Source of the DNA: Nitrospirota bacterium | GTDB lineage: Bacteria; Nitrospirota; Thermodesulfovibrionia; Thermodesulfovibrionales; UBA6898 | DNA: 64,000 bases | Direction of reading: 5' to 3' | Assembly: GCA_016235245.1 (NCBI GenBank) | Contig: JACRLO010000001.1 | Location: 1 to 64,000, forward strand | Part shown: positions 1 to 64,000 of the stretch, one piece after another | Numbering within the stretch: position 1 is the stretch's first letter | Layout of the letters: each line of letters opens with the position of its first letter | Notes under the pieces: model-generated | Database searches by the model: none | Told to the model about the DNA's origin: nothing | Seen by the model: the letters and a program-made list of their open reading frames with translations, nothing else | Translations under genes and position numbers: made by a program

Positions 1-338
<338 letters not shown>

Positions 339-396
339 TGCTGGTTTCTCTTAAACTCAATTTTTCAATCAACGGTACGCTACGCACCTTTTTCAG

Positions 397-409
397 TTCT
401 CAAAGAGCG
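397..409 (-). promoter_or_regulatory. boxA-like antitermination element in the rRNA leader
   Basis: The minus-strand text CGCTCTTTGAGAA resembles the E. coli boxA core (TGCTCTTTAACAA) and lies in the 16S leader between promoter and gene, where NusB/S10-dependent antitermination elements occur. The call is by motif similarity only. Confidence 0.55.
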
Positions 410-416
410 AGTGAGT

Positions 417-446
417 ATCTTAGACAAATCAATTTAATTTTGTCAA
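417..446 (-). promoter_or_regulatory. Sigma-70 promoter of the rRNA operon
   Basis: The minus strand has TTGACA (446-441), an 18-base spacer and TAAGAT (422-417), about 80 bases before the 16S 5' end. The perfect -35 and near-consensus -10 suit an rRNA promoter. Other promoters further upstream cannot be excluded. Confidence 0.75.
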
Positions 447-510
447 GAGACTAACGAGGAAATTTTTAATGCAGTTGGTTGCTATCGCTGCTACTGCGTT
501 TCCCGTATAA

Positions 511-1662
<1,152 letters not shown>

Positions 1663-1810
1663 CTCAAACAGGGGTAAAGAGACTTCAGGAACCTTTTTGG
1701 CTGATATCTTAGGGGCACCTGTGTCTAGTTTAAACGGGGGCTACTTCGCCTGCCGAGAGCCATAGGATAAACAATTTGGGTTCTTAATTGGTTGTGATTC
1801 TGACATTCAA

Positions 1811-2650
1811 TTAGTTCGATGGGGGATATGCAGGATTGTAGCGCCACTTACTTAAGTCAGCAACAAGTATTTCACTTGGTTCTGTAAGTATTTCATTTGG
1901 TATCATGAAGACTACATCAGAAATTGTGAATACGTAATCATAATCAGCCCAACTAGCTTCTGCACCTTTTATATCTTCCTTTTTTATTGTAATATATCTT
2001 CCACTTTCTTTCATTTGAAAAGATGCATTTTGGAGTCTATACCTAACGCCTCGTTTCAAGCGTGGTCCAGCAGAAACAGAAGTCAACCGATCGCCAAACG
2101 TGTCTTGTACTGATATTAACGCCTGTCCGATGTCGTCGTAATATGTTCGTAGAAGAGCAGTCTTGTATGCCGCTATTGTATGATCACCCTCCAGCAAAAG
2201 AAGGACAAATGTGTAAATGAGATCGAGTCCCTTGATTTCCAGCTCTAGTCGTGAATCTGAAGAAACAGCTTCAATTTTAGTATTATTATGGGTTATTGCA
2301 GTTCTTGAGTGAATAGAAGCATTCCTTAATATTCGTAGAAGCCTGTAGATTTCCTTTGTCATTATATTTAAGTCATCGGCGATTGGTAATGACTTATACT
2401 TTGTTGCAAAGCCTTTTCCTTCCAAGTGGGGAGAATGCAAATCCACATAGGCGTCCAGCAAAGTAAAAAAAACCATTATCTGTAGCAAGATGTTGTCCTT
2501 AAGACGAAAGCCCCCGGAGCTTGCTATTAGAGCAATATGGATCTCTCTTTTATCTTTTTCAATGATAACTTCACGTATTTCAGGGAAATGTATTGCCATA
2601 TCTGTATGTTCTAATGCCTTGAGGGTCTGTTTCAGAAATTCGTTATTCAT
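1811..2650 (-). CDS. Uncharacterised protein with an R-N-x3-H motif (possible HEPN-like)
   Basis: A 279-aa soluble protein I cannot assign to a named family. The N-terminal half is predicted mostly helical. Around residues 101-117 a helix carries RNASIH (R109, N110, H114), which fits the Rx4-6H active-site pattern of HEPN ribonuclease domains. The C-terminal part (about 195-279) looks beta-rich. Base composition is more A+T-rich than the tgt or recD2 genes, which may indicate transfer. No toxin-antitoxin partner with a nucleotidyltransferase motif is adjacent. Function is unknown; the HEPN idea is inference from a short motif. Confidence 0.7.
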   Translation of the reverse strand: MNNEFLKQTLKALEHTDMAIHFPEIREVIIEKDKREIHIALIASSGGFRLKDNILLQIMVFFTLLDAYVDLHSPHLEGKGFATKYKSLPIADDLNIMTKEIYRLLRILRNASIHSRTAITHNNTKIEAVSSDSRLELEIKGLDLIYTFVLLLLEGDHTIAAYKTALLRTYYDDIGQALISVQDTFGDRLTSVSAGPRLKRGVRYRLQNASFQMKESGRYITIKKEDIKGAEASWADYDYVFTISDVVFMIPNEILTEPSEILVADLSKWRYNPAYPPSN

Positions 2651-2774
2651 TTAATACATCTTGCATTTATCTTAGGTATTCAATATCAAATACAAGCATC
2701 TAATAATCTATGCTATTCCAGAGCAGTTCCCTGATATTTCGATAAGTAAGAAACCGCAACTTCATATCCGATTT

Positions 2775-2933
2775 TCATTTGCCTTTAGTCATCCTCACAA
2801 TCTTCATCAGCACCTTCTCAGTAAAGCCGAACCTTACAGGCATATGCATATCATCGCCAATTTTCGATAAGAAACATGTATGGTCAGGACAACACCTTAC
2901 ACAACCTAATATATATTTTGCCTTGACTGCCAT
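2775..2933 (-). CDS. Small Cys-containing protein, 52 aa (paralogue of ORF at 3680-3745)
   Basis: A minus-strand ORF of 52 codons opening MAVKAKYILG and continuing with CVRCCPDHTCFL, so four cysteines fall within ten residues. The C-terminal half is basic (EKVLMKIVRMTKGK). The same opening pattern (M-x-x-K-x-K/R-Y/F-I-L-x-C-x2-C...D-x-T-C-F-L) and similar flanking DNA recur at 3680-3745, which supports it as real or recently real. The ribosome site is weak (AGGG about 12 bases upstream). It lies 71 bases downstream of the membrane-protein gene. I do not recognise the family; metal or redox binding is a guess. Confidence 0.45.
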   Translation of the reverse strand: MAVKAKYILGCVRCCPDHTCFLSKIGDDMHMPVRFGFTEKVLMKIVRMTKGK

Positions 2934-3004
2934 ATGTGTAGCCCTGTCCCTAATGGTTTTCCCGCGCTCCGCAGTGCTAATTGCATATCTACCCCATATC
3001 AGAG

Positions 3005-3649
3005 TTACTTTCCCCCGAACAGATAATACAACTCATCATCATCCGCAATCAACCGGAAGAATTTCCCCGATGCGATCCAGGCAACCCCGAATGCCATAAG
3101 TGCAATCGCCTCCCCATAGTAGGTAATCCGGAACCTGTCCATCGTCTCTGGCGAGAGCAGAAAGTGAGCAGTGGATATGACAACCATGCATCCTATCATG
3201 GTCACCCCGGAGATCAGGTATATGCCGCTTCTCCGTGCCTTTTTCCCGCCAAGCCCCTTGATGTCCTGCCTGAATGGGATGAAGCAGAAGTACGCAAGGA
3301 TCGAAAAAAGCACCGCGGCAGCTACATAATGGATCAACGAATTGAAAGAGCGGGGGCACCCATCGCAGGATGTGGGACAGATCGCCACGAACACCGCTGC
3401 AATCGAAGCAACCTTGCTTGAGGCCGACTCGCTCTCGGTATGGCCGTTATAGGCAAAGAGGAACGAGCCAACCACAAAAAGCAATCCGACAAAGACGTCC
3501 CGCGCATTTGAATAGTACGATGCACTGATGGATGTGAGACGCTCTGGCGCGATCAGGCTGACCACGATCGGAAGCGAAAATGCGATCAAACCCATCAGCA
3601 GCCTCAGCGCCCTATAGTCAAACACAGACGTTAAAGTCGGCTTATCCAT
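3005..3649 (-). CDS. Multi-pass membrane protein with SISASYY / RDVFVG motif
   Basis: A 214-aa protein with about six hydrophobic segments (near residues 14-34, 52-66, 80-92, 107-125, 142-162 and 180-195). The first loop holds SISASYYSNARDVFVG, a pattern I recall from uncharacterised bacterial membrane proteins. A Cys-containing stretch, CPTSCDGCP, lies near 92-100. The ATG has a strong ribosome site (GGAG about 8 bases upstream). It follows the 21-codon Cys mini-ORF and precedes the 52-aa relative of that ORF. No catalytic residues are evident and the function is unknown. Confidence 0.8.
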   Translation of the reverse strand: MDKPTLTSVFDYRALRLLMGLIAFSLPIVVSLIAPERLTSISASYYSNARDVFVGLLFVVGSFLFAYNGHTESESASSKVASIAAVFVAICPTSCDGCPRSFNSLIHYVAAAVLFSILAYFCFIPFRQDIKGLGGKKARRSGIYLISGVTMIGCMVVISTAHFLLSPETMDRFRITYYGEAIALMAFGVAWIASGKFFRLIADDDELYYLFGGK

Positions 3650-3679
3650 TATGCCTTCTCCTTTATAATCATTTTCTGT

Positions 3680-3745
3680 TCACAAGAAACATGTAGAGTC
3701 GGTACACATTGAGCAATATAATATAAACCTCGTCTTAAATGTCAT
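3680..3745 (-). CDS. 21-codon Cys mini-ORF, truncated copy or leader peptide
   Basis: It opens MTFKTRFILYC and continues SMCTDSTCFL, then stops with TGA. It aligns with the first 22 residues of the 52-aa ORF at 2775-2933, and the flanking DNA (CTAC-n-CATATG) is also alike, so the two are diverged duplicates. The stop comes 31 bases before the ATG of the downstream membrane-protein gene. It may be a decayed copy or a translated leader; the sequence does not decide. Confidence 0.3.
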   Translation of the reverse strand: MTFKTRFILYCSMCTDSTCFL

Positions 3746-3785
3746 ATGCGTAGACCGGACCATAGCGTTCCATGTGCTTTGGTAT

Positions 3786-5462
3786 CTATATACCATCACA
3801 GCCAGGCACAAAAACAGACTTACCCTGAATCGCTCTAGTTAATTCTCTTGCATACCCACAATAACCAAATATATTAGGGTGAGCAGCGCCAGCTGGCACT
3901 GAGCCCTTACTTACTCTGCCATCAATTGTATCCTCCACATTACCTGTAAGACCTTGTCTTTTGTATGACCCCCATACGGTATTAAACCATGATCTGGAAC
4001 TGCATATTCCCTTGCCATGAAATGTTTTGCTCACATCAACAACTGACCACTTATCGTCCTTTATGTCTCTTATTGCCTGATTAAGCGGCTTCAATAAGGA
4101 ATCGCGTGCAAATAAATACTCTGCTTTATCAAGACCCACCAGATACGGTAGGAATGGTATGCTAAGTCCGACGGCAGTTCGACCTAACCCAGTTTTCTTG
4201 TCATCACAAAGCTGTCCGTTTTCATCCTGAGTCGGGTCTGGATACGTAGTAATCAAGACCCGCCTCGCATTGAGTTTCTGCAAGTGATTTTTCAGCTGCT
4301 CGTAATGTAATGGCAACAAAGAAAACCTTTTTTTAAGATTGTTTTGCACATCCTTGATACACGAAGAGCCTGCATCGCACCTTCTCACGATTAAATCCTT
4401 TATTACAGGGCCAAAGAGGACATCATTTCCTCCGATCGACAAGAGCACGATATCAGGCTGCCTATGCTCTCCGCTACAAGACCTGGTATCAGCAGTCTGC
4501 TGCATACAAAGAGCATTGTGAGCTGCTTCTATCTGTGCCGATAATAAGTGCGCAGTTTCAGGCAACAAGGGCGCTTCCTCTGTTGCGTTAGCAGATTCAA
4601 AAGAAACCCTGACTTGTCTCGGAGTCTCTCTGCCAATATATGGAGAAAGCAGGCCGCCGTCACCGGGGTCTGTTGGATCCAAATCGCCGTTTACACCTTT
4701 ACCTTGACCTGCTATTTCGGCACCAGAGCAGGCAAAAGAAAGAAATGTCACGGACTGATGTTTATTCTGTCGGGCCAATGCAAGCGCAGTTAAAGAATGA
4801 CCTGACAATAGGGAACGGTGGCACAAATGGTCCGTCCATCTGGCAGGCCTATACGAGGGAGCAGACATTATGTCCAGGTTAGGTTCATAACCAACGCTGA
4901 CCTCAGGAGCACCTTCACCAGAGGCAAAAGAATCTCCAAGGGACACGACCAATAAATCTGATGGTTGGATTATTATAGAATCATTAGCAATAATATTATT
5001 GGACTTATCTCTTACAATTACAGCCACGGTAGTTGGTTTCGATGTAAAGGAAGATGTCCATGTCTCACAAGAAGAATTTGACAAGAGATCTCCATCCAAT
5101 CTCCACTCACAAAACCGAGAGCGCTCACTCAACTTGCCAGATAGTGATATCTTAATTAGCCACGATTCCGGTATGTGTGAATAGCCAGACTGATAACTGG
5201 TATCTTTGGAGGACCACTTCGATCTTGGCATTTGTTCTCCGAATGAAGGATACCGGCTTCGCCCCTCTGCATCTCTAATAAACCGCCTCAACTGCCTCAC
5301 AAATGCATCTTCATCATAATAACCGTCAATAATGCGAAACCGATTTTGGATTTCCCATGAAATAGCAGAAGCCGCCCAGGAGATAGAGGACTGAGCACAT
5401 ATAAATGTGCCAATAGCAATCGTCAATAGACAAAACAATCTGATTAACCGCTTTCCAATCAC
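3786..5462 (-). CDS. Secreted SGNH/GDSL-family hydrolase
   Basis: A 558-aa protein beginning with a GTG codon preceded by AGGAGG. Residues 1-31 form a signal peptide (basic start, hydrophobic core, WAASA end). After a ~140-residue N-terminal region of unknown fold come the SGNH blocks: SLGDSFASGEG near 175 (nucleophile Ser), SIGGNDVLF near 340 (block III Asn) and AAHPNIFGY near 525 (catalytic His). Such enzymes cleave acyl or acetyl esters; the substrate cannot be told. Six or more cysteines in the mature part suggest disulfides and an extracytoplasmic location. It is a single gene separated by ~100 bases from the protease pair upstream. Confidence 0.85.
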   Translation of the reverse strand: MIGKRLIRLFCLLTIAIGTFICAQSSISWAASAISWEIQNRFRIIDGYYDEDAFVRQLRRFIRDAEGRSRYPSFGEQMPRSKWSSKDTSYQSGYSHIPESWLIKISLSGKLSERSRFCEWRLDGDLLSNSSCETWTSSFTSKPTTVAVIVRDKSNNIIANDSIIIQPSDLLVVSLGDSFASGEGAPEVSVGYEPNLDIMSAPSYRPARWTDHLCHRSLLSGHSLTALALARQNKHQSVTFLSFACSGAEIAGQGKGVNGDLDPTDPGDGGLLSPYIGRETPRQVRVSFESANATEEAPLLPETAHLLSAQIEAAHNALCMQQTADTRSCSGEHRQPDIVLLSIGGNDVLFGPVIKDLIVRRCDAGSSCIKDVQNNLKKRFSLLPLHYEQLKNHLQKLNARRVLITTYPDPTQDENGQLCDDKKTGLGRTAVGLSIPFLPYLVGLDKAEYLFARDSLLKPLNQAIRDIKDDKWSVVDVSKTFHGKGICSSRSWFNTVWGSYKRQGLTGNVEDTIDGRVSKGSVPAGAAHPNIFGYCGYARELTRAIQGKSVFVPGCDGI

Positions 5463-5566
5463 AATCCTCCTGATTAATAGAATAACTACTGGCAGGCTTC
5501 AAATAGTCAGCTTGGTCAGCATTCAGTTACTCTGTATTCTTCACACATATGAGGAGTCATCCCCTC

Positions 5567-6844
5567 TCATCTCTTCCCCATCATCCCGACATATACCTTC
5601 AAAAACTCTCCCCATTTCGTCTTTCTCACAAAATCGAGCTTTGCATAAAGAGGCGAGATCTTCTTTGTCGGGAAATAGATCGACAGGCCGTGGGAGTTTT
5701 TTACGGCTACGCCCTTAAAGCCTGACGTTACGATCATGCCGTTATTCGTGAGGGCATCGACAACCGTAGCGCAGGCTGCCTTGATCTCTTTGTTGGCATA
5801 ACCCTGTTTTAATAAGCCGCAAAAATCAACGAGGTCTACGTATTCGGGTGTGTAATATGCCTGTGCTTGTGAGCGGGCCAGGATAACTGCCATCTTGACC
5901 GCAGCTGAGGCGCATCCCTTTATAAGCGCCTTTGCAAGCCCGTCGATTGCTGCTGCCACCTGCGGAGACTTTGTGATGTCACAGGCTGACTGGGTCACAC
6001 TGTCTGAGGCCTTATAGGATTTGAGGTATTTATCGACGATCATCTTCGAGACTGCCTCAGGCGTCATCGAGGGTTTTGCAGCAAGGGCTGCAAGCACTGT
6101 GTCATAGGGCCAGCCGTCTCCGGGTTCGACCTCTTCAGAGCCAACGCAATAGAGGGCCGTATCTTTCAGCTGATACTGGACCTCAACCATGTTCATAAGG
6201 CAGGCGTCCATGCCTATGATATCGATCTTCCTGCCGAGCTTTGCAATGACTGAGCTGAAGACCTTCTTCAGTTCGATATTGTCCAGAAAATCCCTTGCGT
6301 CATCGTCAAAGGCAATCGCCCTGGTAGTCAGCGCTTTTTCAATGGACGTGCTGAAGACCGCCCTGCGCATGCGACGGCTTGAGACTGAACGCATCAGCCC
6401 AAAAGGGATCGTGCCTTTTGCGCCAAAGTTAGTATCTGATATCGATTTACCCTTGCGGCTGATTTCCATCTTTATGCTGCGGGCCAGGCGGTAAATGTTT
6501 TCATCGTCCCAGCCTGCTCCGTGGTTCCATATCACAACCAGATAATGCTCGGCAGGATACTTCTCTGCGGCCCAGAGAATAAAGTCGGTCAGCACCTTCG
6601 GGTCACCTGTGTTGGTCTCACCCAGATCCTGAACAACATCTGCCCCAAGCTCTCCTGCCGGCTTTATAGCGTATCGTTTCGTTGTCCCCTTTTTCCCTAT
6701 CCTGTCGAACTGGGCAATGATATTCAGCCCGTTTTTCGATCCGACCTTCTTCATCTCCAGGAGGTCCCCAACGCCGGCGCCGTCCAGGTTGTTGTCCCCT
6801 GCAAGATATACCATAACCGTCCAGTCCGCCTTTTTCTCAGCCAT
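5567..6844 (-). CDS. Clostripain-like (peptidase C11) cysteine protease
   Basis: A 425-aa protein of clan CD (caspase/gingipain fold). The N-terminus DWTVMVYLAGDNNLD is the family opening. The catalytic dyad is visible as His108 in WNHGAGW and Cys215 in GMDACLM, followed by GSEEVEPGDGWPY, the usual post-Cys segment. No signal peptide or lipobox is present, unlike many secreted C11 enzymes, so it may act in the cytoplasm. The segment around residues 121-186 is basic and could hold a self-cleavage site, as in clostripain; that is inference. Its start overlaps the end of the transglutaminase-like gene by 8 bases, so the two are translationally coupled. Confidence 0.9.
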   Translation of the reverse strand: MAEKKADWTVMVYLAGDNNLDGAGVGDLLEMKKVGSKNGLNIIAQFDRIGKKGTTKRYAIKPAGELGADVVQDLGETNTGDPKVLTDFILWAAEKYPAEHYLVVIWNHGAGWDDENIYRLARSIKMEISRKGKSISDTNFGAKGTIPFGLMRSVSSRRMRRAVFSTSIEKALTTRAIAFDDDARDFLDNIELKKVFSSVIAKLGRKIDIIGMDACLMNMVEVQYQLKDTALYCVGSEEVEPGDGWPYDTVLAALAAKPSMTPEAVSKMIVDKYLKSYKASDSVTQSACDITKSPQVAAAIDGLAKALIKGCASAAVKMAVILARSQAQAYYTPEYVDLVDFCGLLKQGYANKEIKAACATVVDALTNNGMIVTSGFKGVAVKNSHGLSIYFPTKKISPLYAKLDFVRKTKWGEFLKVYVGMMGKR

Positions 6845-7559
6845 GTCCCCTCCCTTTAAACATTTTCATATTCACCCGGTTCTTTCTTGCCCTGAAATAT
6901 TTACCGATGTTTGCGCCCTTCTGATCGTCTATATCAGTGGGCTGGATCTCCCAGAGGTGGTAGTTGTTAAAGCAGTAGTAAGGAACGTAGCGGAAAGACC
7001 GGCCCAATTCAGCGAGCATATCAGCCTCAGGCATCAAAGCAGGAATTGCATCGAGGGTGCTTTCGAGGATGCACCATCTGCCAAGCTCATTTTTGTACAG
7101 AGGCCAGCAGTGGCCGCCAAGAGATTTGCTCTTTTCGTCAAAGACCTCTCCAAGCACGACCCGCACACAAAAAGGGCTTATGCCGGCTGCGATCAGCAGG
7201 CTTGCCAGAAGGAAGCTCCCGTCTTCGCAATCGCCCTTCCTTATCTGATAGGTCTCAGGAGGAAAGAGCCAGAAGTCGGCCTTTTTGTATTTCGTGGTGT
7301 CGTAGACATAGGTAATGCTTTCGGCAGCGAATTGCCAGATGACCCTGGCCCGCTTGTCAAAGTCACCGGGGTTTTTAGTGGAGGGGAGTCCGCAGTCTGC
7401 CCTGAGGTCTTTCAGGATCTCCTTCATGATGATGTTGTCTTCGAAGGATATCCATTCTCTTATGTCGGCAGTAATAGATTTCTTTTCGCCGATGATAAAC
7501 CTTTTTTTCTCAATTGCAGTGTCCTGTACAATGCGCTCGCCGTCCCAGGTAAACCCCAT
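6837..7559 (-). CDS. Transglutaminase-like cysteine protease
   Basis: A 240-aa protein with the transglutaminase-like core: Cys111 in RKGDCEDGSFLLASLL, His150 in LGGHCWPLY, and an acidic residue in CILESTLDAIP (E166 or D170) completing the triad. The Cys-Glu-Asp context resembles bacterial transglutaminase-like proteases more than crosslinking enzymes. No signal peptide is seen. It is the first gene of a two-gene unit with the C11 peptidase. The pairing of two different cysteine-protease folds implies a shared pathway, such as processing of one by the other or of a common target. That is inference. Confidence 0.85.
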   Translation of the reverse strand: MGFTWDGERIVQDTAIEKKRFIIGEKKSITADIREWISFEDNIIMKEILKDLRADCGLPSTKNPGDFDKRARVIWQFAAESITYVYDTTKYKKADFWLFPPETYQIRKGDCEDGSFLLASLLIAAGISPFCVRVVLGEVFDEKSKSLGGHCWPLYKNELGRWCILESTLDAIPALMPEADMLAELGRSFRYVPYYCFNNYHLWEIQPTDIDDQKGANIGKYFRARKNRVNMKMFKGRGHG

Positions 7560-7697
7560 GCCTCAGCCCTCTCCCTGCTGTTGACGTAGATGAATGGTAT
7601 AAGATTCGCCGGAATAGCTCTTTATTTTTAACCGGCATTATTTTTTACCATATTGAGATAGGGAATGTGACCTACTCAAAAGGGCAGGTAAAGAGGT

Positions 7698-8519
7698 TTA
7701 TAGATAATTCTTCTGAAGAGCGATTGACAAGGCGTGACATCTGCTTGAGGCGTTGAGTTTATAGAGGATGTTCTTCATATGGAATTTTACGGTATGCACC
7801 GAGATCACGAGGCTTGAGGCGACTTCCCTGTCGGTCTTGCCTTCCCGCATGCAGCCTAATATTTCCCGCTCCCTCAGCGTAAGGATATTTTTCGATTTCA
7901 AAGAGGAAGCACGGACTATTTTCGCAAGCGCCTCATGCAGGAACGTTACCGAGTATTGCAGTATGGCCTCTGTGCGGCTGTGCTCTTCGATCGAGTCACC
8001 CGAAAAATAAAAGAGACTTCCGGCCTTTTCTCCGTTATAGCATCGTGCACCGCATGCATATCCCCTGCTCAGGCCAAATTCGGCTGAATGGCGGAGCAGC
8101 GCAGAAGACGGAGGATATGTTCTGTAGGTTCTTTCCCAGAACTGCACCGCATAATTCCTGAAATGTTCTGTTGCCACAGGATCAGTATGGAGATAGCCCC
8201 TGGAGACATAGCGGTCAAGCCAGCCGGAAGGGAAGTTTGCATTTAACATATCAACGGATGCGATACGGTCATCCTGATCAAGGGCAGCAAGCAGACAGCA
8301 GGAAAATTCAGCCCCAAAGAGTTTCCCGAAATAGGTGAGCAGGTCTTTGAGGTCGCCCTCCTCTTTACACATAATGCTTGCATCCATGATTTCAAGGAGA
8401 GAGAGGGCGTCGTCTTTTGAGAGGAACTTCTTAAGCGGTCTGCCGTCCGGGATGAGGCCTTCTGATTTTAGCGGCTGCAGCTCCTGAGCCTGCGGGACAG
8501 TCACCCCGCTGCTTCCCAT
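7698..8519 (-). CDS. LuxR-family regulator with autoinducer-binding-like domain
   Basis: About 273 aa from the in-frame ATG at 8519; a TTG seven codons earlier is possible. The central domain contains FPSGWLDRYVSRGYLHTDPV followed by FWE, matching the conserved W-x3-Y...D-P and W positions of LuxR autoinducer-binding domains. The C-terminal ~60 residues are a GerE/LuxR helix-turn-helix (LTLREREILGCMREGKTDRE, then VHTVKFHMKNI). No luxI-type synthase is in the window, so it is a LuxR solo whose ligand is unknown. A near-perfect promoter lies just upstream, inside the 3' end of the PilZ gene. Confidence 0.88.
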   Translation of the reverse strand: MGSSGVTVPQAQELQPLKSEGLIPDGRPLKKFLSKDDALSLLEIMDASIMCKEEGDLKDLLTYFGKLFGAEFSCCLLAALDQDDRIASVDMLNANFPSGWLDRYVSRGYLHTDPVATEHFRNYAVQFWERTYRTYPPSSALLRHSAEFGLSRGYACGARCYNGEKAGSLFYFSGDSIEEHSRTEAILQYSVTFLHEALAKIVRASSLKSKNILTLREREILGCMREGKTDREVASSLVISVHTVKFHMKNILYKLNASSRCHALSIALQKNYL

Positions 8520-8559
8520 GCACCATCGAAATCCCCCCAATATCTTTCAGAATAGAAAA

Positions 8560-8588
8560 AATATAGGGGAAAACAGTCAGCGTGTCAA
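8560..8588 (-). promoter_or_regulatory. Sigma-70 promoter for the LuxR-type gene
   Basis: The minus strand reads TTGACA (8588-8583), 17 bases, then TATATT (8565-8560). It sits about 40 bases before the start at 8519 and overlaps the last codons and stop of the PilZ gene. The near-consensus boxes and ideal spacing make it a strong constitutive-type promoter. Confidence 0.75.
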
Positions 8589-9164
8589 GCCTGCCGGCAC
8601 CTTTCTTGCCACCTCTCCCTGCAGCGAGAGTCTGGTCTTTGTCCCGGGAGTCACAAACGACGTTTTGACAGATTGTCCAAGAGAAAAATCAGCCCTGCTC
8701 TCAAACCCCATGCCCGTCTCACTGAAATCTATCGACATGCCGGAGTATTGAAGATTGCTCTCAGGGGTCACGATTGTAATGATGATCTGAAAAGCCCTGC
8801 GCTGCGGAATGTCCAGACACGAAGCGACCTCGGAGAGGAATTTGACCTTGTCCACAGGCAGAGGGAACTCAACCTCGCCGTTGATTACGGATGCCGACTT
8901 CCTTTTCATGGAAAGACTTATCGGAAGGACCGCAACCCTCGGGACCTTTCCATAGACACGGTCTGACAACAGGGCAGCAATATCCCTCCGGTAATCCTCC
9001 TCGTCCTTCTGGGCAAGAAGAACCACCATGTCAGGCACTTCAGCGGCATTGAGCGCCTCATTGACTGAACTGAAGACCTTGTAGTCGGCATTCATATCCT
9101 CAAAAAAGGTCTTGACGGTCCTGAGCCCGTTTGGGGTCGTCTCTATTAGGTGAAAGTGTTTCAT
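8577..9164 (-). CDS. PilZ-domain protein with degenerate receiver-like N-terminus
   Basis: 195 aa. Residues 1-110 resemble a response-regulator receiver in pattern (HLIETTPNGL..., PDMVVLLAQ) but lack the acidic cluster and phospho-Asp. Residues ~120-195 resemble PilZ: RRAFQIIITI with the PilZ-type Arg pair, then SGMSIDFSETGMGF, equivalent to D-x-S-x-x-G. PilZ domains bind cyclic di-GMP. The domain ends unusually early (GEVARKVPAGLTR) without the usual last strand, and the promoter of the next gene occupies this end. Divergent from the cupin gene. Confidence 0.75.
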   Translation of the reverse strand: MKHFHLIETTPNGLRTVKTFFEDMNADYKVFSSVNEALNAAEVPDMVVLLAQKDEEDYRRDIAALLSDRVYGKVPRVAVLPISLSMKRKSASVINGEVEFPLPVDKVKFLSEVASCLDIPQRRAFQIIITIVTPESNLQYSGMSIDFSETGMGFESRADFSLGQSVKTSFVTPGTKTRLSLQGEVARKVPAGLTR

Positions 9165-9205
9165 TCTTTATTATTCAGTCCCGTATGATTTGAGTCATAG
9201 CCTTT

Positions 9206-9221
9206 CGGCCTGTGCCATGCA
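9206..9221 (+). promoter_or_regulatory. Possible sigma-54 (-24/-12) promoter for cupin-ferredoxin genes
   Basis: CGGCCTG...ATGCA gives GG at 9207-9208 and GC at 9219-9220 separated by 10 bases, the required sigma-54 spacing, about 25 bases before the cupin start. It matches the consensus only partly (TGGCAC-N5-TTGCA). No upstream activator site was identified. Confidence 0.3.
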
Positions 9222-9245
9222 ATAATATCAGAAAAGGAGGATACC

Positions 9246-9560
9246 ATGGAAATACTTGATCTCAAAAAACTCATTACGTTTTATCCGGACAAGATCGGCA
9301 GGGAAATGCTGGCTGAAAAGCCTGAAATGCGCGTTGCACTCATGTGCCTGGAGCCGGGGCAGGAATTGAAACCGCATAAGGCACCAATGAGGCTGCTAAT
9401 GTATTGCGTTGAAGGCAGGGGAACGTTTATCATAGGAGAAGAAGAAGTTGACGCGGACGAAAAGACCTGTCTTCTCTGCGATCCCATGATACCGCACGGG
9501 TTTAAGGCTGACAAGGGGAGCAGGCTTGTAGTTATGGCAGTGGTAACACCTGTCGATTAA
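9246..9560 (+). CDS. Small single-domain cupin protein
   Basis: A 104-aa protein with a cupin_2-like beta-barrel pattern. Motif 1 is LEPGQELKPHKAP with a later conserved-type Glu (VEGRGTFII), and motif 2 is DPMIPHGF. Two candidate metal-binding His residues are visible, so metal binding is plausible. A strong ribosome site (AGGAGG, 5 bases before ATG) is present. It is followed 23 bases later by a ferredoxin gene, and the pair ends in a terminator, so they form a two-gene operon. Its role may be oxygen or small-molecule sensing or a small metalloenzyme; not decidable here. Confidence 0.85.
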   Translation: MEILDLKKLITFYPDKIGREMLAEKPEMRVALMCLEPGQELKPHKAPMRLLMYCVEGRGTFIIGEEEVDADEKTCLLCDPMIPHGFKADKGSRLVVMAVVTPVD

Positions 9561-9583
9561 ACCACTTTTTTAAGGAGGCTGTA

Positions 9584-9772
9584 ATGTATTTAGTTAATGT
9601 CAACATGGATTGCTGCACCGGCTGCGGAGAATGTGTAAACATCTGCCCTGTTCAGGTCTATCAGATGGGTTCTAACGGCAAGACTGACCCTTTTCAGGCA
9701 GGGGAATGCGTCGGCTGCATGAGCTGCGTAGAAGTCTGCCCTGACAAGTGCATCGAAGTAAAAGAAATGTAG
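9584..9772 (+). CDS. 2x[4Fe-4S] ferredoxin-type protein
   Basis: 62 aa with two complete cluster motifs: CCTGCGECVNICP and CVGCMSCVEVCP (C-x2-C-x2-C-x3-C-P in each). This is a low-potential electron carrier of the kind common in anaerobes. The internal asymmetry (a 23-residue linker) resembles bacterial dicluster ferredoxins. Ribosome site AGGAGG precedes the ATG. It is co-transcribed with the cupin gene and followed by a strong terminator. Confidence 0.93.
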   Translation: MYLVNVNMDCCTGCGECVNICPVQVYQMGSNGKTDPFQAGECVGCMSCVEVCPDKCIEVKEM

Positions 9773-9781
9773 CATTCTGAG

Positions 9782-9812
9782 AAGAGGGGAAGCCTGTCTT
9801 CCCCTCTTTTTT
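9782..9812 (+). terminator. Intrinsic terminator after the ferredoxin gene
   Basis: An 11-bp perfect stem (AAGAGGGGAAG / CTTCCCCTCTT) with a short loop runs into a T6 tract, 10 bases after the ferredoxin stop. Textbook rho-independent form. Confidence 0.92.
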
Positions 9813-9922
9813 CCCCCCGCCCCCACTTATTCACAGAATATCCTTTTTCCGAAACATGTTTCAGCCGCAGCAGCATGAAAACGCCTATAATGCTCAGCAG
9901 GATTTTTATTGTAGAATAGACC

Positions 9923-12079
9923 ATGCCGATTGAACTCCAGGGCCAGCTTGAGCGCATCACCTTCCATAGCGAGGAAAACCACTTCACCATCGCAAAGATA
10001 AAGGTCAAAGGACAGCGGGACCTGGTCACGATCGTCGGCAGTCTTTTCTCTGTATCTCCGGGGGAAGTCGTCAAGGTCATCGGAGCTTGGGACAGGCACC
10101 CGAAATTCGGCGAGCAGTTCAAGTTCACCTCCTGCGAGGTCGTTGCCCCTGCCACCCTGCATGGCATCGAAAAATATCTCGGTTCCGGCCTGATCAAGGG
10201 AGTAGGGCCGGTCATGGCTAAACGGCTTATCGAAAAGTTCGGCATCGAAACCCTCGACATTATCGAGCATCAGCCCCAGCGGTTAAGAGAGGTCGAAGGC
10301 ATCGGAGAAAAGAAGCTCGATATGATCAGGGCAGCATGGCAGGAGCAGAGAGAGGTCCGCGACGTAATGCTTTTTCTTCAGAGCCATGATGTCAGTTCTG
10401 CGTACGCCTCAAAGATCTACCGCCAATACGGCAAGACCTCCATAGCAGTCGTAAAAGAGAACCCTTACCGGCTTGCAACAGACATCTTCGGCATCGGTTT
10501 CAGGACAGCGGACGTCATTGCGACGAAACTGGGCATTCCAAAAGACTCTCCGATGCGCGCAGAGGCCGGCATCCTGTACGTGCTCCAGCAGTTTGCGCTG
10601 AACGGCCATGTCTACTATCCGCATGACGGGCTTGTTGAAGAATGCCGTGAGATCCTGAACATCAGGACCGAGATCATAAAAGAAGCGATTGCATCCATTG
10701 CCGCAGAAAAGAGGATCGTCATTGAAGACGGGGCTGTGTACCTGGCAGAGTTCCATGTCGCTGAAAAAGGCATTGCCGAAAACCTCAGGGAACTGAACAG
10801 GACCCAGCGCAGACTCTTTATGGCAGATCGTGACAAGGCCCTTGAGACCGTGCAGAAGAGCCTGCATATAAGGCTTGCCGAAAACCAGGCAAAGGCGATC
10901 ATCGAATCCCTTGATGCAAAGGTGATGGTGATCACCGGCGGACCGGGCACAGGTAAGACGACCATTATCAAGGCGATCATCACGCTGCATGCGCTCTCGG
11001 GCATGAGCATCCTGCTTGCAGCCCCTACCGGAAGGGCAGCCAAGCGAATGTCAGAGGCAACAGGCCATGAGGCAAAGACCATTCACCGCCTGCTCGAGTA
11101 CAGCCCGAAAAATGAGGGCGGGTTCAAGAGGACCGAGCAGAACCCGCTTAATGCAGACCTGATCGTGATCGATGAGACTTCCATGGTCGACACCGTGCTT
11201 ATGTATCATCTGCTGAAGGCAGTGCCGAAGCAGGCAACACTTATCCTTGTGGGCGATATTGACCAGCTGCCCTCAGTCGGCGCGGGCAACGTTCTGAGGG
11301 ATATCATTGATTCAAGACAGGTGCCCTGCATCAGGCTGAACCAGATCTTCAGGCAGGCACAGAAGAGCCTTATCATTGTAAATGCCCACCACATCAACCG
11401 GGGCGATATGCCGCTCACGCAGGCTGAGCAGGACGCAGATCAGGACTTCTATTTTATCCAGATAGAGGAGCCTGAGAAGGTGCTCGAAAAGATCATCGAA
11501 CTCTGCGCAACGAAGGTCCCGGAGAAATTCGGTTTTGACGCGGCAAACGACATACAGGTGCTCACTCCCATGCACCGGGGTGTTGTTGGCGCATCGAACC
11601 TCAATGCAGAGCTCCAGAAGCATCTTAATCATTCTGCTGACGAACTGCATCGGGGCGGAAGGGTCTTCAAGGTCAGGGACAAGGTGATGCAGATACGGAA
11701 CAACTATGACAAGGATGTGTTTAACGGCGACATCGGCAGGATCGCTGCCATTAACAGGGAAGACCAGGAGGTGATGGTCGATTATGACGGGAAGGCAGTG
11801 GCGTACGACTTCTCTGAACTTGACGAGCTGATACTGGCCTATGCCATCTCCGTGCATAAATCGCAGGGGAGCGAATACCCTGTGGTGATCATGCCGGTCC
11901 TGACGCAGCACTACATGCTGCTCCAGAGGAACCTCCTCTATACTGCGGTCACCCGCGGCAAGAAGCTCGTTATCCTGATCGGCACGAAAAAGGCGGTCAA
12001 CATCGCGATCAGAAACAACAAACCGTCGGAGAGATATACAAAGCTGAAAGAACGGCTTATGGGAAGGCAGGGATCCTGA
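9923..12079 (+). CDS. recD2: RecD2-type 5'-3' DNA helicase
   Basis: 718 aa, the usual size for RecD2 (RecD-like helicases working without RecBC). The N-terminal region (1-~90) is an OB-like domain. Helix-hairpin-helix repeats follow (IKGVGPVMAKRL, LREVEGIGEKKL, IFGIGFRTADVIA). The motor starts with Walker A GGPGTGKTT near 340 and Walker B DLIVIDETSMVD near 415, and ends with motif VI-type VTRGKK. TGATG overlap couples it to the following yhcH-like gene. A TATAAT at 9886-9891 may be its -10 box; the ribosome site is poor. Confidence 0.95.
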   Translation: MPIELQGQLERITFHSEENHFTIAKIKVKGQRDLVTIVGSLFSVSPGEVVKVIGAWDRHPKFGEQFKFTSCEVVAPATLHGIEKYLGSGLIKGVGPVMAKRLIEKFGIETLDIIEHQPQRLREVEGIGEKKLDMIRAAWQEQREVRDVMLFLQSHDVSSAYASKIYRQYGKTSIAVVKENPYRLATDIFGIGFRTADVIATKLGIPKDSPMRAEAGILYVLQQFALNGHVYYPHDGLVEECREILNIRTEIIKEAIASIAAEKRIVIEDGAVYLAEFHVAEKGIAENLRELNRTQRRLFMADRDKALETVQKSLHIRLAENQAKAIIESLDAKVMVITGGPGTGKTTIIKAIITLHALSGMSILLAAPTGRAAKRMSEATGHEAKTIHRLLEYSPKNEGGFKRTEQNPLNADLIVIDETSMVDTVLMYHLLKAVPKQATLILVGDIDQLPSVGAGNVLRDIIDSRQVPCIRLNQIFRQAQKSLIIVNAHHINRGDMPLTQAEQDADQDFYFIQIEEPEKVLEKIIELCATKVPEKFGFDAANDIQVLTPMHRGVVGASNLNAELQKHLNHSADELHRGGRVFKVRDKVMQIRNNYDKDVFNGDIGRIAAINREDQEVMVDYDGKAVAYDFSELDELILAYAISVHKSQGSEYPVVIMPVLTQHYMLLQRNLLYTAVTRGKKLVILIGTKKAVNIAIRNNKPSERYTKLKERLMGRQGS

Positions 12080-12534
12080 TGATCTGTGATGCTCTGAATA
12101 ACTTCGCTGCATACCTTTGCCTCCATCCTCACTTTGCCGACGTTCTCGCCTTTCTGAAAACCCATGAAACCACCCTGCCGGCTTTGCCGCCGGGGACATA
12201 TGACATTAATGGCAGCGGCTCCTTTGCCTCGGTCAGTGAATATACATCAAAGCCCGAGAGTGAAGGATTTCTGGAGTATCACAGGAAATTCATAGACATC
12301 CAGGTCGTCATTATGGGAAGGGAAACGATCGGCATTGCCCGGAAGGACCGTTGCAACGATCAGGGATATCAGGAAGAGAAAGATCTGGGCAAAGTGGATG
12401 GCACAGCAGATTTCATCCTGATGGATACAAACAATTTTGCGATATTCTTTCCGCAGGATGCCCATATGCCGCAGCTCTCCTGTTCCGATCAGCGGGAAAG
12501 AGTAAAAAAGGTGGTCTTCAAGATCCCGGTATAG
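12079..12534 (+). CDS. YhcH/YjgK/YiaL family protein
   Basis: 151 aa, matching the EbgC/YhcH/YiaL family size. Family motifs are EYHRKFIDIQVVIMGRE (metal-site His and Glu) and FAIFFPQDAHMPQL (second metal cluster). The cupin-like fold binds a divalent metal. Members have been linked to sugar or sialic-acid metabolism, but no sugar genes are nearby. Its ATG overlaps the recD2 stop (TGATG), so it is translated from the same mRNA; no functional link to DNA repair is evident. Confidence 0.9.
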   Translation: MICDALNNFAAYLCLHPHFADVLAFLKTHETTLPALPPGTYDINGSGSFASVSEYTSKPESEGFLEYHRKFIDIQVVIMGRETIGIARKDRCNDQGYQEEKDLGKVDGTADFILMDTNNFAIFFPQDAHMPQLSCSDQRERVKKVVFKIPV

Positions 12535-13209
12535 TTACGTATTAATCCGCATTCTCTGCACGTTTTTTATCTGTCGGTCATGAAAACGGGCTAATAGGGC
12601 AATGGCTGCCGATGCCCCGAGGAACGCAAAAAACATGTCAGACTGGGTGTCCCACATATCTCCCTGGGTGCCGAGGAATTCCTCTGCCCCCTGGCCAAGT
12701 GCAAGAGCGGCCCACCATTCGATCAGTTCATACCATGCGCTTATCGCCATGGCCACACATATTGAGAGAAAAGCTGCCATCTTTCGGCCCGAAACGTAAG
12801 AACCACGAAGAAAAATCTCCCGCGCAATAAGAGCCGGCACAAGGCCCTGTGCAAAGTGGCCGATCTTGTCGTAAGGATTGCGGCTGAGTGACAGCAGGTC
12901 CTGCAGCCAGAAGCCGAAGGGTACGCGTGCGTATGTATATGCTCCGCCAGCCATCAGGATTATCGCATGGACGAATATGAGGCCATACAGCAATGACGTA
13001 AGCGGGAGGCGGCGATAGGTCGCCGCAAGCACAGGCCACACGATCAGAATAGGGGCGACCTCCATAAGCCATGTGGCACGGTCAAACGGCCGGATTCCGG
13101 AGATGAGGAGAAGCAGGAAAAGGATAAGTCCGGACAGAAGCAGGATTCGCCCGCGTGTCAAAACCGCACCCTGCTCTTCATGAAAATGCACCGCACCAGG
13201 AGTATACAC
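12535..13209 (-). CDS. YjdF-like (DUF2238) membrane protein
   Basis: About 224 aa with five to six membrane helices. The motif set NPYDKIGHFAQGLVPAL, SAWYELIEWWAA and GTQGDMWDTQSDM is characteristic of the YjdF/DUF2238 family (conserved His, Glu and two Asp within the membrane), whose function is unknown. The start is uncertain: the GTG at 13209 has no clear ribosome site, and an in-frame TTG or GTG up to about 16 codons later may be used. It converges with the yhcH-like gene with no spacer. Confidence 0.85.
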   Translation of the reverse strand: MYTPGAVHFHEEQGAVLTRGRILLLSGLILFLLLLISGIRPFDRATWLMEVAPILIVWPVLAATYRRLPLTSLLYGLIFVHAIILMAGGAYTYARVPFGFWLQDLLSLSRNPYDKIGHFAQGLVPALIAREIFLRGSYVSGRKMAAFLSICVAMAISAWYELIEWWAALALGQGAEEFLGTQGDMWDTQSDMFFAFLGASAAIALLARFHDRQIKNVQRMRINT

Positions 13210-13210
13210 C

Positions 13211-13243
13211 GGGAAAGGGCGGCATGTACGACCGCCCTTTCCC
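13211..13243 (-). terminator. Hairpin after the cytochrome gene
   Basis: A 12-bp perfect stem (GGGAAAGGGCGG / CCGCCCTTTCCC) with a 9-base loop lies 15 bases beyond the cytochrome stop. No clear U-tract follows on the minus strand, so it may act as a weak terminator or mRNA-stabilising hairpin. Confidence 0.55.
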
Positions 13244-13257
13244 GTGTTCCCGAGAGG

Positions 13258-13575
13258 TTACTTCTTATGGCACTTTGCGCAGTTTGCTGCATCGCTGCTC
13301 TTGAAGGCCTTGGTGCCGTTATGGCACTCGCCGCAGAACTTTGCTGCATTCATCTCTGCCATCGTGATCTTTGCAGAACCCTTCTTCATCTGAAAGATCT
13401 TGGTGTGGCAGTCATTACACTTAAGGCCCTTGTCAGCATGGGTCTTGCCGTCGAACACGACCTTGCCTGCGCTGCCGCCCGCATAATCAACGGTCTTTCC
13501 CGGAGGCACTGCAAGTGCGCTCCCCACAAATGCCACGATCACCAGAACTACTACTGCCAATACGGTCTTCTTCAT
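13258..13575 (-). CDS. Periplasmic triheme c7-type cytochrome
   Basis: 105 aa. Residues 1-22 form a Sec signal peptide (MKKT..., ending SALA). Three CxxCH haem sites follow: CNDCH, CGECH and CAKCH, with extra His residues (such as KTHADKG) for distal ligation. That is the layout of cytochrome c7 / c3-family proteins such as PpcA, which shuttle electrons across the periplasm. A strong ribosome site (AGGAGG) precedes the ATG. No partner reductase is adjacent; a hairpin follows the gene. Confidence 0.93.
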   Translation of the reverse strand: MKKTVLAVVVLVIVAFVGSALAVPPGKTVDYAGGSAGKVVFDGKTHADKGLKCNDCHTKIFQMKKGSAKITMAEMNAAKFCGECHNGTKAFKSSDAANCAKCHKK

Positions 13576-13699
13576 CTTTCCTGATCCTCCTTATGGAATA
13601 TTGGGCGGCCAAGCCGCCTGTGTCTACTCATGCCTTTGTCTGTTCCTGCCCATACCATACCACGCAATTATGAATAAGCTGCGACCGCATTATGAAGGA

Positions 13700-15079
13700 T
13701 TATGAATTCAGTAATGCAGGTCTGTCCGGCAGTGTTACGGTAAATGTCGATCCATTGCCGTATTCGCTCGATGCGGTTATGGTGCCTTCATGGGCCAGGA
13801 CCAGTTCCTTCGTAATTGCAAGCCCCAGTCCGAGGCCTCCCCTACTGGCCTTGTAGAACCGTTCGAAGATAAACGGCAGGTCCTCTTTTTTTATCCCCTC
13901 GCCGGTATCTTCGACCTTGACTGCAATCATTTTTGTTTCATTCCCGATCCAGGACTCCACCCCGACCTTCACCACTCCCCCCCGCTGAGTTGCCTTGAGC
14001 GCATTGCTCAGGAGATTAATCACGATCTGACTCAGTCGGTCAGGATCGGCATACAGCGTGGTCCCCTCCCTGCAGTCAAGAACCAGCTCCACACCCTTGT
14101 CGCTGAACATTTTACGGTACCGCTCGATAATATTCCGAAGGAATATATCAAGACTGATTGACCGCCTGTCAAGATTGAGACTGCTGGCTTCTGCGAGAGA
14201 GAGTTCTTCGAGCCCCTCGATAATGGCCTTGAACCGTCCGATCTCTCCATAAAGAGACTGGATATGGTCCTGATCAAGGGGTATCAGACCGTCCATCATG
14301 CCTTCAAGTTCGCCGCGTATCGCGCTTACCGGCGTCCTGAGTTCGTGCGCAATGTTTGAAGTCATTTTTTTCCTGAGCGACTCCTGGACCTCAAGCGCAT
14401 GGGCCATTTTATTGAACGCCTCGGAAAGCCTGCTGATTTCGTCAATGCTTGATGCTGCCACCCTGCTGCTCAGATTACCCTCCGCAATAGCAGCAACCGC
14501 TCTGGTAAGCTGCTCAACGGGGGTCGTCAGTCTTTTGGAAAAAATAATACTTAAGAGCACCGCTGCGCCGCCCATCCCAAGGAGTGAGATAATGAGCAGC
14601 CTGTTTGAACGTTTGACAAAATAAAGTTCCTTCTGGCTGCGCAGGAATCTCAGATCTACCCTTCCGATCTCCTTGCCGGAAAGAAAAAGTGCATGGGGCT
14701 GGAAACTGCTCGCTTCATCTTTATATCTGAGGATTGATATGGCTACGATCCGCTTTTTTACATAGGGAGAAAGGATATTGACTGCGCTGTCCGTATCGAT
14801 CACGAAGGAGCCGTCTGCATCATAGAGTTTCATCTCAAAGCCTAACATAAGAGCCCAGACCGTGTTTTCAATAATCTCGGCGTTCGGCCAGACGCCATAC
14901 TTTTCAAACGTGCTTTCAAGTGACGTAGTGATCCACGATGCCCTGTCCTCTACCTCCCCCTCAAGATAGCCCCTGAAATCCCTCACCATAAGTTCCCGCA
15001 CAATAAGCGCAGATGAAAGGGCGATTGCGGAGACGGAAATGAGGATAAGAAATACCCTGAACCAGAGCTGTCTATACAT
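13700..15079 (-). CDS. Membrane sensor histidine kinase (HAMP, HisKA, HATPase)
   Basis: 459 aa from the ATG at 15079, which overlaps the stop of the upstream regulator by 8 bases; a longer reading frame upstream is only overlap. TM1 is at about residues 5-28, a ~130-residue periplasmic sensor follows, and TM2 is at ~163-185. After HAMP (LTTPVEQLTRAVAAIAEGNL) come the H-box NIAHELRTPVSAIRGE (His about 244) and the N, G1 and G2 boxes (NLLSNALKA, VEDTGEGI, GGLGLGLAI). It forms a two-component pair with the OmpR-type gene; the signal is unknown. Confidence 0.95.
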   Translation of the reverse strand: MYRQLWFRVFLILISVSAIALSSALIVRELMVRDFRGYLEGEVEDRASWITTSLESTFEKYGVWPNAEIIENTVWALMLGFEMKLYDADGSFVIDTDSAVNILSPYVKKRIVAISILRYKDEASSFQPHALFLSGKEIGRVDLRFLRSQKELYFVKRSNRLLIISLLGMGGAAVLLSIIFSKRLTTPVEQLTRAVAAIAEGNLSSRVAASSIDEISRLSEAFNKMAHALEVQESLRKKMTSNIAHELRTPVSAIRGELEGMMDGLIPLDQDHIQSLYGEIGRFKAIIEGLEELSLAEASSLNLDRRSISLDIFLRNIIERYRKMFSDKGVELVLDCREGTTLYADPDRLSQIVINLLSNALKATQRGGVVKVGVESWIGNETKMIAVKVEDTGEGIKKEDLPFIFERFYKASRGGLGLGLAITKELVLAHEGTITASSEYGNGSTFTVTLPDRPALLNS

Positions 15080-15770
15080 CTTTTTTGATCGAAAAGCGAT
15101 AGCCCACGCCATAAATGGTAAGAATGACGGCAGGGTTTTTGGGATCATCCTCGATCTTGCGCCTGATGTTTTTGATATGCGCGTCAATGCTTCGCTCATA
15201 CCCCTCGAACTGATATCCGAGGGCCCTATCAACAAGCTCCTCGCGCGTAAAAACCTTTCCTGGTGCTGAGGCAAGGCTGAAGAGAACCTTAAACTCGGTC
15301 GGCGTGATATCAACCGACGTGCCGTGTTTCTTCACCACATAGCTCTGGCCGTCGATCAAAAGGCTTCCATTGCTGAAACTCATCGGTTCTGCTGAACTGA
15401 GGTCTTCCTTCTTTGCCCTTTTCAGAAGCGCCTTAACGCGGTAGACCAGTTCCCTTGGGCTGAAGGGCTTCACCACGTAATCATCGGCACCGAGCGCAAA
15501 ACCTGCTACGCGCTCCTCCTCGGAAGATTTTGAGGTAAGCATGATGATCGGGATATCTCCGCTCTCCTTGATTTCCTGACAGACTTCCTCACCGCTGGTG
15601 TCAGGGAGCATGAGATCAAGAATCACCAGCAGTGGTTTCTGCTTCAGCAGCGCTGCCGTTGCCTCCTTCCCCTTCTCGAACTGCAGGACTCTGAATCCGG
15701 CCTCCTCGAGATAGACCTTCACGACCGTTGAAATCTTCCTGTCATCTTCAATGACAAATATCGTCTGCAT
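15072..15770 (-). CDS. OmpR/PhoB-family response regulator
   Basis: 232 aa. The receiver has acidic pair ED(D) at 8-10, phospho-acceptor Asp52 in VILDLMLPD, Thr in MLTSKSS and Lys in DDYVVKPF. The C-terminal winged helix (FKVLFSLASAPGKVFTREEL, YERSIDAHIKNIRRKI, YGVGYRF) is of OmpR type. It is cognate to the overlapping histidine kinase. The ATG lies 9 bases from the YkgJ-like gene upstream, so the three may be one transcript. Confidence 0.96.
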   Translation of the reverse strand: MQTIFVIEDDRKISTVVKVYLEEAGFRVLQFEKGKEATAALLKQKPLLVILDLMLPDTSGEEVCQEIKESGDIPIIMLTSKSSEEERVAGFALGADDYVVKPFSPRELVYRVKALLKRAKKEDLSSAEPMSFSNGSLLIDGQSYVVKKHGTSVDITPTEFKVLFSLASAPGKVFTREELVDRALGYQFEGYERSIDAHIKNIRRKIEDDPKNPAVILTIYGVGYRFSIKKDV

Positions 15771-15778
15771 AGTCCTGA

Positions 15779-16546
15779 TTATACCCTCTGGATCCGGTCT
15801 CTATTCCCCCGGCTTGAGGGACCATTTACGTCCTCCATCTTTCCGGATAGTGCCTTCCAGTCATATTCCTGCAGGTTCACGGCCCTCGCGTTGAGGACCT
15901 TATTCCTGACAGCCTGGGTTCGTTCTGAATCCTTTATGATACCGTAAAACGGAAGCATGACAAAAAATGCCCGGTCAATAAAGTCAGGCAGGGGCGTCAG
16001 GACATCTGCTCTCCTGGTATGAAAAGGGTCTTCGCCCTGGCCGCACGGTTTCGTAAAAACAATGAACTGCCTGCAGGCAACGGGACGCACAGGGTAGATC
16101 GAACAGGCATTCTCAATGAGAAACGGGCAGGGAGGTCTTCCCGCATGGCCTGCAAGCTGCTCAATAAGAACGTTCCTGATCTGCCCCGTCATCTTTTCGA
16201 TTGCATACCAGTATATGCCGGCGAGTTCAAGCGGATAGACCGGAATGTCAGTATGCGTCTTACAGCAGGCTCCACAGCCTTCACGGCATGCAGTCCTTCT
16301 CAGTGTTTTTCTTTTTTCCCGTTTTATGGCGATGTCTATGCCTCTGTCGATGATCTCGTAGGCGTCCAGGAGCATCGGAAGCCATGCAAAGCGCGCCTCG
16401 TCTTCGGGAGCGCAAAAGCGCCTTATCTCAGTATCTGCTGACTTTCTCGTTTTTTTCACTTTATCAATACCGCAAGTCCGTACTATCACAACATACCACG
16501 AAGTCTGATTTATTTGCCTTATTATAGCAAGACTTCTTCTTTTCAA
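15779..16546 (-). CDS. YkgJ-family cysteine-cluster protein
   Basis: 255 aa when started at the TTG at 16546, which has AGGAGG four bases upstream; later GTG starts are possible. It holds the YkgJ signature [12 protein letters not shown] near residue 90, then [22 protein letters not shown], giving eight cysteines in the usual spacing for a zinc or Fe-S cluster. The family's biochemical role is unsettled; several members accompany oxidases or modification enzymes. It is probably co-transcribed with the downstream two-component system. Confidence 0.87.
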
Positions 16547-16662
16547 GTCGCCTCCTGCGGGGAATCAGAGCAGCGGAACCACGGTCTGATCGCAGAGGGG
16601 TACCATATTTATTTATTCACGAAATTACGGTAAGGTATCATGGTGAAAACAATGGAGACAAG

Positions 16663-17607
16663 ATGATCGAACCGGGGGGGACACTTGCACGGTTTGCATG
16701 GCTTTCGATAGCCGCCGCCATCTTAACGATGGCGCTGAAGACTGCCGCATATCTGTTGACCGGCTCAGTAGGACTGCTGTCAGATGCCATGGAATCGCTG
16801 GTAAATCTGGCCGGCGCTCTTATGGCTCTTGCCATGCTCACCGTAGCGGCTCGTCCCGCCGATGAAGACCACGCGTACGGCCATAGCAAGGCCGAGTATT
16901 TTTCAAGCGGCGTTGAAGGCGCTCTTATCCTGATAGCGGCAATCAGCATTGCCGTTGCTGCCGTGCAGCGCCTAATCACGCCGAAACCCCTTGAACAGAT
17001 CGGACTGGGGCTCATCGTCTCAGTTGCTGCCTCACTGGTCAACCTGTTCGTTGCACTTATCCTGCTTAAGGCAGCAAAAAGCTATAACTCAATCACCCTG
17101 AAGGCCAATGCCCATCACCTGCTGACAGACGTCTGGACCTCAGCCGGTGTTTTGGTCGGCGTTGGTCTGGTGGCCATTACCGGATGGCAGCGCCTGGACC
17201 CCATCGTTGCCATTATTGTCGCCGCCAATATTGTCTGGTCAGGTGTCCGCATTGTCCGTGAATCCGTATTCGGGCTGATGGATGCTTCGCTGCCAATCGA
17301 AGACCTCGGCATAGTGCAGGGCGTGCTGGACCGGTATTGCGGGGAGGATATCCAGTGCCATGCGCTGCGGACACGGCAGGGCGGTTCACGAAAATTCGTA
17401 TCCTTTCATGTGCTAGTGCCGGGTGACTGGACCGTCGATAAGGGACACAACCTTCTGGAACAGATGGAGACTGATCTCCGCAGTGCCTTGCCGAATGTGA
17501 CGGTATTTACGCATCTTGAATCAATACATGACCCTGTCTCCTGGGACGACATACCTCTGGACCGTTCCGAATGTCCCCGTCAGGATAACAATCTCCCGAT
17601 CCCCTAA
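16663..17607 (+). CDS. Cation diffusion facilitator (CDF) transporter
   Basis: 314 aa with six predicted TM helices and a C-terminal cytoplasmic ferredoxin-like domain (from ~205). TM2 has [12 protein letters not shown] and TM5 has [16 protein letters not shown] (HxxxD). In TM2 the position often filled by His is Glu (D-x2-E), a variant found in part of the family, so metal preference cannot be assigned between Zn, Fe, Mn, Co or Cd. The inter-helix motif [19 protein letters not shown] is typical. It exports divalent metals by proton antiport. Confidence 0.92.
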
Positions 17608-17660
17608 TCTTTGAGTGCTGTCGCTTGCTATGCAGTCCGGTTCCTTTTTATACTTCAGGC

Positions 17661-17948
17661 ATGACAAATACCTGCGGCATATGCAAATACGGGTATGACA
17701 CCAAGCCGGCCGGAGAAAAGCCTTCAGCAGGCACGATCTGGTGCGGTAAACGCAAGATTCAGATGGCTAAACACCGTCAGATGGACTGTTTCATGCCTAT
17801 GCCCGGTATGAAGATCCATCACTGCGTTGACTGCAAGCGGGCCAAGATAACTCTGCCCTCAGGCGGCGCGCTCCAGCTTGGCAATGTCTGGTGCGACAGA
17901 AAGAAGACCGAGATACATAAGATGCGCAGTATGGACTGTTTCGAATAA
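17661..17948 (+). CDS. Small protein with two tandem four-Cys repeats
   Basis: 95 aa from the ATG at 17661; a TTG 12 codons earlier is less likely. The protein is two copies of one ~40-residue unit: C-x2-C, ~19 residues, W-C, a Lys/Arg-rich stretch, then R-x-MDCF. Copy 1 has CGICKYG...IWCGKRKI...RQMDCF; copy 2 has CVDCKRA...VWCDRKKT...RSMDCF. Four Cys per unit suggests a zinc ribbon or small Fe-S/rubredoxin-like knot. I do not recognise a named family. It lies 53 bases after the CDF gene and may be co-expressed with it. Confidence 0.8.
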   Translation: MTNTCGICKYGYDTKPAGEKPSAGTIWCGKRKIQMAKHRQMDCFMPMPGMKIHHCVDCKRAKITLPSGGALQLGNVWCDRKKTEIHKMRSMDCFE

Positions 17949-17990
17949 GCCCTGTTGATCCTCTTTCCCTTCCCCTGTTGCAAGCGATAG

Positions 17991-19802
17991 TTATTTCCTT
18001 AAATGAACCGGCACACTTGTGGAGACCACTCCCTTTTTAAAGAGCAGTATCCCCTTGAGAAAAAGCGCTGTCTGGTTGTGCAGAAGGTGGTGCCACCATC
18101 TCGTTGGCACAAATTCCGGCAGAACCACCGTGATTACACCCTCAGGGTATTTTTCGCGTATGCTTTCGATGTAGTCTATGATCGGTTCTGTCACAGACCT
18201 GTATGGTGAATGCAGGATCTGGAGATTTACTCCCATGCAGAGAGTGTCCCATTTCTCCCTCACCTTCTGTGTCTCAATAGGGTCTATGTACACATACACG
18301 GCAGTGACATCATCAGATAAAACCTTGCCATATTTAATGGCGTTAATGACAGCCTGTTGAATTCCGGAGATAGGAATAATAACCGTATGGTGGCTGTAGA
18401 CATTTTCTGACGTCAGACAGGCGGTCACAGAAAGCTGCTCAGCCACTGCAACATAATGCTCGTGTATCTTCCGGGTCAAATAGACCAGCGCCGGAATTGC
18501 CACCAAAACAATCCAGGCCCCGTGCTCGAACTTCTCAACGGCAATGACTAACAGAACGACGCCCGTTGTTACAGTTCCCAGTCCGTTAATTATTATTCCT
18601 TTTATCCATCCTGCGCCTTTTTCTCTGAGCCAGTGCATGACCATGCCGGCCTGTGAAAGGGTGAAGGCTGTGAAAACCCCTACAGCATAGAGAGGGATCA
18701 GGGCATGGGTGTCGCCGCCAAACAGGACAATGAGCAGGACTGAAAAAGCCCCAAGGATAAGGATACCGTTTGAAAAAACCAGTTTGTCACCACGATTGCT
18801 CAGTTGACGGGGCAGGTAACGGTCTGCGGCCATAATTGATGAGAGCCTGGGAAAATCTGCAAAGGATGTGTTTGCGGCAAGTATCAGAATTATTGAGGTC
18901 GCAAATTGGATGAAATAATAAATTGCTCCTTTGGTAAATATGGCGCGGCTAAGCTGTGAAAGCACGGTCTCAGACTCGTTTGGGATTATCTTATAATAAT
19001 CGGCATAGTAAGCAATTCCTGTGGTAAGCACTCCAAGTATCACCGCCATCCAGATAAGCGTTATCCCTGCATTCTTTGCCTCTGGTTCTTTAAACGCCCT
19101 GACGCCGTTTGAGACCGCTTCGATACCGGTCAGTGTTGCGCAACCGGACGCAAATGCCTTGAGGATTATAAAAAGTGGAATTATATTTGTTGCTGCTGCA
19201 ATGTCCGGCATAGGGGGACGAGGGAAGGATAATGCCTTTGTAAAGCTTGCGATTATCAGCAGCAACAGCCCGCCCACAAAAAGATACACCGGAACCGCGA
19301 ACACCTTTCCCGATTCCTTTACCCCACGAAGGTTAATGACCATGATGAGCAATATCGAAACAAGGCACATCGTGACCGTATATTGCCGTGTCGCTGGAAA
19401 TGCCGAGGTGATGGCAGCTATACCTGACGAAATACTAACAGCAACGGTCAGAACGTAATCTATGAGAAGTGCTGAACCTGCTACAAGGCCCGGATAGGTG
19501 CCAAGGTTCTCTTTGGCCACTATGTATGCTCCTCCGCCGGAGGGATAGGCATGGATAGTCTGGTAGTATGATGTGGCAACGATTGCGATAAGTATCACAA
19601 TCCCGGTGGCAATAGGCATTGATAGATGCACCATTGCAGAGCCACCCACGACAAGAGCCATGAGGATTTCTTCGGGGCCGTACGCTACTGATGAAAGCGC
19701 ATCAGAGGAAAATACTGCAAGTCCCGTTGTCTTGCTCAGTCTTTCGTGCTTTTCCTTGATAGTCTCGATCGGACTGCCGATGAGAAAGCTTTTTATGGAC
19801 AT
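17991..19802 (-). CDS. kimA: KimA-like potassium importer (APC/KUP-type permease)
   Basis: 603 aa, close to B. subtilis KimA (YdaO, 607 aa). It has 12 TM helices of the amino-acid-permease fold with FSSDALSSVAYGPEEIL in TM1, YPSGGGAYIVA in the TM2 loop and GIEAVSNGVRAF in TM6, followed by a ~130-residue cytoplasmic tail. KimA is a proton-coupled K+ importer shut down by c-di-AMP. The c-di-AMP riboswitch and terminator directly upstream support K+ rather than amino acids as substrate. A good ribosome site (AAAGGAG) lies 8 bases before the ATG. It is divergent from the kdp operon. Confidence 0.85.
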   Translation of the reverse strand: MSIKSFLIGSPIETIKEKHERLSKTTGLAVFSSDALSSVAYGPEEILMALVVGGSAMVHLSMPIATGIVILIAIVATSYYQTIHAYPSGGGAYIVAKENLGTYPGLVAGSALLIDYVLTVAVSISSGIAAITSAFPATRQYTVTMCLVSILLIMVINLRGVKESGKVFAVPVYLFVGGLLLLIIASFTKALSFPRPPMPDIAAATNIIPLFIILKAFASGCATLTGIEAVSNGVRAFKEPEAKNAGITLIWMAVILGVLTTGIAYYADYYKIIPNESETVLSQLSRAIFTKGAIYYFIQFATSIILILAANTSFADFPRLSSIMAADRYLPRQLSNRGDKLVFSNGILILGAFSVLLIVLFGGDTHALIPLYAVGVFTAFTLSQAGMVMHWLREKGAGWIKGIIINGLGTVTTGVVLLVIAVEKFEHGAWIVLVAIPALVYLTRKIHEHYVAVAEQLSVTACLTSENVYSHHTVIIPISGIQQAVINAIKYGKVLSDDVTAVYVYIDPIETQKVREKWDTLCMGVNLQILHSPYRSVTEPIIDYIESIREKYPEGVITVVLPEFVPTRWWHHLLHNQTALFLKGILLFKKGVVSTSVPVHLRK

Positions 19803-19841
19803 AACCTATCTCCTTTTTTAGCGGGCGAACTAAGAAGAAAA

Positions 19842-19867
19842 TAAAAAACCGCCGGCAAAGCAGCGGT
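19842..19867 (-). terminator. Riboswitch-controlled intrinsic terminator before kimA
   Basis: The minus-strand hairpin ACCGCTG / CGGCGGT with a six-base loop is followed by T6 and further T-rich sequence. It lies between the riboswitch core and the kimA ribosome site, where an expression platform should be. The expected logic is that c-di-AMP binding favours termination. Confidence 0.85.
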
Positions 19868-19874
19868 CCGTGTT

Positions 19875-20010
19875 TCTGCCTGTTGCCCTTCCAAATGCCT
19901 GCGAGGTTAGCTGACGGGCTCGGGCCTGGAAGTGCCCTATCCTTGTTCAGGAATACGCCCCAAATTCTGGGTCCCCCGTATCCATGCCCATCGAAGCGAT
20001 GAGCAATGAA
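19875..20010 (-). ncRNA. c-di-AMP (ydaO/yuaA) riboswitch
   Basis: The minus-strand leader carries the hallmark ydaO core CGTCAGCTAACCTCGCAGGC (19916-19897), preceded by CCCGAGC, and the upstream half with CATCGCTTCGATG and GGGGGACCCAGA. These match the two conserved lobes of the c-di-AMP riboswitch as I know it from B. subtilis ydaO. It sits directly ahead of a terminator and a KimA-type gene, the classic regulon member. The ends are approximate. A covariance-model search was not possible. Confidence 0.88.
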
Positions 20011-20033
20011 TTTCGGCTGCATGTATTAATTGC

Positions 20034-20063
20034 ATGCTAACTCTGCATGCGCATACCTGTCAA
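20034..20063 (-). promoter_or_regulatory. Promoter for the riboswitch-kimA transcript
   Basis: The minus strand has TTGACA (20063-20058), 18 bases, TAGCAT (20039-20034), about 20-25 bases before the start of the riboswitch. The -35 is perfect and the -10 weak. Its -35 lies 25 bases from the KdpE-like box, so the two divergent transcription units share this segment. Confidence 0.5.
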
Positions 20064-20087
20064 TGGTAACAACGCTTGTCCTGGAAT

Positions 20088-20106
20088 TTTTTACAACATT
20101 TTTACA
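20088..20106 (+). promoter_or_regulatory. Candidate KdpE operator (two TTTTTACA direct repeats)
   Basis: TTTTTACA occurs at 20088-20095 and again at 20099-20106, an 11-base period expected for head-to-tail OmpR-family dimers. The text resembles the T-rich, TTTACA-containing E. coli KdpE site. It lies about 70 bases before the first kdp-operon ORF. Downstream, a weak promoter (TTTACG about 20121-20126; GATAGG near 20150) fits activator-dependent transcription. Confidence 0.55.
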
Positions 20107-20176
20107 CCGACGGTCAGTTTCTTTACGCCTGTTTTGCTTTCTTTCGTGATAGGCTGAAACCAGTGGAGGTGAAACC

Positions 20177-20257
20177 ATGGATGGTTTATATCTTGTTATC
20201 ATCATCGTCTTTTTTGCTCTCACCGGTCTGCTGGTGAAACTCTTCGAAAAGGTGTAG
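20177..20257 (+). CDS. 26-aa single-TM micropeptide at the head of the kdp operon
   Basis: ATG with a clear ribosome site (GGAGG 7 bases upstream) opens a 26-codon ORF: MDGLYLVIIIVFFAL, then TGLLVKLFEKV. It is one hydrophobic helix with a short basic tail. It precedes kdpF by 11 bases and is separate from it. Similar short ORFs (one TM plus K/R-L-x-E-x ending) precede kdpF in other bacteria as far as I recall, though I cannot search. It may be a second small Kdp subunit or a regulator of KdpFABC. Confidence 0.65.
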   Translation: MDGLYLVIIIVFFALTGLLVKLFEKV

Positions 20258-20268
20258 GAGACAATATT

Positions 20269-20361
20269 ATGGAAATCTTTTACTGGATAGGCGGTATGGT
20301 GGCCTTCGGGCTTCTTGTTTACCTTACTGTTGCGCTTATGAAGCCGGAGATATTCTCATGA
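20269..20361 (+). CDS. kdpF: KdpF, small stabilising subunit of the Kdp K+-ATPase
   Basis: 30 aa with one TM helix, ending ...[13 protein letters not shown]. The Y-L-x3-L-x-K/R-P-E-x-F ending is the KdpF hallmark. It stabilises the KdpABC complex in the inner membrane. Its stop overlaps the kdpA start (ATGA). Confidence 0.88.
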   Translation: MEIFYWIGGMVAFGLLVYLTVALMKPEIFS

Positions 20362-22160
20362 CAGCAAATGGCATCATACAGATCGGACTATACTTTATTG
20401 TTCTTTGGGCCCTTGTGAAACCGCTCGGCAGGTACATGGCAAAGGTGTATCAGGGCGAGTCTTTCTGGGCCAGTCGCATCCTCGGTCCTGTCGAGCGGCT
20501 GCTCTATCGCATGTTCGGCATAAGTTCCGAGGATGAGATGCCCTGGAAGACCTATGCAGGAGCAGCGATCGTCTTTAAGATCGGTTGTTTCTTCCTTTTA
20601 TATTTTATTCTGCGTATACAGGGGATACTGCCGCTGAACCCTCAGGGCTTTGCAGGGGTTTCACCGGACCTTGCCTTTAATACAGCGGTCAGCTTTATTA
20701 CGAACACCAACTGGCAGTCTTATGGCGGAGAATCTACCATGAGCTACCTGACGCAGATGACAGGCCTGACCGTCCAGAACTTTGTTTCGGCTGCCCAGGG
20801 CATGGCGATACTCGTTGCCCTGCTCCGGAGCTTTACGAGAAGAAGCGCCAGGACGATAGGCAATTATTGGGTCGACATGACGCGCTCTATACTTTACATA
20901 CTGCTGCCGCTAAGCCTTATCATAGCCGTGCTGCTCGTATCGCAGGGAGTGGTGCAGAACTTCAGCCCCTATAAAAATGTGCCGCTTCTTCAGTCCATTA
21001 TCTATGACAATCCCAAGATGGATGCTGACGGCAAGCCGGTCACAGGCGCAGACGGGAAGCCGGTAACCGAGCCTGCAAAGGCCTCAGAGCAGACACTGCC
21101 GCTCGGTCCTGCAGCATCCCAGATAGCGATCAAACAGTTAGGTACCAACGGCGGCGGGTTTTATAATGTCAACTCTGCCCACCCTTTTGAAAACCCGACA
21201 CCTCTTTCGAATTTTCTGGAGATGCTCGCTATTCTTATAATCCCGTCAGCCCTCTGTTTTACCTTTGGAGAAATGGTCGGGGACAAGAGACAGGGGTGGG
21301 CTTTGCTTGCTGTCATGGTGTTGCTGCTTATCCCATTTCTGATGCTGACGTACGCCAGTGAGCAGAGGGGAAATCCTCTGTTGACAGAAGCAGGCGTAGA
21401 TCAGACAACGGGCACTCTCCAGTCAGGCGGCAACATGGAAGGCAAAGAGGTGCGTTTTGGCATAGCGAATTCAGCGCTCTGGGCCACAGCTACGACTGCC
21501 GCGTCAAACGGCTCGGTTAATGCCATGCATGACTCCTTCAGCCCAATCGGCGGAATGATGCCTATGATATTGATCCAGTTGGGCGAGGTTGTTTTTGGGG
21601 GTGTGGGCTCAGGGTTGTACGGGATGCTGGCCTTTGCAATGGTAGCAGTCTTTATTTCAGGCCTCATGGTAGGTCGTACTCCGGAATACCTCGGCAAGAA
21701 GATCGAGGCCTTTGAAATGAAGATGTCCGCCATTGTGATCCTGATCCCTGCTGCCTCTGTTTTAATCGGGACAGCTGCAGCATCCATAACAGCTGCGGGA
21801 GTTGCCGGAGTTTCGAACCCTGGGCCGCATGGATTTTCACAGATTTTGTATGCCTTTTCCTCTGCAGGTAACAACAACGGCAGCGCCTTCGGAGGACTCT
21901 CGGCAAATGCGCCGTTTTATAACACATTGTTAGGCATCGCGATGCTTTTCGGGAGGTTTTGGGTTATGGTCCCGATAATTGCAATCGCTGGGTCTCTGGC
22001 CTCAAAAAAACATGTGGCCCCGAGCGCAGGCACTCTGCCGACACATACGCCGCTTTTTGTCTTTTTCCTTGCAGGCATAATTATTATCGTTGGTGCTCTG
22101 ACGTTTCTTCCCGGTCTTGCGCTGGGCCCGATAGCCGAGCACCTGACGCTCTATAAGTAA
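20358..22160 (+). CDS. kdpA: KdpA, K+-translocating subunit of the Kdp ATPase
   Basis: 600 aa, slightly longer than E. coli KdpA (557). It belongs to the K+-transporter superfamily with four pore-loop repeats; visible selectivity-filter segments include [34 protein letters not shown] and [14 protein letters not shown]. About 25 extra residues near 215-240 contain a small duplication (ADGKPVTG / ADGKPVTE) between TM segments. KdpA binds K+ and passes it through a tunnel to KdpB. Overlaps kdpF; kdpB follows after 14 bases. Confidence 0.97.
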
Positions 22161-22174
22161 TAAGGAGGGCTGCA

Positions 22175-24250
22175 ATGACGACCCATAATAAGAAACAGCA
22201 TGCGCTTTTTGAAGCAAAGATCATACAGCGTGCGCTGAAAGATTCACTTCTAAAACTAAATCCGAAAAACCAGTTCCGAAACCCGGTCATGTTTGTGGTC
22301 GAGGCGGGAAGCGTCCTGACAACGCTTCTTTTTGTACATGCCCTCTTTGTGCCTGGGCCCGAGTCTCCGTGGTTTATCCTCTCGATCTCCCTATGGCTTT
22401 GGGCCACCGTTCTCTTTGCAAATTTTGCCGAGTCTGTAGCAGAAGGCAGGGGCAAGGCCCAGGCAGATGCGCTTAGAGGTTCGCGAAAAGATATTCAGGC
22501 GAAGAGGCTTTTAAAGCCCGAAAGGGAGGCGTCAATCGAAACTATCCCGTCTCCTCAGCTGAAAAAAGGCGACCATGTCCTTGCTGAGGCGGGAGACATC
22601 ATCCCGGGTGACGGTGAGGTTGTGGCGGGTGTGGCTTCAGTAAACGAAAGCGCCATAACCGGAGAGAGCGCTCCGGTCATCAGGGAGAGTGGCGGTGACA
22701 GATCAGCTGTTACCGGCGGCACCCAGGTGCTGTCAGACTGGCTCGTGATCAGGATCACCGCAAACCCCGGAGAGACCTTCCTCGACAGGATGATCTCGAT
22801 GGTCGAAGGAGCAAAGCGACAGAAGACACCGAATGAGATTGCACTTGATATACTGCTTGCCGGCCTTACCATAATTTTTTTGCTTGCAACGGTCACTCTG
22901 CTTCCCTTTTCCCTGTTCAGCGTAAAGGCTGCAGGCCAGGGAAGTCCGCCATCGATTACCGTGCTTGTATCGCTGCTCGTCTGTCTTATCCCGACAACCA
23001 TCGGCGGGCTTCTCTCTGCCATCGGCATTGCAGGTATGGACAGGATGATCCAGGCCAATGTCATTGCCATGTCAGGCCGTGCAGTTGAAGCGGCAGGTGA
23101 TGTGGACGTGCTCCTCCTTGACAAGACCGGTACTATCACGTTAGGCAACAGGCAGGCAACAGCATTTATCCCTGCATCGGGGGTTGACGGCAAGGCATTA
23201 GCAGATGCCGCCCAGTTATCATCGTTAGCAGATGAAACTCCTGAGGGCCGGAGCATTGTCATACTGGCAAAGGAAAAGTTCGGTTTCCGAGAACGTGACA
23301 TTACTGCCCTCAACGCAACGCTTATCCCTTTTTCAGCGCATACCAGAATGAGCGGTGTAAATCTCGGAGACAGGGAGATTCGGAAGGGTGCAGCAGATGC
23401 GATAAAGGAATATGTCAGCCAGCAGGGAGGAACCTTTCCCGCTGACGTCAAGTCAACGGTCGATGAAATAGCCCGCAAGGGCGGCACTCCTCTGGTGGTT
23501 GCTGAAGGCAAAAAAGTACTCGGCACTATCCGGCTCAATGACATTGTCAAGGGCGGTATTAAGGAGCGCTTTGCAGAGCTGCGGCGCATGGGTATCAAGA
23601 CGATCATGATCACGGGTGACAATCCGCTTACCGCTGCTGCCATTGCAGCCGAGGCAGGGGTGGATGACTTTCTGGCACAGGCGACACCAGAGGCCAAACT
23701 GAAGCTCATCCGTGAACACCAGGCAGGAGGCAGGCTTGTGGCCATGACCGGTGACGGCACCAATGATGCTCCGGCGCTTGCCCAGGCTGATGTGGCTGTT
23801 GCCATGAATACCGGAACCCAGGCAGCAAAAGAGGCGGGCAATATGGTTGATCTGGACTCCAACCCCACAAAACTGATCGAGGTTGTCGAGATCGGCAAGC
23901 AGTTGTTGATGACGCGCGGCACGCTCACAACCTTCAGTATTGCCAATGATGTTGCGAAATATTTTGCGATCCTGCCAGCGGCGTTTCTTGCCATATATCC
24001 GCAGTTAGGAGCGCTCAACATCATGGGACTTTCGACGCCGCAGAGCGCAATCATGTCTGCAGTCATTTTCAACGCCTTGATCATTATTGCGCTGATCCCG
24101 CTGGCTTTGCGCGGTGTTGCCTATCGACCCATGGGGGCCGGTGTAGTGCTGCGCAACAACCTTCTTGTTTATGGCCTTGGAGGTCTGGTCGTCCCGTTTG
24201 TCGGTATCAAACTGATTGATATAATCCTCACCTTTTTACATATGGCGTAA
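22175..24250 (+). CDS. kdpB: KdpB, catalytic P-type ATPase subunit
   Basis: 691 aa (E. coli 682). The phosphorylation motif DKTGTIT is near residue 315. Actuator motif TGES ([10 protein letters not shown]) is near 165, MITGDN near 475 and [16 protein letters not shown] near 525. PTTIGG in TM4 is the P1-type K+ subfamily signature. TM helices fall near 40-90, 225-280 and the C-terminal third. Ribosome site AAGGAGG precedes the ATG. It hydrolyses ATP to drive K+ uptake through KdpA. Confidence 0.98.
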
Positions 24251-24261
24251 GGAGAGATACT

Positions 24262-24840
24262 ATGATGAATATAATACGACCTGCAATAGTTTCCCTGTTT
24301 GTCTTTACGGTAATAACAGGAGTGATATATCCCCTTGGAGTGACCGGCATTGCTCAACTGCTCTTCCCCTCCCAGGCCAACGGGAGTATTATCAAGAAGG
24401 ACGGAAGGGTGATCGGATCTGCTCTTATCGGCCAGCCCTTTGACGACCCAAGCTATTTTTGGGGAAGACTCTCTGCAACCGCGCCGTTTCCCTATAATGC
24501 AGCGGCTTCTTCCGGCTCTAACCTGTCGCAGTCCAACCCGGCCCTGCTGGCTAATGCCAAAGGCCGCATAACCTTTCTGAAGGCTGCTGATCCTCAGGCC
24601 CCTGCCTCGGTTCCTGCAGACCTGGTTACTGCTTCCGGCAGCGGGCTTGATCCGCATATCAGCCCTGCGGCCGCCGTATATCAGGTGCAGAGGGTGGCAA
24701 GACTGCGGGGAATGGATGAGACCACCTTGCGGGCACTTGTTGCTGCAAATACAGAAGCTAGACTGTTCGGAATTATGGGAGAACCCGTGGTGAATGTGCT
24801 CAAACTGAATCTTGCGCTCGATGAACTCGGGCAGAAATAA
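24262..24840 (+). CDS. kdpC: KdpC subunit of the Kdp ATPase
   Basis: 192 aa with one N-terminal TM helix (about 8-30) and a periplasmic or peripheral domain. Family motifs seen: [50 protein letters not shown] and [17 protein letters not shown]. It is proposed to raise the ATP affinity of KdpB. The stop overlaps the next open frame, but the following gene probably starts 12 bases later. Confidence 0.97.
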
Positions 24841-24851
24841 TGAGGTGTCAG

Positions 24852-25253
24852 ATGAATAGAAATGCCGAAAAAGCAGGATGGTGCAGAATAATTGCCGTAT
24901 GTCTTCTTTTGATGTCAGTTGCCATGCCTCTTGCTGCGTTTGCAGTTTCATATCCTGGCCAGCTGTATCACCGCGAGGACAGGCATGACAAGTTTGTGAA
25001 AGGAGATGTGGTGTATCTCTTCCATAGCGGCACTGAGGATGTTAAGAAGACCATCCGTATCAATGATACTCTTGCAGTCAGCCGGATAACGCCGTCCTGC
25101 GAAGTGGTGCCGATTGGGCTCATCAGGGTGGTCTCTTTTGTCGGGGATACCTATATCAAGGGAGAAGTCTTTGCAGGGGAGATCAGGCCCGATGACATCG
25201 CCAAAAAGGACAAAGTATCATGCCTCGTGATCTCGGCAGGAGTATGCAAGTAA
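24852..25253 (+). CDS. Periplasmic protein of unknown function inside the kdp operon
   Basis: 133 aa from the ATG at 24852, preceded by GAGGTG; an overlapping ATG at 24840 is also in frame. Residues ~10-35 form a signal peptide (hydrophobic run, then PLAAFAVSYPG). The mature ~100 residues read as small beta modules: KGDVVYLFHSG, INDTLAVSR, GLIRVVSFVGDTYIKGEV and GEIRPDDIAKK, resembling SH3-like or FlgT-type barrels that bind peptidoglycan or proteins. Cysteines at SCEV, SCLV and VCK may pair. It is placed between kdpC and kdpD, so it is likely made with the pump. I know no Kdp subunit like it. Confidence 0.8.
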   Translation: MNRNAEKAGWCRIIAVCLLLMSVAMPLAAFAVSYPGQLYHREDRHDKFVKGDVVYLFHSGTEDVKKTIRINDTLAVSRITPSCEVVPIGLIRVVSFVGDTYIKGEVFAGEIRPDDIAKKDKVSCLVISAGVCK

Positions 25254-25312
25254 GGCTACAGTTGCCCGCTTGCGAAAGAAATGCGACAATACAACAGCAA
25301 TGGTAGCTGAGC

Positions 25313-27994
25313 ATGGAAGAACGAAGACCTGATCCCGATCTCCTCCTGGCAAAGGTCCAGCAGGAAGAGGAGCGTCGGCGCGAAGGGCAGCTGAAGATAT
25401 TCTTTGGCGCTGCCCCTGGTGTTGGCAAGACCTATGCCATGCTGAGTGCTGCCCAGCAGAAGCTGGCAGAGGGTGTTGACATTGCAGTTGGTGTTGTCGA
25501 GACCCATAAGCGGAAAGAGACTGAAGCACTCCTTGCAGGTCTCGAACTGATCCCCCGCCATCCTGTCGAATACCGTGGTGCAGTGTTGTCGGAATTCGAC
25601 ATTGATACGGCCCTGAAGCGCAAACCTGAGATAATTCTGATGGATGAGCTGGCCCATACCAACGCCCCGGGCTCACGTCACAAAAAGCGTTGGCAGGACG
25701 TATACGAACTTCTTGGCGCAGGCATCAATGTATATACCACTATTAATGTGCAACATCTCGAAAGCCTGAATGACGTCGTTGCCCAGATCACAGGTATAAA
25801 CGTACACGAAACCGTTCCGGATTTTCTGCTCGACAGGGCTGATGAAATCGAGCTTGTTGATCTTCCGCCTGACGATCTGCTGCAGCGGCTGAAAGACGGC
25901 AAGGTCTATGTACCGGAGCTTGCGGCCCAGGCACGACAGAACTTTTTCAGGAAGGGCAACCTTCTTGCGTTGAGGGAACTTGCGCTTCGCCGCACTGCCG
26001 AACGTGTCGACGAGCAGATGCAGAGCTATCGGGAAGTCAAGGGCGTAAAGGAAGTCTGGCCTGCTGCGGAAAGACTGCTTGTATGCATCGGACCGAACCC
26101 CCGGTCGATCAGACTGATTCGTGCTGCAAAACGCATGGCTGCCGGCCTTCGTGCTGAATGGCTCGCTGTCTATGTAGAGGCCCCTCACAAGGTCAGGCCG
26201 TCTGAAAGCGACCTGAAACAGCTTGCAGAGCATATGCAATTGGCTGAAAGCCTCGGGGCAGAAACCGTTACGCTCTCCGGGCCTAAGGCCAGCGATGAGA
26301 TCCTGACCTACGCCCGTTACCGGAATGTCACCAAGATCATCACCGGCAAACCTACGCATCCGCGCTGGAAGGACAAGCTGTTTGGGTCAATGCTCGACGA
26401 ACTGGTGCGTGGCAGCGGCGATATCGAGGTTTATGTCATATCCGGCGATTCAGGTGAACCGATAAAGGGTGTCACTGCCAAACCGGGACGCGCTAAGCCC
26501 AAACCTAAGGAGTGGCTCTTCAGCCTTGGTGTTGTCGGGGCCTGCACAGGCCTGTCTTTTCTTATGGCCCCCTATTTCGAAGTCGTTGACCTTGCCATGG
26601 TCTATCTTCTTGGCGTTGTGATCGTAGCAGGGAGGACAGACCGCGGCCCGTCCCTTATTGCAGCACTTTTCAGTGTGGCTGCCTTTGACTTTTTTTTCAT
26701 TCCGCCGTACTACACCTTTGCGGTGGGTGATGTCCGTTATATCGTGACCTTTGTCGTCATGTTTACGATAGCGTTTATTATAAGCCGGCTGACACACCGG
26801 ATCAGGGACCAGGCAAATGCCTCCCGGCAGAGGGAAAAGAGGACAGCCGCAATGTACAGCCTCAGCCGCAAGTTCGTACATGAACGCGGCATTGAAAAGC
26901 TGAGCGCCATTGCGATCAAACATATCAGCGAGGTATTCTCGAGCCGCGTGATCATACTTGTGCCCGATGAGCGCGGAAAGCTTGTCATCCCCGTAACAGG
27001 TCCTGACACGTTTGCGCTTGATGATAAAGAACAGAGTGTGGCCCAATGGACTTTTGATCACCGTCAGAATGCAGGCCTCGGAACAGACACGCTGGCCGGC
27101 TCTCGCGCACTGTATGTGCCGCTTGTGGCCGCATCAAAAACAGTAGGGATAATAGGCGTTCTTCCCAATTCGCCACAGAGCTTCTTTGATCAGGAGCAGA
27201 TTCATGCCCTGGAGAGTTTTGCAAATCAGGCAGCAATGGCTATTGAACGCGCCTTCCTCTCTGAAGAAGCGCAGCAGGCACTTCTGAGGGCAGAGAAAGA
27301 GACGCTGCGCAACACCATGCTCAGCTCGGTTTCACATGACATCAGGACGCCGCTTGCAGCGATTACGGGCGCTGCAACTACCCTGCTTCAGCAGGATGCG
27401 GTCCTGGACCAGCACAATCGGCAGGAGCTTACACAGACCATTGCTGAAGAAGCGGACCACCTGAACCAGATCATCCGCAATGTGCTGGATATGACACGCC
27501 TTGAATCCAGGGCGATAACCATAAAGAAAGAATGGCAGTCCCTGGAGGAGATTGTGGGGGTTGTGCTGAACCGGCTCACCGAAAGGCTGAAAGATCGCCA
27601 TGTTGCAGTCGCGCTTCCGGGGGACCTGCCGCTGGTCCCCTTTGATCCCCTGCTGATCGAACAGGTCCTAATGAACCTGTTCGACAATGTGCTCAAATAT
27701 ACTCCTTCCGGGACACCGCTTGAGATTTCGGCGTCTGTCGGGGAGTCTGACGTTACAATAGAACTCGCCGACAGAGGCCCGGGGCTGCCTCAGGGAGGCG
27801 AAGAACATATCTTTGAAAAGTTCGTGCGCGGCTCGTCCCCTGGCGGCGGCATCGGGCTCGGATTGGCAATCTGTCGGGCAATTGTAGCTGCCCACGGCGG
27901 CAGTATATGGGCTGAAAATCGAATCGGTGGCGGTGCAGCGTTCAGGTTCACTCTTCCGTTGGGCGGGGAACAGCCGTTGACGGAAAAGGAATAA
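25313..27994 (+). CDS. kdpD: KdpD, sensor histidine kinase for K+ limitation
   Basis: 893 aa, full length. Order: KdpD N-terminal domain with Walker A GAAPGVGKT (~31-40) and DELAHTNAPGSRHKKRWQDV; a Usp-like domain (~245-370, GPNPRSIRLI...AVYVEAP); a four-helix membrane bundle (~395-490); a GAF-like region (~530-650); H-box SSVSHDIRTPLAAITG (His ~676); and HATPase (NLFDNVLKY, ADRGPGLP, GGGIGLGLAI). The SxS...FTAxY motif reported for c-di-AMP binding in S. aureus KdpD is not evident in the Usp region. It pairs with KdpE 10 bases downstream. Confidence 0.97.
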   Translation: MEERRPDPDLLLAKVQQEEERRREGQLKIFFGAAPGVGKTYAMLSAAQQKLAEGVDIAVGVVETHKRKETEALLAGLELIPRHPVEYRGAVLSEFDIDTALKRKPEIILMDELAHTNAPGSRHKKRWQDVYELLGAGINVYTTINVQHLESLNDVVAQITGINVHETVPDFLLDRADEIELVDLPPDDLLQRLKDGKVYVPELAAQARQNFFRKGNLLALRELALRRTAERVDEQMQSYREVKGVKEVWPAAERLLVCIGPNPRSIRLIRAAKRMAAGLRAEWLAVYVEAPHKVRPSESDLKQLAEHMQLAESLGAETVTLSGPKASDEILTYARYRNVTKIITGKPTHPRWKDKLFGSMLDELVRGSGDIEVYVISGDSGEPIKGVTAKPGRAKPKPKEWLFSLGVVGACTGLSFLMAPYFEVVDLAMVYLLGVVIVAGRTDRGPSLIAALFSVAAFDFFFIPPYYTFAVGDVRYIVTFVVMFTIAFIISRLTHRIRDQANASRQREKRTAAMYSLSRKFVHERGIEKLSAIAIKHISEVFSSRVIILVPDERGKLVIPVTGPDTFALDDKEQSVAQWTFDHRQNAGLGTDTLAGSRALYVPLVAASKTVGIIGVLPNSPQSFFDQEQIHALESFANQAAMAIERAFLSEEAQQALLRAEKETLRNTMLSSVSHDIRTPLAAITGAATTLLQQDAVLDQHNRQELTQTIAEEADHLNQIIRNVLDMTRLESRAITIKKEWQSLEEIVGVVLNRLTERLKDRHVAVALPGDLPLVPFDPLLIEQVLMNLFDNVLKYTPSGTPLEISASVGESDVTIELADRGPGLPQGGEEHIFEKFVRGSSPGGGIGLGLAICRAIVAAHGGSIWAENRIGGGAAFRFTLPLGGEQPLTEKE

Positions 27995-28004
27995 GATAAG
28001 CCAG

Positions 28005-28718
28005 ATGGCCGAGGATAAGGGATTAATACTTCTGATCGAGGACGAGCCTCAGATGCGCCGTTTTCTCCGGATTACGCTCCAGGGATACGGGTACCGGCTC
28101 ATTGAGACAGCTTCGGGACAGGAAGGTCTGACGCAGGCAGCAACGCGTAATCCGGATGTTATATTGCTGGACCTCGGTCTGCCTGACATCGACGGGCTGG
28201 AGGTCACAAAGAGGCTTCGGGAATGGACCCAGATTCCGATCATTGTTATTTCTGCGCGGGAACAGGAAGAAGATAAGATCAAAGCTCTTGACGCGGGCGC
28301 AGACGACTATCTGACCAAGCCCTTTGGCGCAGGCGAACTTTTGGCCAGAATTCGCGTGGCACTCCGTCATACGGCGACGCAACATGGTGAAGAAGAATCA
28401 GTTTTTGTTCTCGACAACCTCAAGGTCGATCTTCTGAAGAGGCAGGTCCTGCTCGATGACAGGGAAATACATCTGACACCTATTGAGTACAGGCTCCTTA
28501 CAACGCTGATAAAGCATGCCGGAAAAGTAATGACCCATAGCCAGCTCATGAAAGAGGTCTGGGGCCCTGCATATGTGGACCAGAGCCATTATCTGCGCAT
28601 CTATATGGCACAGCTCCGCCATAAGCTGGAGATTGATCCTGCGCGGCCGCGGTTTTTCATCAACGAGCCGGGGATTGGTTACAGGCTAAAGGTAGATTTT
28701 GATGAACTAAGCAGATGA
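28005..28718 (+). CDS. kdpE: KdpE, OmpR-family response regulator
   Basis: 237 aa. The receiver has IEDE at 11-14, phospho-Asp56 in ILLDLGLPD and Lys in DDYLTKPF. The winged helix ends ...RFFINEPGIGYRLK, as in KdpE. It should activate the kdp promoter through the TTTTTACA repeats at 20088-20106. Its last 40 bases overlap, tail to tail, the end of the P-type ATPase gene on the other strand. Confidence 0.96.
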   Translation: MAEDKGLILLIEDEPQMRRFLRITLQGYGYRLIETASGQEGLTQAATRNPDVILLDLGLPDIDGLEVTKRLREWTQIPIIVISAREQEEDKIKALDAGADDYLTKPFGAGELLARIRVALRHTATQHGEEESVFVLDNLKVDLLKRQVLLDDREIHLTPIEYRLLTTLIKHAGKVMTHSQLMKEVWGPAYVDQSHYLRIYMAQLRHKLEIDPARPRFFINEPGIGYRLKVDFDELSR

Positions 28719-31390
28719 CTGTGCCGCGTGACTGCTTTCCTTGCCTCGTCTGCAAAAAAGACCAGAAGCATGAACGGTATCAGGATGAGCCATATGTCTG
28801 CTCCAAGCGGGGCAGTGGCAAATATTCTGTTGCCCCAGGGATGATAGATGATGAAGGCGCTGAGAAGTATCTCTGCTGCAATGCCCCAGAGGATCATTCT
28901 GTTGCTGAAGATACCCCTTTTGAATACGGATTCACTCTGCGTTCTGCACGCAAAGACGGTGCCTATCTGCATAATCACAATCCCTAAAAAGGTGGCTGTA
29001 GATGCCTGCCGGGTCAACATGCTGTCTATAGGCAGTGCCATCCCCCAGTGCCAGCCGCCCTGCAGAAGAACCATAAAATATACAAAGAGTACGCCGATTG
29101 AACTGATCAGCCCGAGGAATACGTATCCCCTTAAGAGGACATTCAGATCGATAAGGCTTTCCCCCTGAGGCCTCGGCGGATTTTTCATGACATTTGACTC
29201 CGGGGGCTCAATGCCAAGTGCCAGTGCCGGAATTGTTTCAGTGCCAAGATCAATTGCAAGAATCTGCATAACGGTGAGCGGAAGGGGAATTTTAAAAAGC
29301 GCGAAAAGAATATACGGAACAGCCTCAGGCGTGCCGTGTGCAAAAATGTAGGTAATGAATTTTCTGATATTTTCAAAGACGGTCCTTCCTTCCTCGACGG
29401 CAGAAACAATGGTTGCAAAATTGTCATCCAGGAGTATCAGGTCAGCAGCTTCTTTCGCAACATCTGTTCCTGAGATACCCATAGCGATGCCGATATCAGC
29501 CTTCTTGAGCGCCGGCGCATCATTGACGCCATCGCCGGTTACAGCAACCCGCTCTCCCTGCTCTTTCAGGATCGAGACAACCCGCATCTTGTGCTTGGGC
29601 GTCATACGCGCAAAGATGATCTCCTTTGCCGAGAGCTTTTCCCGCAGCTCATTGTCATTGATCGTGACAAACTCAGCCCCTTCTACTACGACCGGCTCTC
29701 CTGTTACCAGACCGATTTCCCGTGCTATTGCGACAGCAGTTCTGCTGCCATCGCCGGTGATCATGATCACCCTGATCCCTGCACCATGACATTTTTTCAA
29801 AGCGTCAGGCACTTCGGGACGCGGCGGGTCCTCAAGCCCGATAAGACCGAGGAAGATGAGATCAGATTCAAGAGACTGAGGGTTAGGGACTGGGGGTTGG
29901 GGAACAGACCCCTTACCTTCAGCCATTTGCCCTGTGCCCTCCTTATACGCAAACGCAAGAACGCGCAGGCCGCTGTCCATGAGTTGATGGTATGCCTCCA
30001 TTGCCTGCGTGCGAAACGGCTCGTCCATCTTCTGCTTCGCGCCATTGAGCAGGAAGCTGTTGCATAAAGGAAGCATGCTTTCCATGGCGCCTTTTGTGTA
30101 CACGTATTCTTTGTCTTTGATCCTGTTCAGTGTGGTCATCCTCTTGCGGTCAGAGTCAAACGGTATCTCCGCGATGCGTTCTGCGTCAACATCGCCGATG
30201 CTCTCTCGTGCAAGCCTCAGGAGAGCGGTTTCTGTAGGATCGCCCTTATACGCATTGTCCGCATAACGGGCATTATTACAGAGGAACGCTGCCTGTAGCA
30301 GAACGTCTGTAGTCTTTGGCCTATGGTTTTTTGCCTCAATGACCCTGTTATCTGTCCATATCTTTGCTGCAGTCATCCTGTTCTGGGTCAGCGTTCCGGT
30401 CTTGTCCGTGCAGATGACCGTAACTGATCCGAGGGTTTCTACAGAAGTCAGGTTTTTTATCAAGGCATTTTTTTTTGCCAACCGCCTGCTTCCCATGACC
30501 AGGGCAAGTGTAACTGTTGGAAGCAACCCCTCAGGCACGTTAGCAACAATTAGTCCTATGGTAAAAATAAAGTTTTCCCAGAAAGACCGTCCCATCAAAT
30601 GACCCATCAGAAAAAGTGTGCCTCCCATTACCGTTGCCATGACTGCGATGAAGCGGGTGACCTTGATGATCTCTTTCTGAAGCGGGCTGAGGCCAGATTC
30701 GACGGCGCTGGTGAGATGGGCAATTCTTCCGAACTCTGTGCTCATGCCGGTTGCAAATACCAGTCCCTTGCCTGAGCCACTTGTTACGGTAGTCCCGGCA
30801 AAGACAATATTGGGACTATCCAGCAGTTCTCCCTCAAAAGGCTTATGGTCTCTGAGGCTCGCCTCTGACTCGCCCGTTAAGGCGGCGTTATTCACTTTGA
30901 GCATGGAGCTTTCGATCAGCCGTGCATCAGCCGGTATTCTGTCTCCTTCGGAAAAAAAGGCAATGTCGCCCGGCACGACCTCCCTGGAATGGACCTGTTT
31001 TTCCTTTCCTTCCCGCATGATCCTTACCTGGAAAGGAAGAAGTTTCTTTAGCGCCTCGAGGGCTTTTTCTGCGCGATATTCCTGGATGAAGGTAAAGATG
31101 GCATTGATAACGATAACACCGACAATAGCAAAACCGAGCATAGCCATGCCCTCACCCGGATGGAGATAGTCGGAAAGGAACCCCAGGCCGGCACCGACCC
31201 ATAGCAGGATTGCAAGAAAATGCGTGAACTGGCCGAAAAAGCGCAGGGCGAGATGGCTTTTATGCACCTCCCTGATCTCATTGAAGCCACTTTCAGCGAG
31301 GCGCTTTGCTGCCTCAGCCTCTGACAGACCTGCTTCAGAACTGACAAGCTGCCTGAGGGCATCCTCCCGGGAAAGGCTGTTAATCTTCAT
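28679..31390 (-). CDS. P2-type cation-transporting ATPase (Ca2+ or Na+/K+-like)
   Basis: 903 aa. Cation ATPase N-terminal domain, TGES loop (ALTGESEASL), VPEGLLPTVT in TM4, phosphorylation motif CTDKTGTLT near 330, MTGDG near 555 and TGDGVNDAPALKKADIG near 610, and about ten TM helices. PEGLL in TM4 and the overall layout resemble Na+/K+ and Ca2+ P2 pumps; ion specificity is not certain. Residues ~483-508 hold an odd insert rich in P, Q, N and S (VPQPPVPNPQSLES) encoded by a repeat-like DNA segment. It is preceded by, and overlaps, the universal stress gene. Confidence 0.93.
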   Translation of the reverse strand: MKINSLSREDALRQLVSSEAGLSEAEAAKRLAESGFNEIREVHKSHLALRFFGQFTHFLAILLWVGAGLGFLSDYLHPGEGMAMLGFAIVGVIVINAIFTFIQEYRAEKALEALKKLLPFQVRIMREGKEKQVHSREVVPGDIAFFSEGDRIPADARLIESSMLKVNNAALTGESEASLRDHKPFEGELLDSPNIVFAGTTVTSGSGKGLVFATGMSTEFGRIAHLTSAVESGLSPLQKEIIKVTRFIAVMATVMGGTLFLMGHLMGRSFWENFIFTIGLIVANVPEGLLPTVTLALVMGSRRLAKKNALIKNLTSVETLGSVTVICTDKTGTLTQNRMTAAKIWTDNRVIEAKNHRPKTTDVLLQAAFLCNNARYADNAYKGDPTETALLRLARESIGDVDAERIAEIPFDSDRKRMTTLNRIKDKEYVYTKGAMESMLPLCNSFLLNGAKQKMDEPFRTQAMEAYHQLMDSGLRVLAFAYKEGTGQMAEGKGSVPQPPVPNPQSLESDLIFLGLIGLEDPPRPEVPDALKKCHGAGIRVIMITGDGSRTAVAIAREIGLVTGEPVVVEGAEFVTINDNELREKLSAKEIIFARMTPKHKMRVVSILKEQGERVAVTGDGVNDAPALKKADIGIAMGISGTDVAKEAADLILLDDNFATIVSAVEEGRTVFENIRKFITYIFAHGTPEAVPYILFALFKIPLPLTVMQILAIDLGTETIPALALGIEPPESNVMKNPPRPQGESLIDLNVLLRGYVFLGLISSIGVLFVYFMVLLQGGWHWGMALPIDSMLTRQASTATFLGIVIMQIGTVFACRTQSESVFKRGIFSNRMILWGIAAEILLSAFIIYHPWGNRIFATAPLGADIWLILIPFMLLVFFADEARKAVTRHSHLLSSSKSTFSL
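29868..29935 (-). repeat. Low-complexity repeat words inserted in frame in the P-type ATPase gene
   Basis: On the minus strand the words CCCCAACCCCCAGTCCC and TAACCCTCAGTCTCTTGAATC lie within the ATPase coding region and preserve the frame. They translate to a Pro/Gln/Asn-rich stretch between the conserved AFAYKEG and LIFLGLIGLEDPPR segments, where homologues as I know them run on directly. The pattern looks like intergenic repeat words rather than coding sequence. Confidence 0.6.
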
Positions 31391-32219
31391 GCCGTGGTTT
31401 CAGGATGATCAGGTCGCAGGGGGTTTCTCTGAGCACTTCTTCAACAGGATTGCCCCTGAGCAGGGAAGTAAACAGACTCCGCTCGCTTGCGCCCATGATT
31501 ATCAGATCATGTCTTTTTGCGAACGCCTCTATCGTAATATTCCGGGCAGTCTGTCCCGGCCGAAGCTTTCCCTCATGGCCGATATTATGCCGCTTCAGAT
31601 ATTTGATGAACTGAGCAATGTCATGTGATGTGCGCTCTTCCCATTGCAAAGGCGTGAGATGTATTTCACCATGGAAGAACTTTGTCAGGGGCTTTGGCGC
31701 ATGGAAGACAATGACCTTTGAGCTGAATGCCTGAGCCATCTGTGTGACAAAAGAGGCGCGCTCAGATACGTGATCAATCTTGGCTTTGAGCGGCACCAGG
31801 ATTTTGCTGGGATGCACCCTGCCCGAATGGACAACCCGAACCAGTGCTACCGAGCAGGGAAGTTTCAGGGAAAGGCTTCGCGCAACGGTTCCTGAATAAA
31901 ACCTTCTTTTGATGTCTTCCCGCCGCGTTGCTGCAAAAACGATGCTGATATTCTCATGCTGAACGATCTTCCTGATATCTGCAACAGGGTCGCCCATTTC
32001 TGCGATGCTCTCTGCCTGGACATTCAGTTCCATGGCCTCATTGAAGAGACGTTTTACCGCATCCTCGGCTGAGCGGCAGTTATGCTGCGACATGCATTTT
32101 TCAGCAACAAAACAGATATAAAACTTTGCGTTGCAGGCCTTCGCCAGATGCAGGGCATAGCGCGCAGCAACTTCGGAGTTCAGATGTTCATTGACTGCAG
32201 CAAGGATATTCGTATACAT
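31380..32219 (-). CDS. Tandem-domain universal stress protein (UspA family)
   Basis: 279 aa formed of two Usp folds (1-~135 and ~143-279). The second carries IIMGASERSLFTSLLRGNPVEEVL, close to the ATP-binding G-x2-G-x9-G-S/T-V pattern. The first (VFAATRREDIKRRFYSGTVARSLSL) is more degenerate, so only one site may bind nucleotide. Its 3' end overlaps the ATPase start by 11 bases, so the stress protein and pump are translated together; a role in modulating the pump is inference. Confidence 0.88.
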   Translation of the reverse strand: MYTNILAAVNEHLNSEVAARYALHLAKACNAKFYICFVAEKCMSQHNCRSAEDAVKRLFNEAMELNVQAESIAEMGDPVADIRKIVQHENISIVFAATRREDIKRRFYSGTVARSLSLKLPCSVALVRVVHSGRVHPSKILVPLKAKIDHVSERASFVTQMAQAFSSKVIVFHAPKPLTKFFHGEIHLTPLQWEERTSHDIAQFIKYLKRHNIGHEGKLRPGQTARNITIEAFAKRHDLIIMGASERSLFTSLLRGNPVEEVLRETPCDLIILKPRHED

Positions 32220-32457
32220 GGTTAGCCACAGGATACCACCAAAAGGGCGTCAAGGCAACGGATGGGATATCGATCGATTTGGCTCACACATAATGGCGTC
32301 CGAGATAGCGGCGAAGAGGCCGGTACTTCTGATACAATGTTTTTGCTTATTGTCGCAATGAGGGCCAGTCAGTGTATCGATAAGTGAATTATCTTTCCAA
32401 CGCACCTATTTTCAGCAATGGTGTGATAGAATAATTCAATAAAATCAACGGGAAAAA

Positions 32458-32534
32458 TGGTCGGGGCGAAAGGATTTGAACCTTCGACCCCACGGTCCCG
32501 AACCGTGTGCGCTACCGGACTGCGCTACGCCCCG
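32458..32534 (-). tRNA. tRNA-Pro(CGG)
   Basis: A 77-base minus-strand tRNA: acceptor CGGGGCG pairs with CGCCCCG, D arm GCGCAGTCCGGTAGCGC, anticodon loop TTCGGGA (anticodon CGG, proline), and T arm GGTTCAAATCC. The CCA end is encoded. Confidence 0.97.
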
Positions 32535-32614
32535 AACATGACATAATAGAAAGCAAGCCCTGCGCTTGTCAAGTAAGCCTCATAACAACGGTATAGCTGA
32601 AGGCATAAAAAGAC

Positions 32615-33376
32615 ATGGACATATCGAGCAGAGTCAACATAGTGAAGATCAGGGATGCTTCTGTAGAAGAGGTAGAGGATTTTGTTGCCGTTGAAAAAAA
32701 AGTGAGGATATCGGTAAACGGCAGACATGCTCTCAGCCTTTACTGCAGCCCGCAGATGATCAGGGAGTTTGTCGTCGGCGTAGTCTTCAATGAAGGCCTG
32801 ATCTCGGGAGGATGGTGCGCAGAGAGGATATCGATCACCTACGGCGAGGAGATCAATGTAGATATACCGGCAAGCGGCACGATCGCTGAGGGTGAAAAGA
32901 TTACCACATCAGGCTGCGCCGGCGGTATAAGCCTGAACAGGGCGCTCCCCTCAGAAAGGATATCAGACCCAGCGGTCTTTGATCTCCAGGATATCAGGGG
33001 ACTGTACCATGAGTTTCAAAAAAGATCTGAAGGATACAAGGCAACAGGCGGAGTCCATAGTGCAGCTCTTGCCGACAGACAGCGCATGCTCTTTTTTGCT
33101 GAAGATATCGGCAGGCATAATGCCGTGGACAAGGTAATCGGGTATGCTCTTCTTGAAGATATCCCTTTCCCCGGAAAAATCATGCTTGCAAGCGGCAGAC
33201 TCTCCTCGGAGATCGTTCTGAAGTGCGGACGCTGCGGAATTCGGGTTATCAGCAGCAGGGCAGCACCTACCAGCCTTTCCGTTGATATCGCTGAATCGTC
33301 CGGCCTAACCCTTATCGGGTTTGCACGCGGCGACAGAATGAATATCTACACGGGCAGGCAGAGAATAAGACTATAG
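32615..33376 (+). CDS. fdhD: FdhD, formate dehydrogenase sulfurtransferase
   Basis: 253 aa. FdhD passes sulfur from IscS to the Mo/W-bis-MGD cofactor of formate dehydrogenase. Signature motifs: TTSGCAGG near 100 (one conserved Cys of the usual C-x2-C), GGVHSAALAD near 150, EDIGRHNAVDKVIG near 167 and GRLSSEIVLKCGRCGI near 200. It has one Cys in the first loop (SGCAGG), as many homologues do. No formate dehydrogenase lies in the window. Convergent with the pil operon (6-base overlap of ends). Confidence 0.95.
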   Translation: MDISSRVNIVKIRDASVEEVEDFVAVEKKVRISVNGRHALSLYCSPQMIREFVVGVVFNEGLISGGWCAERISITYGEEINVDIPASGTIAEGEKITTSGCAGGISLNRALPSERISDPAVFDLQDIRGLYHEFQKRSEGYKATGGVHSAALADRQRMLFFAEDIGRHNAVDKVIGYALLEDIPFPGKIMLASGRLSSEIVLKCGRCGIRVISSRAAPTSLSVDIAESSGLTLIGFARGDRMNIYTGRQRIRL

Positions 33377-34336
33377 ATCGAAGAGCTTTTTTCTGAGAAT
33401 CACAATCTCGAAACTGACTGCCGCCATGGCAACAAGATTATGTATGTACCCAAGCCCCGCATCGAGGACCGACCTGTTTCCGTTATCTACATAGAGCAGT
33501 CCGATAATCTTGTCTCTGATCGTAACCGGCATCATGCAACAGTCCTGAGGCGTTCCATTAAGCCGTTCAATGAGCAATTCGTTGCCGGGTATCTTCAGGA
33601 GAGGACCCCGATAGTATGTTTTCCTGCTGAGGACTTCTGAGAATATAGACTGCCCATCAGCAGGCACATTAAAATGGTCAACTTCAACACCACGTGCCTT
33701 CCATCCGGAGACTGCGTTGCCCTTAACGAGGAAAACCGCGGCCCTTGACGCAACAGGCTTCGTGTCGTTCAGGAGTATGCCTATGACCTCTTCCTTGTCC
33801 CGAACTGCAGCAAACTGCTCTTTAACCTTTACGATCTGCTGAGCTGCGTCCTCAGGTTTCTTGTCCTCCTGGGCATCCGCGCCGCCAAAAACACTGATGT
33901 AACGGAGATCCCTTTTGAGGTCGTAATACTTCTCAAGGCAGTAAAGAAGCCTCAGCTCTGTAATGACATAGGGGATAATATCAAGGCCAATAAGAAAACG
34001 GAGTTCGTCAACGGTAGACAGGGATCGCGGATCAAGCATTGCAGCATGCAGCCTGTTGCGGTCTTTCCTGAACGGCAGGATCTTGTATTTGTCGGCAAAC
34101 TCAGCGGTGATGGTCGCTATTACCTCTGGGTCAATGGCATTCAGATCAGCCACCTTGACTGCAGGGACTTTGAAAAAGGAACTCAGGAAGGAAAGCATCT
34201 CATTTTCTTTGATAAAGCCGAGTTCAATGATGTTCGACCCGATCCGGCCGCCGAAGATGACCTGTCGTTCGAGAGCCTTTTTCAGCTGATCTCTGGTGAT
34301 GATACTGTTCTTGATTAATGCTTCGCCGAGTTTCAT
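33371..34336 (-). CDS. MshEN-domain/GAF-like protein at the end of the pil operon
   Basis: 321 aa. Residues 1-~150 match the N-terminal MshEN (T2SSE-N) domain of pilus ATPases: KLGEALIKNSIITRDQLKKAL, then GGRIGSNIIELGFI and VPAVKVADLN. MshEN repeats of this kind bind cyclic di-GMP. A linker (~150-175) and a GAF-like domain follow (GILLNDTKPVASRAAVFLV, MMPVTIRDKIIGLLYVDNG). There is no ATPase core, so it is a regulator, not a motor. It lies 13 bases after pilR and is likely a c-di-GMP input to pilus control (inference). Confidence 0.8.
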   Translation of the reverse strand: MKLGEALIKNSIITRDQLKKALERQVIFGGRIGSNIIELGFIKENEMLSFLSSFFKVPAVKVADLNAIDPEVIATITAEFADKYKILPFRKDRNRLHAAMLDPRSLSTVDELRFLIGLDIIPYVITELRLLYCLEKYYDLKRDLRYISVFGGADAQEDKKPEDAAQQIVKVKEQFAAVRDKEEVIGILLNDTKPVASRAAVFLVKGNAVSGWKARGVEVDHFNVPADGQSIFSEVLSRKTYYRGPLLKIPGNELLIERLNGTPQDCCMMPVTIRDKIIGLLYVDNGNRSVLDAGLGYIHNLVAMAAVSFEIVILRKKLFDL

Positions 34337-34349
34337 CAGGACTATTGTA

Positions 34350-35711
34350 TCACTTTATCCCGTATTTATATAAGCGGTGTCTGAATGACCTGAACGTGAG
34401 ATTGAGAAGCTTGGCCGCATCGGTCTTGCTGCCATTGGATTTTGCCAACGCCTTAAGGAGATAGCCCTTTTCAATCTCCTCGATGATCTTTTCAAGATCA
34501 ACGCCTTCCTCATCAAGATCAGGGACCCCCGATTCTTTGCGTGCTACCGTAAAAAATTCTTCGGGCAGGTCGTCAGGAAAGATCGTATTCCCTTCTGTCA
34601 GCAGGACAACCCGCTCGACCATGTTCTCAAGTTCGCGCACATTGCCCTTCCAGGGATACTTCATGAGAATGCGGAGCGCCTCAGAAGACAGCCTCTTTGC
34701 GCCTCCCGAAAATTTGCGGAAGAAATGATCCAGCAGAAGCGGGATATCCTCCGGCCGTTCCCTGAGCGGGGGCATTTGCAGAGGGATAACATTCAGTCGA
34801 TAGAAGAGGTCCTCCCTGAAACTCCCTGCGGCTATCGCGTCTGACAGATTCCTGTTTGTTGCGGATATGACCCTGACATCGACGGTGATGTCAGCTACAC
34901 CTCCTACTCTCCTGAATGTGCCATTTTCCAGGACACGCAACAGCTTTGGCTGCAGGGAGAGCGGCATTTCAGCTATTTCGTCAAGGAGGATCGTCCCCTG
35001 GTCCGCAATCTCGAAGAGCCCTTCCTTGTTCTGGACAGCCCCAGTGAATGAACCCTTTACGTGACCAAAGAGCTCTGTCTCAAGAAGTCCTTCCGGAAAA
35101 GTGGCGCAGTTAATGGTGACAAAATTCTTGTTCTTTCTTGTGCTCAGGTTATGCAGCGCTGCGGCAACCAACTCCTTGCCGCAGCCGCTTTCACCGGTAA
35201 TCAGCACCGTAGAACTGCTCTGGGCAACTTTGGGAATGAGCCGGAAAAGTTCCTGCATCCGGGGGCTTTTGCCGATGATGTTCTCGATGCGATAGGTAGT
35301 CTGTACCTTCTCCCTGAGAACAGAGATTTCCTCGCTGAGCCTCTTCTTCTCAAAAGCCTTATTGATGATAAGGCGGATTTCATCGATCTTGAAAGGCTTA
35401 TGGATATAGTCATACGCCCCCAGTTTCATTGCTTCGATCGTCGATTCAGTGGTGCCAAAAGCCGTGATCATGATTACGATACTGGTGGGCGATATTTCCT
35501 TCACTTTTTTGAGGACTTCAAAACCATCTGCCTTCGGCATCTTGATATCCGTGATCACGATATCGAAAATATCCTCCTGTATCCTCCTGATGCCATCCTG
35601 ACCATCTGAGGCAGAAAGGATCTCATACCCCTCGTCCTCCAGAAGGATCTTCAGCACCTCGCGCATGCTCTTTTCGTCTTCGACTATGAGAATTCTGCCC
35701 TTATTTTCCAT
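34350..35711 (-). CDS. pilR: PilR-type sigma-54-dependent response regulator
   Basis: 453 aa from the ATG at 35711, which overlaps the pilS stop by 11 bases. Receiver with phospho-Asp55 (IVITDIKMP), AAA+ domain with Walker A GESGCGKE near 170, GSFTGA sigma-54 contact loop near 215, Walker B GTILLDEI, and a C-terminal Fis-type HTH (KTDAAKLLNLTFRSFRHRL). It activates sigma-54 promoters, classically pilA. No pilA is in this window, so its target is elsewhere. Confidence 0.93.
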   Translation of the reverse strand: MENKGRILIVEDEKSMREVLKILLEDEGYEILSASDGQDGIRRIQEDIFDIVITDIKMPKADGFEVLKKVKEISPTSIVIMITAFGTTESTIEAMKLGAYDYIHKPFKIDEIRLIINKAFEKKRLSEEISVLREKVQTTYRIENIIGKSPRMQELFRLIPKVAQSSSTVLITGESGCGKELVAAALHNLSTRKNKNFVTINCATFPEGLLETELFGHVKGSFTGAVQNKEGLFEIADQGTILLDEIAEMPLSLQPKLLRVLENGTFRRVGGVADITVDVRVISATNRNLSDAIAAGSFREDLFYRLNVIPLQMPPLRERPEDIPLLLDHFFRKFSGGAKRLSSEALRILMKYPWKGNVRELENMVERVVLLTEGNTIFPDDLPEEFFTVARKESGVPDLDEEGVDLEKIIEEIEKGYLLKALAKSNGSKTDAAKLLNLTFRSFRHRLYKYGIK

Positions 35712-37287
35712 AGGTCCTCGGTAGTATAATCTCAAAGGTTGTCCCTGATCCAGGGTTGCTCCGCACCATAATATTCCCCTGATGCTCTTCCACGATCCTG
35801 TGGGCAATGGACAACCCAAGTCCGGTTCCCCGCTCTTTTGTCGTATGGAAGGGATAAAAGATCTTTTCAATATCATCCTTCGACATTCCCGGTCCTGTAT
35901 CAGAAAATATAACCGCTACCCTGTCCCGGGTCTCTTTTGTGGAGACCGTAAGTTCCCCACCCTTTTCCATGGCCTCAAGTGCGTTGATGCCCAGGTTCCA
36001 GAAAACCTGTCTTATCTTCAGCGGATCCAGAGAAACCAGCAGTTCCCCTTCACACTCCTGCCGGACAATAATATCCCCCATGCTCTGTGCTCTGTTTCTA
36101 AGGAGCTCAAGCGTATCCCTCAGAAGCGAATTCAGGTCTACGGTCTGAATATCAAGCGGCTTGGGCCTTGAATAGGTGAGGAAATCCGTCACGATAGTGT
36201 TCAGTCTCTCTGTCTCGTTAATGGCAATGCCCATCAGCTTGTCCCGGTGCTTATCCGGAATCTTGCCTTCTCTGAGCATCTCGATGGATCCTCTAAGGGA
36301 AGCAAGAGGATTTCTGATCTCATGTGCAATATTCGCGGATAGTTCGCCGATTGCCGCCCATTTTTCCTTATTTTTCATTTCATTTTCAAGTTCTTTCAAC
36401 GCAGTCAGATCCTGAAAAATGCCGATGAATCCCGTTTCCTTGCCGCTGATATCCCTCAGAATCGAAATATGTATCCCGATGATCTTCTTCTCGTGATTCT
36501 GTCTGGTCAAGATCCCGTCCTGTCGTCCTTCCCGGATCGGAATCTTCAAAAATGGCAGGGCATTCTCTATGGTGCTGCCGATAATCTCGTTTTTTGCCAT
36601 GCCGGTAATCTGCTCTGCAGCCCTGTTGAAGATAAGCACCTTTCCCTCAATATCGGTAGTGACAAGGCCACTGGGCAAGCTCTCGATGACCTTCATATTG
36701 AAAAGTTCCAGGTCTCTGAGATGAGTGTCCTTCTCCGCCAGCTTCTCTACGGTCTCTTCGAGCCGTGACGAGAGATACCCCGCAAGATAGGCGGTTACAT
36801 AAAACGATATCGTATGGATGAAAATATTATAGAGAAACTGTTTTTCGAGCACGCTGCCTTCATAGGGAATCGGGATCAGTCCGTAAAATTGCAGATCGAG
36901 CAGGGCTCCATACAGGATGCAGCTCATGCTTGCGATAATATACCCGGCCTTCTGATTCAGCACAATGCTTGAGGACATTACCGTAAGGATCAGGGTAAAG
37001 GAAAACCAGCTCTCAAGCCCACCGGTTATATAGATCAGCGCAATCTCGGCAAAGACATCGAGGACAAGCTGGATGTAGGCGAAGAGAATCATCTTTTTTA
37101 CCCGCCGTATAAACAGGACATAGATGATTGTCAGTGCGTACAGGGAGATAATAAAAAAAGATATTGCGCGCGGGTTCGGGAAAAATTCTATTTTAAAGAT
37201 GAAGGCTGAGCCAAGAAGCAGGCTGACAAACAAGGCCCTGAATACGATCAGGGCCTTGAGTCGTAGATGCAAGGCGGCATCTGCCAT
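35701..37287 (-). CDS. pilS: PilS-type membrane histidine kinase
   Basis: 528 aa. Six hydrophobic helices in the first ~185 residues with short loops (as in PilS), a PAS domain (~205-305, ESLPSGLVTTDIEGKVLIFN), H-box NIAHEIRNPLASLRGS near 325, and HATPase boxes NLGINALEA, SDTGPGM and GTGLGLSIA. It partners the overlapping pilR. It lies 5 bases after pilC. In other bacteria PilS senses pilin levels in the membrane; the same is plausible here. Confidence 0.92.
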   Translation of the reverse strand: MADAALHLRLKALIVFRALFVSLLLGSAFIFKIEFFPNPRAISFFIISLYALTIIYVLFIRRVKKMILFAYIQLVLDVFAEIALIYITGGLESWFSFTLILTVMSSSIVLNQKAGYIIASMSCILYGALLDLQFYGLIPIPYEGSVLEKQFLYNIFIHTISFYVTAYLAGYLSSRLEETVEKLAEKDTHLRDLELFNMKVIESLPSGLVTTDIEGKVLIFNRAAEQITGMAKNEIIGSTIENALPFLKIPIREGRQDGILTRQNHEKKIIGIHISILRDISGKETGFIGIFQDLTALKELENEMKNKEKWAAIGELSANIAHEIRNPLASLRGSIEMLREGKIPDKHRDKLMGIAINETERLNTIVTDFLTYSRPKPLDIQTVDLNSLLRDTLELLRNRAQSMGDIIVRQECEGELLVSLDPLKIRQVFWNLGINALEAMEKGGELTVSTKETRDRVAVIFSDTGPGMSKDDIEKIFYPFHTTKERGTGLGLSIAHRIVEEHQGNIMVRSNPGSGTTFEIILPRTYGK

Positions 37288-37292
37288 GCAGA

Positions 37293-38501
37293 TTACTTAA
37301 TGAGGGTGATTAGCTTGAATATGGGCAGATACATGGCAATAACAATAAATCCGACCGACCCTCCGAGGAAGACCATGAGCATCGGCTCCATCATAGCGGT
37401 CAGGTTTCCGACCGCAGCGTCAACTTCATCGTCATAAAAATCAGCTATCTTGTTAAGCATGGCGTCGAGTGCGCCGGTGGCCTCACCGACCGAGATCATA
37501 TGTGTGACCATGGGCGGGAAAACCTTGGATTTCATAAGCGGCTCAGCAAGCGTCTTTCCTTCGGTAACGGCCTGCCTGACCTCCATGACTGCATACTCGA
37601 TAATCTTGTTGCCCGCTGTTTTTGCCGTGATCTCAAGACCGTCCAGAATCGGGACACCGCTGCTGATCAAGGTTCCGAGCGTCCGGGTAAACTTGGCTAC
37701 CGCGACCTTCCTGAGCAGAATACCGAAAATGGGCAGTTTTAGGAAGAGACGATCGGTCATGGCTGTCCCTTTTTCGGTCTTGCGGATCTGCTTAAACCCG
37801 ACAACTGCCGCAGCGATCAGCATCGCGGTGATCACTCCTCCGATACCTGCAAGAAAACTGCTGATCTTCATAACCATCAGCGTAGGCAGCGGAAGTGTGC
37901 CGCCCATAGATGTAAACATCTTTGAAAAAGTCGGCACAACAAAGATCATGATGATCGCAATAACTGCAATCGCTATCGTCGAAACAACGATCGGATAGAT
38001 CATCGCTCCCTTGACCTTCTTCTTCAGTTTCATCGCCTTTTCCATGTAGGCTGCAAGCCTGTTCAGTATGGTATCGAGAATACCTCCTGATTCACCAGCA
38101 GCCACCATATTCGCATACAGGTCAGTAAAGACCTTGGGATGCTTCCTGAGCGCATCAGCATAGGTAGCACCTCCTTCGACATCACTCTTGATAATCGAAA
38201 GGGCTTTCGCCAGCGACTTGCTCTCAACCTGCTGTGAAAGGATATCAAGGGCCTGAACAAGCGGCAGACCTGCATCTATCATAGTGGCAAACTGCCGGGT
38301 AAAAATAACGATGTCCTTGTCTTTGACCCCGCCGCCGAAACTGAGCCTGCTTGCGGCCTTTTCCTTTGGGCGGACCAGTGTAGCGGTAATACTCCTCTTT
38401 CTCAGCTGGGCAATCACCTCGTCCTTCGAGTTGGCGGCAATCTCACCGGTCTCTATCAATCCCTTGGTTGTCTTACCTGACCATTCAAATATCGTTGCCA
38501 T
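37293..38501 (-). CDS. pilC: PilC, type IV pilus inner-membrane platform protein
   Basis: 402 aa with two GspF domains. It opens FEWSGKTTKGLIETGEI; domain 1 has FTRQFATMIDAGLPLVQALD near 75, domain 2 has FTRTLGTLISSGVPILDGLE near 275, and three to four TM helices include the C-terminal LGGSVGFIVIAMYLPIF. It transmits the PilB and PilT motor strokes to pilin assembly. Operon order pilB-pilT-pilC-pilS-pilR. Confidence 0.96.
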   Translation of the reverse strand: MATIFEWSGKTTKGLIETGEIAANSKDEVIAQLRKRSITATLVRPKEKAASRLSFGGGVKDKDIVIFTRQFATMIDAGLPLVQALDILSQQVESKSLAKALSIIKSDVEGGATYADALRKHPKVFTDLYANMVAAGESGGILDTILNRLAAYMEKAMKLKKKVKGAMIYPIVVSTIAIAVIAIIMIFVVPTFSKMFTSMGGTLPLPTLMVMKISSFLAGIGGVITAMLIAAAVVGFKQIRKTEKGTAMTDRLFLKLPIFGILLRKVAVAKFTRTLGTLISSGVPILDGLEITAKTAGNKIIEYAVMEVRQAVTEGKTLAEPLMKSKVFPPMVTHMISVGEATGALDAMLNKIADFYDDEVDAAVGNLTAMMEPMLMVFLGGSVGFIVIAMYLPIFKLITLIK

Positions 38502-38507
38502 GAACTA

Positions 38508-39599
38508 TTACCTCCCACGCGCAGAGGGAGAAGAACTGAGCCTCTGCAACATCTGGATTATTTCTTCAGGTACCGGCGACCTGGCGATTGCATCTTCATA
38601 TGCGATATGTCCCTTGGTATACAGCTCAATGAGCGACTGGTTCATCGTCTGCATTCCGAACTTGCCCTGACCTGTCTGCATCATGGAATAAATCTGGTGG
38701 ATCTTGTCCTCACGGATCAGGTTTCTGATGGCAGCGTTCGGCACAAGCAGTTCGATGGCAAGCGCTCTCCCCTTGCCTGATTTTTTCGCAATCAACTGCT
38801 GAGACAATACACCTTCAAGAACAAAGGAGAGTTGAACGCGAATCTGCTCCTGCTGGTGCGGAGGGAAAACATCGATGATTCGGTTAATGGTCTGCACTGC
38901 CGAGTTGGTATGAAGCGTTGCGAGAGTCAGGTGACCGGTTTCAGAAACAGTCAGCGCTGCTTCGATCGTTTCAAGGTCTCTCATCTCACCGATAAGTACA
39001 ACATCAGGGTCCTGCCTGAGAACATACCGGAGCGCTGCCTTGAACGAGGAAGTGTCCGCATGGACTTCTCTCTGGTTGATAAGACATTTTTTGTGCCCGT
39101 GCAGATATTCGATAGGATCTTCAACCGTGATGATATGATCATAACGTTCCGAGTTTATCCGGTCGACCATGGCGGCAAGAGTCGTCGACTTGCCGCTGCC
39201 CGTGGGCCCTGTGCAGAGAATAAGTCCACGCGGCCTTTTTACCAGGTCATTCACCACCTCAGGGAGCCCCAGGTCCTGAAAGGTTTTGATCTCAAAGGGA
39301 ATGGTTCTGAACGCTCCGGCCACAGCACCCCTCTGCATAAAAATATTTCCTCTGAATCTGCTCAGCCCTTTCACGCCGAAAGAGAGATCAAGCTCGTTAT
39401 TCTCTTCAAACTTGTGTTTCTGTGCATCCGTCAGGATGCTGTAGGACAGGGTTTTTGTCTCGACAGGCGTAAGCTGTGGATGATCAAGGGGAATAAGCTT
39501 ACCATCGATCCTGAGTCTCGGGGGGCTTCCAGTCGTGATATGAAGGTCAGAGGCACCTTTCTCAATCATGACTTTCAGCAGATCATAAATTGTCGCCAT
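38508..39599 (-). CDS. pilT: PilT, pilus retraction ATPase
   Basis: 363 aa. N-terminal PAS-like domain (ASDLHITTGSPPRLRIDG), Walker A TGPTGSGKSTT near 130, Asp box TVEDPIEYLH, Walker B VLIGEMRDLETI, and the PilT-specific AIRNLIRE near 290. It drives pilus disassembly (twitching). It lies 6 bases before pilC and 11 after pilB. Confidence 0.97.
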   Translation of the reverse strand: MATIYDLLKVMIEKGASDLHITTGSPPRLRIDGKLIPLDHPQLTPVETKTLSYSILTDAQKHKFEENNELDLSFGVKGLSRFRGNIFMQRGAVAGAFRTIPFEIKTFQDLGLPEVVNDLVKRPRGLILCTGPTGSGKSTTLAAMVDRINSERYDHIITVEDPIEYLHGHKKCLINQREVHADTSSFKAALRYVLRQDPDVVLIGEMRDLETIEAALTVSETGHLTLATLHTNSAVQTINRIIDVFPPHQQEQIRVQLSFVLEGVLSQQLIAKKSGKGRALAIELLVPNAAIRNLIREDKIHQIYSMMQTGQGKFGMQTMNQSLIELYTKGHIAYEDAIARSPVPEEIIQMLQRLSSSPSARGR

Positions 39600-39610
39600 T
39601 CACTTCTCCT

Positions 39611-41443
39611 TTAATCACCAAAGGTGACGCGTAACACTTCTTCGATAGTCGTTACGCCTTCTGCAATCTTTGTCATGCCGCTCATTCTTAAGGTCTTCAT
39701 GCCAAGCCGCACTGCAGCCTTTTTGATCTCTGCAGAAGACGCCCCTTCAAGAATCAGTTCCTTGAGTTCATCCTTGATAAGCATCACCTCATAGAGAGCA
39801 ACTCTGCCTTTGTACCCGGTATTGTTGCAGGTCGGGCACCCCTTGCCTTTATAGACCTTCAAACTCTTAGCTTCTTCCTCGGGATAACCGATCTTGGTCA
39901 GGGCCAGCATCGGGACAGGATCTTCCGCCTTGCAGCCGGAGCAGATCCTCCGAGCAAGCCTCTGGGCAACAATAAGGATAACCGCAGATGAAACAAGAAA
40001 CGGCTCAATACCCATATTCAAAAGTCTGCTTATCGTGCCCGGAGCATCATTGGTATGAAGTGTGCTCAGCACGAGATGTCCTGTCAGAGCGGCTTTGACG
40101 CCGATTTCAGCAGTCTCGAAGTCCCGGATCTCACCGACCATGATTATATCCGGATCCTGCCGGAGGAATGACCTCAGGGCTGCAGCAAAGGTCAGCCCTA
40201 TCTCCTCTTTCATCTGCACCTGGTTAATGCCCATGAAATTGTATTCGACCGGATCTTCAGCGGTCATGATATTCGTATCTGCTTTATTAAGGTGGTTCAA
40301 TGCAGAATACAGTGTCGTAGTCTTACCACTTCCCGTAGGACCGGTTACCAGGATCATGCCATAGGGTTTATTGAGGGCCTCCATGAAATCGTCCATTGCA
40401 GAAACCTCAAAACCAAGCTTTGTCAGGTCGACCTGCAGATTGGCCTTGTCAAGGAGTCGGAGAACCGTCTTTTCGCCGAACAGACAGGGAAGAACCGATA
40501 CGCGGAAGTCGATCTCACGCTTCTTGCCTAACTTGAGTTTGATTCGACCGTCCTGCGGAAGTCTGCGCTCTGCAATATCAAGCTTGGACATAATCTTGAT
40601 TCTCGAAGTAAGCGCAGCCTTGATCTTCGTGGGAAGGTTCATGACCGTGTACATGACGCCGTCAACACGGTATCTCACTCTCAGGGAGTTCTCATACGGC
40701 TCGACATGGATATCGCTTGCGCCTGATTTAATAGCGTTAACGAAGATGCCATTGACCAGCTTTACAATCGGCGCTTCTACGTCCCTTACTACTTCTGAAT
40801 CATCTCTTTCCTCAAGAACGTCGACACCATCCAGGGCGTTACCAACGATCGAATCAAAGTCTTCGACGCTCACTTGCGGGCCATCGTCCGTGCTTCCAAA
40901 ATCGGCTCCCGCCGCCAGGTCAGAGTCGGTGAAGGTATAGTCTTTTGCCTGAAGAATAGCGTTCGTTGTTGCAGCCGACTTTTGCGATGAACCGGTAGTT
41001 GCAAGGACATTTTCGCCCTTGCCGAGATAGTAGGTCGTGATGCCATTAATAATTGCGCTCTCGCTCGAGACCACAACTTCAACATTATAGCCGGTCATAA
41101 ACTTGACATCGTCTATCGCAAAAACATTAGAAGGATCAGCCATTGCGATGGTGAGCGTTGCTCCGACTCTTGCTACAGGCATGATCAGATACTTTTTTGC
41201 CATGTCAGCAGGAACAAGCTTGAGCACCGCGGAATCGATCTTGTAATCAGAAAGGTTTATCGCAGGGACACCATACTGCTTACTCAGAAATGCAACGAGT
41301 TTATCTTCTATAATAAAGCCAAGTTTTACCAGGTTGGTTCCAAGCCTTCCGCCTTCCCTCTTCTGGGCGTTAAGGGCCTGCTTCAACTGGTCCTCAGTAA
41401 TAATGCTTGAGGCAATGAGAATTTGCCCGAGTTTGGCCGCCAT
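39611..41443 (-). CDS. pilB: PilB, pilus extension ATPase with MshEN domain
   Basis: 610 aa from the ATG at 41443; a longer frame begins at a TTG 14 codons upstream but overlaps the promoter. The N-terminal MshEN domain (KLGQILIASSIITEDQLKQAL and RLGTNLVKLGFI) is a known c-di-GMP-binding module. The ATPase core has Walker A TGPTGSGKTTT near 370, Asp box TAEDPVEYNFMG and Walker B IIMVGEIRDFETAEIG. A C-terminal zinc site has CSGC and CPTC. No ribosome site lies before the ATG. Confidence 0.96.
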   Translation of the reverse strand: MAAKLGQILIASSIITEDQLKQALNAQKREGGRLGTNLVKLGFIIEDKLVAFLSKQYGVPAINLSDYKIDSAVLKLVPADMAKKYLIMPVARVGATLTIAMADPSNVFAIDDVKFMTGYNVEVVVSSESAIINGITTYYLGKGENVLATTGSSQKSAATTNAILQAKDYTFTDSDLAAGADFGSTDDGPQVSVEDFDSIVGNALDGVDVLEERDDSEVVRDVEAPIVKLVNGIFVNAIKSGASDIHVEPYENSLRVRYRVDGVMYTVMNLPTKIKAALTSRIKIMSKLDIAERRLPQDGRIKLKLGKKREIDFRVSVLPCLFGEKTVLRLLDKANLQVDLTKLGFEVSAMDDFMEALNKPYGMILVTGPTGSGKTTTLYSALNHLNKADTNIMTAEDPVEYNFMGINQVQMKEEIGLTFAAALRSFLRQDPDIIMVGEIRDFETAEIGVKAALTGHLVLSTLHTNDAPGTISRLLNMGIEPFLVSSAVILIVAQRLARRICSGCKAEDPVPMLALTKIGYPEEEAKSLKVYKGKGCPTCNNTGYKGRVALYEVMLIKDELKELILEGASSAEIKKAAVRLGMKTLRMSGMTKIAEGVTTIEEVLRVTFGD

Positions 41444-41449
41444 ATGATT

Positions 41450-41478
41450 AAAATATATGAAAATAGGGCTATTGTCAA
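41450..41478 (-). promoter_or_regulatory. Promoter of the pil operon
   Basis: The minus strand has TTGACA (41478-41473), a 17-base spacer and TATTTT (41455-41450). The ATG at 41443 begins 7 bases beyond the -10, where transcription should start, which implies a leaderless mRNA. An A+T-rich stretch precedes the -35. Confidence 0.7.
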
Positions 41479-41710
41479 CAAACAAACTGTTAATAAAAAT
41501 TACAATGTTTCTTGTTTATCTTCAAGTAGTTTCTAAGCCCTGAGACCTCCCATTTTTCTGTTCATCATCGAAAACGCCATAAGAAAATATCTTTTTCATG
41601 CTTACGTAAATATTTTCGCGTCAGCCGCCCTGTCACTGCCCTCCCCTTGGGCCTAAACAGCCTGCTATTAGTGACTAAATCACCCAATTGATTATAATAA
41701 GCCAATATCC

Positions 41711-42133
41711 ATGAGCATCGACCATGATCATAAAATGCCGACAACTGAAGACCTTGAGCGCGCAGAAAGGCTCCATCAGGTGATTGAGGCTCTCTGCGAA
41801 GTCAACAAACGCTTCCCTGTGGTTGTAGAAGGGAAGAAGGACTTGCAGGCCCTGAGAAAGCTGGGTCTATCCGGAGATATCATACCGCTTCACCGGGGCA
41901 AAGGGCTTTATGATTTTTCAGAGGAATTAGCCGAGAGGTTCTCAAAAGTCGTATTGCTCCCTGATTGGGACACAAAGGGAGATAACCTGTTCAGGGTATT
42001 GAGAGAAAACCTGCCGGGACATTGGGAAGAATATGCAGCATTCAGAGAATTGCTCAGGATGATCTGCCAGAAGGACATTAAGGACGTGGAAAGTATACCG
42101 GCCCTGCTTCTGAGGCTGGAGGGAAGTAATTAG
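41711..42133 (+). CDS. Small Toprim-domain protein
   Basis: 140 aa. The core reads VVVEGKKDLQALRKLG (conserved Toprim Glu) and VVLLPDWDTKGDNL (D-x-D), as in ribonuclease M5 and primase Toprim folds. Stand-alone Toprim proteins of this size, as known in archaea and some bacteria, have no settled function. A TATAAT at 41693-41698 ends only 12 bases before the ATG, and no ribosome site is visible, so the mRNA may have almost no leader. It is upstream of yraN and probably in the same transcript. Confidence 0.82.
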   Translation: MSIDHDHKMPTTEDLERAERLHQVIEALCEVNKRFPVVVEGKKDLQALRKLGLSGDIIPLHRGKGLYDFSEELAERFSKVVLLPDWDTKGDNLFRVLRENLPGHWEEYAAFRELLRMICQKDIKDVESIPALLLRLEGSN

Positions 42134-42136
42134 CAG

Positions 42137-42484
42137 TTGAAAAATCTCGGCAGGAAGGGGGAAGACCTTGCAGCAGCTCTCTGCAAAGAAAAGGGGTTGA
42201 CCGTAATCGAAAAGAACTTTCGCACCCCTTTTGGGGAAATTGACCTCATTGCGAAGGACGGCAATATCATTGTATTTATTGAAGTAAAGACACGAACAGG
42301 CGATGCCTATGGTGCTCCATTCGAGGCAGTGACCAGTCGCAAACGGGCAAAAATCACAAAAGTCGCCATGAGCTACCTGAAAAGATTCAGAAAAGAAGTG
42401 CCTGCACGCTTCGACGTTATCAGCATTTCCATGAAGAACGGAAAGCCGGATCTTGAATATATTCAGGACGCCTTTGAGGTTTGA
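42137..42484 (+). CDS. yraN: YraN/UPF0102-family nuclease-like protein
   Basis: 115 aa from a TTG start. KNLGRKGEDLAA, then GEIDLIAKDGNIIVFIEVKTR is the UPF0102 signature (D and E-x-K of a PD-(D/E)xK fold). The family is thought to be a Holliday-junction or DNA-processing nuclease, but its role is not proven. It starts 3 bases after the Toprim gene stop, a possible coupling. No strong ribosome site is seen before the TTG. Confidence 0.92.
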   Translation: MKNLGRKGEDLAAALCKEKGLTVIEKNFRTPFGEIDLIAKDGNIIVFIEVKTRTGDAYGAPFEAVTSRKRAKITKVAMSYLKRFRKEVPARFDVISISMKNGKPDLEYIQDAFEV

Positions 42485-42619
42485 GCTGCCCGGCGGTTTG
42501 ACTCAGAAGGAACAAATCTTATAAACTTATGGCACACTGATTACCCGCCATGCTGTTAATTAATCCATTGTGATTCAGTCCGGGTATATATTTTAATACT
42601 ATTGAGAGGTTATGCACGC

Positions 42620-44107
42620 ATGAATTCCGAAACTGCAAAAAACACTTCACCTGATTCGCCGGATACGAATATCCCCAATGCTCCCCGGGAAGAGAGCTTT
42701 GCCGAACTGCTCGCACAGAGCAGCAAGCAGTCTGTCAGATTCTCACCAGGCCAGAAGCTGAAGACCAAGATCGTCAGCATATCCGGCGACCTGGCCTTTA
42801 TTGACCTCGCCGATAAAAGCGAAGGGGCCATCGATCTTATTGAGTTCAAAGACAAGGATGGCAATATACAGGCAAAGGCAGGAGATGTGATTGACGCTTT
42901 TTTCATATCCGTTGAGAGCGGCCTGCGGAAGTTCACGACCCTGGTGCACGGGTACTCAGCGGTAAGCCTCAAGAGTATCCGCGACGCCTTTGAAGCTGAA
43001 ATACCTGTACAAGGTGAGATTAAGCGCGAAGTAAAAGGCGGCTTTGAAGTTCTTGTCGGCGATGTGAGATGCTTCTGCCCCTTTTCGCAGATTGACCTCA
43101 AGGGTGGCAGAGAAGGCGGTGTTTATCTTGGCCGCACATTTCCGTTCAAAGTCCTTGAGTTCGAAGAAAATGGCAGGAACATCATCCTTTCGCGCCGTGC
43201 AATTCTCGAAAAAGAAAAAACTGAGAAAATTGAAAAACTCAGGGAAACCCTCCAGGTCGGCGCAGAGGTGACCGGCACGGTCCGTTCAGTCATGAATTTC
43301 GGGGCCTTCGTTGACCTCGGCGGCATTGACGGCCTTATCCCTGCAAGTGAGCTGTCCTGGGCAAGGAACGAAAAGCCTTCGGATATTCTATCCCTTGGCC
43401 AACAGGTTACCGCAAAGGTTCTCTCTATTGACTGGGAAAAGAATAAGTTGAGCCTGAGCCTCAAGGCAATGGAAGCAGATCCCTGGACACAGATTGCAGA
43501 TACCTATAAGGAAGGAAGCCGAATCAGCGGGAAGATCGTCCGCCTTGCTCCGTTTGGCGCTTTCGTAAACCTTGAGCCTGGCATTGACGGACTTATTCAT
43601 ATTTCAAACCTCGGAGCAGGAAGAAGGATCAACCATCCCCGGGAAGTGGTCGAGACCGGCCAGACTGTCGAGGTCTATGTCCTCGCAGTAGATAAAGAAA
43701 GCAGAAAGATCAGCCTTTCGATAAATCCCAAAGTAGAACCCCAGAAGATCGCACTTCCCGAGGTTGGCGAAACCCTTGAGGGCAGGGTTGAAAAGATCAT
43801 GCCCTTTGGCATTTTCGTAAAGCTCAAGAGCGGCCTGACAGGGCTCGTTCCAAACAATGAGATGGCGACCTCCCAGGGTGCTGACCATAAGAAGATGTTT
43901 CCTGAAGGCTCTGAGATGAAGGTGACGGTCATCGAAGTTGATACGGACAGCAACAAGGTCAAGCTCAGCAGAAAGGCTGCCATGGATATGGTGGTGAAAC
44001 AGGAATATCAGGAGTATCTTACCGAGTCTGGCCAGACGACCGGTTCTTCGTCCAGCTTTGGAACATTCGGCGACCTCCTCAAGGCAAAACTGGAAGGGAA
44101 AAAATAG
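42620..44107 (+). CDS. rpsA: S1-type multi-domain RNA-binding protein (ribosomal protein S1 homologue)
   Basis: 495 aa from the ATG at 42620 (AGAGG 11 bases upstream). About five S1 repeats at ~45-110, 125-195, 212-280, 297-366 and 384-453. The clearest copies include VTGTVRSVMNFGAFVDLGGIDG and ISGKIVRLAPFGAFVNLEPG. A low-complexity acidic/polar N-terminus precedes them. In length and repeat number it is close to S1 of groups with short S1; a transcription-factor-like S1 protein is an alternative. A hairpin follows 13 bases after the stop. Confidence 0.85.
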   Translation: MNSETAKNTSPDSPDTNIPNAPREESFAELLAQSSKQSVRFSPGQKLKTKIVSISGDLAFIDLADKSEGAIDLIEFKDKDGNIQAKAGDVIDAFFISVESGLRKFTTLVHGYSAVSLKSIRDAFEAEIPVQGEIKREVKGGFEVLVGDVRCFCPFSQIDLKGGREGGVYLGRTFPFKVLEFEENGRNIILSRRAILEKEKTEKIEKLRETLQVGAEVTGTVRSVMNFGAFVDLGGIDGLIPASELSWARNEKPSDILSLGQQVTAKVLSIDWEKNKLSLSLKAMEADPWTQIADTYKEGSRISGKIVRLAPFGAFVNLEPGIDGLIHISNLGAGRRINHPREVVETGQTVEVYVLAVDKESRKISLSINPKVEPQKIALPEVGETLEGRVEKIMPFGIFVKLKSGLTGLVPNNEMATSQGADHKKMFPEGSEMKVTVIEVDTDSNKVKLSRKAAMDMVVKQEYQEYLTESGQTTGSSSSFGTFGDLLKAKLEGKK

Positions 44108-44120
44108 CTTCTGTCACATT

Positions 44121-44151
44121 CATAGCTCATGGTTTTCGACCATGGGCTATG
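44121..44151. terminator. Hairpin between the convergent S1 and uvrB genes
   Basis: A 13-bp stem (CATAGCTCATGGT / ACCATGGGCTATG, one G-T) with loop TTTCG lies between two convergent stops, overlapping the uvrB stop. No T-run follows on either strand, so termination there would be atypical. Confidence 0.4.
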
Positions 44152-46147
44152 AACTCTTCACCCCTATCTCCAACATCTTCTTTTTTATTTCTTTTATTTT
44201 ATCCCGGATAACTGCTGCGCGTTCGAAATCGAGTTTTTTGGCCGCTTCCTTCATCTCCGCATCCAGACGCTTAAGCGTTCCCTCGTCAACACCATATTCA
44301 GCCTCTTCCTCTGCAGCAATTGGTATATTCCAATAGTCTGCCTCATAGATAGAACCCGCAATGTCCTTGATACTGCTCTTTATCGTTTCAGGCGTGATAC
44401 CCATTTCCCGGTTATGCGCCTCCTGCAGCGTACGCCTCCGGTTCGTTTCATCAAGAGCCTTTTTCATTGAGCCGGTAACCTTATCGGCATAAAATATTAC
44501 CTCCCCGTTCACATTTCGGGCTGCCCTCCCTGTCGTCTGTATGAGCGAGCGCTCTGATCTGAGAAAGCCCTCCTTATCCGCATCGAGGATGGCCACCAGC
44601 GAAACCTCAGGCAGATCAAGCCCTTCCCTCAGCAGGTTCACACCCACGAGGACATCGAATTTACCCAGTCGCAGGTCTCTGATGATCTCCACCCGTTCGA
44701 GGGTATCAATATCTGAGTGCAGATACCTGGTCCTGATCCCGAGTTCCAGATAATAATCGGTCAGATCCTCTGCCATTTTTTTGGTGAGCGTCGTCACCAG
44801 TACCCGTTCATCTTTTTCCGCTCTTTTGCGAATCTCGCCCAACAGGTCCTGGACCTGACCCGAAACCGGACGAACAGAAGGCCTTGGGTCAAGGAGGCCT
44901 GTCGGCCGGATGATCTGTTCAATGATCCTGCTGCCCGAATGTTCCACCTCATACGGCGCGGGTGTTGCAGATACATAAATGGTCTGGCCGACCTTCTCTG
45001 CAAACTCATCGAACTTCAGAGGTCTGTTGTCAAGCGCCGATGGCAGCCTGAATCCGAAATCGATGAGCGTCTGCTTTCTCGACCGGTCCCCTTCGTACAT
45101 GCCCCGGATCTGGGGCACGGTCGCATGTGATTCATCGATCACCATCAAAAAGTCCTCAGGGAAATAATGCATCAGCGTATAGGGCGGCGCACCGGCCGCT
45201 CTGCCGCTTAAATGACGCGAGTAGTTCTCTATGCCGTGGCAGTAATTGAACTCTTTCAGCATCTCCATGTCAAAACGCGTCCGTTCCTCGATCCTCCGCG
45301 CCTCGATGATCTTGCCCTGCTGCAGGAACCTTTCGACCTGCTCCTTCATCTCCTGTTCGATATTCTTCAGCGCAGTTTCGAGCCGGTCCCTCGGCGTAAG
45401 CCAATGGCTGTTGGGGAACAGGGCGATCTTGTCCATCTTCCGTATCCGGTTGCCGCTCAGCGGGTCTATCTCGCTGATGGCATCGAGCGTATCGCCGAAG
45501 AATTCGAGTCTAATTGCACGGTCCTGTGCAAAAGAAGGGTAAATCTCGACCACATCACCCCGCACTCTGAAACTGCCCCGCTTGAACTCGATATCTGTCC
45601 GCTTGTACTGGATCTCGACCAGCCTGTCAAGGACTGCGTCCCTTTCAGACTGCATATTCTCCTCAAGATAGAGGTGCATATCCATGTAATCCTGAGGAGA
45701 GCCTATGCCGTAGATGCAGGAGACCGACGCCACTACGATCACATCCCTTCTTTCGAGCACAGCGCGCGTTGCAGAGTGTCTCAGCCTGTCTATGTCGTCG
45801 TTGATGAGCGCGTCTTTTTCTATATAGGTATCAGTAGTTGGAAGGTATGCCTCGGGCTGGTAGTAGTCATAATAGCTCACAAAAAACTCGACCGCATTCT
45901 CCGGAAAAAGTTCCTTGAATTCGCCGTACAGCTGGGCAGCAAGCGTCTTGTTATGGGCCATGATAAGCGCAGGCCGCCCCAATTTTGCGATCACCTGCGC
46001 GATTGTAAAGGTCTTTCCCGAGCCGGTAACACCAAGCAGCACCTGATGCTTCCTGCCCTTGTTCACTCCCTCAGTGAGCCTTCTGATCGCCTGTGGCTGG
46101 TCCCCCCCGGGCTCAAACGGTGTCGAAATCCTGAATGGGGTCATCAC
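44147..46147 (-). CDS. uvrB: UvrB, excinuclease ABC subunit B
   Basis: 666 aa. It opens [15 protein letters not shown], then Walker [10 protein letters not shown] near 45, the beta-hairpin [13 protein letters not shown] near 95, DEXX box MVIDESH near 340, helicase motif VI ([10 protein letters not shown]) and a C-terminal UVR coiled coil ([21 protein letters not shown]). It loads damaged DNA for UvrC incision. The start overlaps the HAD-hydrolase stop by 4 bases, so it is the second gene of that pair. Confidence 0.98.
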
Positions 46148-46824
46148 CAGCTCTTCAGCAGGCGAAGTAACGTATCGGTGTCAGAAAGATCCTGAAAAAC
46201 CATGTCTGCCGCTGTTTCGGATAGCGATCCGTATGAATAGGGACCGGTTGCAACGGCAATCGAACAGGCTCCATATGGCTTGGAGCAGTCCACATCCCTT
46301 GGGGTATCTCCAATGACAACGCATTTTCGGTAATCAATATCAAGTGATCTTTTCCTCCTCAGTTTTTCTACTGCAATCGGCAGAAGTCTGTTCCTGTCAG
46401 CATCATCGTCTCCGTACGCGCCTATCTGAAAGTATCTGGCCAGATCGAAAGCCTCCAGCTTTATCATGGCGCCTTCTTCGATATTACCGGTAAGGAGGCC
46501 GAGCACGAAATCTCCACTCTGTTCGATCCCGGCAAGTGCTTGCCTTATGCCGGCCTTTACGTGGCCTTCTGATGCATCAATAGTATTCCTGAGATGGGTT
46601 ATATAGCTTTCGAAAAATGCGGGAACAGCTCCATTGGAACTCGCGACATTGTGCAGTTTTAATCCCTCTGTCAGTATCTGAAGGTCTGTCTTCCCGGCCA
46701 TGCTTATGCTCCTGAAGGCATCGCCTACGGAGAAGATCTCTTCAAACGCCCGGTTCAGCGCCTTGACACCCGCCCCGCCTGAATCGATAAGCGTTCCGTC
46801 TATATCAAACAGTATGAATTTCAT
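46144..46824 (-). CDS. HAD-family phosphatase (phosphoglycolate-phosphatase-like)
   Basis: 226 aa. Motif [13 protein letters not shown] at residues 6-17, a four-helix cap ~18-100, motif II LLTGN near 115, motif III Lys in LRRKRS, and motif [16 protein letters not shown] near 175. The small cap and sequence pattern fit the Gph/phosphoglycolate class; the substrate cannot be told. It is immediately upstream of uvrB with ATGA overlap; no known shared function. Confidence 0.88.
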
Positions 46825-46941
46825 CTTTTACAATATCGCCTGCTCCTGCTACAAGTCAATTAGGTTCCTGGGTGGCAGAAAGAACCGGGCAAACTCAGGT
46901 ATAATAGCGCTCAATTTAATAACATGAGGCAGGGTAACCTA

Positions 46942-47529
46942 ATGAAGAAGAGACTTATTCAGCTTGTTTACGAAAAGGCTTTCAGATACAGCGAGGAGCC
47001 GACCTTCAAGCTTGTTTCGGGCAGCATGAGCAACTACTACTTCAACTGTAAAACCGTGGCGCTCCATCCCGAAGGCATGTATCTCATCGGCCAGATCATC
47101 TTCGATATGATCAAGGAATCCGGCATTAAAGGCATTGGCGGTCTTACCCTCGGCGCAGACCCCATTGCCAATGCGGTAGCATATACGTCTTATCTGAAGA
47201 AAAGTCCCATCGAGGCGTTTGTATGCCGCAAATCTGCCAAAGCCCACGGCACAATGCAGTGGATTGAAGGAAATATTGCAGCAGGAGATAAGGTTATTAT
47301 CGTTGACGATGTAATCACGACAGGCAAATCTACGATCGAGGCAATCACCAAGGCAAAAGACGGCGGCCTCGATGTCGTGAAGGTCATTGCGCTTGTAGAC
47401 AGGCAGGAGGGCGGCAAGGAAAATATCGAAGACCTCGGCTATAAGGTCGATACGGTCGTGACCAGAGATGAGGTGATGGAGCTTTACCGGGGATTGAAAA
47501 ACGGGGAAACAAAAGGCAGCATCGGATAA
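46942..47529 (+). CDS. pyrE: PyrE, orotate phosphoribosyltransferase
   Basis: 195 aa from the ATG at 46942 (AGGG 9 bases before it); an earlier ATG six codons up is in frame. Signature residues: FKLVSGSMSNYYFNCKTV, RKSAKAHG, and the PRPP loop VIIVDDVITTGKST near 115. It makes OMP from orotate and PRPP in de novo pyrimidine synthesis. A TATAAT lies at 46900-46905 (no good -35). The stop is inside the shared terminator hairpin. Confidence 0.95.
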   Translation: MKKRLIQLVYEKAFRYSEEPTFKLVSGSMSNYYFNCKTVALHPEGMYLIGQIIFDMIKESGIKGIGGLTLGADPIANAVAYTSYLKKSPIEAFVCRKSAKAHGTMQWIEGNIAAGDKVIIVDDVITTGKSTIEAITKAKDGGLDVVKVIALVDRQEGGKENIEDLGYKVDTVVTRDEVMELYRGLKNGETKGSIG

Positions 47530-47541
47530 CCCGATGCTGCC
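47511..47541 (-). terminator. Terminator of the rpsB-dksA operon (shared hairpin with pyrE)
   Basis: The 11-bp stem GGCAGCATCGG / CCGATGCTGCC has a 5-base loop. On the minus strand it is followed by TTTTGTTT, giving a rho-independent terminator 8 bases after the dksA-like stop. On the plus strand no T-run follows, so it is mainly active leftward. The pyrE stop codon is inside the stem. Confidence 0.8.
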
Positions 47542-47548
47542 GTAGTAA

Positions 47549-48286
47549 TCAGATTTCTGATTCCTGATCCAGCATGGCCATCTTCTCTCTTTGTTCCTTG
47601 CAGTCAATGCAGAGCGTTGCTGTCGGAATAACACGCAGCCTCTTCTCGCTGATCTCTTCTCCGCAATCCTCGCAGATGCCATACGTGCCTTCATTGACCT
47701 TTCTCAGGCATTCTTCAACATCGTTTAAGAGCTGTCTTTGGGCACTCAACCTCTTGAGGTTGATATCCTCCGAGATCTCCACCGCAGCCCAATCTGCCTC
47801 GTCAATAGCCGTATCAACAAGCTGACGGTTTTCACCGCTTACATATTTTTGGATCTCCTGCTTTGCCTCTTTAAGTAATGCGTCGCGCTTGGCGATCAAC
47901 ATGCTCTTTAATCCCCGAAAACGCTCACTGGAAGGAGCAACAACGGCTGCACCCTTTTTGGGAACAGTCGATTTTGTCAATGTCGAATCTTTATTTTCAG
48001 GCTTTTGGGCAGCAGCCTTTTTCTGTGGCACAGTTTTCCCCCTTAACGGTATAGCGACATTTTTTTTTGCCTTGAGAGAAGAAGACTTTGCCACAGCGGC
48101 CTTCTTAGGGGCCACGTTCTTCTTTTTCAGGGACTTAGCAGGTGCAGAGACAGATACCTTTTTCCCTGAAGCCTTGAGTGTTTGAGGCTTTGCCTTGGCA
48201 CTGACATCTGCCTTGGCCTTCACGGTTTTTTTTGCTGCTGATGCTGCCTGTTTCCTGGCTGGAGCCTTCTTTTTTGCAGCAGCCAT
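47549..48286 (-). CDS. DksA/TraR zinc-finger protein with a Lys/Ala-rich histone-like tail
   Basis: 245 aa. Residues 1-~120 are strongly Lys/Ala-rich and repetitive (AAAKKKAPARKQAASAAKK, then KKNVAPKKAAVAK), resembling histone H1 or AlgP/Hc1-type tails. Residues ~125-245 are the DksA/TraR fold: coiled coil (SMLIAKRDALLKEAKQEIQ) and a four-Cys zinc site CEDC...CIDC near the end. The coiled-coil tip has DEAD-like acid residues (TAIDEADWAAVEI). DksA-type proteins bind the RNA polymerase secondary channel; the tail would add DNA or nucleoid binding (inference). Last gene of the rpsB operon. Confidence 0.85.
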   Translation of the reverse strand: MAAAKKKAPARKQAASAAKKTVKAKADVSAKAKPQTLKASGKKVSVSAPAKSLKKKNVAPKKAAVAKSSSLKAKKNVAIPLRGKTVPQKKAAAQKPENKDSTLTKSTVPKKGAAVVAPSSERFRGLKSMLIAKRDALLKEAKQEIQKYVSGENRQLVDTAIDEADWAAVEISEDINLKRLSAQRQLLNDVEECLRKVNEGTYGICEDCGEEISEKRLRVIPTATLCIDCKEQREKMAMLDQESEI

Positions 48287-48423
48287 CAGGCAGGCTCTTC
48301 TTTCTTTATTTCTTCTTTATATATCTCGATGATGCTTCTTACCTTGATCCCTACTGCCTGCAGAGCCTTCTGGACATCGGGGAGCTTTGCATCCTCAACT
48401 TTTACCATAAAATTGCTGTTCAT
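48286..48423 (-). CDS. 45-aa small ORF between frr and the DksA-like gene
   Basis: A 46-codon ORF with an ideal ribosome site (GGAGG, 6 bases before ATG), whose TGA overlaps the next gene's ATG (TGATG). It begins MNSNFMVKVEDAKLPDVQK and ends with a basic/acidic helix (EIYKEEIKKEEPA), predicted helical and soluble. Placement in the translation operon and coupling at both ends argue it is expressed. Family and function unknown. Confidence 0.7.
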   Translation of the reverse strand: MNSNFMVKVEDAKLPDVQKALQAVGIKVRSIIEIYKEEIKKEEPA

Positions 48424-48424
48424 G

Positions 48425-50481
<2,057 letters not shown>

Positions 50482-50485
<4 letters not shown>

Positions 50486-51246
50486 TCTGTTACCTCTGCA
50501 GCGGCTGCCTCTGCAACGCCTTCCTCGATCTTGGCCTTTTCTTCTTCCTGGGCCGTCTCCTTGTTCAGGATGGCCCTGCCTTCGAGCACTGCATCGGCGA
50601 TCTTGGAGGCCATGAGCTTGATGGCGCGGATAGCGTCGTCATTGCCGGGGATAACATGATCAACTTCATCAGGGTCGCAGTTCGTATCAACAACCGCAAC
50701 GATCGGGATCGAGAGCTTCTTTCCCTCCTGAATCGCAATCTTCTCTTTTTTGGGATCGATTATAAAGATAACGCCAGGAGTTCCTTTCATGTCCTTGATG
50801 CCTGAAAGGTTCTTGTCGAGCTTTATGCGCTCCTTTTCAAGCGCTGCTGCCTCTTTTTTGGTAAGAAGGCCGAGTGTGCCGTCCTCTTTCATAGTCTCGA
50901 GTTTCTTAAGCCGCTCGATGCTCTTCTTGATTGTGGTGAAATTGGTCAGCATACCGCCAAGCCATCTCTGGTTGACGCAATAGGAAGAGCAGCGCTTCGC
51001 CTCTTCCATAACTGCGTCCTGTGCCTGTTTCTTGGTGCCGACGAACAACACACTTGCACCCGTTGCTGCTGTCTCCCTGACAAAACGGTACGCATCTTCA
51101 AGACCTTTCAGTGTTTTCTGCAGGTCGATGATATAGATGCCATTTCTTTCTCCGAAGATGTATCTCTTCATCTTGGGATTCCAGCGCTTCACCTGATGAC
51201 CAAAATGTACTCCGGCCTCAAGCAACTCTTTCATTGAAACTACCAT
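50482..51246 (-). CDS. rpsB: 30S ribosomal protein S2
   Basis: 254 aa. Family motifs [53 protein letters not shown] and [20 protein letters not shown]. The C-terminal tail is Glu/Ala-rich, as in many S2 proteins. Ribosome site AAGGAGG 8 bases before ATG. First gene of the operon rpsB-tsf-pyrH-frr-ORF45-dksA-like, with a structured leader upstream. Confidence 0.98.
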
Positions 51247-51264
51247 TGGTACTCCTCCTTGGGT

Positions 51265-51360
51265 TTTTCCTCCGCCTGTTCTGCCTACCCTTTCGGGACC
51301 AGGGGCAGAAACGGTAGCCGGCGTGCGATTTTCCCGGCCTGTAAAACAGGCAATCGGGTT
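51265..51360 (-). promoter_or_regulatory. Structured 5' leader of rpsB
   Basis: Two clear hairpins on the minus strand: CCCG..GCCTG-TTTTA-CAGGC..CGGG (51358-51333) and TTCTGCC...GGCAGAA (51310-51279) with an inner CCC-GAAA-GGG tetraloop helix. They lie between the predicted promoter and the rpsB ribosome site. In other bacteria S2 represses its own mRNA through a leader; an analogous function is likely but unproven. Confidence 0.5.
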
Positions 51361-51364
51361 AGAA

Positions 51365-51394
51365 ACTCTACCATAGGGAACCCTTTTTTATCAA
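51365..51394 (-). promoter_or_regulatory. Promoter of the rpsB operon
   Basis: The minus strand has TTGATA (51394-51389), an 18-base spacer and TAGAGT (51370-51365). Transcription would start near 51358, leaving a ~110-base leader with two hairpins. Confidence 0.5.
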
Positions 51395-51433
51395 GGTGTC
51401 TGATATGATAATGAGAAGAATAACAGGTTGAGG

Positions 51434-52180
51434 ATGAGATTGATAAACAAGAAAAGAACCGATATCGGGATCATTGTCTCGGTTTCTGCAGAGGCAGGCA
51501 TGCTTTGCAGGGATCTGAGGGGAAAAACAGGGGTTACGGGCCATTATTTTAAGGGCAGCCTGTCCGGGAAGCGTATCGTTTTAATGATTTCCGGCATGGG
51601 CAAGGTGAATGCTGCCCATGCCGCCACGAGTCTTATCCATGAATTTTCACCTGCAGTGGTCATGAATATCGGTATTGGCGGTGCATATCCTTCATCAGGC
51701 ATGAAAACCGGGGATGTGGCAATCGCAGAAAAAGAGATCTACGGAGACGAGGGAGTCCTGCTGAAGGACGGGTTTCACGGCATAGATCTTATCGGCATAC
51801 CGCTCGTTAAAAAGGGCAGGAAAAACTATTTCAACGAGTTCCTCATTGATCGAAAACTCGCAATTAAGGCTGTTAAGGCTGCCCAACTCATCACTCATCA
51901 CTCATCACGAATTACGGTCAAAAAAGGGACTTTTTTGACGCTCTCCACCTGCACCGGCACAAAGAAGAGGGCACTGGAACTTGAGCGTCGTTTCAGCGCT
52001 ATTTGTGAGAATATGGAAGGAGCTGCCATTGCCCATATCTGCACGCTTTATGACGTTCCGATGATCGAGATGCGCGGCATCAGCAACATGGCCGGCGTTA
52101 GGGACAGGGCAGCATGGCATGTGCCGCTTGCTGCAGAGAACTGCCAGAAGGCAGCGCTCGAATACATCAAAACGCTCTGA
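51434..52180 (+). CDS. mqnB: Futalosine hydrolase-type nucleosidase
   Basis: 248 aa from the ATG at 51434. Phosphorylase/nucleosidase fold: GIIVSVSAEAGML, ISGMGKVNAAHAAT, NIGIGGAYPSSGMKTGDV and CENMEGAAIAHIC with the catalytic Glu/Asp-type site. Adjacency to mqnD points to futalosine cleavage in the alternative menaquinone pathway rather than MTA/SAH nucleosidase. Residues ~151-161 (LITHHSSRIT) are encoded by a tandem repeat insert and interrupt a conserved strand-turn region. mqnD starts 1 base after the stop. Confidence 0.85.
   Translation: MRLINKKRTDIGIIVSVSAEAGMLCRDLRGKTGVTGHYFKGSLSGKRIVLMISGMGKVNAAHAATSLIHEFSPAVVMNIGIGGAYPSSGMKTGDVAIAEKEIYGDEGVLLKDGFHGIDLIGIPLVKKGRKNYFNEFLIDRKLAIKAVKAAQLITHHSSRITVKKGTFLTLSTCTGTKKRALELERRFSAICENMEGAAIAHICTLYDVPMIEMRGISNMAGVRDRAAWHVPLAAENCQKAALEYIKTL
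51884..51916 (+). repeat. CATCACT tandem-repeat insert within mqnB
   Basis: The words ACTCATC / ACTCATC / ACTCATC repeat three times with period 7 and run into ACGAATTACG. They keep the mqnB frame and give about ten extra residues (LITHHSSRIT) before the conserved GTFLTLSTCTGT. The sequence looks like an intergenic repeat word rather than evolved coding sequence. Confidence 0.65.
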
Positions 52181-52181
52181 C

Positions 52182-53024
52182 ATGAAAAGCACGCTTTCTC
52201 TCGGCTATTCGCCCTGCCCCAATGACACGTTCATCTTCTATGCCCTGGTGCATGGGAAGATCGATACGGAGGGCATTGCGTACAAGGAGGTCCTTGAAGA
52301 TGTCGAGACCCTCAACCAGATGGCGCAGCAGGATAAGCTCGACATCACGAAGGTATCCTTTCATGCCTTTGGTTTTCTCAGAGACAGATACTGCCTGCTC
52401 AGATCGGGTGGTGCACTTGGCAAGGGGTGCGGCCCGCTTGTTGTGGCGCAGGATGAGTGTTCCATGCAGGACCTCAGGGGAAAGACCATAGCGATCCCCG
52501 GAGAACTGACCACTGCCTTTCTGCTCCTGCAGGTCTTTGATCCTGAACTGAAGAAAAAGATCAAGGTTATGCCCTTTCATCAGATTATCGACGCGGTCAA
52601 AAACGGGGAGGCAGACGCAGGTCTCATTATCCACGAGAGCCGCTTTACCTATCAGCAGGCAGGATTAAAACAGCTTATGGATCTCGGTGCGTGGTGGGAG
52701 CAGGAGACAGGGCTTCCTATTCCGCTGGGCTGCATTATCGCCAAACGAGAACTCGGCAAAGAGCGGGTGCAGAAGATCGAAGCGTTGATCCGCAAAAGCC
52801 TGGAATATGCCTTCAGCCATAGCGAAGAAGCAAAGACCTATATCAAGCGCCATGCGCAGGAGCTTGACGATACTGTTATCGAGCAGCATATCAGGCTCTA
52901 TGTGAATGAGTATTCCCTCGATATCAAAGACGAGGGTCTGTATGCAGTGGAAGAGCTTTTCAGAAGGGCGGCTGAGCAGGACATAATCCCGAAATCCTCC
53001 CTACCTCTTTTTCCGGCAGAATGA
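52182..53024 (+). CDS. mqnD: MqnD, 1,4-dihydroxy-6-naphthoate synthase
   Basis: 280 aa from the ATG at 52182; upstream frame is overlap with mqnB. Periplasmic-binding-like fold: LGYSPCPNDTFIFYALVHGK at the start, VSFHAFGFL near 60, GCGPLVVA near 85, IPGELTTAFLLLQ near 110 and DAGLIIHESRFTY near 145. It converts cyclic de-hypoxanthinyl futalosine to dihydroxynaphthoate. Overlaps the helicase gene by 4 bases. Confidence 0.95.
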   Translation: MKSTLSLGYSPCPNDTFIFYALVHGKIDTEGIAYKEVLEDVETLNQMAQQDKLDITKVSFHAFGFLRDRYCLLRSGGALGKGCGPLVVAQDECSMQDLRGKTIAIPGELTTAFLLLQVFDPELKKKIKVMPFHQIIDAVKNGEADAGLIIHESRFTYQQAGLKQLMDLGAWWEQETGLPIPLGCIIAKRELGKERVQKIEALIRKSLEYAFSHSEEAKTYIKRHAQELDDTVIEQHIRLYVNEYSLDIKDEGLYAVEELFRRAAEQDIIPKSSLPLFPAE

Positions 53025-54976
53025 AAAAGTATCTTCTCCACAGAGAACCTCACCAGTTTTCGGTTGACTATGCCAGAGACCTTAACCCGGAGCAGTCGGC
53101 AGCAGTGATGCATGGCGAAGGCCCTGCGCTGGTGCTCGCAGGGGCAGGCACCGGCAAGACGCGGGTCGTAACGTACCGGGTTGCACGCCTGATCGAAACA
53201 GGGACCCCTGCAGAGAATATCCTGCTCCTTACCTTCACGAACAAGGCAGCACGGGAGATGCTCAGAAGGGTTGAACTCCTGATCGGCATGAACATCTCAG
53301 GCCTTTTCGGCGGCACGTTCCACCATATCGCAAACCTGCTTCTCAGGCAGCACTGCATGCTGATCGGGTACAGGCAGGGCTTCTCGATCCTTGACCGTGA
53401 GGATTCAAAGGAGCTCTTTGACGCCTGCATTGCAGATGTGTATAAGAAGGAGACCATCCTCCCCAAGGGAAGTGTGCTGGCTGAGATATGCAGCCTCTCG
53501 AGAAACACTGCCATACCGGTCGAGGATGTTGTGCTTCAGCGTTTTTCGCATTTCTCCCATCTGCTGGAAGAGATCATGAGGATCGCGGAGCTCTATGACA
53601 AAAAGAAGGTGCAGCTGAACCTCCTCGATTTTGACGATCTGCTCCATGGCTGGCAGAGGCTTTTTCTGGAGCATCCGAAGATCCGGGAATACTATTCGAT
53701 AAAATTCAGGCATGTACTGGTTGACGAATATCAGGACACGAACCGGCTTCAGTCCGAGATCATAGACCTCACGACCGGCCGTGCGGAGAACCTTATGGTT
53801 GTCGGCGATGACGCCCAGTCGATCTATTCTTTCCGGGGCGCGGATTTTGAGAATATCCTGAAGTTCCCTGAACGGCATGCAGCAACAGCGGTGTACAAGC
53901 TCACCACGAACTACCGCTCCACCCCCCAGGTGCTGCACCTTGCCAACAGCAGCATTGTCCATAACCGCAGGCAGTTCCGCAAGGACCTCCATGCAGTCTC
54001 TGCACCGGGCGAGCTTCCGTACATGGTTGCTCTCAAGGATGTATTTGAGCAGGCGGAATTTGTGGCGTCAGTCGTGATCGACCTGAATGCTGACGGACGG
54101 TCATTTAGTGAGATCGCCGTGCTCTATCGTTCCCATTACCAGTCCATGGAGCTCCAGATGGAGCTGCAGCGCAAGGGCATCCCATTTGACGTAAGGTCAG
54201 GTCTTACATTTTTCGAGCAGGCCCATATCAAGGACACGCTTTCGTTCCTGAAGATCATTGCCAATCCCCACGATGAGATCAGCTGGAAGCGGGTGCTGAA
54301 ACTCATTCCCGGCATCGGCAATATCACCGCCGCAAAGATCTGGAATTTCATTCAGCAGCAGGAGAAGCCCGTTGAGGCAGTGTTCGATGCGTATACGCTG
54401 GCGCCGAAAAAAGCGGCCAATGCCTTCAATAATTTCCTTGAGATGCTGAGTGTGCTGAAGCATGAGCGGTATCTGGGCATGCCGTCTGCAGCGATCGATT
54501 ATGTGATGCAGCACGGGTATGAGGACTATCTCCATGCGACCTATCCCAATGCAGACATGCGGGTTGACGATGTCATGCAGATGATGAAATTTGCACAGCG
54601 GTATGACCTGCTCGAGACCTTTCTGAGCGAGATGACGCTCCAGGGGCTTGCCGACGCGGCCGAAGGACCAGAAGCATCAGAAGGCAAGGTCATCCTTTCG
54701 TCCGTGCATCAGGCAAAGGGGTTAGAGTGGAACACGGTCTTCCTGATCGGCCTGAATGATGGGAAGTTCCCGTCCGCCAAATCGCTCAAAAACGAAGACG
54801 AGGAAGAAGAACGCAGGCTCTTTTACGTTGGCGTGACAAGGGCCAAGGAATCCCTGTATCTCTGCTATCCGGTAGTTGCTGATGACTGGCAGACCATGGG
54901 TATCGCCCAGCAGTCCCGGTTTCTGAAAGAGCTGCCTTCAGATTGCTTTGAGGAGATGGCGGTCGAAGATGTATAA
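53021..54976 (+). CDS. UvrD/PcrA-family DNA helicase
   Basis: 651 aa. SF1A helicase motifs: Q-motif LNPEQSAAVMHGEGPALVLAGAGTGKT is split by convention into LNPEQ and Walker A GAGTGKT (~43), Ia TFTNKAAREML, II VDEYQDTN near 235, III GDDAQSIYSFRGAD, IV YRSTPQVLHLAN, V SVHQAKGLEWNTVF near 565 and VI RRLFYVGVTRAK near 600. Shorter than UvrD (~720), with a small 2B domain and no long C-terminal Tudor tail, so it may be a Rep/UvrD-like subtype. Coupled to mqnD by ATGA. Confidence 0.92.
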   Translation: MKKYLLHREPHQFSVDYARDLNPEQSAAVMHGEGPALVLAGAGTGKTRVVTYRVARLIETGTPAENILLLTFTNKAAREMLRRVELLIGMNISGLFGGTFHHIANLLLRQHCMLIGYRQGFSILDREDSKELFDACIADVYKKETILPKGSVLAEICSLSRNTAIPVEDVVLQRFSHFSHLLEEIMRIAELYDKKKVQLNLLDFDDLLHGWQRLFLEHPKIREYYSIKFRHVLVDEYQDTNRLQSEIIDLTTGRAENLMVVGDDAQSIYSFRGADFENILKFPERHAATAVYKLTTNYRSTPQVLHLANSSIVHNRRQFRKDLHAVSAPGELPYMVALKDVFEQAEFVASVVIDLNADGRSFSEIAVLYRSHYQSMELQMELQRKGIPFDVRSGLTFFEQAHIKDTLSFLKIIANPHDEISWKRVLKLIPGIGNITAAKIWNFIQQQEKPVEAVFDAYTLAPKKAANAFNNFLEMLSVLKHERYLGMPSAAIDYVMQHGYEDYLHATYPNADMRVDDVMQMMKFAQRYDLLETFLSEMTLQGLADAAEGPEASEGKVILSSVHQAKGLEWNTVFLIGLNDGKFPSAKSLKNEDEEEERRLFYVGVTRAKESLYLCYPVVADDWQTMGIAQQSRFLKELPSDCFEEMAVEDV

Positions 54977-54985
54977 TATAAAACT

Positions 54986-56053
54986 ATGACGTTTACCGAA
55001 GCGATCAGGACAGGATTTCATATCATCAACAGACGGATGCAGCTCGTCGGCGTGCAGGCTGTGCTGATGATCATAAACTGCTTCAGCTTTTTTGTTGTCG
55101 TTGGCATCCCGCTCGGTATTGCCTTTGTGATATTCGGTCTTGACCTTACCGGACTTACCCAGGCAAAAGACATCTTCAATATGTTCTCGAGCCCTTCTGA
55201 TTTTATTGCAAAGTATCTCTGGCTGGTGTTGATGGTAGTGACCAGCATCCTCCTCTATTTTGTGTTTGTTACTACACTGGGGCTTTATGTATTCAGCGGA
55301 TCAGCAGCCATTGTGGGAAGAAGTATCCTCGAACCGACAGTACCGTTTTCGATGAAACGATTCTTTTCGGAGGCGAGACAGTTTTTCTTTCCCCTCATGT
55401 GGTACACCTGCCTGATAAGCCTGATTTTTCTGGCTATTGCCTTCATGCTTGGCCTCTTCGGCGGCGGCATTGCAGCCGTTGTCTCTGCGGCAAGAAGTCA
55501 GGATTCAACCCTTGCCCTTTTCCTCGGCATCTTTTTCTCGCTTGTACTTGCGCTGGCAGCGATCAGCCTTCTCCTTGCCATTCTCGCAATAACGGTCTAT
55601 GGCATTGCAGTGCTTTTCTTCAAGCGCGAGGGGTCATGGAAGTCCTTTAAGGACGCCTGCATATTTCTCTGGAAACGGCAGAATGCCTTCTGGCTCTATA
55701 CGCTGCTGTTCCTCGGTTATATTATCGTAAGTTTTTTTGCAATGCTGATCAGCTATCCCTTTCATCTGATCCCTATCATCGGCACAATTGTATCGTTCCC
55801 GCTTCAGCTTATCTCTTATATGGTGCAGGGCTATCTCGGTCTTGTTGTGATTGCGGTTGTCTTTACCTATTACTATGAACTTGAGATAAAGAAACCGGAG
55901 ACGGCTGAACCAGCAACTGACTTGTCACCTGATTCGGCGGCTGATCTGGCACCTACAGCCGAAAGTTCCACGAGGCCTGTAGATACTTCTGCTGCTCAAG
56001 CCCCAGCGCAAGCTGATGTTCAGCCGGGTCAGGATGTGAAGCTGGAAGGCTGA
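54986..56053 (+). CDS. Integral membrane protein of unknown function with acidic/Pro-Ala tail
   Basis: 355 aa. Six to seven TM segments (near 22-50, 75-105, 135-160, 175-215, 240-262 and 270-300) followed by a ~55-residue low-complexity cytoplasmic or periplasmic tail (PETAEPATDLSPDSAAD...). FKREGSWKSFKDACIFLWKR near 215-235 resembles the glycerophosphoryl-diester/DUF975-type membrane cores, but I cannot assign it. It starts 9 bases after the helicase stop. Its last ~34 codons overlap the lipM gene on the opposite strand by 101 bp. Confidence 0.78.
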   Translation: MTFTEAIRTGFHIINRRMQLVGVQAVLMIINCFSFFVVVGIPLGIAFVIFGLDLTGLTQAKDIFNMFSSPSDFIAKYLWLVLMVVTSILLYFVFVTTLGLYVFSGSAAIVGRSILEPTVPFSMKRFFSEARQFFFPLMWYTCLISLIFLAIAFMLGLFGGGIAAVVSAARSQDSTLALFLGIFFSLVLALAAISLLLAILAITVYGIAVLFFKREGSWKSFKDACIFLWKRQNAFWLYTLLFLGYIIVSFFAMLISYPFHLIPIIGTIVSFPLQLISYMVQGYLGLVVIAVVFTYYYELEIKKPETAEPATDLSPDSAADLAPTAESSTRPVDTSAAQAPAQADVQPGQDVKLEG

Positions 56054-56744
56054 CCCCGAAGGTCTCTTCAAAGGCATCGGCAATTGCGTTTCTGAATTGC
56101 TGATCGTCAAAGTCCGGAAGGGTCTCTTTCAGGCCATTCATCGCGTTTTCAGCCTGTAAGGCCTTTCTTCCAAAAACGTGAGCGATCTCTTTTTTGTCAG
56201 AGGTATACGGAATTGACCCCTGCTGGAGGAGCCCGTCCTGCCAGCGTTTCTGGGCAGCCCCGACGATCTTCTGCGTATTCAGGAGGATTTCTCCATACGA
56301 GCTTGACTCGAAACAGAGGGGGCTTCCGGTCAGGACCCTGCCCTGTTCCCGTTGCATCTTTGATTCGACACAAACGCCGATCTTCTGAAAGGCAAGATTG
56401 AAGGCACAGCTTATTCTGCGATAGCTTTGCATAAGACCTTCTGAAAAAGGTTCCCTGTCTGTGCGGACAGAGAAGCTGTACGTCAGCTCATCACCATGAA
56501 GAATAGCCCTGCCTCCTGTCGGTCTTCGTACCAACGGGATTCTGTTCTGTCTGCAGTAAGCAAGATCAAGGTCGGCTGTTTTCTGAAAACAGCCGATGCT
56601 TACGGAGGGGTTGTCCCAGCTATAGAACCGGAGCGTCGGAAGTGCTTCGCGGTTTCGGACCGACATGGCAATTGCCTCGTCCAGTGCCATATTATAGGAG
56701 GCACTGCCGGGCCCTGAATTGATCAGCCGCCATTCATGAGACAT
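55953..56744 (-). CDS. LipM-like octanoyl/lipoyl transferase (LplA-LipB family)
   Basis: 263 aa. EWRLINSGPGSASYNMALDE opens the fold; RRPTGGRAILHGDELTYS near 75 is the lipoyl-site motif (Thr/Gly/Arg), and KIVGAAQKRWQDGLLQQGSI near 160 carries the conserved Lys. A Cys in SPLCFESSSYGEI (~145) matches the acyl-accepting Cys of LipM. The C-terminus with KY...WN is normal. It loads octanoate or lipoate on GcvH or E2. Its last 101 bp overlap the convergent membrane gene. Confidence 0.88.
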   Translation of the reverse strand: MSHEWRLINSGPGSASYNMALDEAIAMSVRNREALPTLRFYSWDNPSVSIGCFQKTADLDLAYCRQNRIPLVRRPTGGRAILHGDELTYSFSVRTDREPFSEGLMQSYRRISCAFNLAFQKIGVCVESKMQREQGRVLTGSPLCFESSSYGEILLNTQKIVGAAQKRWQDGLLQQGSIPYTSDKKEIAHVFGRKALQAENAMNGLKETLPDFDDQQFRNAIADAFEETFGVSLPASHPDPAEHQLALGLEQQKYLQASWNFRL

Positions 56745-56771
56745 GCGTTCGGATTGCCCGGGAAGCAGCGG

Positions 56772-56960
56772 CTACTTTTTCTCCAGGATAATCTTGTGAC
56801 GGAGAAGGGAGACTTCTTTTATCTCGCCTTCAAAGATTTTCTGCTCGCCAAAGAGGTTCTTCATAAAGATCTTCCCGTCTTCCGGTTTCATAAGATCGAC
56901 ATTCTCAAGATAGAGTTCCTCCTTGCCGTCTTTATAGATATAGGCATTTGCTTCACACAT
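56772..56960 (-). CDS. CooT-family small nickel-binding protein
   Basis: 62 aa. MCEANAYIYKDGKEELYLEN at the N-terminus is the CooT signature, with the near-terminal Cys2 as a proposed Ni ligand. KNLFGEQKIFEGEIKEVSLL follows. CooT proteins aid nickel insertion in CO dehydrogenase. No cooS or cooC is in the window. The gene start overlaps the DUF3842 gene by 8 bases. Confidence 0.9.
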   Translation of the reverse strand: MCEANAYIYKDGKEELYLENVDLMKPEDGKIFMKNLFGEQKIFEGEIKEVSLLRHKIILEKK

Positions 56961-57369
56961 GGCAGCTCTCCTTTATCTGTGAGATTACATGTTCAATAAG
57001 ATGGGGCAGAGGTTCCCGGCCACCGCCTGCTATCTCGACCCCCTCCTGGTTCAGGGGAAGCAGGAGTTTCCGGGCAGCAGATGCAACAACAGCGGTTGCC
57101 ATCCTGTCGGTCACCTCGCCCAGCATGGCATTGGGCAGGGCAATGCTCAGAGGGCCGATGATCATATCCACCTTGTCAGAGTTCCAGATGATTGCGTTTT
57201 CACCGGTCGCACCCTTGTTCGCCCGCGATTTCATCATGGCTGTTGTCGCAGCGGCGTTGGTGCCGAGCGCGATCACCTCGACCCTGTCTGAAAATTCCTC
57301 CTTCAGGCGCTTCACCACAAGGCTTCCGATACCGCCTCCCTGTCCGTCTATAACTGCAATCCTGAGCAT
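56953..57369 (-). CDS. DUF3842 family protein
   Basis: 138 aa. Rossmann-like start (RIAVIDGQGGGIGSLVVKRL) with a nucleotide-type Gly-rich loop, then EVIALGTNAAATTAMMKSRA and GATGENAIIWNS...IIGPLSI. This matches DUF3842, of unknown function, often beside CooT in anaerobes. Nucleotide or NAD binding is inference. It overlaps cooT by 8 bases. Confidence 0.85.
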   Translation of the reverse strand: MLRIAVIDGQGGGIGSLVVKRLKEEFSDRVEVIALGTNAAATTAMMKSRANKGATGENAIIWNSDKVDMIIGPLSIALPNAMLGEVTDRMATAVVASAARKLLLPLNQEGVEIAGGGREPLPHLIEHVISQIKESCHV

Positions 57370-57444
57370 GATTGAAGTATAAGAAATGGGGCACTGTCTG
57401 TCAAAGAAATTATCTCAAGGGTCATAACAGAGAAGGCTTATATG

Positions 57445-57472
57445 TTGTTATTTAACTTGTTTGGGATATAAT
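57445..57472 (+). promoter_or_regulatory. Promoter of the trpBA cluster
   Basis: TTGTTA (57445-57450), 16-base spacer, TATAAT (57467-57472). Transcription would start near 57479, about 40 bases before the trpB ATG. No trp attenuator (Trp-codon leader peptide) is seen. Confidence 0.6.
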
Positions 57473-57519
57473 AAACAGGCTTATATTTTGAATCCTTGTC
57501 ACATATTCTTTTACTATCA

Positions 57520-58725
57520 ATGAGGGGGTTGGCTATCAAGAAATTACCGGATAAAAAAGGCTATTTCGGCGCTTATGGCGGCAGGTTCGTACCGGAGACC
57601 CTCATGCCTGCGCTGCAGGAACTCGAAGCTGCGTATGCTGCCTCAAAAAAGGACCGCGAGTTCCATGATGAACTCAGACTGCTCCAGCAGACCTATATCG
57701 GTAGACCGACGCCGCTTTACTTCGCAAAACGACTTACCGCTGATCTTGGCGGGGCAAAAATATATCTGAAGCGTGAAGACCTCGCCCATACCGGCGCCCA
57801 TAAGATCAATAACGCGATTGGCCAGGCGTTGCTTGCAAAGAAGATGGGCAAGCAGAGATTGATCGCAGAGACAGGCGCAGGACAGCATGGCGTTGCCACA
57901 GCAACAGGAGCGGCACTGGTCGGACTTGCGTGCGAGATTTATATGGGTTCTGACGATGTGGCCCGTCAGTCGCTGAATGTCTTCAGGATGAGACTCCTCG
58001 GCGCAACCGTGCATGAGGTCACGCTTGGGTCAAGGACATTGAAAGATGCGATCAACGAAGGACTGAGAGACTGGACGACGAATGTCCGGACAACCCATTA
58101 TGTGATGGGCACCGTATTCGGACCTCATCCGTTTCCCGTGATGGTTCGGGACTTTCAGTCTGTCATCGGCAGAGAGGCAAGGAAGCAGATCCTTGCCGCA
58201 GAAGGGAAATTGCCTGATTATCTCATTGCCTGTGTCGGCGGCGGCAGCAATGCCATGGGCCTGTTTCATGAGTTCATGGATGATGAGGTGAAGATGGTCG
58301 GCGTAGAGGCGGGCGGCAGGGGTATTGCCATGGGTGAGCATGCAGCGCGTTTTGCCGGCGGTTCGATCGGCGTATTGCAGGGGACAAAGAGTTACCTGCT
58401 TCAGGATGATAACGGCAACGTGTTAGGCACGCACTCAGTATCAGCAGGCCTTGACTATGCAGCGGTCGGGCCGGAGCACGCTTTCCTTAAGGACTCAGGC
58501 AGGGTTCAATATGCATTCGCCACGGATGACGAAGCGCTTGCGGCCTTTGACAGACTCTCCATGACCGAGGGCATTATTCCCGCACTCGAATCGTCCCATG
58601 CCCTTGCAGAGGCAATGATGCTTGCACCGAAGCTCTCGAAGGACGAGATCATCGTCGTGAACCTTTCAGGCAGAGGTGACAAGGATGTGCAGCATGTCGC
58701 GCGCATCAAGGGGGTGCAGCTATGA
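57520..58725 (+). CDS. trpB: Tryptophan synthase beta chain
   Basis: 401 aa from the ATG at 57520; a TTG eight codons earlier extends the frame. [20 protein letters not shown] opens the fold, the PLP Lys is in [14 protein letters not shown] near 87, the phosphate loop is VGGGSNAMG near 240 and [13 protein letters not shown] near 315 closes the active site. It joins indole and serine to tryptophan. No strong ribosome site. Overlaps trpA by ATGA. Confidence 0.97.
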
Positions 58726-59498
58726 AATCCCGCATCAGCAGAAAATTTGAGCTGCTCAGAAAAGAAAACCGGAAGGCGTTTATCGCCTATATCATGGCCG
58801 GAGATCCAGGTATTCAAAGGACAAAGGAGATGGTCAGGATTCTCGAGGACTGCGGCGTTGATATTATCGAACTGGGTGTGCCCTTTTCCGATCCGCTTGC
58901 AGACGGCCCTACCATACAGGCTGCGGCACAGAGAGCGCTTGAGGCCGGCACGACATTGCATACGGTCATAGATCTTGTCGCGGAGCTGCGAAAGACGACC
59001 CAGATACCGATTATCCTGATGACGTATTACAATCCCATCTTCAAATATGGTGAAGAACAGTTTGTCGAAGATGCATCTTCCGCCGGGGTTGACGGCATTA
59101 TTGTCCCGGATCTGCCGCCTGATGAGGCAGAGGGGATGATGAAACTCGCGAAGAAAAGACCCTTTGATCTGATCTTTCTCCTGGCGCCCACCTCCACAGA
59201 TGACCGGATCGCAAAAGTCGGTCAGGCTTCACGGGGATTTATCTATTATGTATCGATTACGGGCATCACCGGCTCAAAGCTTTCTCTTGATCCTGCAATC
59301 GAATCCCACATGAACCGTATCAGGTCTGCCAGCGATACTCCTGTCGCAGTCGGCTTCGGTATCGCGACACCCGATGAGGCTTCTCTGGTCGCCCGGTTCG
59401 CTGACGGCGTGATTATTGGCAGCGCAATCGTCAAGAGAATCAATGAGTCTGACGAGACATTGAAAAAATACCTGCTTTCCCTGCGCGAAAGTATTTAA
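58722..59498 (+). CDS. trpA: Tryptophan synthase alpha chain
   Basis: 258 aa TIM barrel. Catalytic Glu in [17 protein letters not shown] near 50, catalytic Asp in the same loop, [13 protein letters not shown] near 105, [11 protein letters not shown] near 210 and [13 protein letters not shown] near 230. It splits indole-3-glycerol phosphate and channels indole to TrpB. Other trp genes are not in this window. Confidence 0.97.
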
Positions 59499-60605
59499 AT
59501 GGGCGACCTTTTAACCTTTACCCTGCAGAGAAAACTCCAGCAGACCAAGACGCTCATGGAGCTTTCTGCTCTGGTAAATTCAACCCTTGACACGCGCGAG
59601 ATCAGAAAGCGGGCTATCGAGGCTGCTACCTGTCTCGTAAATGCAGAGACCGGCAGCCTGCTTCTTGTTGACCGGGATACCGGCGAGCTGTTTTTTGAGG
59701 TAGCGCTCGGCGATAAGGGAAATGCGTTGAAGGAGATTCGGCTGGCAAAGGGACAGGGAATTGCGGGATGGGTTGCCGAAACGAGTGAGAGCATAATAAT
59801 TCATGATGTCGCATCAGATCCCAGGTTTTTCGGCGGCGCTGATATCAAAAGTACGTTCAGGACAAAGAATATGATTTGTGTTCCGGTCAAGACAAAAAAC
59901 AGGGTTCTTGGCGTGCTTCAGGCCATAAATAATAAGGAAGATGCGTTCGATGACGAGGACAAGGAAGTTTTGTCTGCACTCGCAAACCAGGTTGCCACTG
60001 CAATCGAAAACGCAAACCTCTATGAGGAACTGAAAGAGACCTTTTACGAAACAGCGCAGGCCCTTGCCGAAACGATCGAGATGCGGGACCCGTATACCGG
60101 AGGCCATACCAGAAGGGTGATGCATTTCAGCCTTGCAATCGGCAGGGCAATGGAGCTGTCCGAGCAGGATATGGAGCGTCTTAGGCTGGCAGCTATTCTG
60201 CATGATATCGGAAAGATCGGAATACGCGACAATATTCTTCTGAAAAACGGCCGACTGGATCCTGAAGAGTTACAAACGATGAATGAACATGCCGCGTTGG
60301 GAGCAAAGGCGCTCAGCCGCGTGAAACAGATGAAGGATATTATCCCCGGCGTAAGGGGACATCACGAAAAATTCGACGGCACCGGATATCCGGACAGACT
60401 AAAAGGTCTGGACATTGATATCATCGCGCGGATTATTGCCGTTGCTGACACGTATGACGCCATGACAACGGACCGTCCCTACCGTAAGGCGCTAGATAGT
60501 CAGACCGCCGTTGAGGAATTAAAAAAATTTTCCGGAAAGCAGTTCGATGGCGCTGTGGTGGATCAGTTTGTATGGGTGCTTCCGGAACTGGGAGAATATA
60601 GATGA
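59499..60605 (+). CDS. GAF/HD-GYP cyclic-di-GMP phosphodiesterase-type protein
   Basis: 368 aa. A GAF domain (~20-180: SALVNSTLDTREI, TGSLLLVDRDTGEL, CVPVKTKNRVLGVLQAINN) followed by HD-GYP (~195-368): HTRRVMHFSL, AAILHDIGKIGI (HD near 235), HHEKFDGTGYPDRL (GYP near 290). All catalytic metal ligands are present, so c-di-GMP hydrolysis is likely. It begins directly at the trpA stop and overlaps the next gene by 4 bases. Confidence 0.9.
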   Translation: MGDLLTFTLQRKLQQTKTLMELSALVNSTLDTREIRKRAIEAATCLVNAETGSLLLVDRDTGELFFEVALGDKGNALKEIRLAKGQGIAGWVAETSESIIIHDVASDPRFFGGADIKSTFRTKNMICVPVKTKNRVLGVLQAINNKEDAFDDEDKEVLSALANQVATAIENANLYEELKETFYETAQALAETIEMRDPYTGGHTRRVMHFSLAIGRAMELSEQDMERLRLAAILHDIGKIGIRDNILLKNGRLDPEELQTMNEHAALGAKALSRVKQMKDIIPGVRGHHEKFDGTGYPDRLKGLDIDIIARIIAVADTYDAMTTDRPYRKALDSQTAVEELKKFSGKQFDGAVVDQFVWVLPELGEYR

Positions 60606-61372
60606 ACATTAAGGTATTGGGAAGTTCAGGGGCAGAACTGCCGGGATACAACTCTTCTGCCTTTCTTGTAGACGGCAAGGTGCTTCTTGATGCAGGGACG
60701 ATCGGGACTTCGCTCAGGGAGTCCAAGCAGTGGGAACTGAAAGATATCCTGATTACACATGCCCATCTTGACCACATCAAGGCCATCCCTTTTCTCGCCG
60801 ATAATATTGTTATCAAGCAGAAGAAGCACAGTGTGACGCTTTTTGGCACAAAAGAGACGCTCAAAACCTTGCGTGATCATCTGCTGAACGATAAACTCTG
60901 GCCGGATTTTACGAAAATATCTGCATCTATTGCTCCCGTTCTGAAGATGAAAATCATCGTCCCGGGAAGGCCTTTCATCGTTAATGGATATACCGTGACC
61001 GCGTATCCGGTCAGTCACACGGTTCCGGCCGTCGGATATATCGTGAGGGACAGTTCTGGACGGACGCTGCTGTACACCGGAGACACTGGTCCAACACAGA
61101 AGATATGGGCTTCATCAGACCGTATTAATACCATGATCATTGAGGTGTCGTTCCCCAACAACATGGAAGAACTGGCAGTAAAAACAGGTCATCTCACACC
61201 CCACCTCCTTGGGGTCGAAACGGGCAAGATGAAGCATCTGCCGGATAAGATACTGATCACACATATTAAGCCCCAATACATGGCGAAGATCAGGAAGGAA
61301 CTGCAGGCCATCAGGAAAAAGACACGGATTGTCATACAGATAATCAAAGATGGCCGCATATATAAGGTATAA
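60602..61372 (+). CDS. Metallo-beta-lactamase-fold hydrolase, class II cyclic-nucleotide phosphodiesterase-like
   Basis: 256 aa. Dinuclear metal motif ITHAHLDHIKAIPF near 50, later His in YPVSHTVPAVGY near 138 and TGDTG near 160, and ILITHIKPQY near 220. The overall pattern resembles fungal/bacterial class II cAMP phosphodiesterases. It is coupled to an HD-GYP enzyme, suggesting a cyclic-nucleotide link (inference). Confidence 0.83.
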   Translation: MNIKVLGSSGAELPGYNSSAFLVDGKVLLDAGTIGTSLRESKQWELKDILITHAHLDHIKAIPFLADNIVIKQKKHSVTLFGTKETLKTLRDHLLNDKLWPDFTKISASIAPVLKMKIIVPGRPFIVNGYTVTAYPVSHTVPAVGYIVRDSSGRTLLYTGDTGPTQKIWASSDRINTMIIEVSFPNNMEELAVKTGHLTPHLLGVETGKMKHLPDKILITHIKPQYMAKIRKELQAIRKKTRIVIQIIKDGRIYKV

Positions 61373-61422
61373 TATTCACCGCCGTATGATCTTAATGACG
61401 GCACATAAGGAACGCAGAGACA

Positions 61423-62259
61423 ATGGCATGGTTTAAGAAAAGCAAGGAAGTTATAAAGTCCGAAAAAAAGATCAAGATCCCTGAGGGCTTGTGGGTGAAG
61501 TGCGACAGCTGCAGGGAGATCATCTATAAGAAGGAAATAGACAAGAACCTCAGGATCTGCCCCAAGTGCAATTATCATTTCAGGATCAGCGCTAAGGACC
61601 GCATTCAGCTGCTTGTCGATGAAGGAAGCTTCACCGAGATCGATACGGGTTTGTCATCCAAAGATCCGCTCAATTTCAAAGACAAGATATCCTACAAGGA
61701 CCGTCTTGCGGAAAACAGGGGAAAGAGCGAACTCGAAGAGGCGGCCATATCAGGAGAGGCGACTATTGAGGGTATCCCTGTAGTCCTCGTGATGATGGAC
61801 TTTTCGTTCATGGGCGGCAGTATGGGGTCAGTCGTTGGGGAGAAGGTGGTGCGTGCGGCAGAGGCAGCCCTTGAGGCAAAGAAGCCTCTTGTCACGGTAG
61901 CGTCCTCCGGCGGCGCGCGCATGCAGGAAGGCATTTTTTCTCTCATGCAGATGGCCAGGGTCTCTGCAGCCATTGCCCGGCTGAACGACAACGGATGCCT
62001 CTACATATCGGTATTGGCTGATCCGACGTTTGGGGGAGTTACGGCAAGTTTCGCCATGCTTGGAGATGTTATCATTGCTGAACCGAGGAGCCTGATAGGA
62101 TTTGCCGGCCCGAGAGTCATTGAACAGACGATCAAACAGCAGCTGCCTGAAGATTTCCAAAGGGCAGAGTTTCTCCTGGATCATGGCATGATAGACATGG
62201 TCGTTGACCGGAAGAATCTGAAAAAAACCATTGGCCAAATTATAGGGATTCTTTCATGA
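61423..62259 (+). CDS. accD: Acetyl-CoA carboxylase carboxyltransferase subunit beta
   Basis: 278 aa. N-terminal zinc ribbon with CDSC near 27 and CPKC near 46, then the crotonase-fold core: SGEATIEGIPVVLVMMDFSF, GSMGSVVGEKVVRAAE and SGGARMQEG. It transfers carboxyl from biotin to acetyl-CoA to make malonyl-CoA. Overlaps folC by 4 bases, a common bacterial order. Confidence 0.97.
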   Translation: MAWFKKSKEVIKSEKKIKIPEGLWVKCDSCREIIYKKEIDKNLRICPKCNYHFRISAKDRIQLLVDEGSFTEIDTGLSSKDPLNFKDKISYKDRLAENRGKSELEEAAISGEATIEGIPVVLVMMDFSFMGGSMGSVVGEKVVRAAEAALEAKKPLVTVASSGGARMQEGIFSLMQMARVSAAIARLNDNGCLYISVLADPTFGGVTASFAMLGDVIIAEPRSLIGFAGPRVIEQTIKQQLPEDFQRAEFLLDHGMIDMVVDRKNLKKTIGQIIGILS

Positions 62260-63560
62260 GCTATGAGGGCACGATAGCCTATCTCTACAGCCTTCAGAAA
62301 TACGGCATAAAGTTCGGTCTGGATAATATCAGGCGACTCATGGCAGCGTTTGACAATCCCCAGGACTCATTCTATTCGATCCATGTAGCGGGGACCAACG
62401 GAAAAGGTTCAACCTCTGCGATGATCGAATCCCTGCTGAGAACGTCAGGAGTTACGACCGGACTGTTTACGTCTCCTCATCTCGTGAGCTTTACCGAGAG
62501 GATACGGGTCAACGGCAGGGAGATATCCGAGGCCGAAGTAGTAAGTCTCGCCGGGGAAGTGCGAAGGGTTGCCGAAACAATCCCCGGGTTTTTGCCGACA
62601 TTTTTCGAAGTGACTGCCGCTATGGCATTTCTGTATTTCAGAAAGATGCACGTTGCATGGGCAGTTGTTGAAGTTGGCATGGGCGGCAGGCTTGATGCAA
62701 CGAACATCCTTACGCCCGAGGCATCCGTTATTACGGCTATCGATATTGACCACGGCGATTTTTTGGGCTCCACACTCGGGGAGATCGCGGGAGAAAAAGC
62801 GGGCATCATCAAGCAGGGCGTTCCCGTGATCAGCGCCTTGCAGCGTCCCGAGGCTGCCGAAACGCTGAAACACGCGGCAGATAAGTGCAATGCGCAACTG
62901 ATTACATACGGGAAGGATTTTTCGGCTGAGATTACTGCTGATGAACTTGTCGGTATCAGGATTAATTATCGCGGAGACAGGGAATACCGCGATCTTTCAC
63001 TGCAGATTGCCGGAAGACATCAGGCACTGAATGCTGCCCTGGCGGTAAGGACCATGGAAGAGGTCGTTAAGACGCATCCGGATATGCACTGCGACATCAG
63101 GCAGGGGCTGGCAGACACCCGCTGGCCTGGAAGACTTGAGTTTGTGAAGGACCATCCGCCGATACTTATCGATGGCGCGCATAATCCCCACGCTGCAGCG
63201 GTGCTTGCAGAATACCTCAGGAAGGCGCTTGGGCTGTATAGCAGAATAATCCTGATCATGGGTATCATGAACGACAAGGACAGAAAAGGGATCATGACAC
63301 CTCTGCTGCCTCTTGCCTCAGAAATCATATTCACCGCTGCCGGCTATGGCAGGGCAGCATCTCCTGAAACACTTGCGGCTGAAGCCCGCGGCCTCGGATA
63401 CCTCGCGCATACCGCCCTGACCGTGGCAGATGCGCTGAATCTGGCGGAACGGCTCGCTCTGCAGGGCGATCTTATTGTCGTGACCGGTTCGTTCTACACA
63501 ATCGGAGAGGTGAAAGAGGCGCTCGGCCCCAAAGGCGTACTTGCCAGGCTGAGAGAATGA
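62256..63560 (+). CDS. folC: Folylpolyglutamate/dihydrofolate synthase
   Basis: 434 aa. YGIKFGLDNIRRLM, P-loop VAGTNGKGSTSAMIESLL near 45, FTSPHLVSFTERIRVNG, VEVGMGGRLDATN near 130, and the C-terminal Mur-ligase lobe with DGAHNPHAA near 305. It adds glutamate to folates and may also make dihydrofolate. Confidence 0.96.
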   Translation: MSYEGTIAYLYSLQKYGIKFGLDNIRRLMAAFDNPQDSFYSIHVAGTNGKGSTSAMIESLLRTSGVTTGLFTSPHLVSFTERIRVNGREISEAEVVSLAGEVRRVAETIPGFLPTFFEVTAAMAFLYFRKMHVAWAVVEVGMGGRLDATNILTPEASVITAIDIDHGDFLGSTLGEIAGEKAGIIKQGVPVISALQRPEAAETLKHAADKCNAQLITYGKDFSAEITADELVGIRINYRGDREYRDLSLQIAGRHQALNAALAVRTMEEVVKTHPDMHCDIRQGLADTRWPGRLEFVKDHPPILIDGAHNPHAAAVLAEYLRKALGLYSRIILIMGIMNDKDRKGIMTPLLPLASEIIFTAAGYGRAASPETLAAEARGLGYLAHTALTVADALNLAERLALQGDLIVVTGSFYTIGEVKEALGPKGVLARLRE

Positions 63561-63582
63561 TAAAGACCGTGAGGGGTCATCA

Positions 63583-64000
63583 TTGATCAGCGGAGCGGCA
63601 AAAAAAATCCTCGTTGCTGCGGCTTTTTGCCTTTTCAGTTTCTGCCAATCACATTTCATTGACCGCTGCCACGCTGCAGATACGCATACCGAAATCACCT
63701 GCGATACGCTTGAGTATTTCTCTGAAACGAAAAAATATATCGCTGCGGGCACGGTAAAAGTCACTCAGAATGACACAACGGTCGAGGCTGATACAATGGT
63801 CTATTTTGAAGAGACCGGCGATGTAACAGCCTCTGGGAATGTGCGGTATGACGATCTGCAGGCCTTCTTTACCGCAAAGAAGGCTGAGATGAACATGGAG
63901 AAGAAGACCGGCAGACTTTTTGATGCTGACATCCTCTTCAAAAGCGATAACTATCATCTCAGCGGCAGAGAGATCGAGAGAAAAGCGGAAAACGAGTTCT
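63583..64000 (+). CDS. lptD: LPS-assembly protein LptD (OstA), N-terminal part
   Basis: Starts at a TTG with GAGGGG 6 bases upstream and runs off the window end (about 139 codons visible). Signal peptide (~1-28), then the OstA/LptA-like beta-jellyroll: ITCDTLEYFSETKKYIAAG, VEADTMVYFEETGDVTASGN and FTAKKAEMNMEKKTGRLFDA. Repeated A-D/x-x-V/M-x-Y/F units are typical of the periplasmic N-domain of LptD, though a free LptA cannot be fully excluded. Shows an LPS-bearing outer membrane. Confidence 0.85.
   Translation, partial: MISGAAKKILVAAAFCLFSFCQSHFIDRCHAADTHTEITCDTLEYFSETKKYIAAGTVKVTQNDTTVEADTMVYFEETGDVTASGNVRYDDLQAFFTAKKAEMNMEKKTGRLFDADILFKSDNYHLSGREIERKAENEF

Follow-up and report, generated by a model that had tools for sequence, protein, structure and literature searches.

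The window analysed here, a 64,000-nucleotide stretch of a Nitrospirota genome, contains a divergent intergenic region (19842-20178) flanked by kimA on the reverse strand and by a kdp operon on the forward strand. Reading leftwards on the reverse strand, the order is a predicted kimA promoter (20034-20063, with the -35 TTGACA at 20063-20058, an 18-nt spacer and the -10 TAGCAT at 20039-20034), a c-di-AMP (ydaO/yuaA) riboswitch aptamer (19881-20028), an intrinsic terminator as expression platform (19846-19869), the ribosome-binding site AAGGAG and kimA (17991-19802), which encodes a 603-aa K+/H+ symporter of the KUP/KimA type. Rightwards on the forward strand lie two KdpE-like boxes, namely box 1 (20090-20106; TTTACA-N5-TTTACA, in full TTTACAACATTTTTACA) and, 32 bp downstream of it, box 2 (20122-20138; TTTACGCCTGTTTTGCT), then the conserved element CGTGATAGGCTGAAA of the kdp core promoter region (20144-20160), an ORF for a hydrophobic, 26-aa membrane peptide (20177-20257) and kdpF-kdpA-kdpB-kdpC-orf137-kdpD-kdpE. 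An earlier note on this DNA had put box 1 at 25 bases from the kimA -35; its coordinates were right, but the gap is 26 nt.

The kdp operon and its sensor kinase

KdpA (20358-22160), KdpB (22175-24250) and KdpC (24262-24840) score above the cut-offs of TIGR00680 (782 bits), TIGR01497 (1086 bits) and NF001454 (275 bits), respectively, and kdpF (20269-20361, 30 aa) was assigned from its size, position and hydrophobic make-up. The KdpDE pair is intact: kdpD (25313-27994) encodes a full-length protein of 893 aa with the domain order KdpD-Usp-DUF4118-GAF-HisKA-HATPase, and the product of kdpE (28005-28718) matches E. coli KdpE (4kny) with 272 bits. Of the NCBIfam models, those of KdpD and KdpE match these two proteins best, yet both scores remain below the cut-offs, which are tuned to E. 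coli. At the c-di-AMP site of its Usp domain, KdpD reads CIGPNPRSI, which does not fit the motif (A/G/C)XSXSX2N(Y/F), and the motif was found neither in the window KdpD nor in any of the 12 relatives that have a Usp region. We would thus not expect KdpDE to read c-di-AMP directly here; the signal should act via RNA and KimA rather than via KdpD.

The small orf137 (24840-25253), between kdpC and kdpD, has no match in Pfam or NCBIfam, and homologues are found at the same place in four relatives (G160, G161, G163 and G172; G numbers denote genomes and L numbers loci). Its product has a signal-like N-terminus. In G162, the kdp promoter is followed directly by the start of an orf137-like protein in place of the missing kdpFABC (L086 6430-6506).

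The riboswitch leader of kimA and the KimA protein

The earlier note had read a ydaO-type riboswitch and a terminator ahead of a KimA-like importer, and all three parts were borne out. The check that it proposed with the Rfam covariance model (RF00379) gave a full-length match at 20028-19881 on the reverse strand, with 83.3 bits (E = 7e-18) compared with a gathering score of 38 bits; this is the sole match in the whole genome, and on the strength of its sequence the assignment is beyond doubt. When aligned with 27 relatives, the aptamer includes the 3' pseudoknot strand, and the pairing of the hairpin loop to this strand (CTTCCA/TGGAAG) is conserved; as read from the alignment, L005 has a compensatory change to CTCTTTA/TTTAAAGAG. 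The terminator (19869-19846) has a stem of 9 pairs and a T tract, folds alone with -11.3 kcal/mol, and is invariant at 7 of 8 and 8 of 8 positions of its stem arms across five genomes.

When P1 was forced in the window RNA, the terminator was retained; the cost was about 5 kcal/mol, an amount that binding of the ligand could supply. Five leaders were folded with the terminator 3' arm present or removed, and also under forced P1; no common antiterminator emerged, and the pairing partner of the terminator 5' arm varied among them. The leader as a whole is no more stable than its shuffles (z = -0.95). One match of the promoter type TTGACA-18-TAGCAT is about what shuffles yield, so the case for the kimA promoter comes from conservation: the -35 is mostly kept, and its spacing from box 1 is constant, in the window, G160, G162, G173 and G174. 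Transcription of kimA probably starts near 20027.

KimA aligns with B. subtilis KimA (6s3k) over residues 2-603 (548 bits, 47% identity), and its K+ ligands D36, Y43, T230 and Y377 are all conserved. Among the c-di-AMP contact sites, which we took from a published account (PMC10284832), Y118, N237, R337, V457, P479, F568, H579, N580 and Q581 are identical to B. subtilis, while the pocket position S582 is changed to T, a change shared with S. aureus KimA. These residues suggest that c-di-AMP would act twice, on the kimA transcript and on the KimA protein. A search of the genome for a diadenylate cyclase, likewise proposed in the earlier note, returned a single enzyme, CdaA (TIGR00159, 252 bits; curated cut-off 189), in the gene order cdaA-cdaR(YbbR)-glmM. 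Both the covariance-model match and the cyclase gene, whose absence the note had named as speaking against its claim, are thus present. Across the class, a DAC domain occurs in 213 of 230 genomes; no DAC gene was seen in some riboswitch-bearing genomes (G156, G166, G181 and others), probably due to incompleteness.

KdpE-like boxes ahead of kdp

The half-sites of E. coli KdpE read TTTATA-N5-TTTACA; they are 6 bp long, have 5 bp between them and so repeat at a distance of 11 bp (PMC3264566). Upstream of kdp, box 1 shows this arrangement of two TTTA(T/C)A half-sites with 0 mismatches; it is the sole match in the window at one mismatch or fewer (0.08 expected) and the only perfect copy in the 3.25-Mb genome, and 3000 rounds of dinucleotide shuffling of the intergenic region never produced a match. 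Across five genomes (the window, G160, G162, G173 and G174), 10 of the 12 half-site positions are invariant, the only change being A/G at the sixth position, with 6 of 26 columns invariant between the box and the -35 and 3 of 18 in the promoter spacer. The box is kept upstream of kdp in G160, G161 and G172 and upstream of kdpDE in G173 and G174. Box 2 is weaker than box 1, covers the expected kdp -35 and is found again, with its offset unchanged, ahead of kdpA in several relatives; it falls within a four-genome alignment in which 13 of 16 columns of the core promoter element are invariant and from which a -10 position may be proposed. The KdpE-like box that the earlier note had seen ahead of a divergent kdp operon is therefore perfect, genome-unique and conserved, and the identities of KdpABC, KdpD and KdpE behind it are confirmed.

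It is highly improbable that box 1 is an AT-rich coincidence or that it serves a different OmpR/PhoB regulator, such as the one encoded at 15072-15770. OmpR/PhoB boxes do resemble one another, and the genome encodes many response regulators (138 candidates at first look), but coincidence is hard to square with the shuffles and the genome-unique perfect copy, or with a box that is conserved together with KdpE in six genomes and absent from the riboswitch-controlled kdp operons that lack KdpE.

Upstream of all riboswitches in the class, a convincing box was found only beside kdp, kdpDE or a remnant of these, in genera g1 and g9; box-like sites with 1-2 mismatches at a few other loci were left uncounted. 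In G076 and G077, kdpDE is divergent from a riboswitch-kup unit, and a KdpE-like site with 2 mismatches lies between them (L043 6095-6689; L117 5560-6154).

Riboswitch targets and three states of kdp control among relatives

The relatives are mostly draft metagenome assemblies, and our counts refer to related genomes rather than to independent events. Among the relatives found with KimA, those that have names are metagenome-assembled genomes of Nitrospirae/Nitrospirota, and several come from groundwater and soil. The earlier note had stressed a setting outside the Firmicutes; Nitrospirota is indeed such a setting, but a less unusual one than implied, with the riboswitch present in 78 of 230 genomes of the class. 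The genes behind 88 riboswitch loci are kimA (about 44), kup (30), kdp (4-6) and a few trkH-like or permease genes, and nearly all of them encode K+ importers; the kup call is based on K_trans (509 bits for one representative), and the trkH-like and permease genes were identified by eye. Upstream of kimA in other phyla, a riboswitch was found at 0 of 67 non-Nitrospirota loci, some of which are cut short upstream. The kimA genes of Gemmatimonadota (L156-L161) often lie near kdpD, kdpE or a kdp operon, mostly on the same strand and without a c-di-AMP riboswitch, and Holophagaceae (L162-L165) have a tandem pair of kimA-like genes.

Three states of kdp control can be told apart. State A, comprising the window, G160, G161, G163 and G172, combines kdpFABC with intact KdpDE (KdpD of 893-901 aa); all five genomes have box 1 with at most one mismatch, and four of them have box 2 at the same offset. 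State B places the riboswitch ahead of kdp itself (G148, G155, G177, G178 and G181) or of kdpD (G182), at loci L232, L233, L234, L235, L236, and L237 with L118. Its KdpD, 637-640 aa long, has KdpD, Usp, DUF4118 and weak GAF matches and is without HisKA or HATPase; no complete KdpE was found in these genomes, the one trace being a fragment of 125 aa on a separate contig of G182, and there was no KdpE-like box at those loci having upstream sequence. A terminator follows the aptamer in all three cases checked, two of which also have a promoter before the aptamer. An unrelated ORF stands between the riboswitch and kdpA in G178, and the kdp operon of G155 is split across two contigs.

State C, in which kdpFABC is lost, is represented by the congeners G173 and G174, neither of which has a KdpA gene anywhere. 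Here the retained riboswitch-kimA unit is divergent from a kinase of 352-354 aa with only DUF4118, HisKA and HATPase, the KdpD, Usp and GAF domains being absent (L065 4974-6032; L055 4859-5923), and the kinase is followed by an intact KdpE (93% in G173 and 91% in G174). Box 1 is kept in both genomes; G173 has lost the core promoter of kdp together with box 2, and its box 1 sits 26 nt from a perfect TTGACA. Other perfect boxes occur elsewhere in these genomes, one in G173 and two in G174. G162 has both boxes beside kimA and no kdpFABC in its assembly; a search for KdpE or KdpD found neither, on a contig that ends inside the key region. Overall, intact KdpDE pairs with a riboswitch on kimA or kup, and a riboswitch on kdp pairs with a kinase-less KdpD.

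Discussion

Our analysis indicates that this one divergent intergenic region very probably serves two independently controlled K+ importers, with each signal acting on its own transcript. This agrees with the earlier proposal that K+ uptake obeys two signals, which from sequence are predicted to be c-di-AMP via the riboswitch on kimA and KdpDE via the box upstream of kdp. In the mechanism that we propose, kimA would be transcribed from a sigma-70-like promoter into a leader made up of the c-di-AMP riboswitch and then the terminator. High K+ would raise the level of c-di-AMP made by CdaA, the bound aptamer would be stabilised, the terminator would form and kimA would be switched off, while the KimA protein is probably also inhibited by c-di-AMP. 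When K+ is short, phosphorylated KdpE would occupy the two tandem boxes, at about -61 and -29 relative to the presumed kdp start, and turn on kdpFABC-orf137-kdpDE. An extra effect of KdpE on kimA is possible.

As to the origin of the junction, the kdp-kdpDE operon most likely ended up between an older riboswitch-kimA unit and the gene of a cation P-type ATPase. A P-type ATPase related to the one at 28679-31390 adjoins riboswitch-kimA on one strand in several other families, and in the window this ATPase and kimA are both still on the reverse strand, with kdp-kdpDE between them on the forward strand. Given that the ATPase and riboswitch-kimA are direct neighbours elsewhere, insertion of kdp would be the simplest account. 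Divergent kdp and kimA were observed in the window and in G160 alone; G162, G173 and G174 have derived forms of this layout. In many genomes of the class, the ATPase gene is found next to kimA or kdp, and its product may be part of a set for K+/Na+ balance.

An important issue is whether the proximity of box 1 to the kimA promoter has regulatory consequences. We consider it rather probable that the two units are neighbours by history only, with box 1 solely an element of kdp and with kdp and kimA uncoupled here. Box 1 stands where an activator site for kdp would be expected, and in G161 and G172, where kimA is missing or lies at another locus, kdp is preceded by both boxes with unchanged spacing. 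The ATPase-kimA adjacency in other families also implies that kdp was inserted, and the divergent layout was seen in genera g1 and g9 alone. What such an account leaves unexplained is box 1 in G173, which stands at constant spacing after the loss of kdpFABC, box 2 and the core promoter. On the other hand, KdpE bound at box 1 could activate or repress the kimA promoter, so that initiation would need KdpE and elongation low c-di-AMP. The centre of box 1 is about 71 bp upstream of the presumed kimA start, and 25-26 nt separate the box from the -35 in each of the five genomes. Moreover, G173 and G174, which are without KdpA, keep an intact KdpE, a kinase and the box, and a KdpE kept under selection there must have a target; in G173, box 1 has outlasted box 2 and the kdp core promoter, and G162 has both boxes beside kimA with kdpFABC missing from the assembly. 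However, kimA loci that are not beside kdp have no box despite the presence of KdpE (G163, G164, G165, G167 and G168), box 1 in G173 and G174 could serve autoregulation of the kinase-KdpE operon, both genomes have the further perfect boxes, and in G162 neither KdpE nor KdpD was found up to the contig end. We regard action of KdpE on kimA as possible but rather unlikely. The crosstalk at the DNA level suggested in the earlier note is made plausible by the constant spacing in five genomes and by the survival of the box in G173 after kdp loss, but kimA away from kdp is boxless, and the note's reading of joint control is only partly supported.

A more elaborate version would make kimA a two-input gate, with KdpE acting at initiation and c-di-AMP at termination; in the congeners without kdpFABC, the truncated KdpD would have been reassigned to the control of kimA, with the riboswitch providing the shut-off at high K+. 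Truncated forms of E. coli KdpD respond to K+ limitation and fail to repress at high K+ (PMC2714519), and the attraction of the idea is that the riboswitch on kimA would supply the high-K+ arm that these forms lack. We nevertheless think this version unlikely.

Returning to two separately controlled importers, several known systems offer points of comparison. The B. subtilis kimA (ydaO) riboswitch is like that of the window in its Rfam family, target gene and terminator platform, whereas the window belongs to Nitrospirota and has a divergent kdp-kdpDE operon as neighbour; B. subtilis 168 has no kdp (PMC6488665). In Bacillus, a riboswitch on kdp accompanies a truncated KdpD, the two controls of kdp are mutually exclusive, and the riboswitch-kdp form has been described as restricted to Bacillales (PMC6488665). 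The B. thuringiensis kdpFABC riboswitch (PMC6488665) resembles six relatives in the class, which combine a riboswitch on kdp or kdpD with a kinase-less KdpD; in contrast, the riboswitch of the window is on kimA and its kdp has intact KdpDE. The exclusion rule of Bacillus holds in Nitrospirota, but the restriction to Bacillales does not. The window represents state A with a riboswitch on the other importer, and each control thus keeps its own transcript.

To our knowledge, E. coli is without c-di-AMP signalling. Its KdpDE-kdpFABC system is like that of the window in the full-length KdpD, the KdpE and the box of 6-bp half-sites at 11-bp distance (PMC3264566), whereas the window has, in addition, another box at 32 bp from the first and a divergently transcribed riboswitch-kimA unit. 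S. aureus KdpD binds c-di-AMP through its Usp domain with the motif (A/G/C)XSXSX2N(Y/F) (PMC8214093); the window KdpD shares the Usp domain, and in both cases the two signals meet in K+ uptake, but the Usp region in the window is without the c-di-AMP motif. We found no literature joining a c-di-AMP riboswitch with Nitrospirota, which is weak evidence of absence as subscription literature was only partly covered. The parts described here are of known kinds; it is their pairing, with its fate in related species, that bears on the way in which bacteria divide K+ control between two signals.

Finally, the relatives can be regarded as natural variants that sort cleanly: at six loci with riboswitch-controlled kdp, KdpD is kinase-less and a complete KdpE was not found, and loss of kdpFABC accompanies a KdpD reduced to its kinase half. 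The claim that riboswitch-controlled kdp is restricted to Bacillales is thereby corrected, and these variants open the division of K+ signals, and the exchangeability of the two signals, to direct test.
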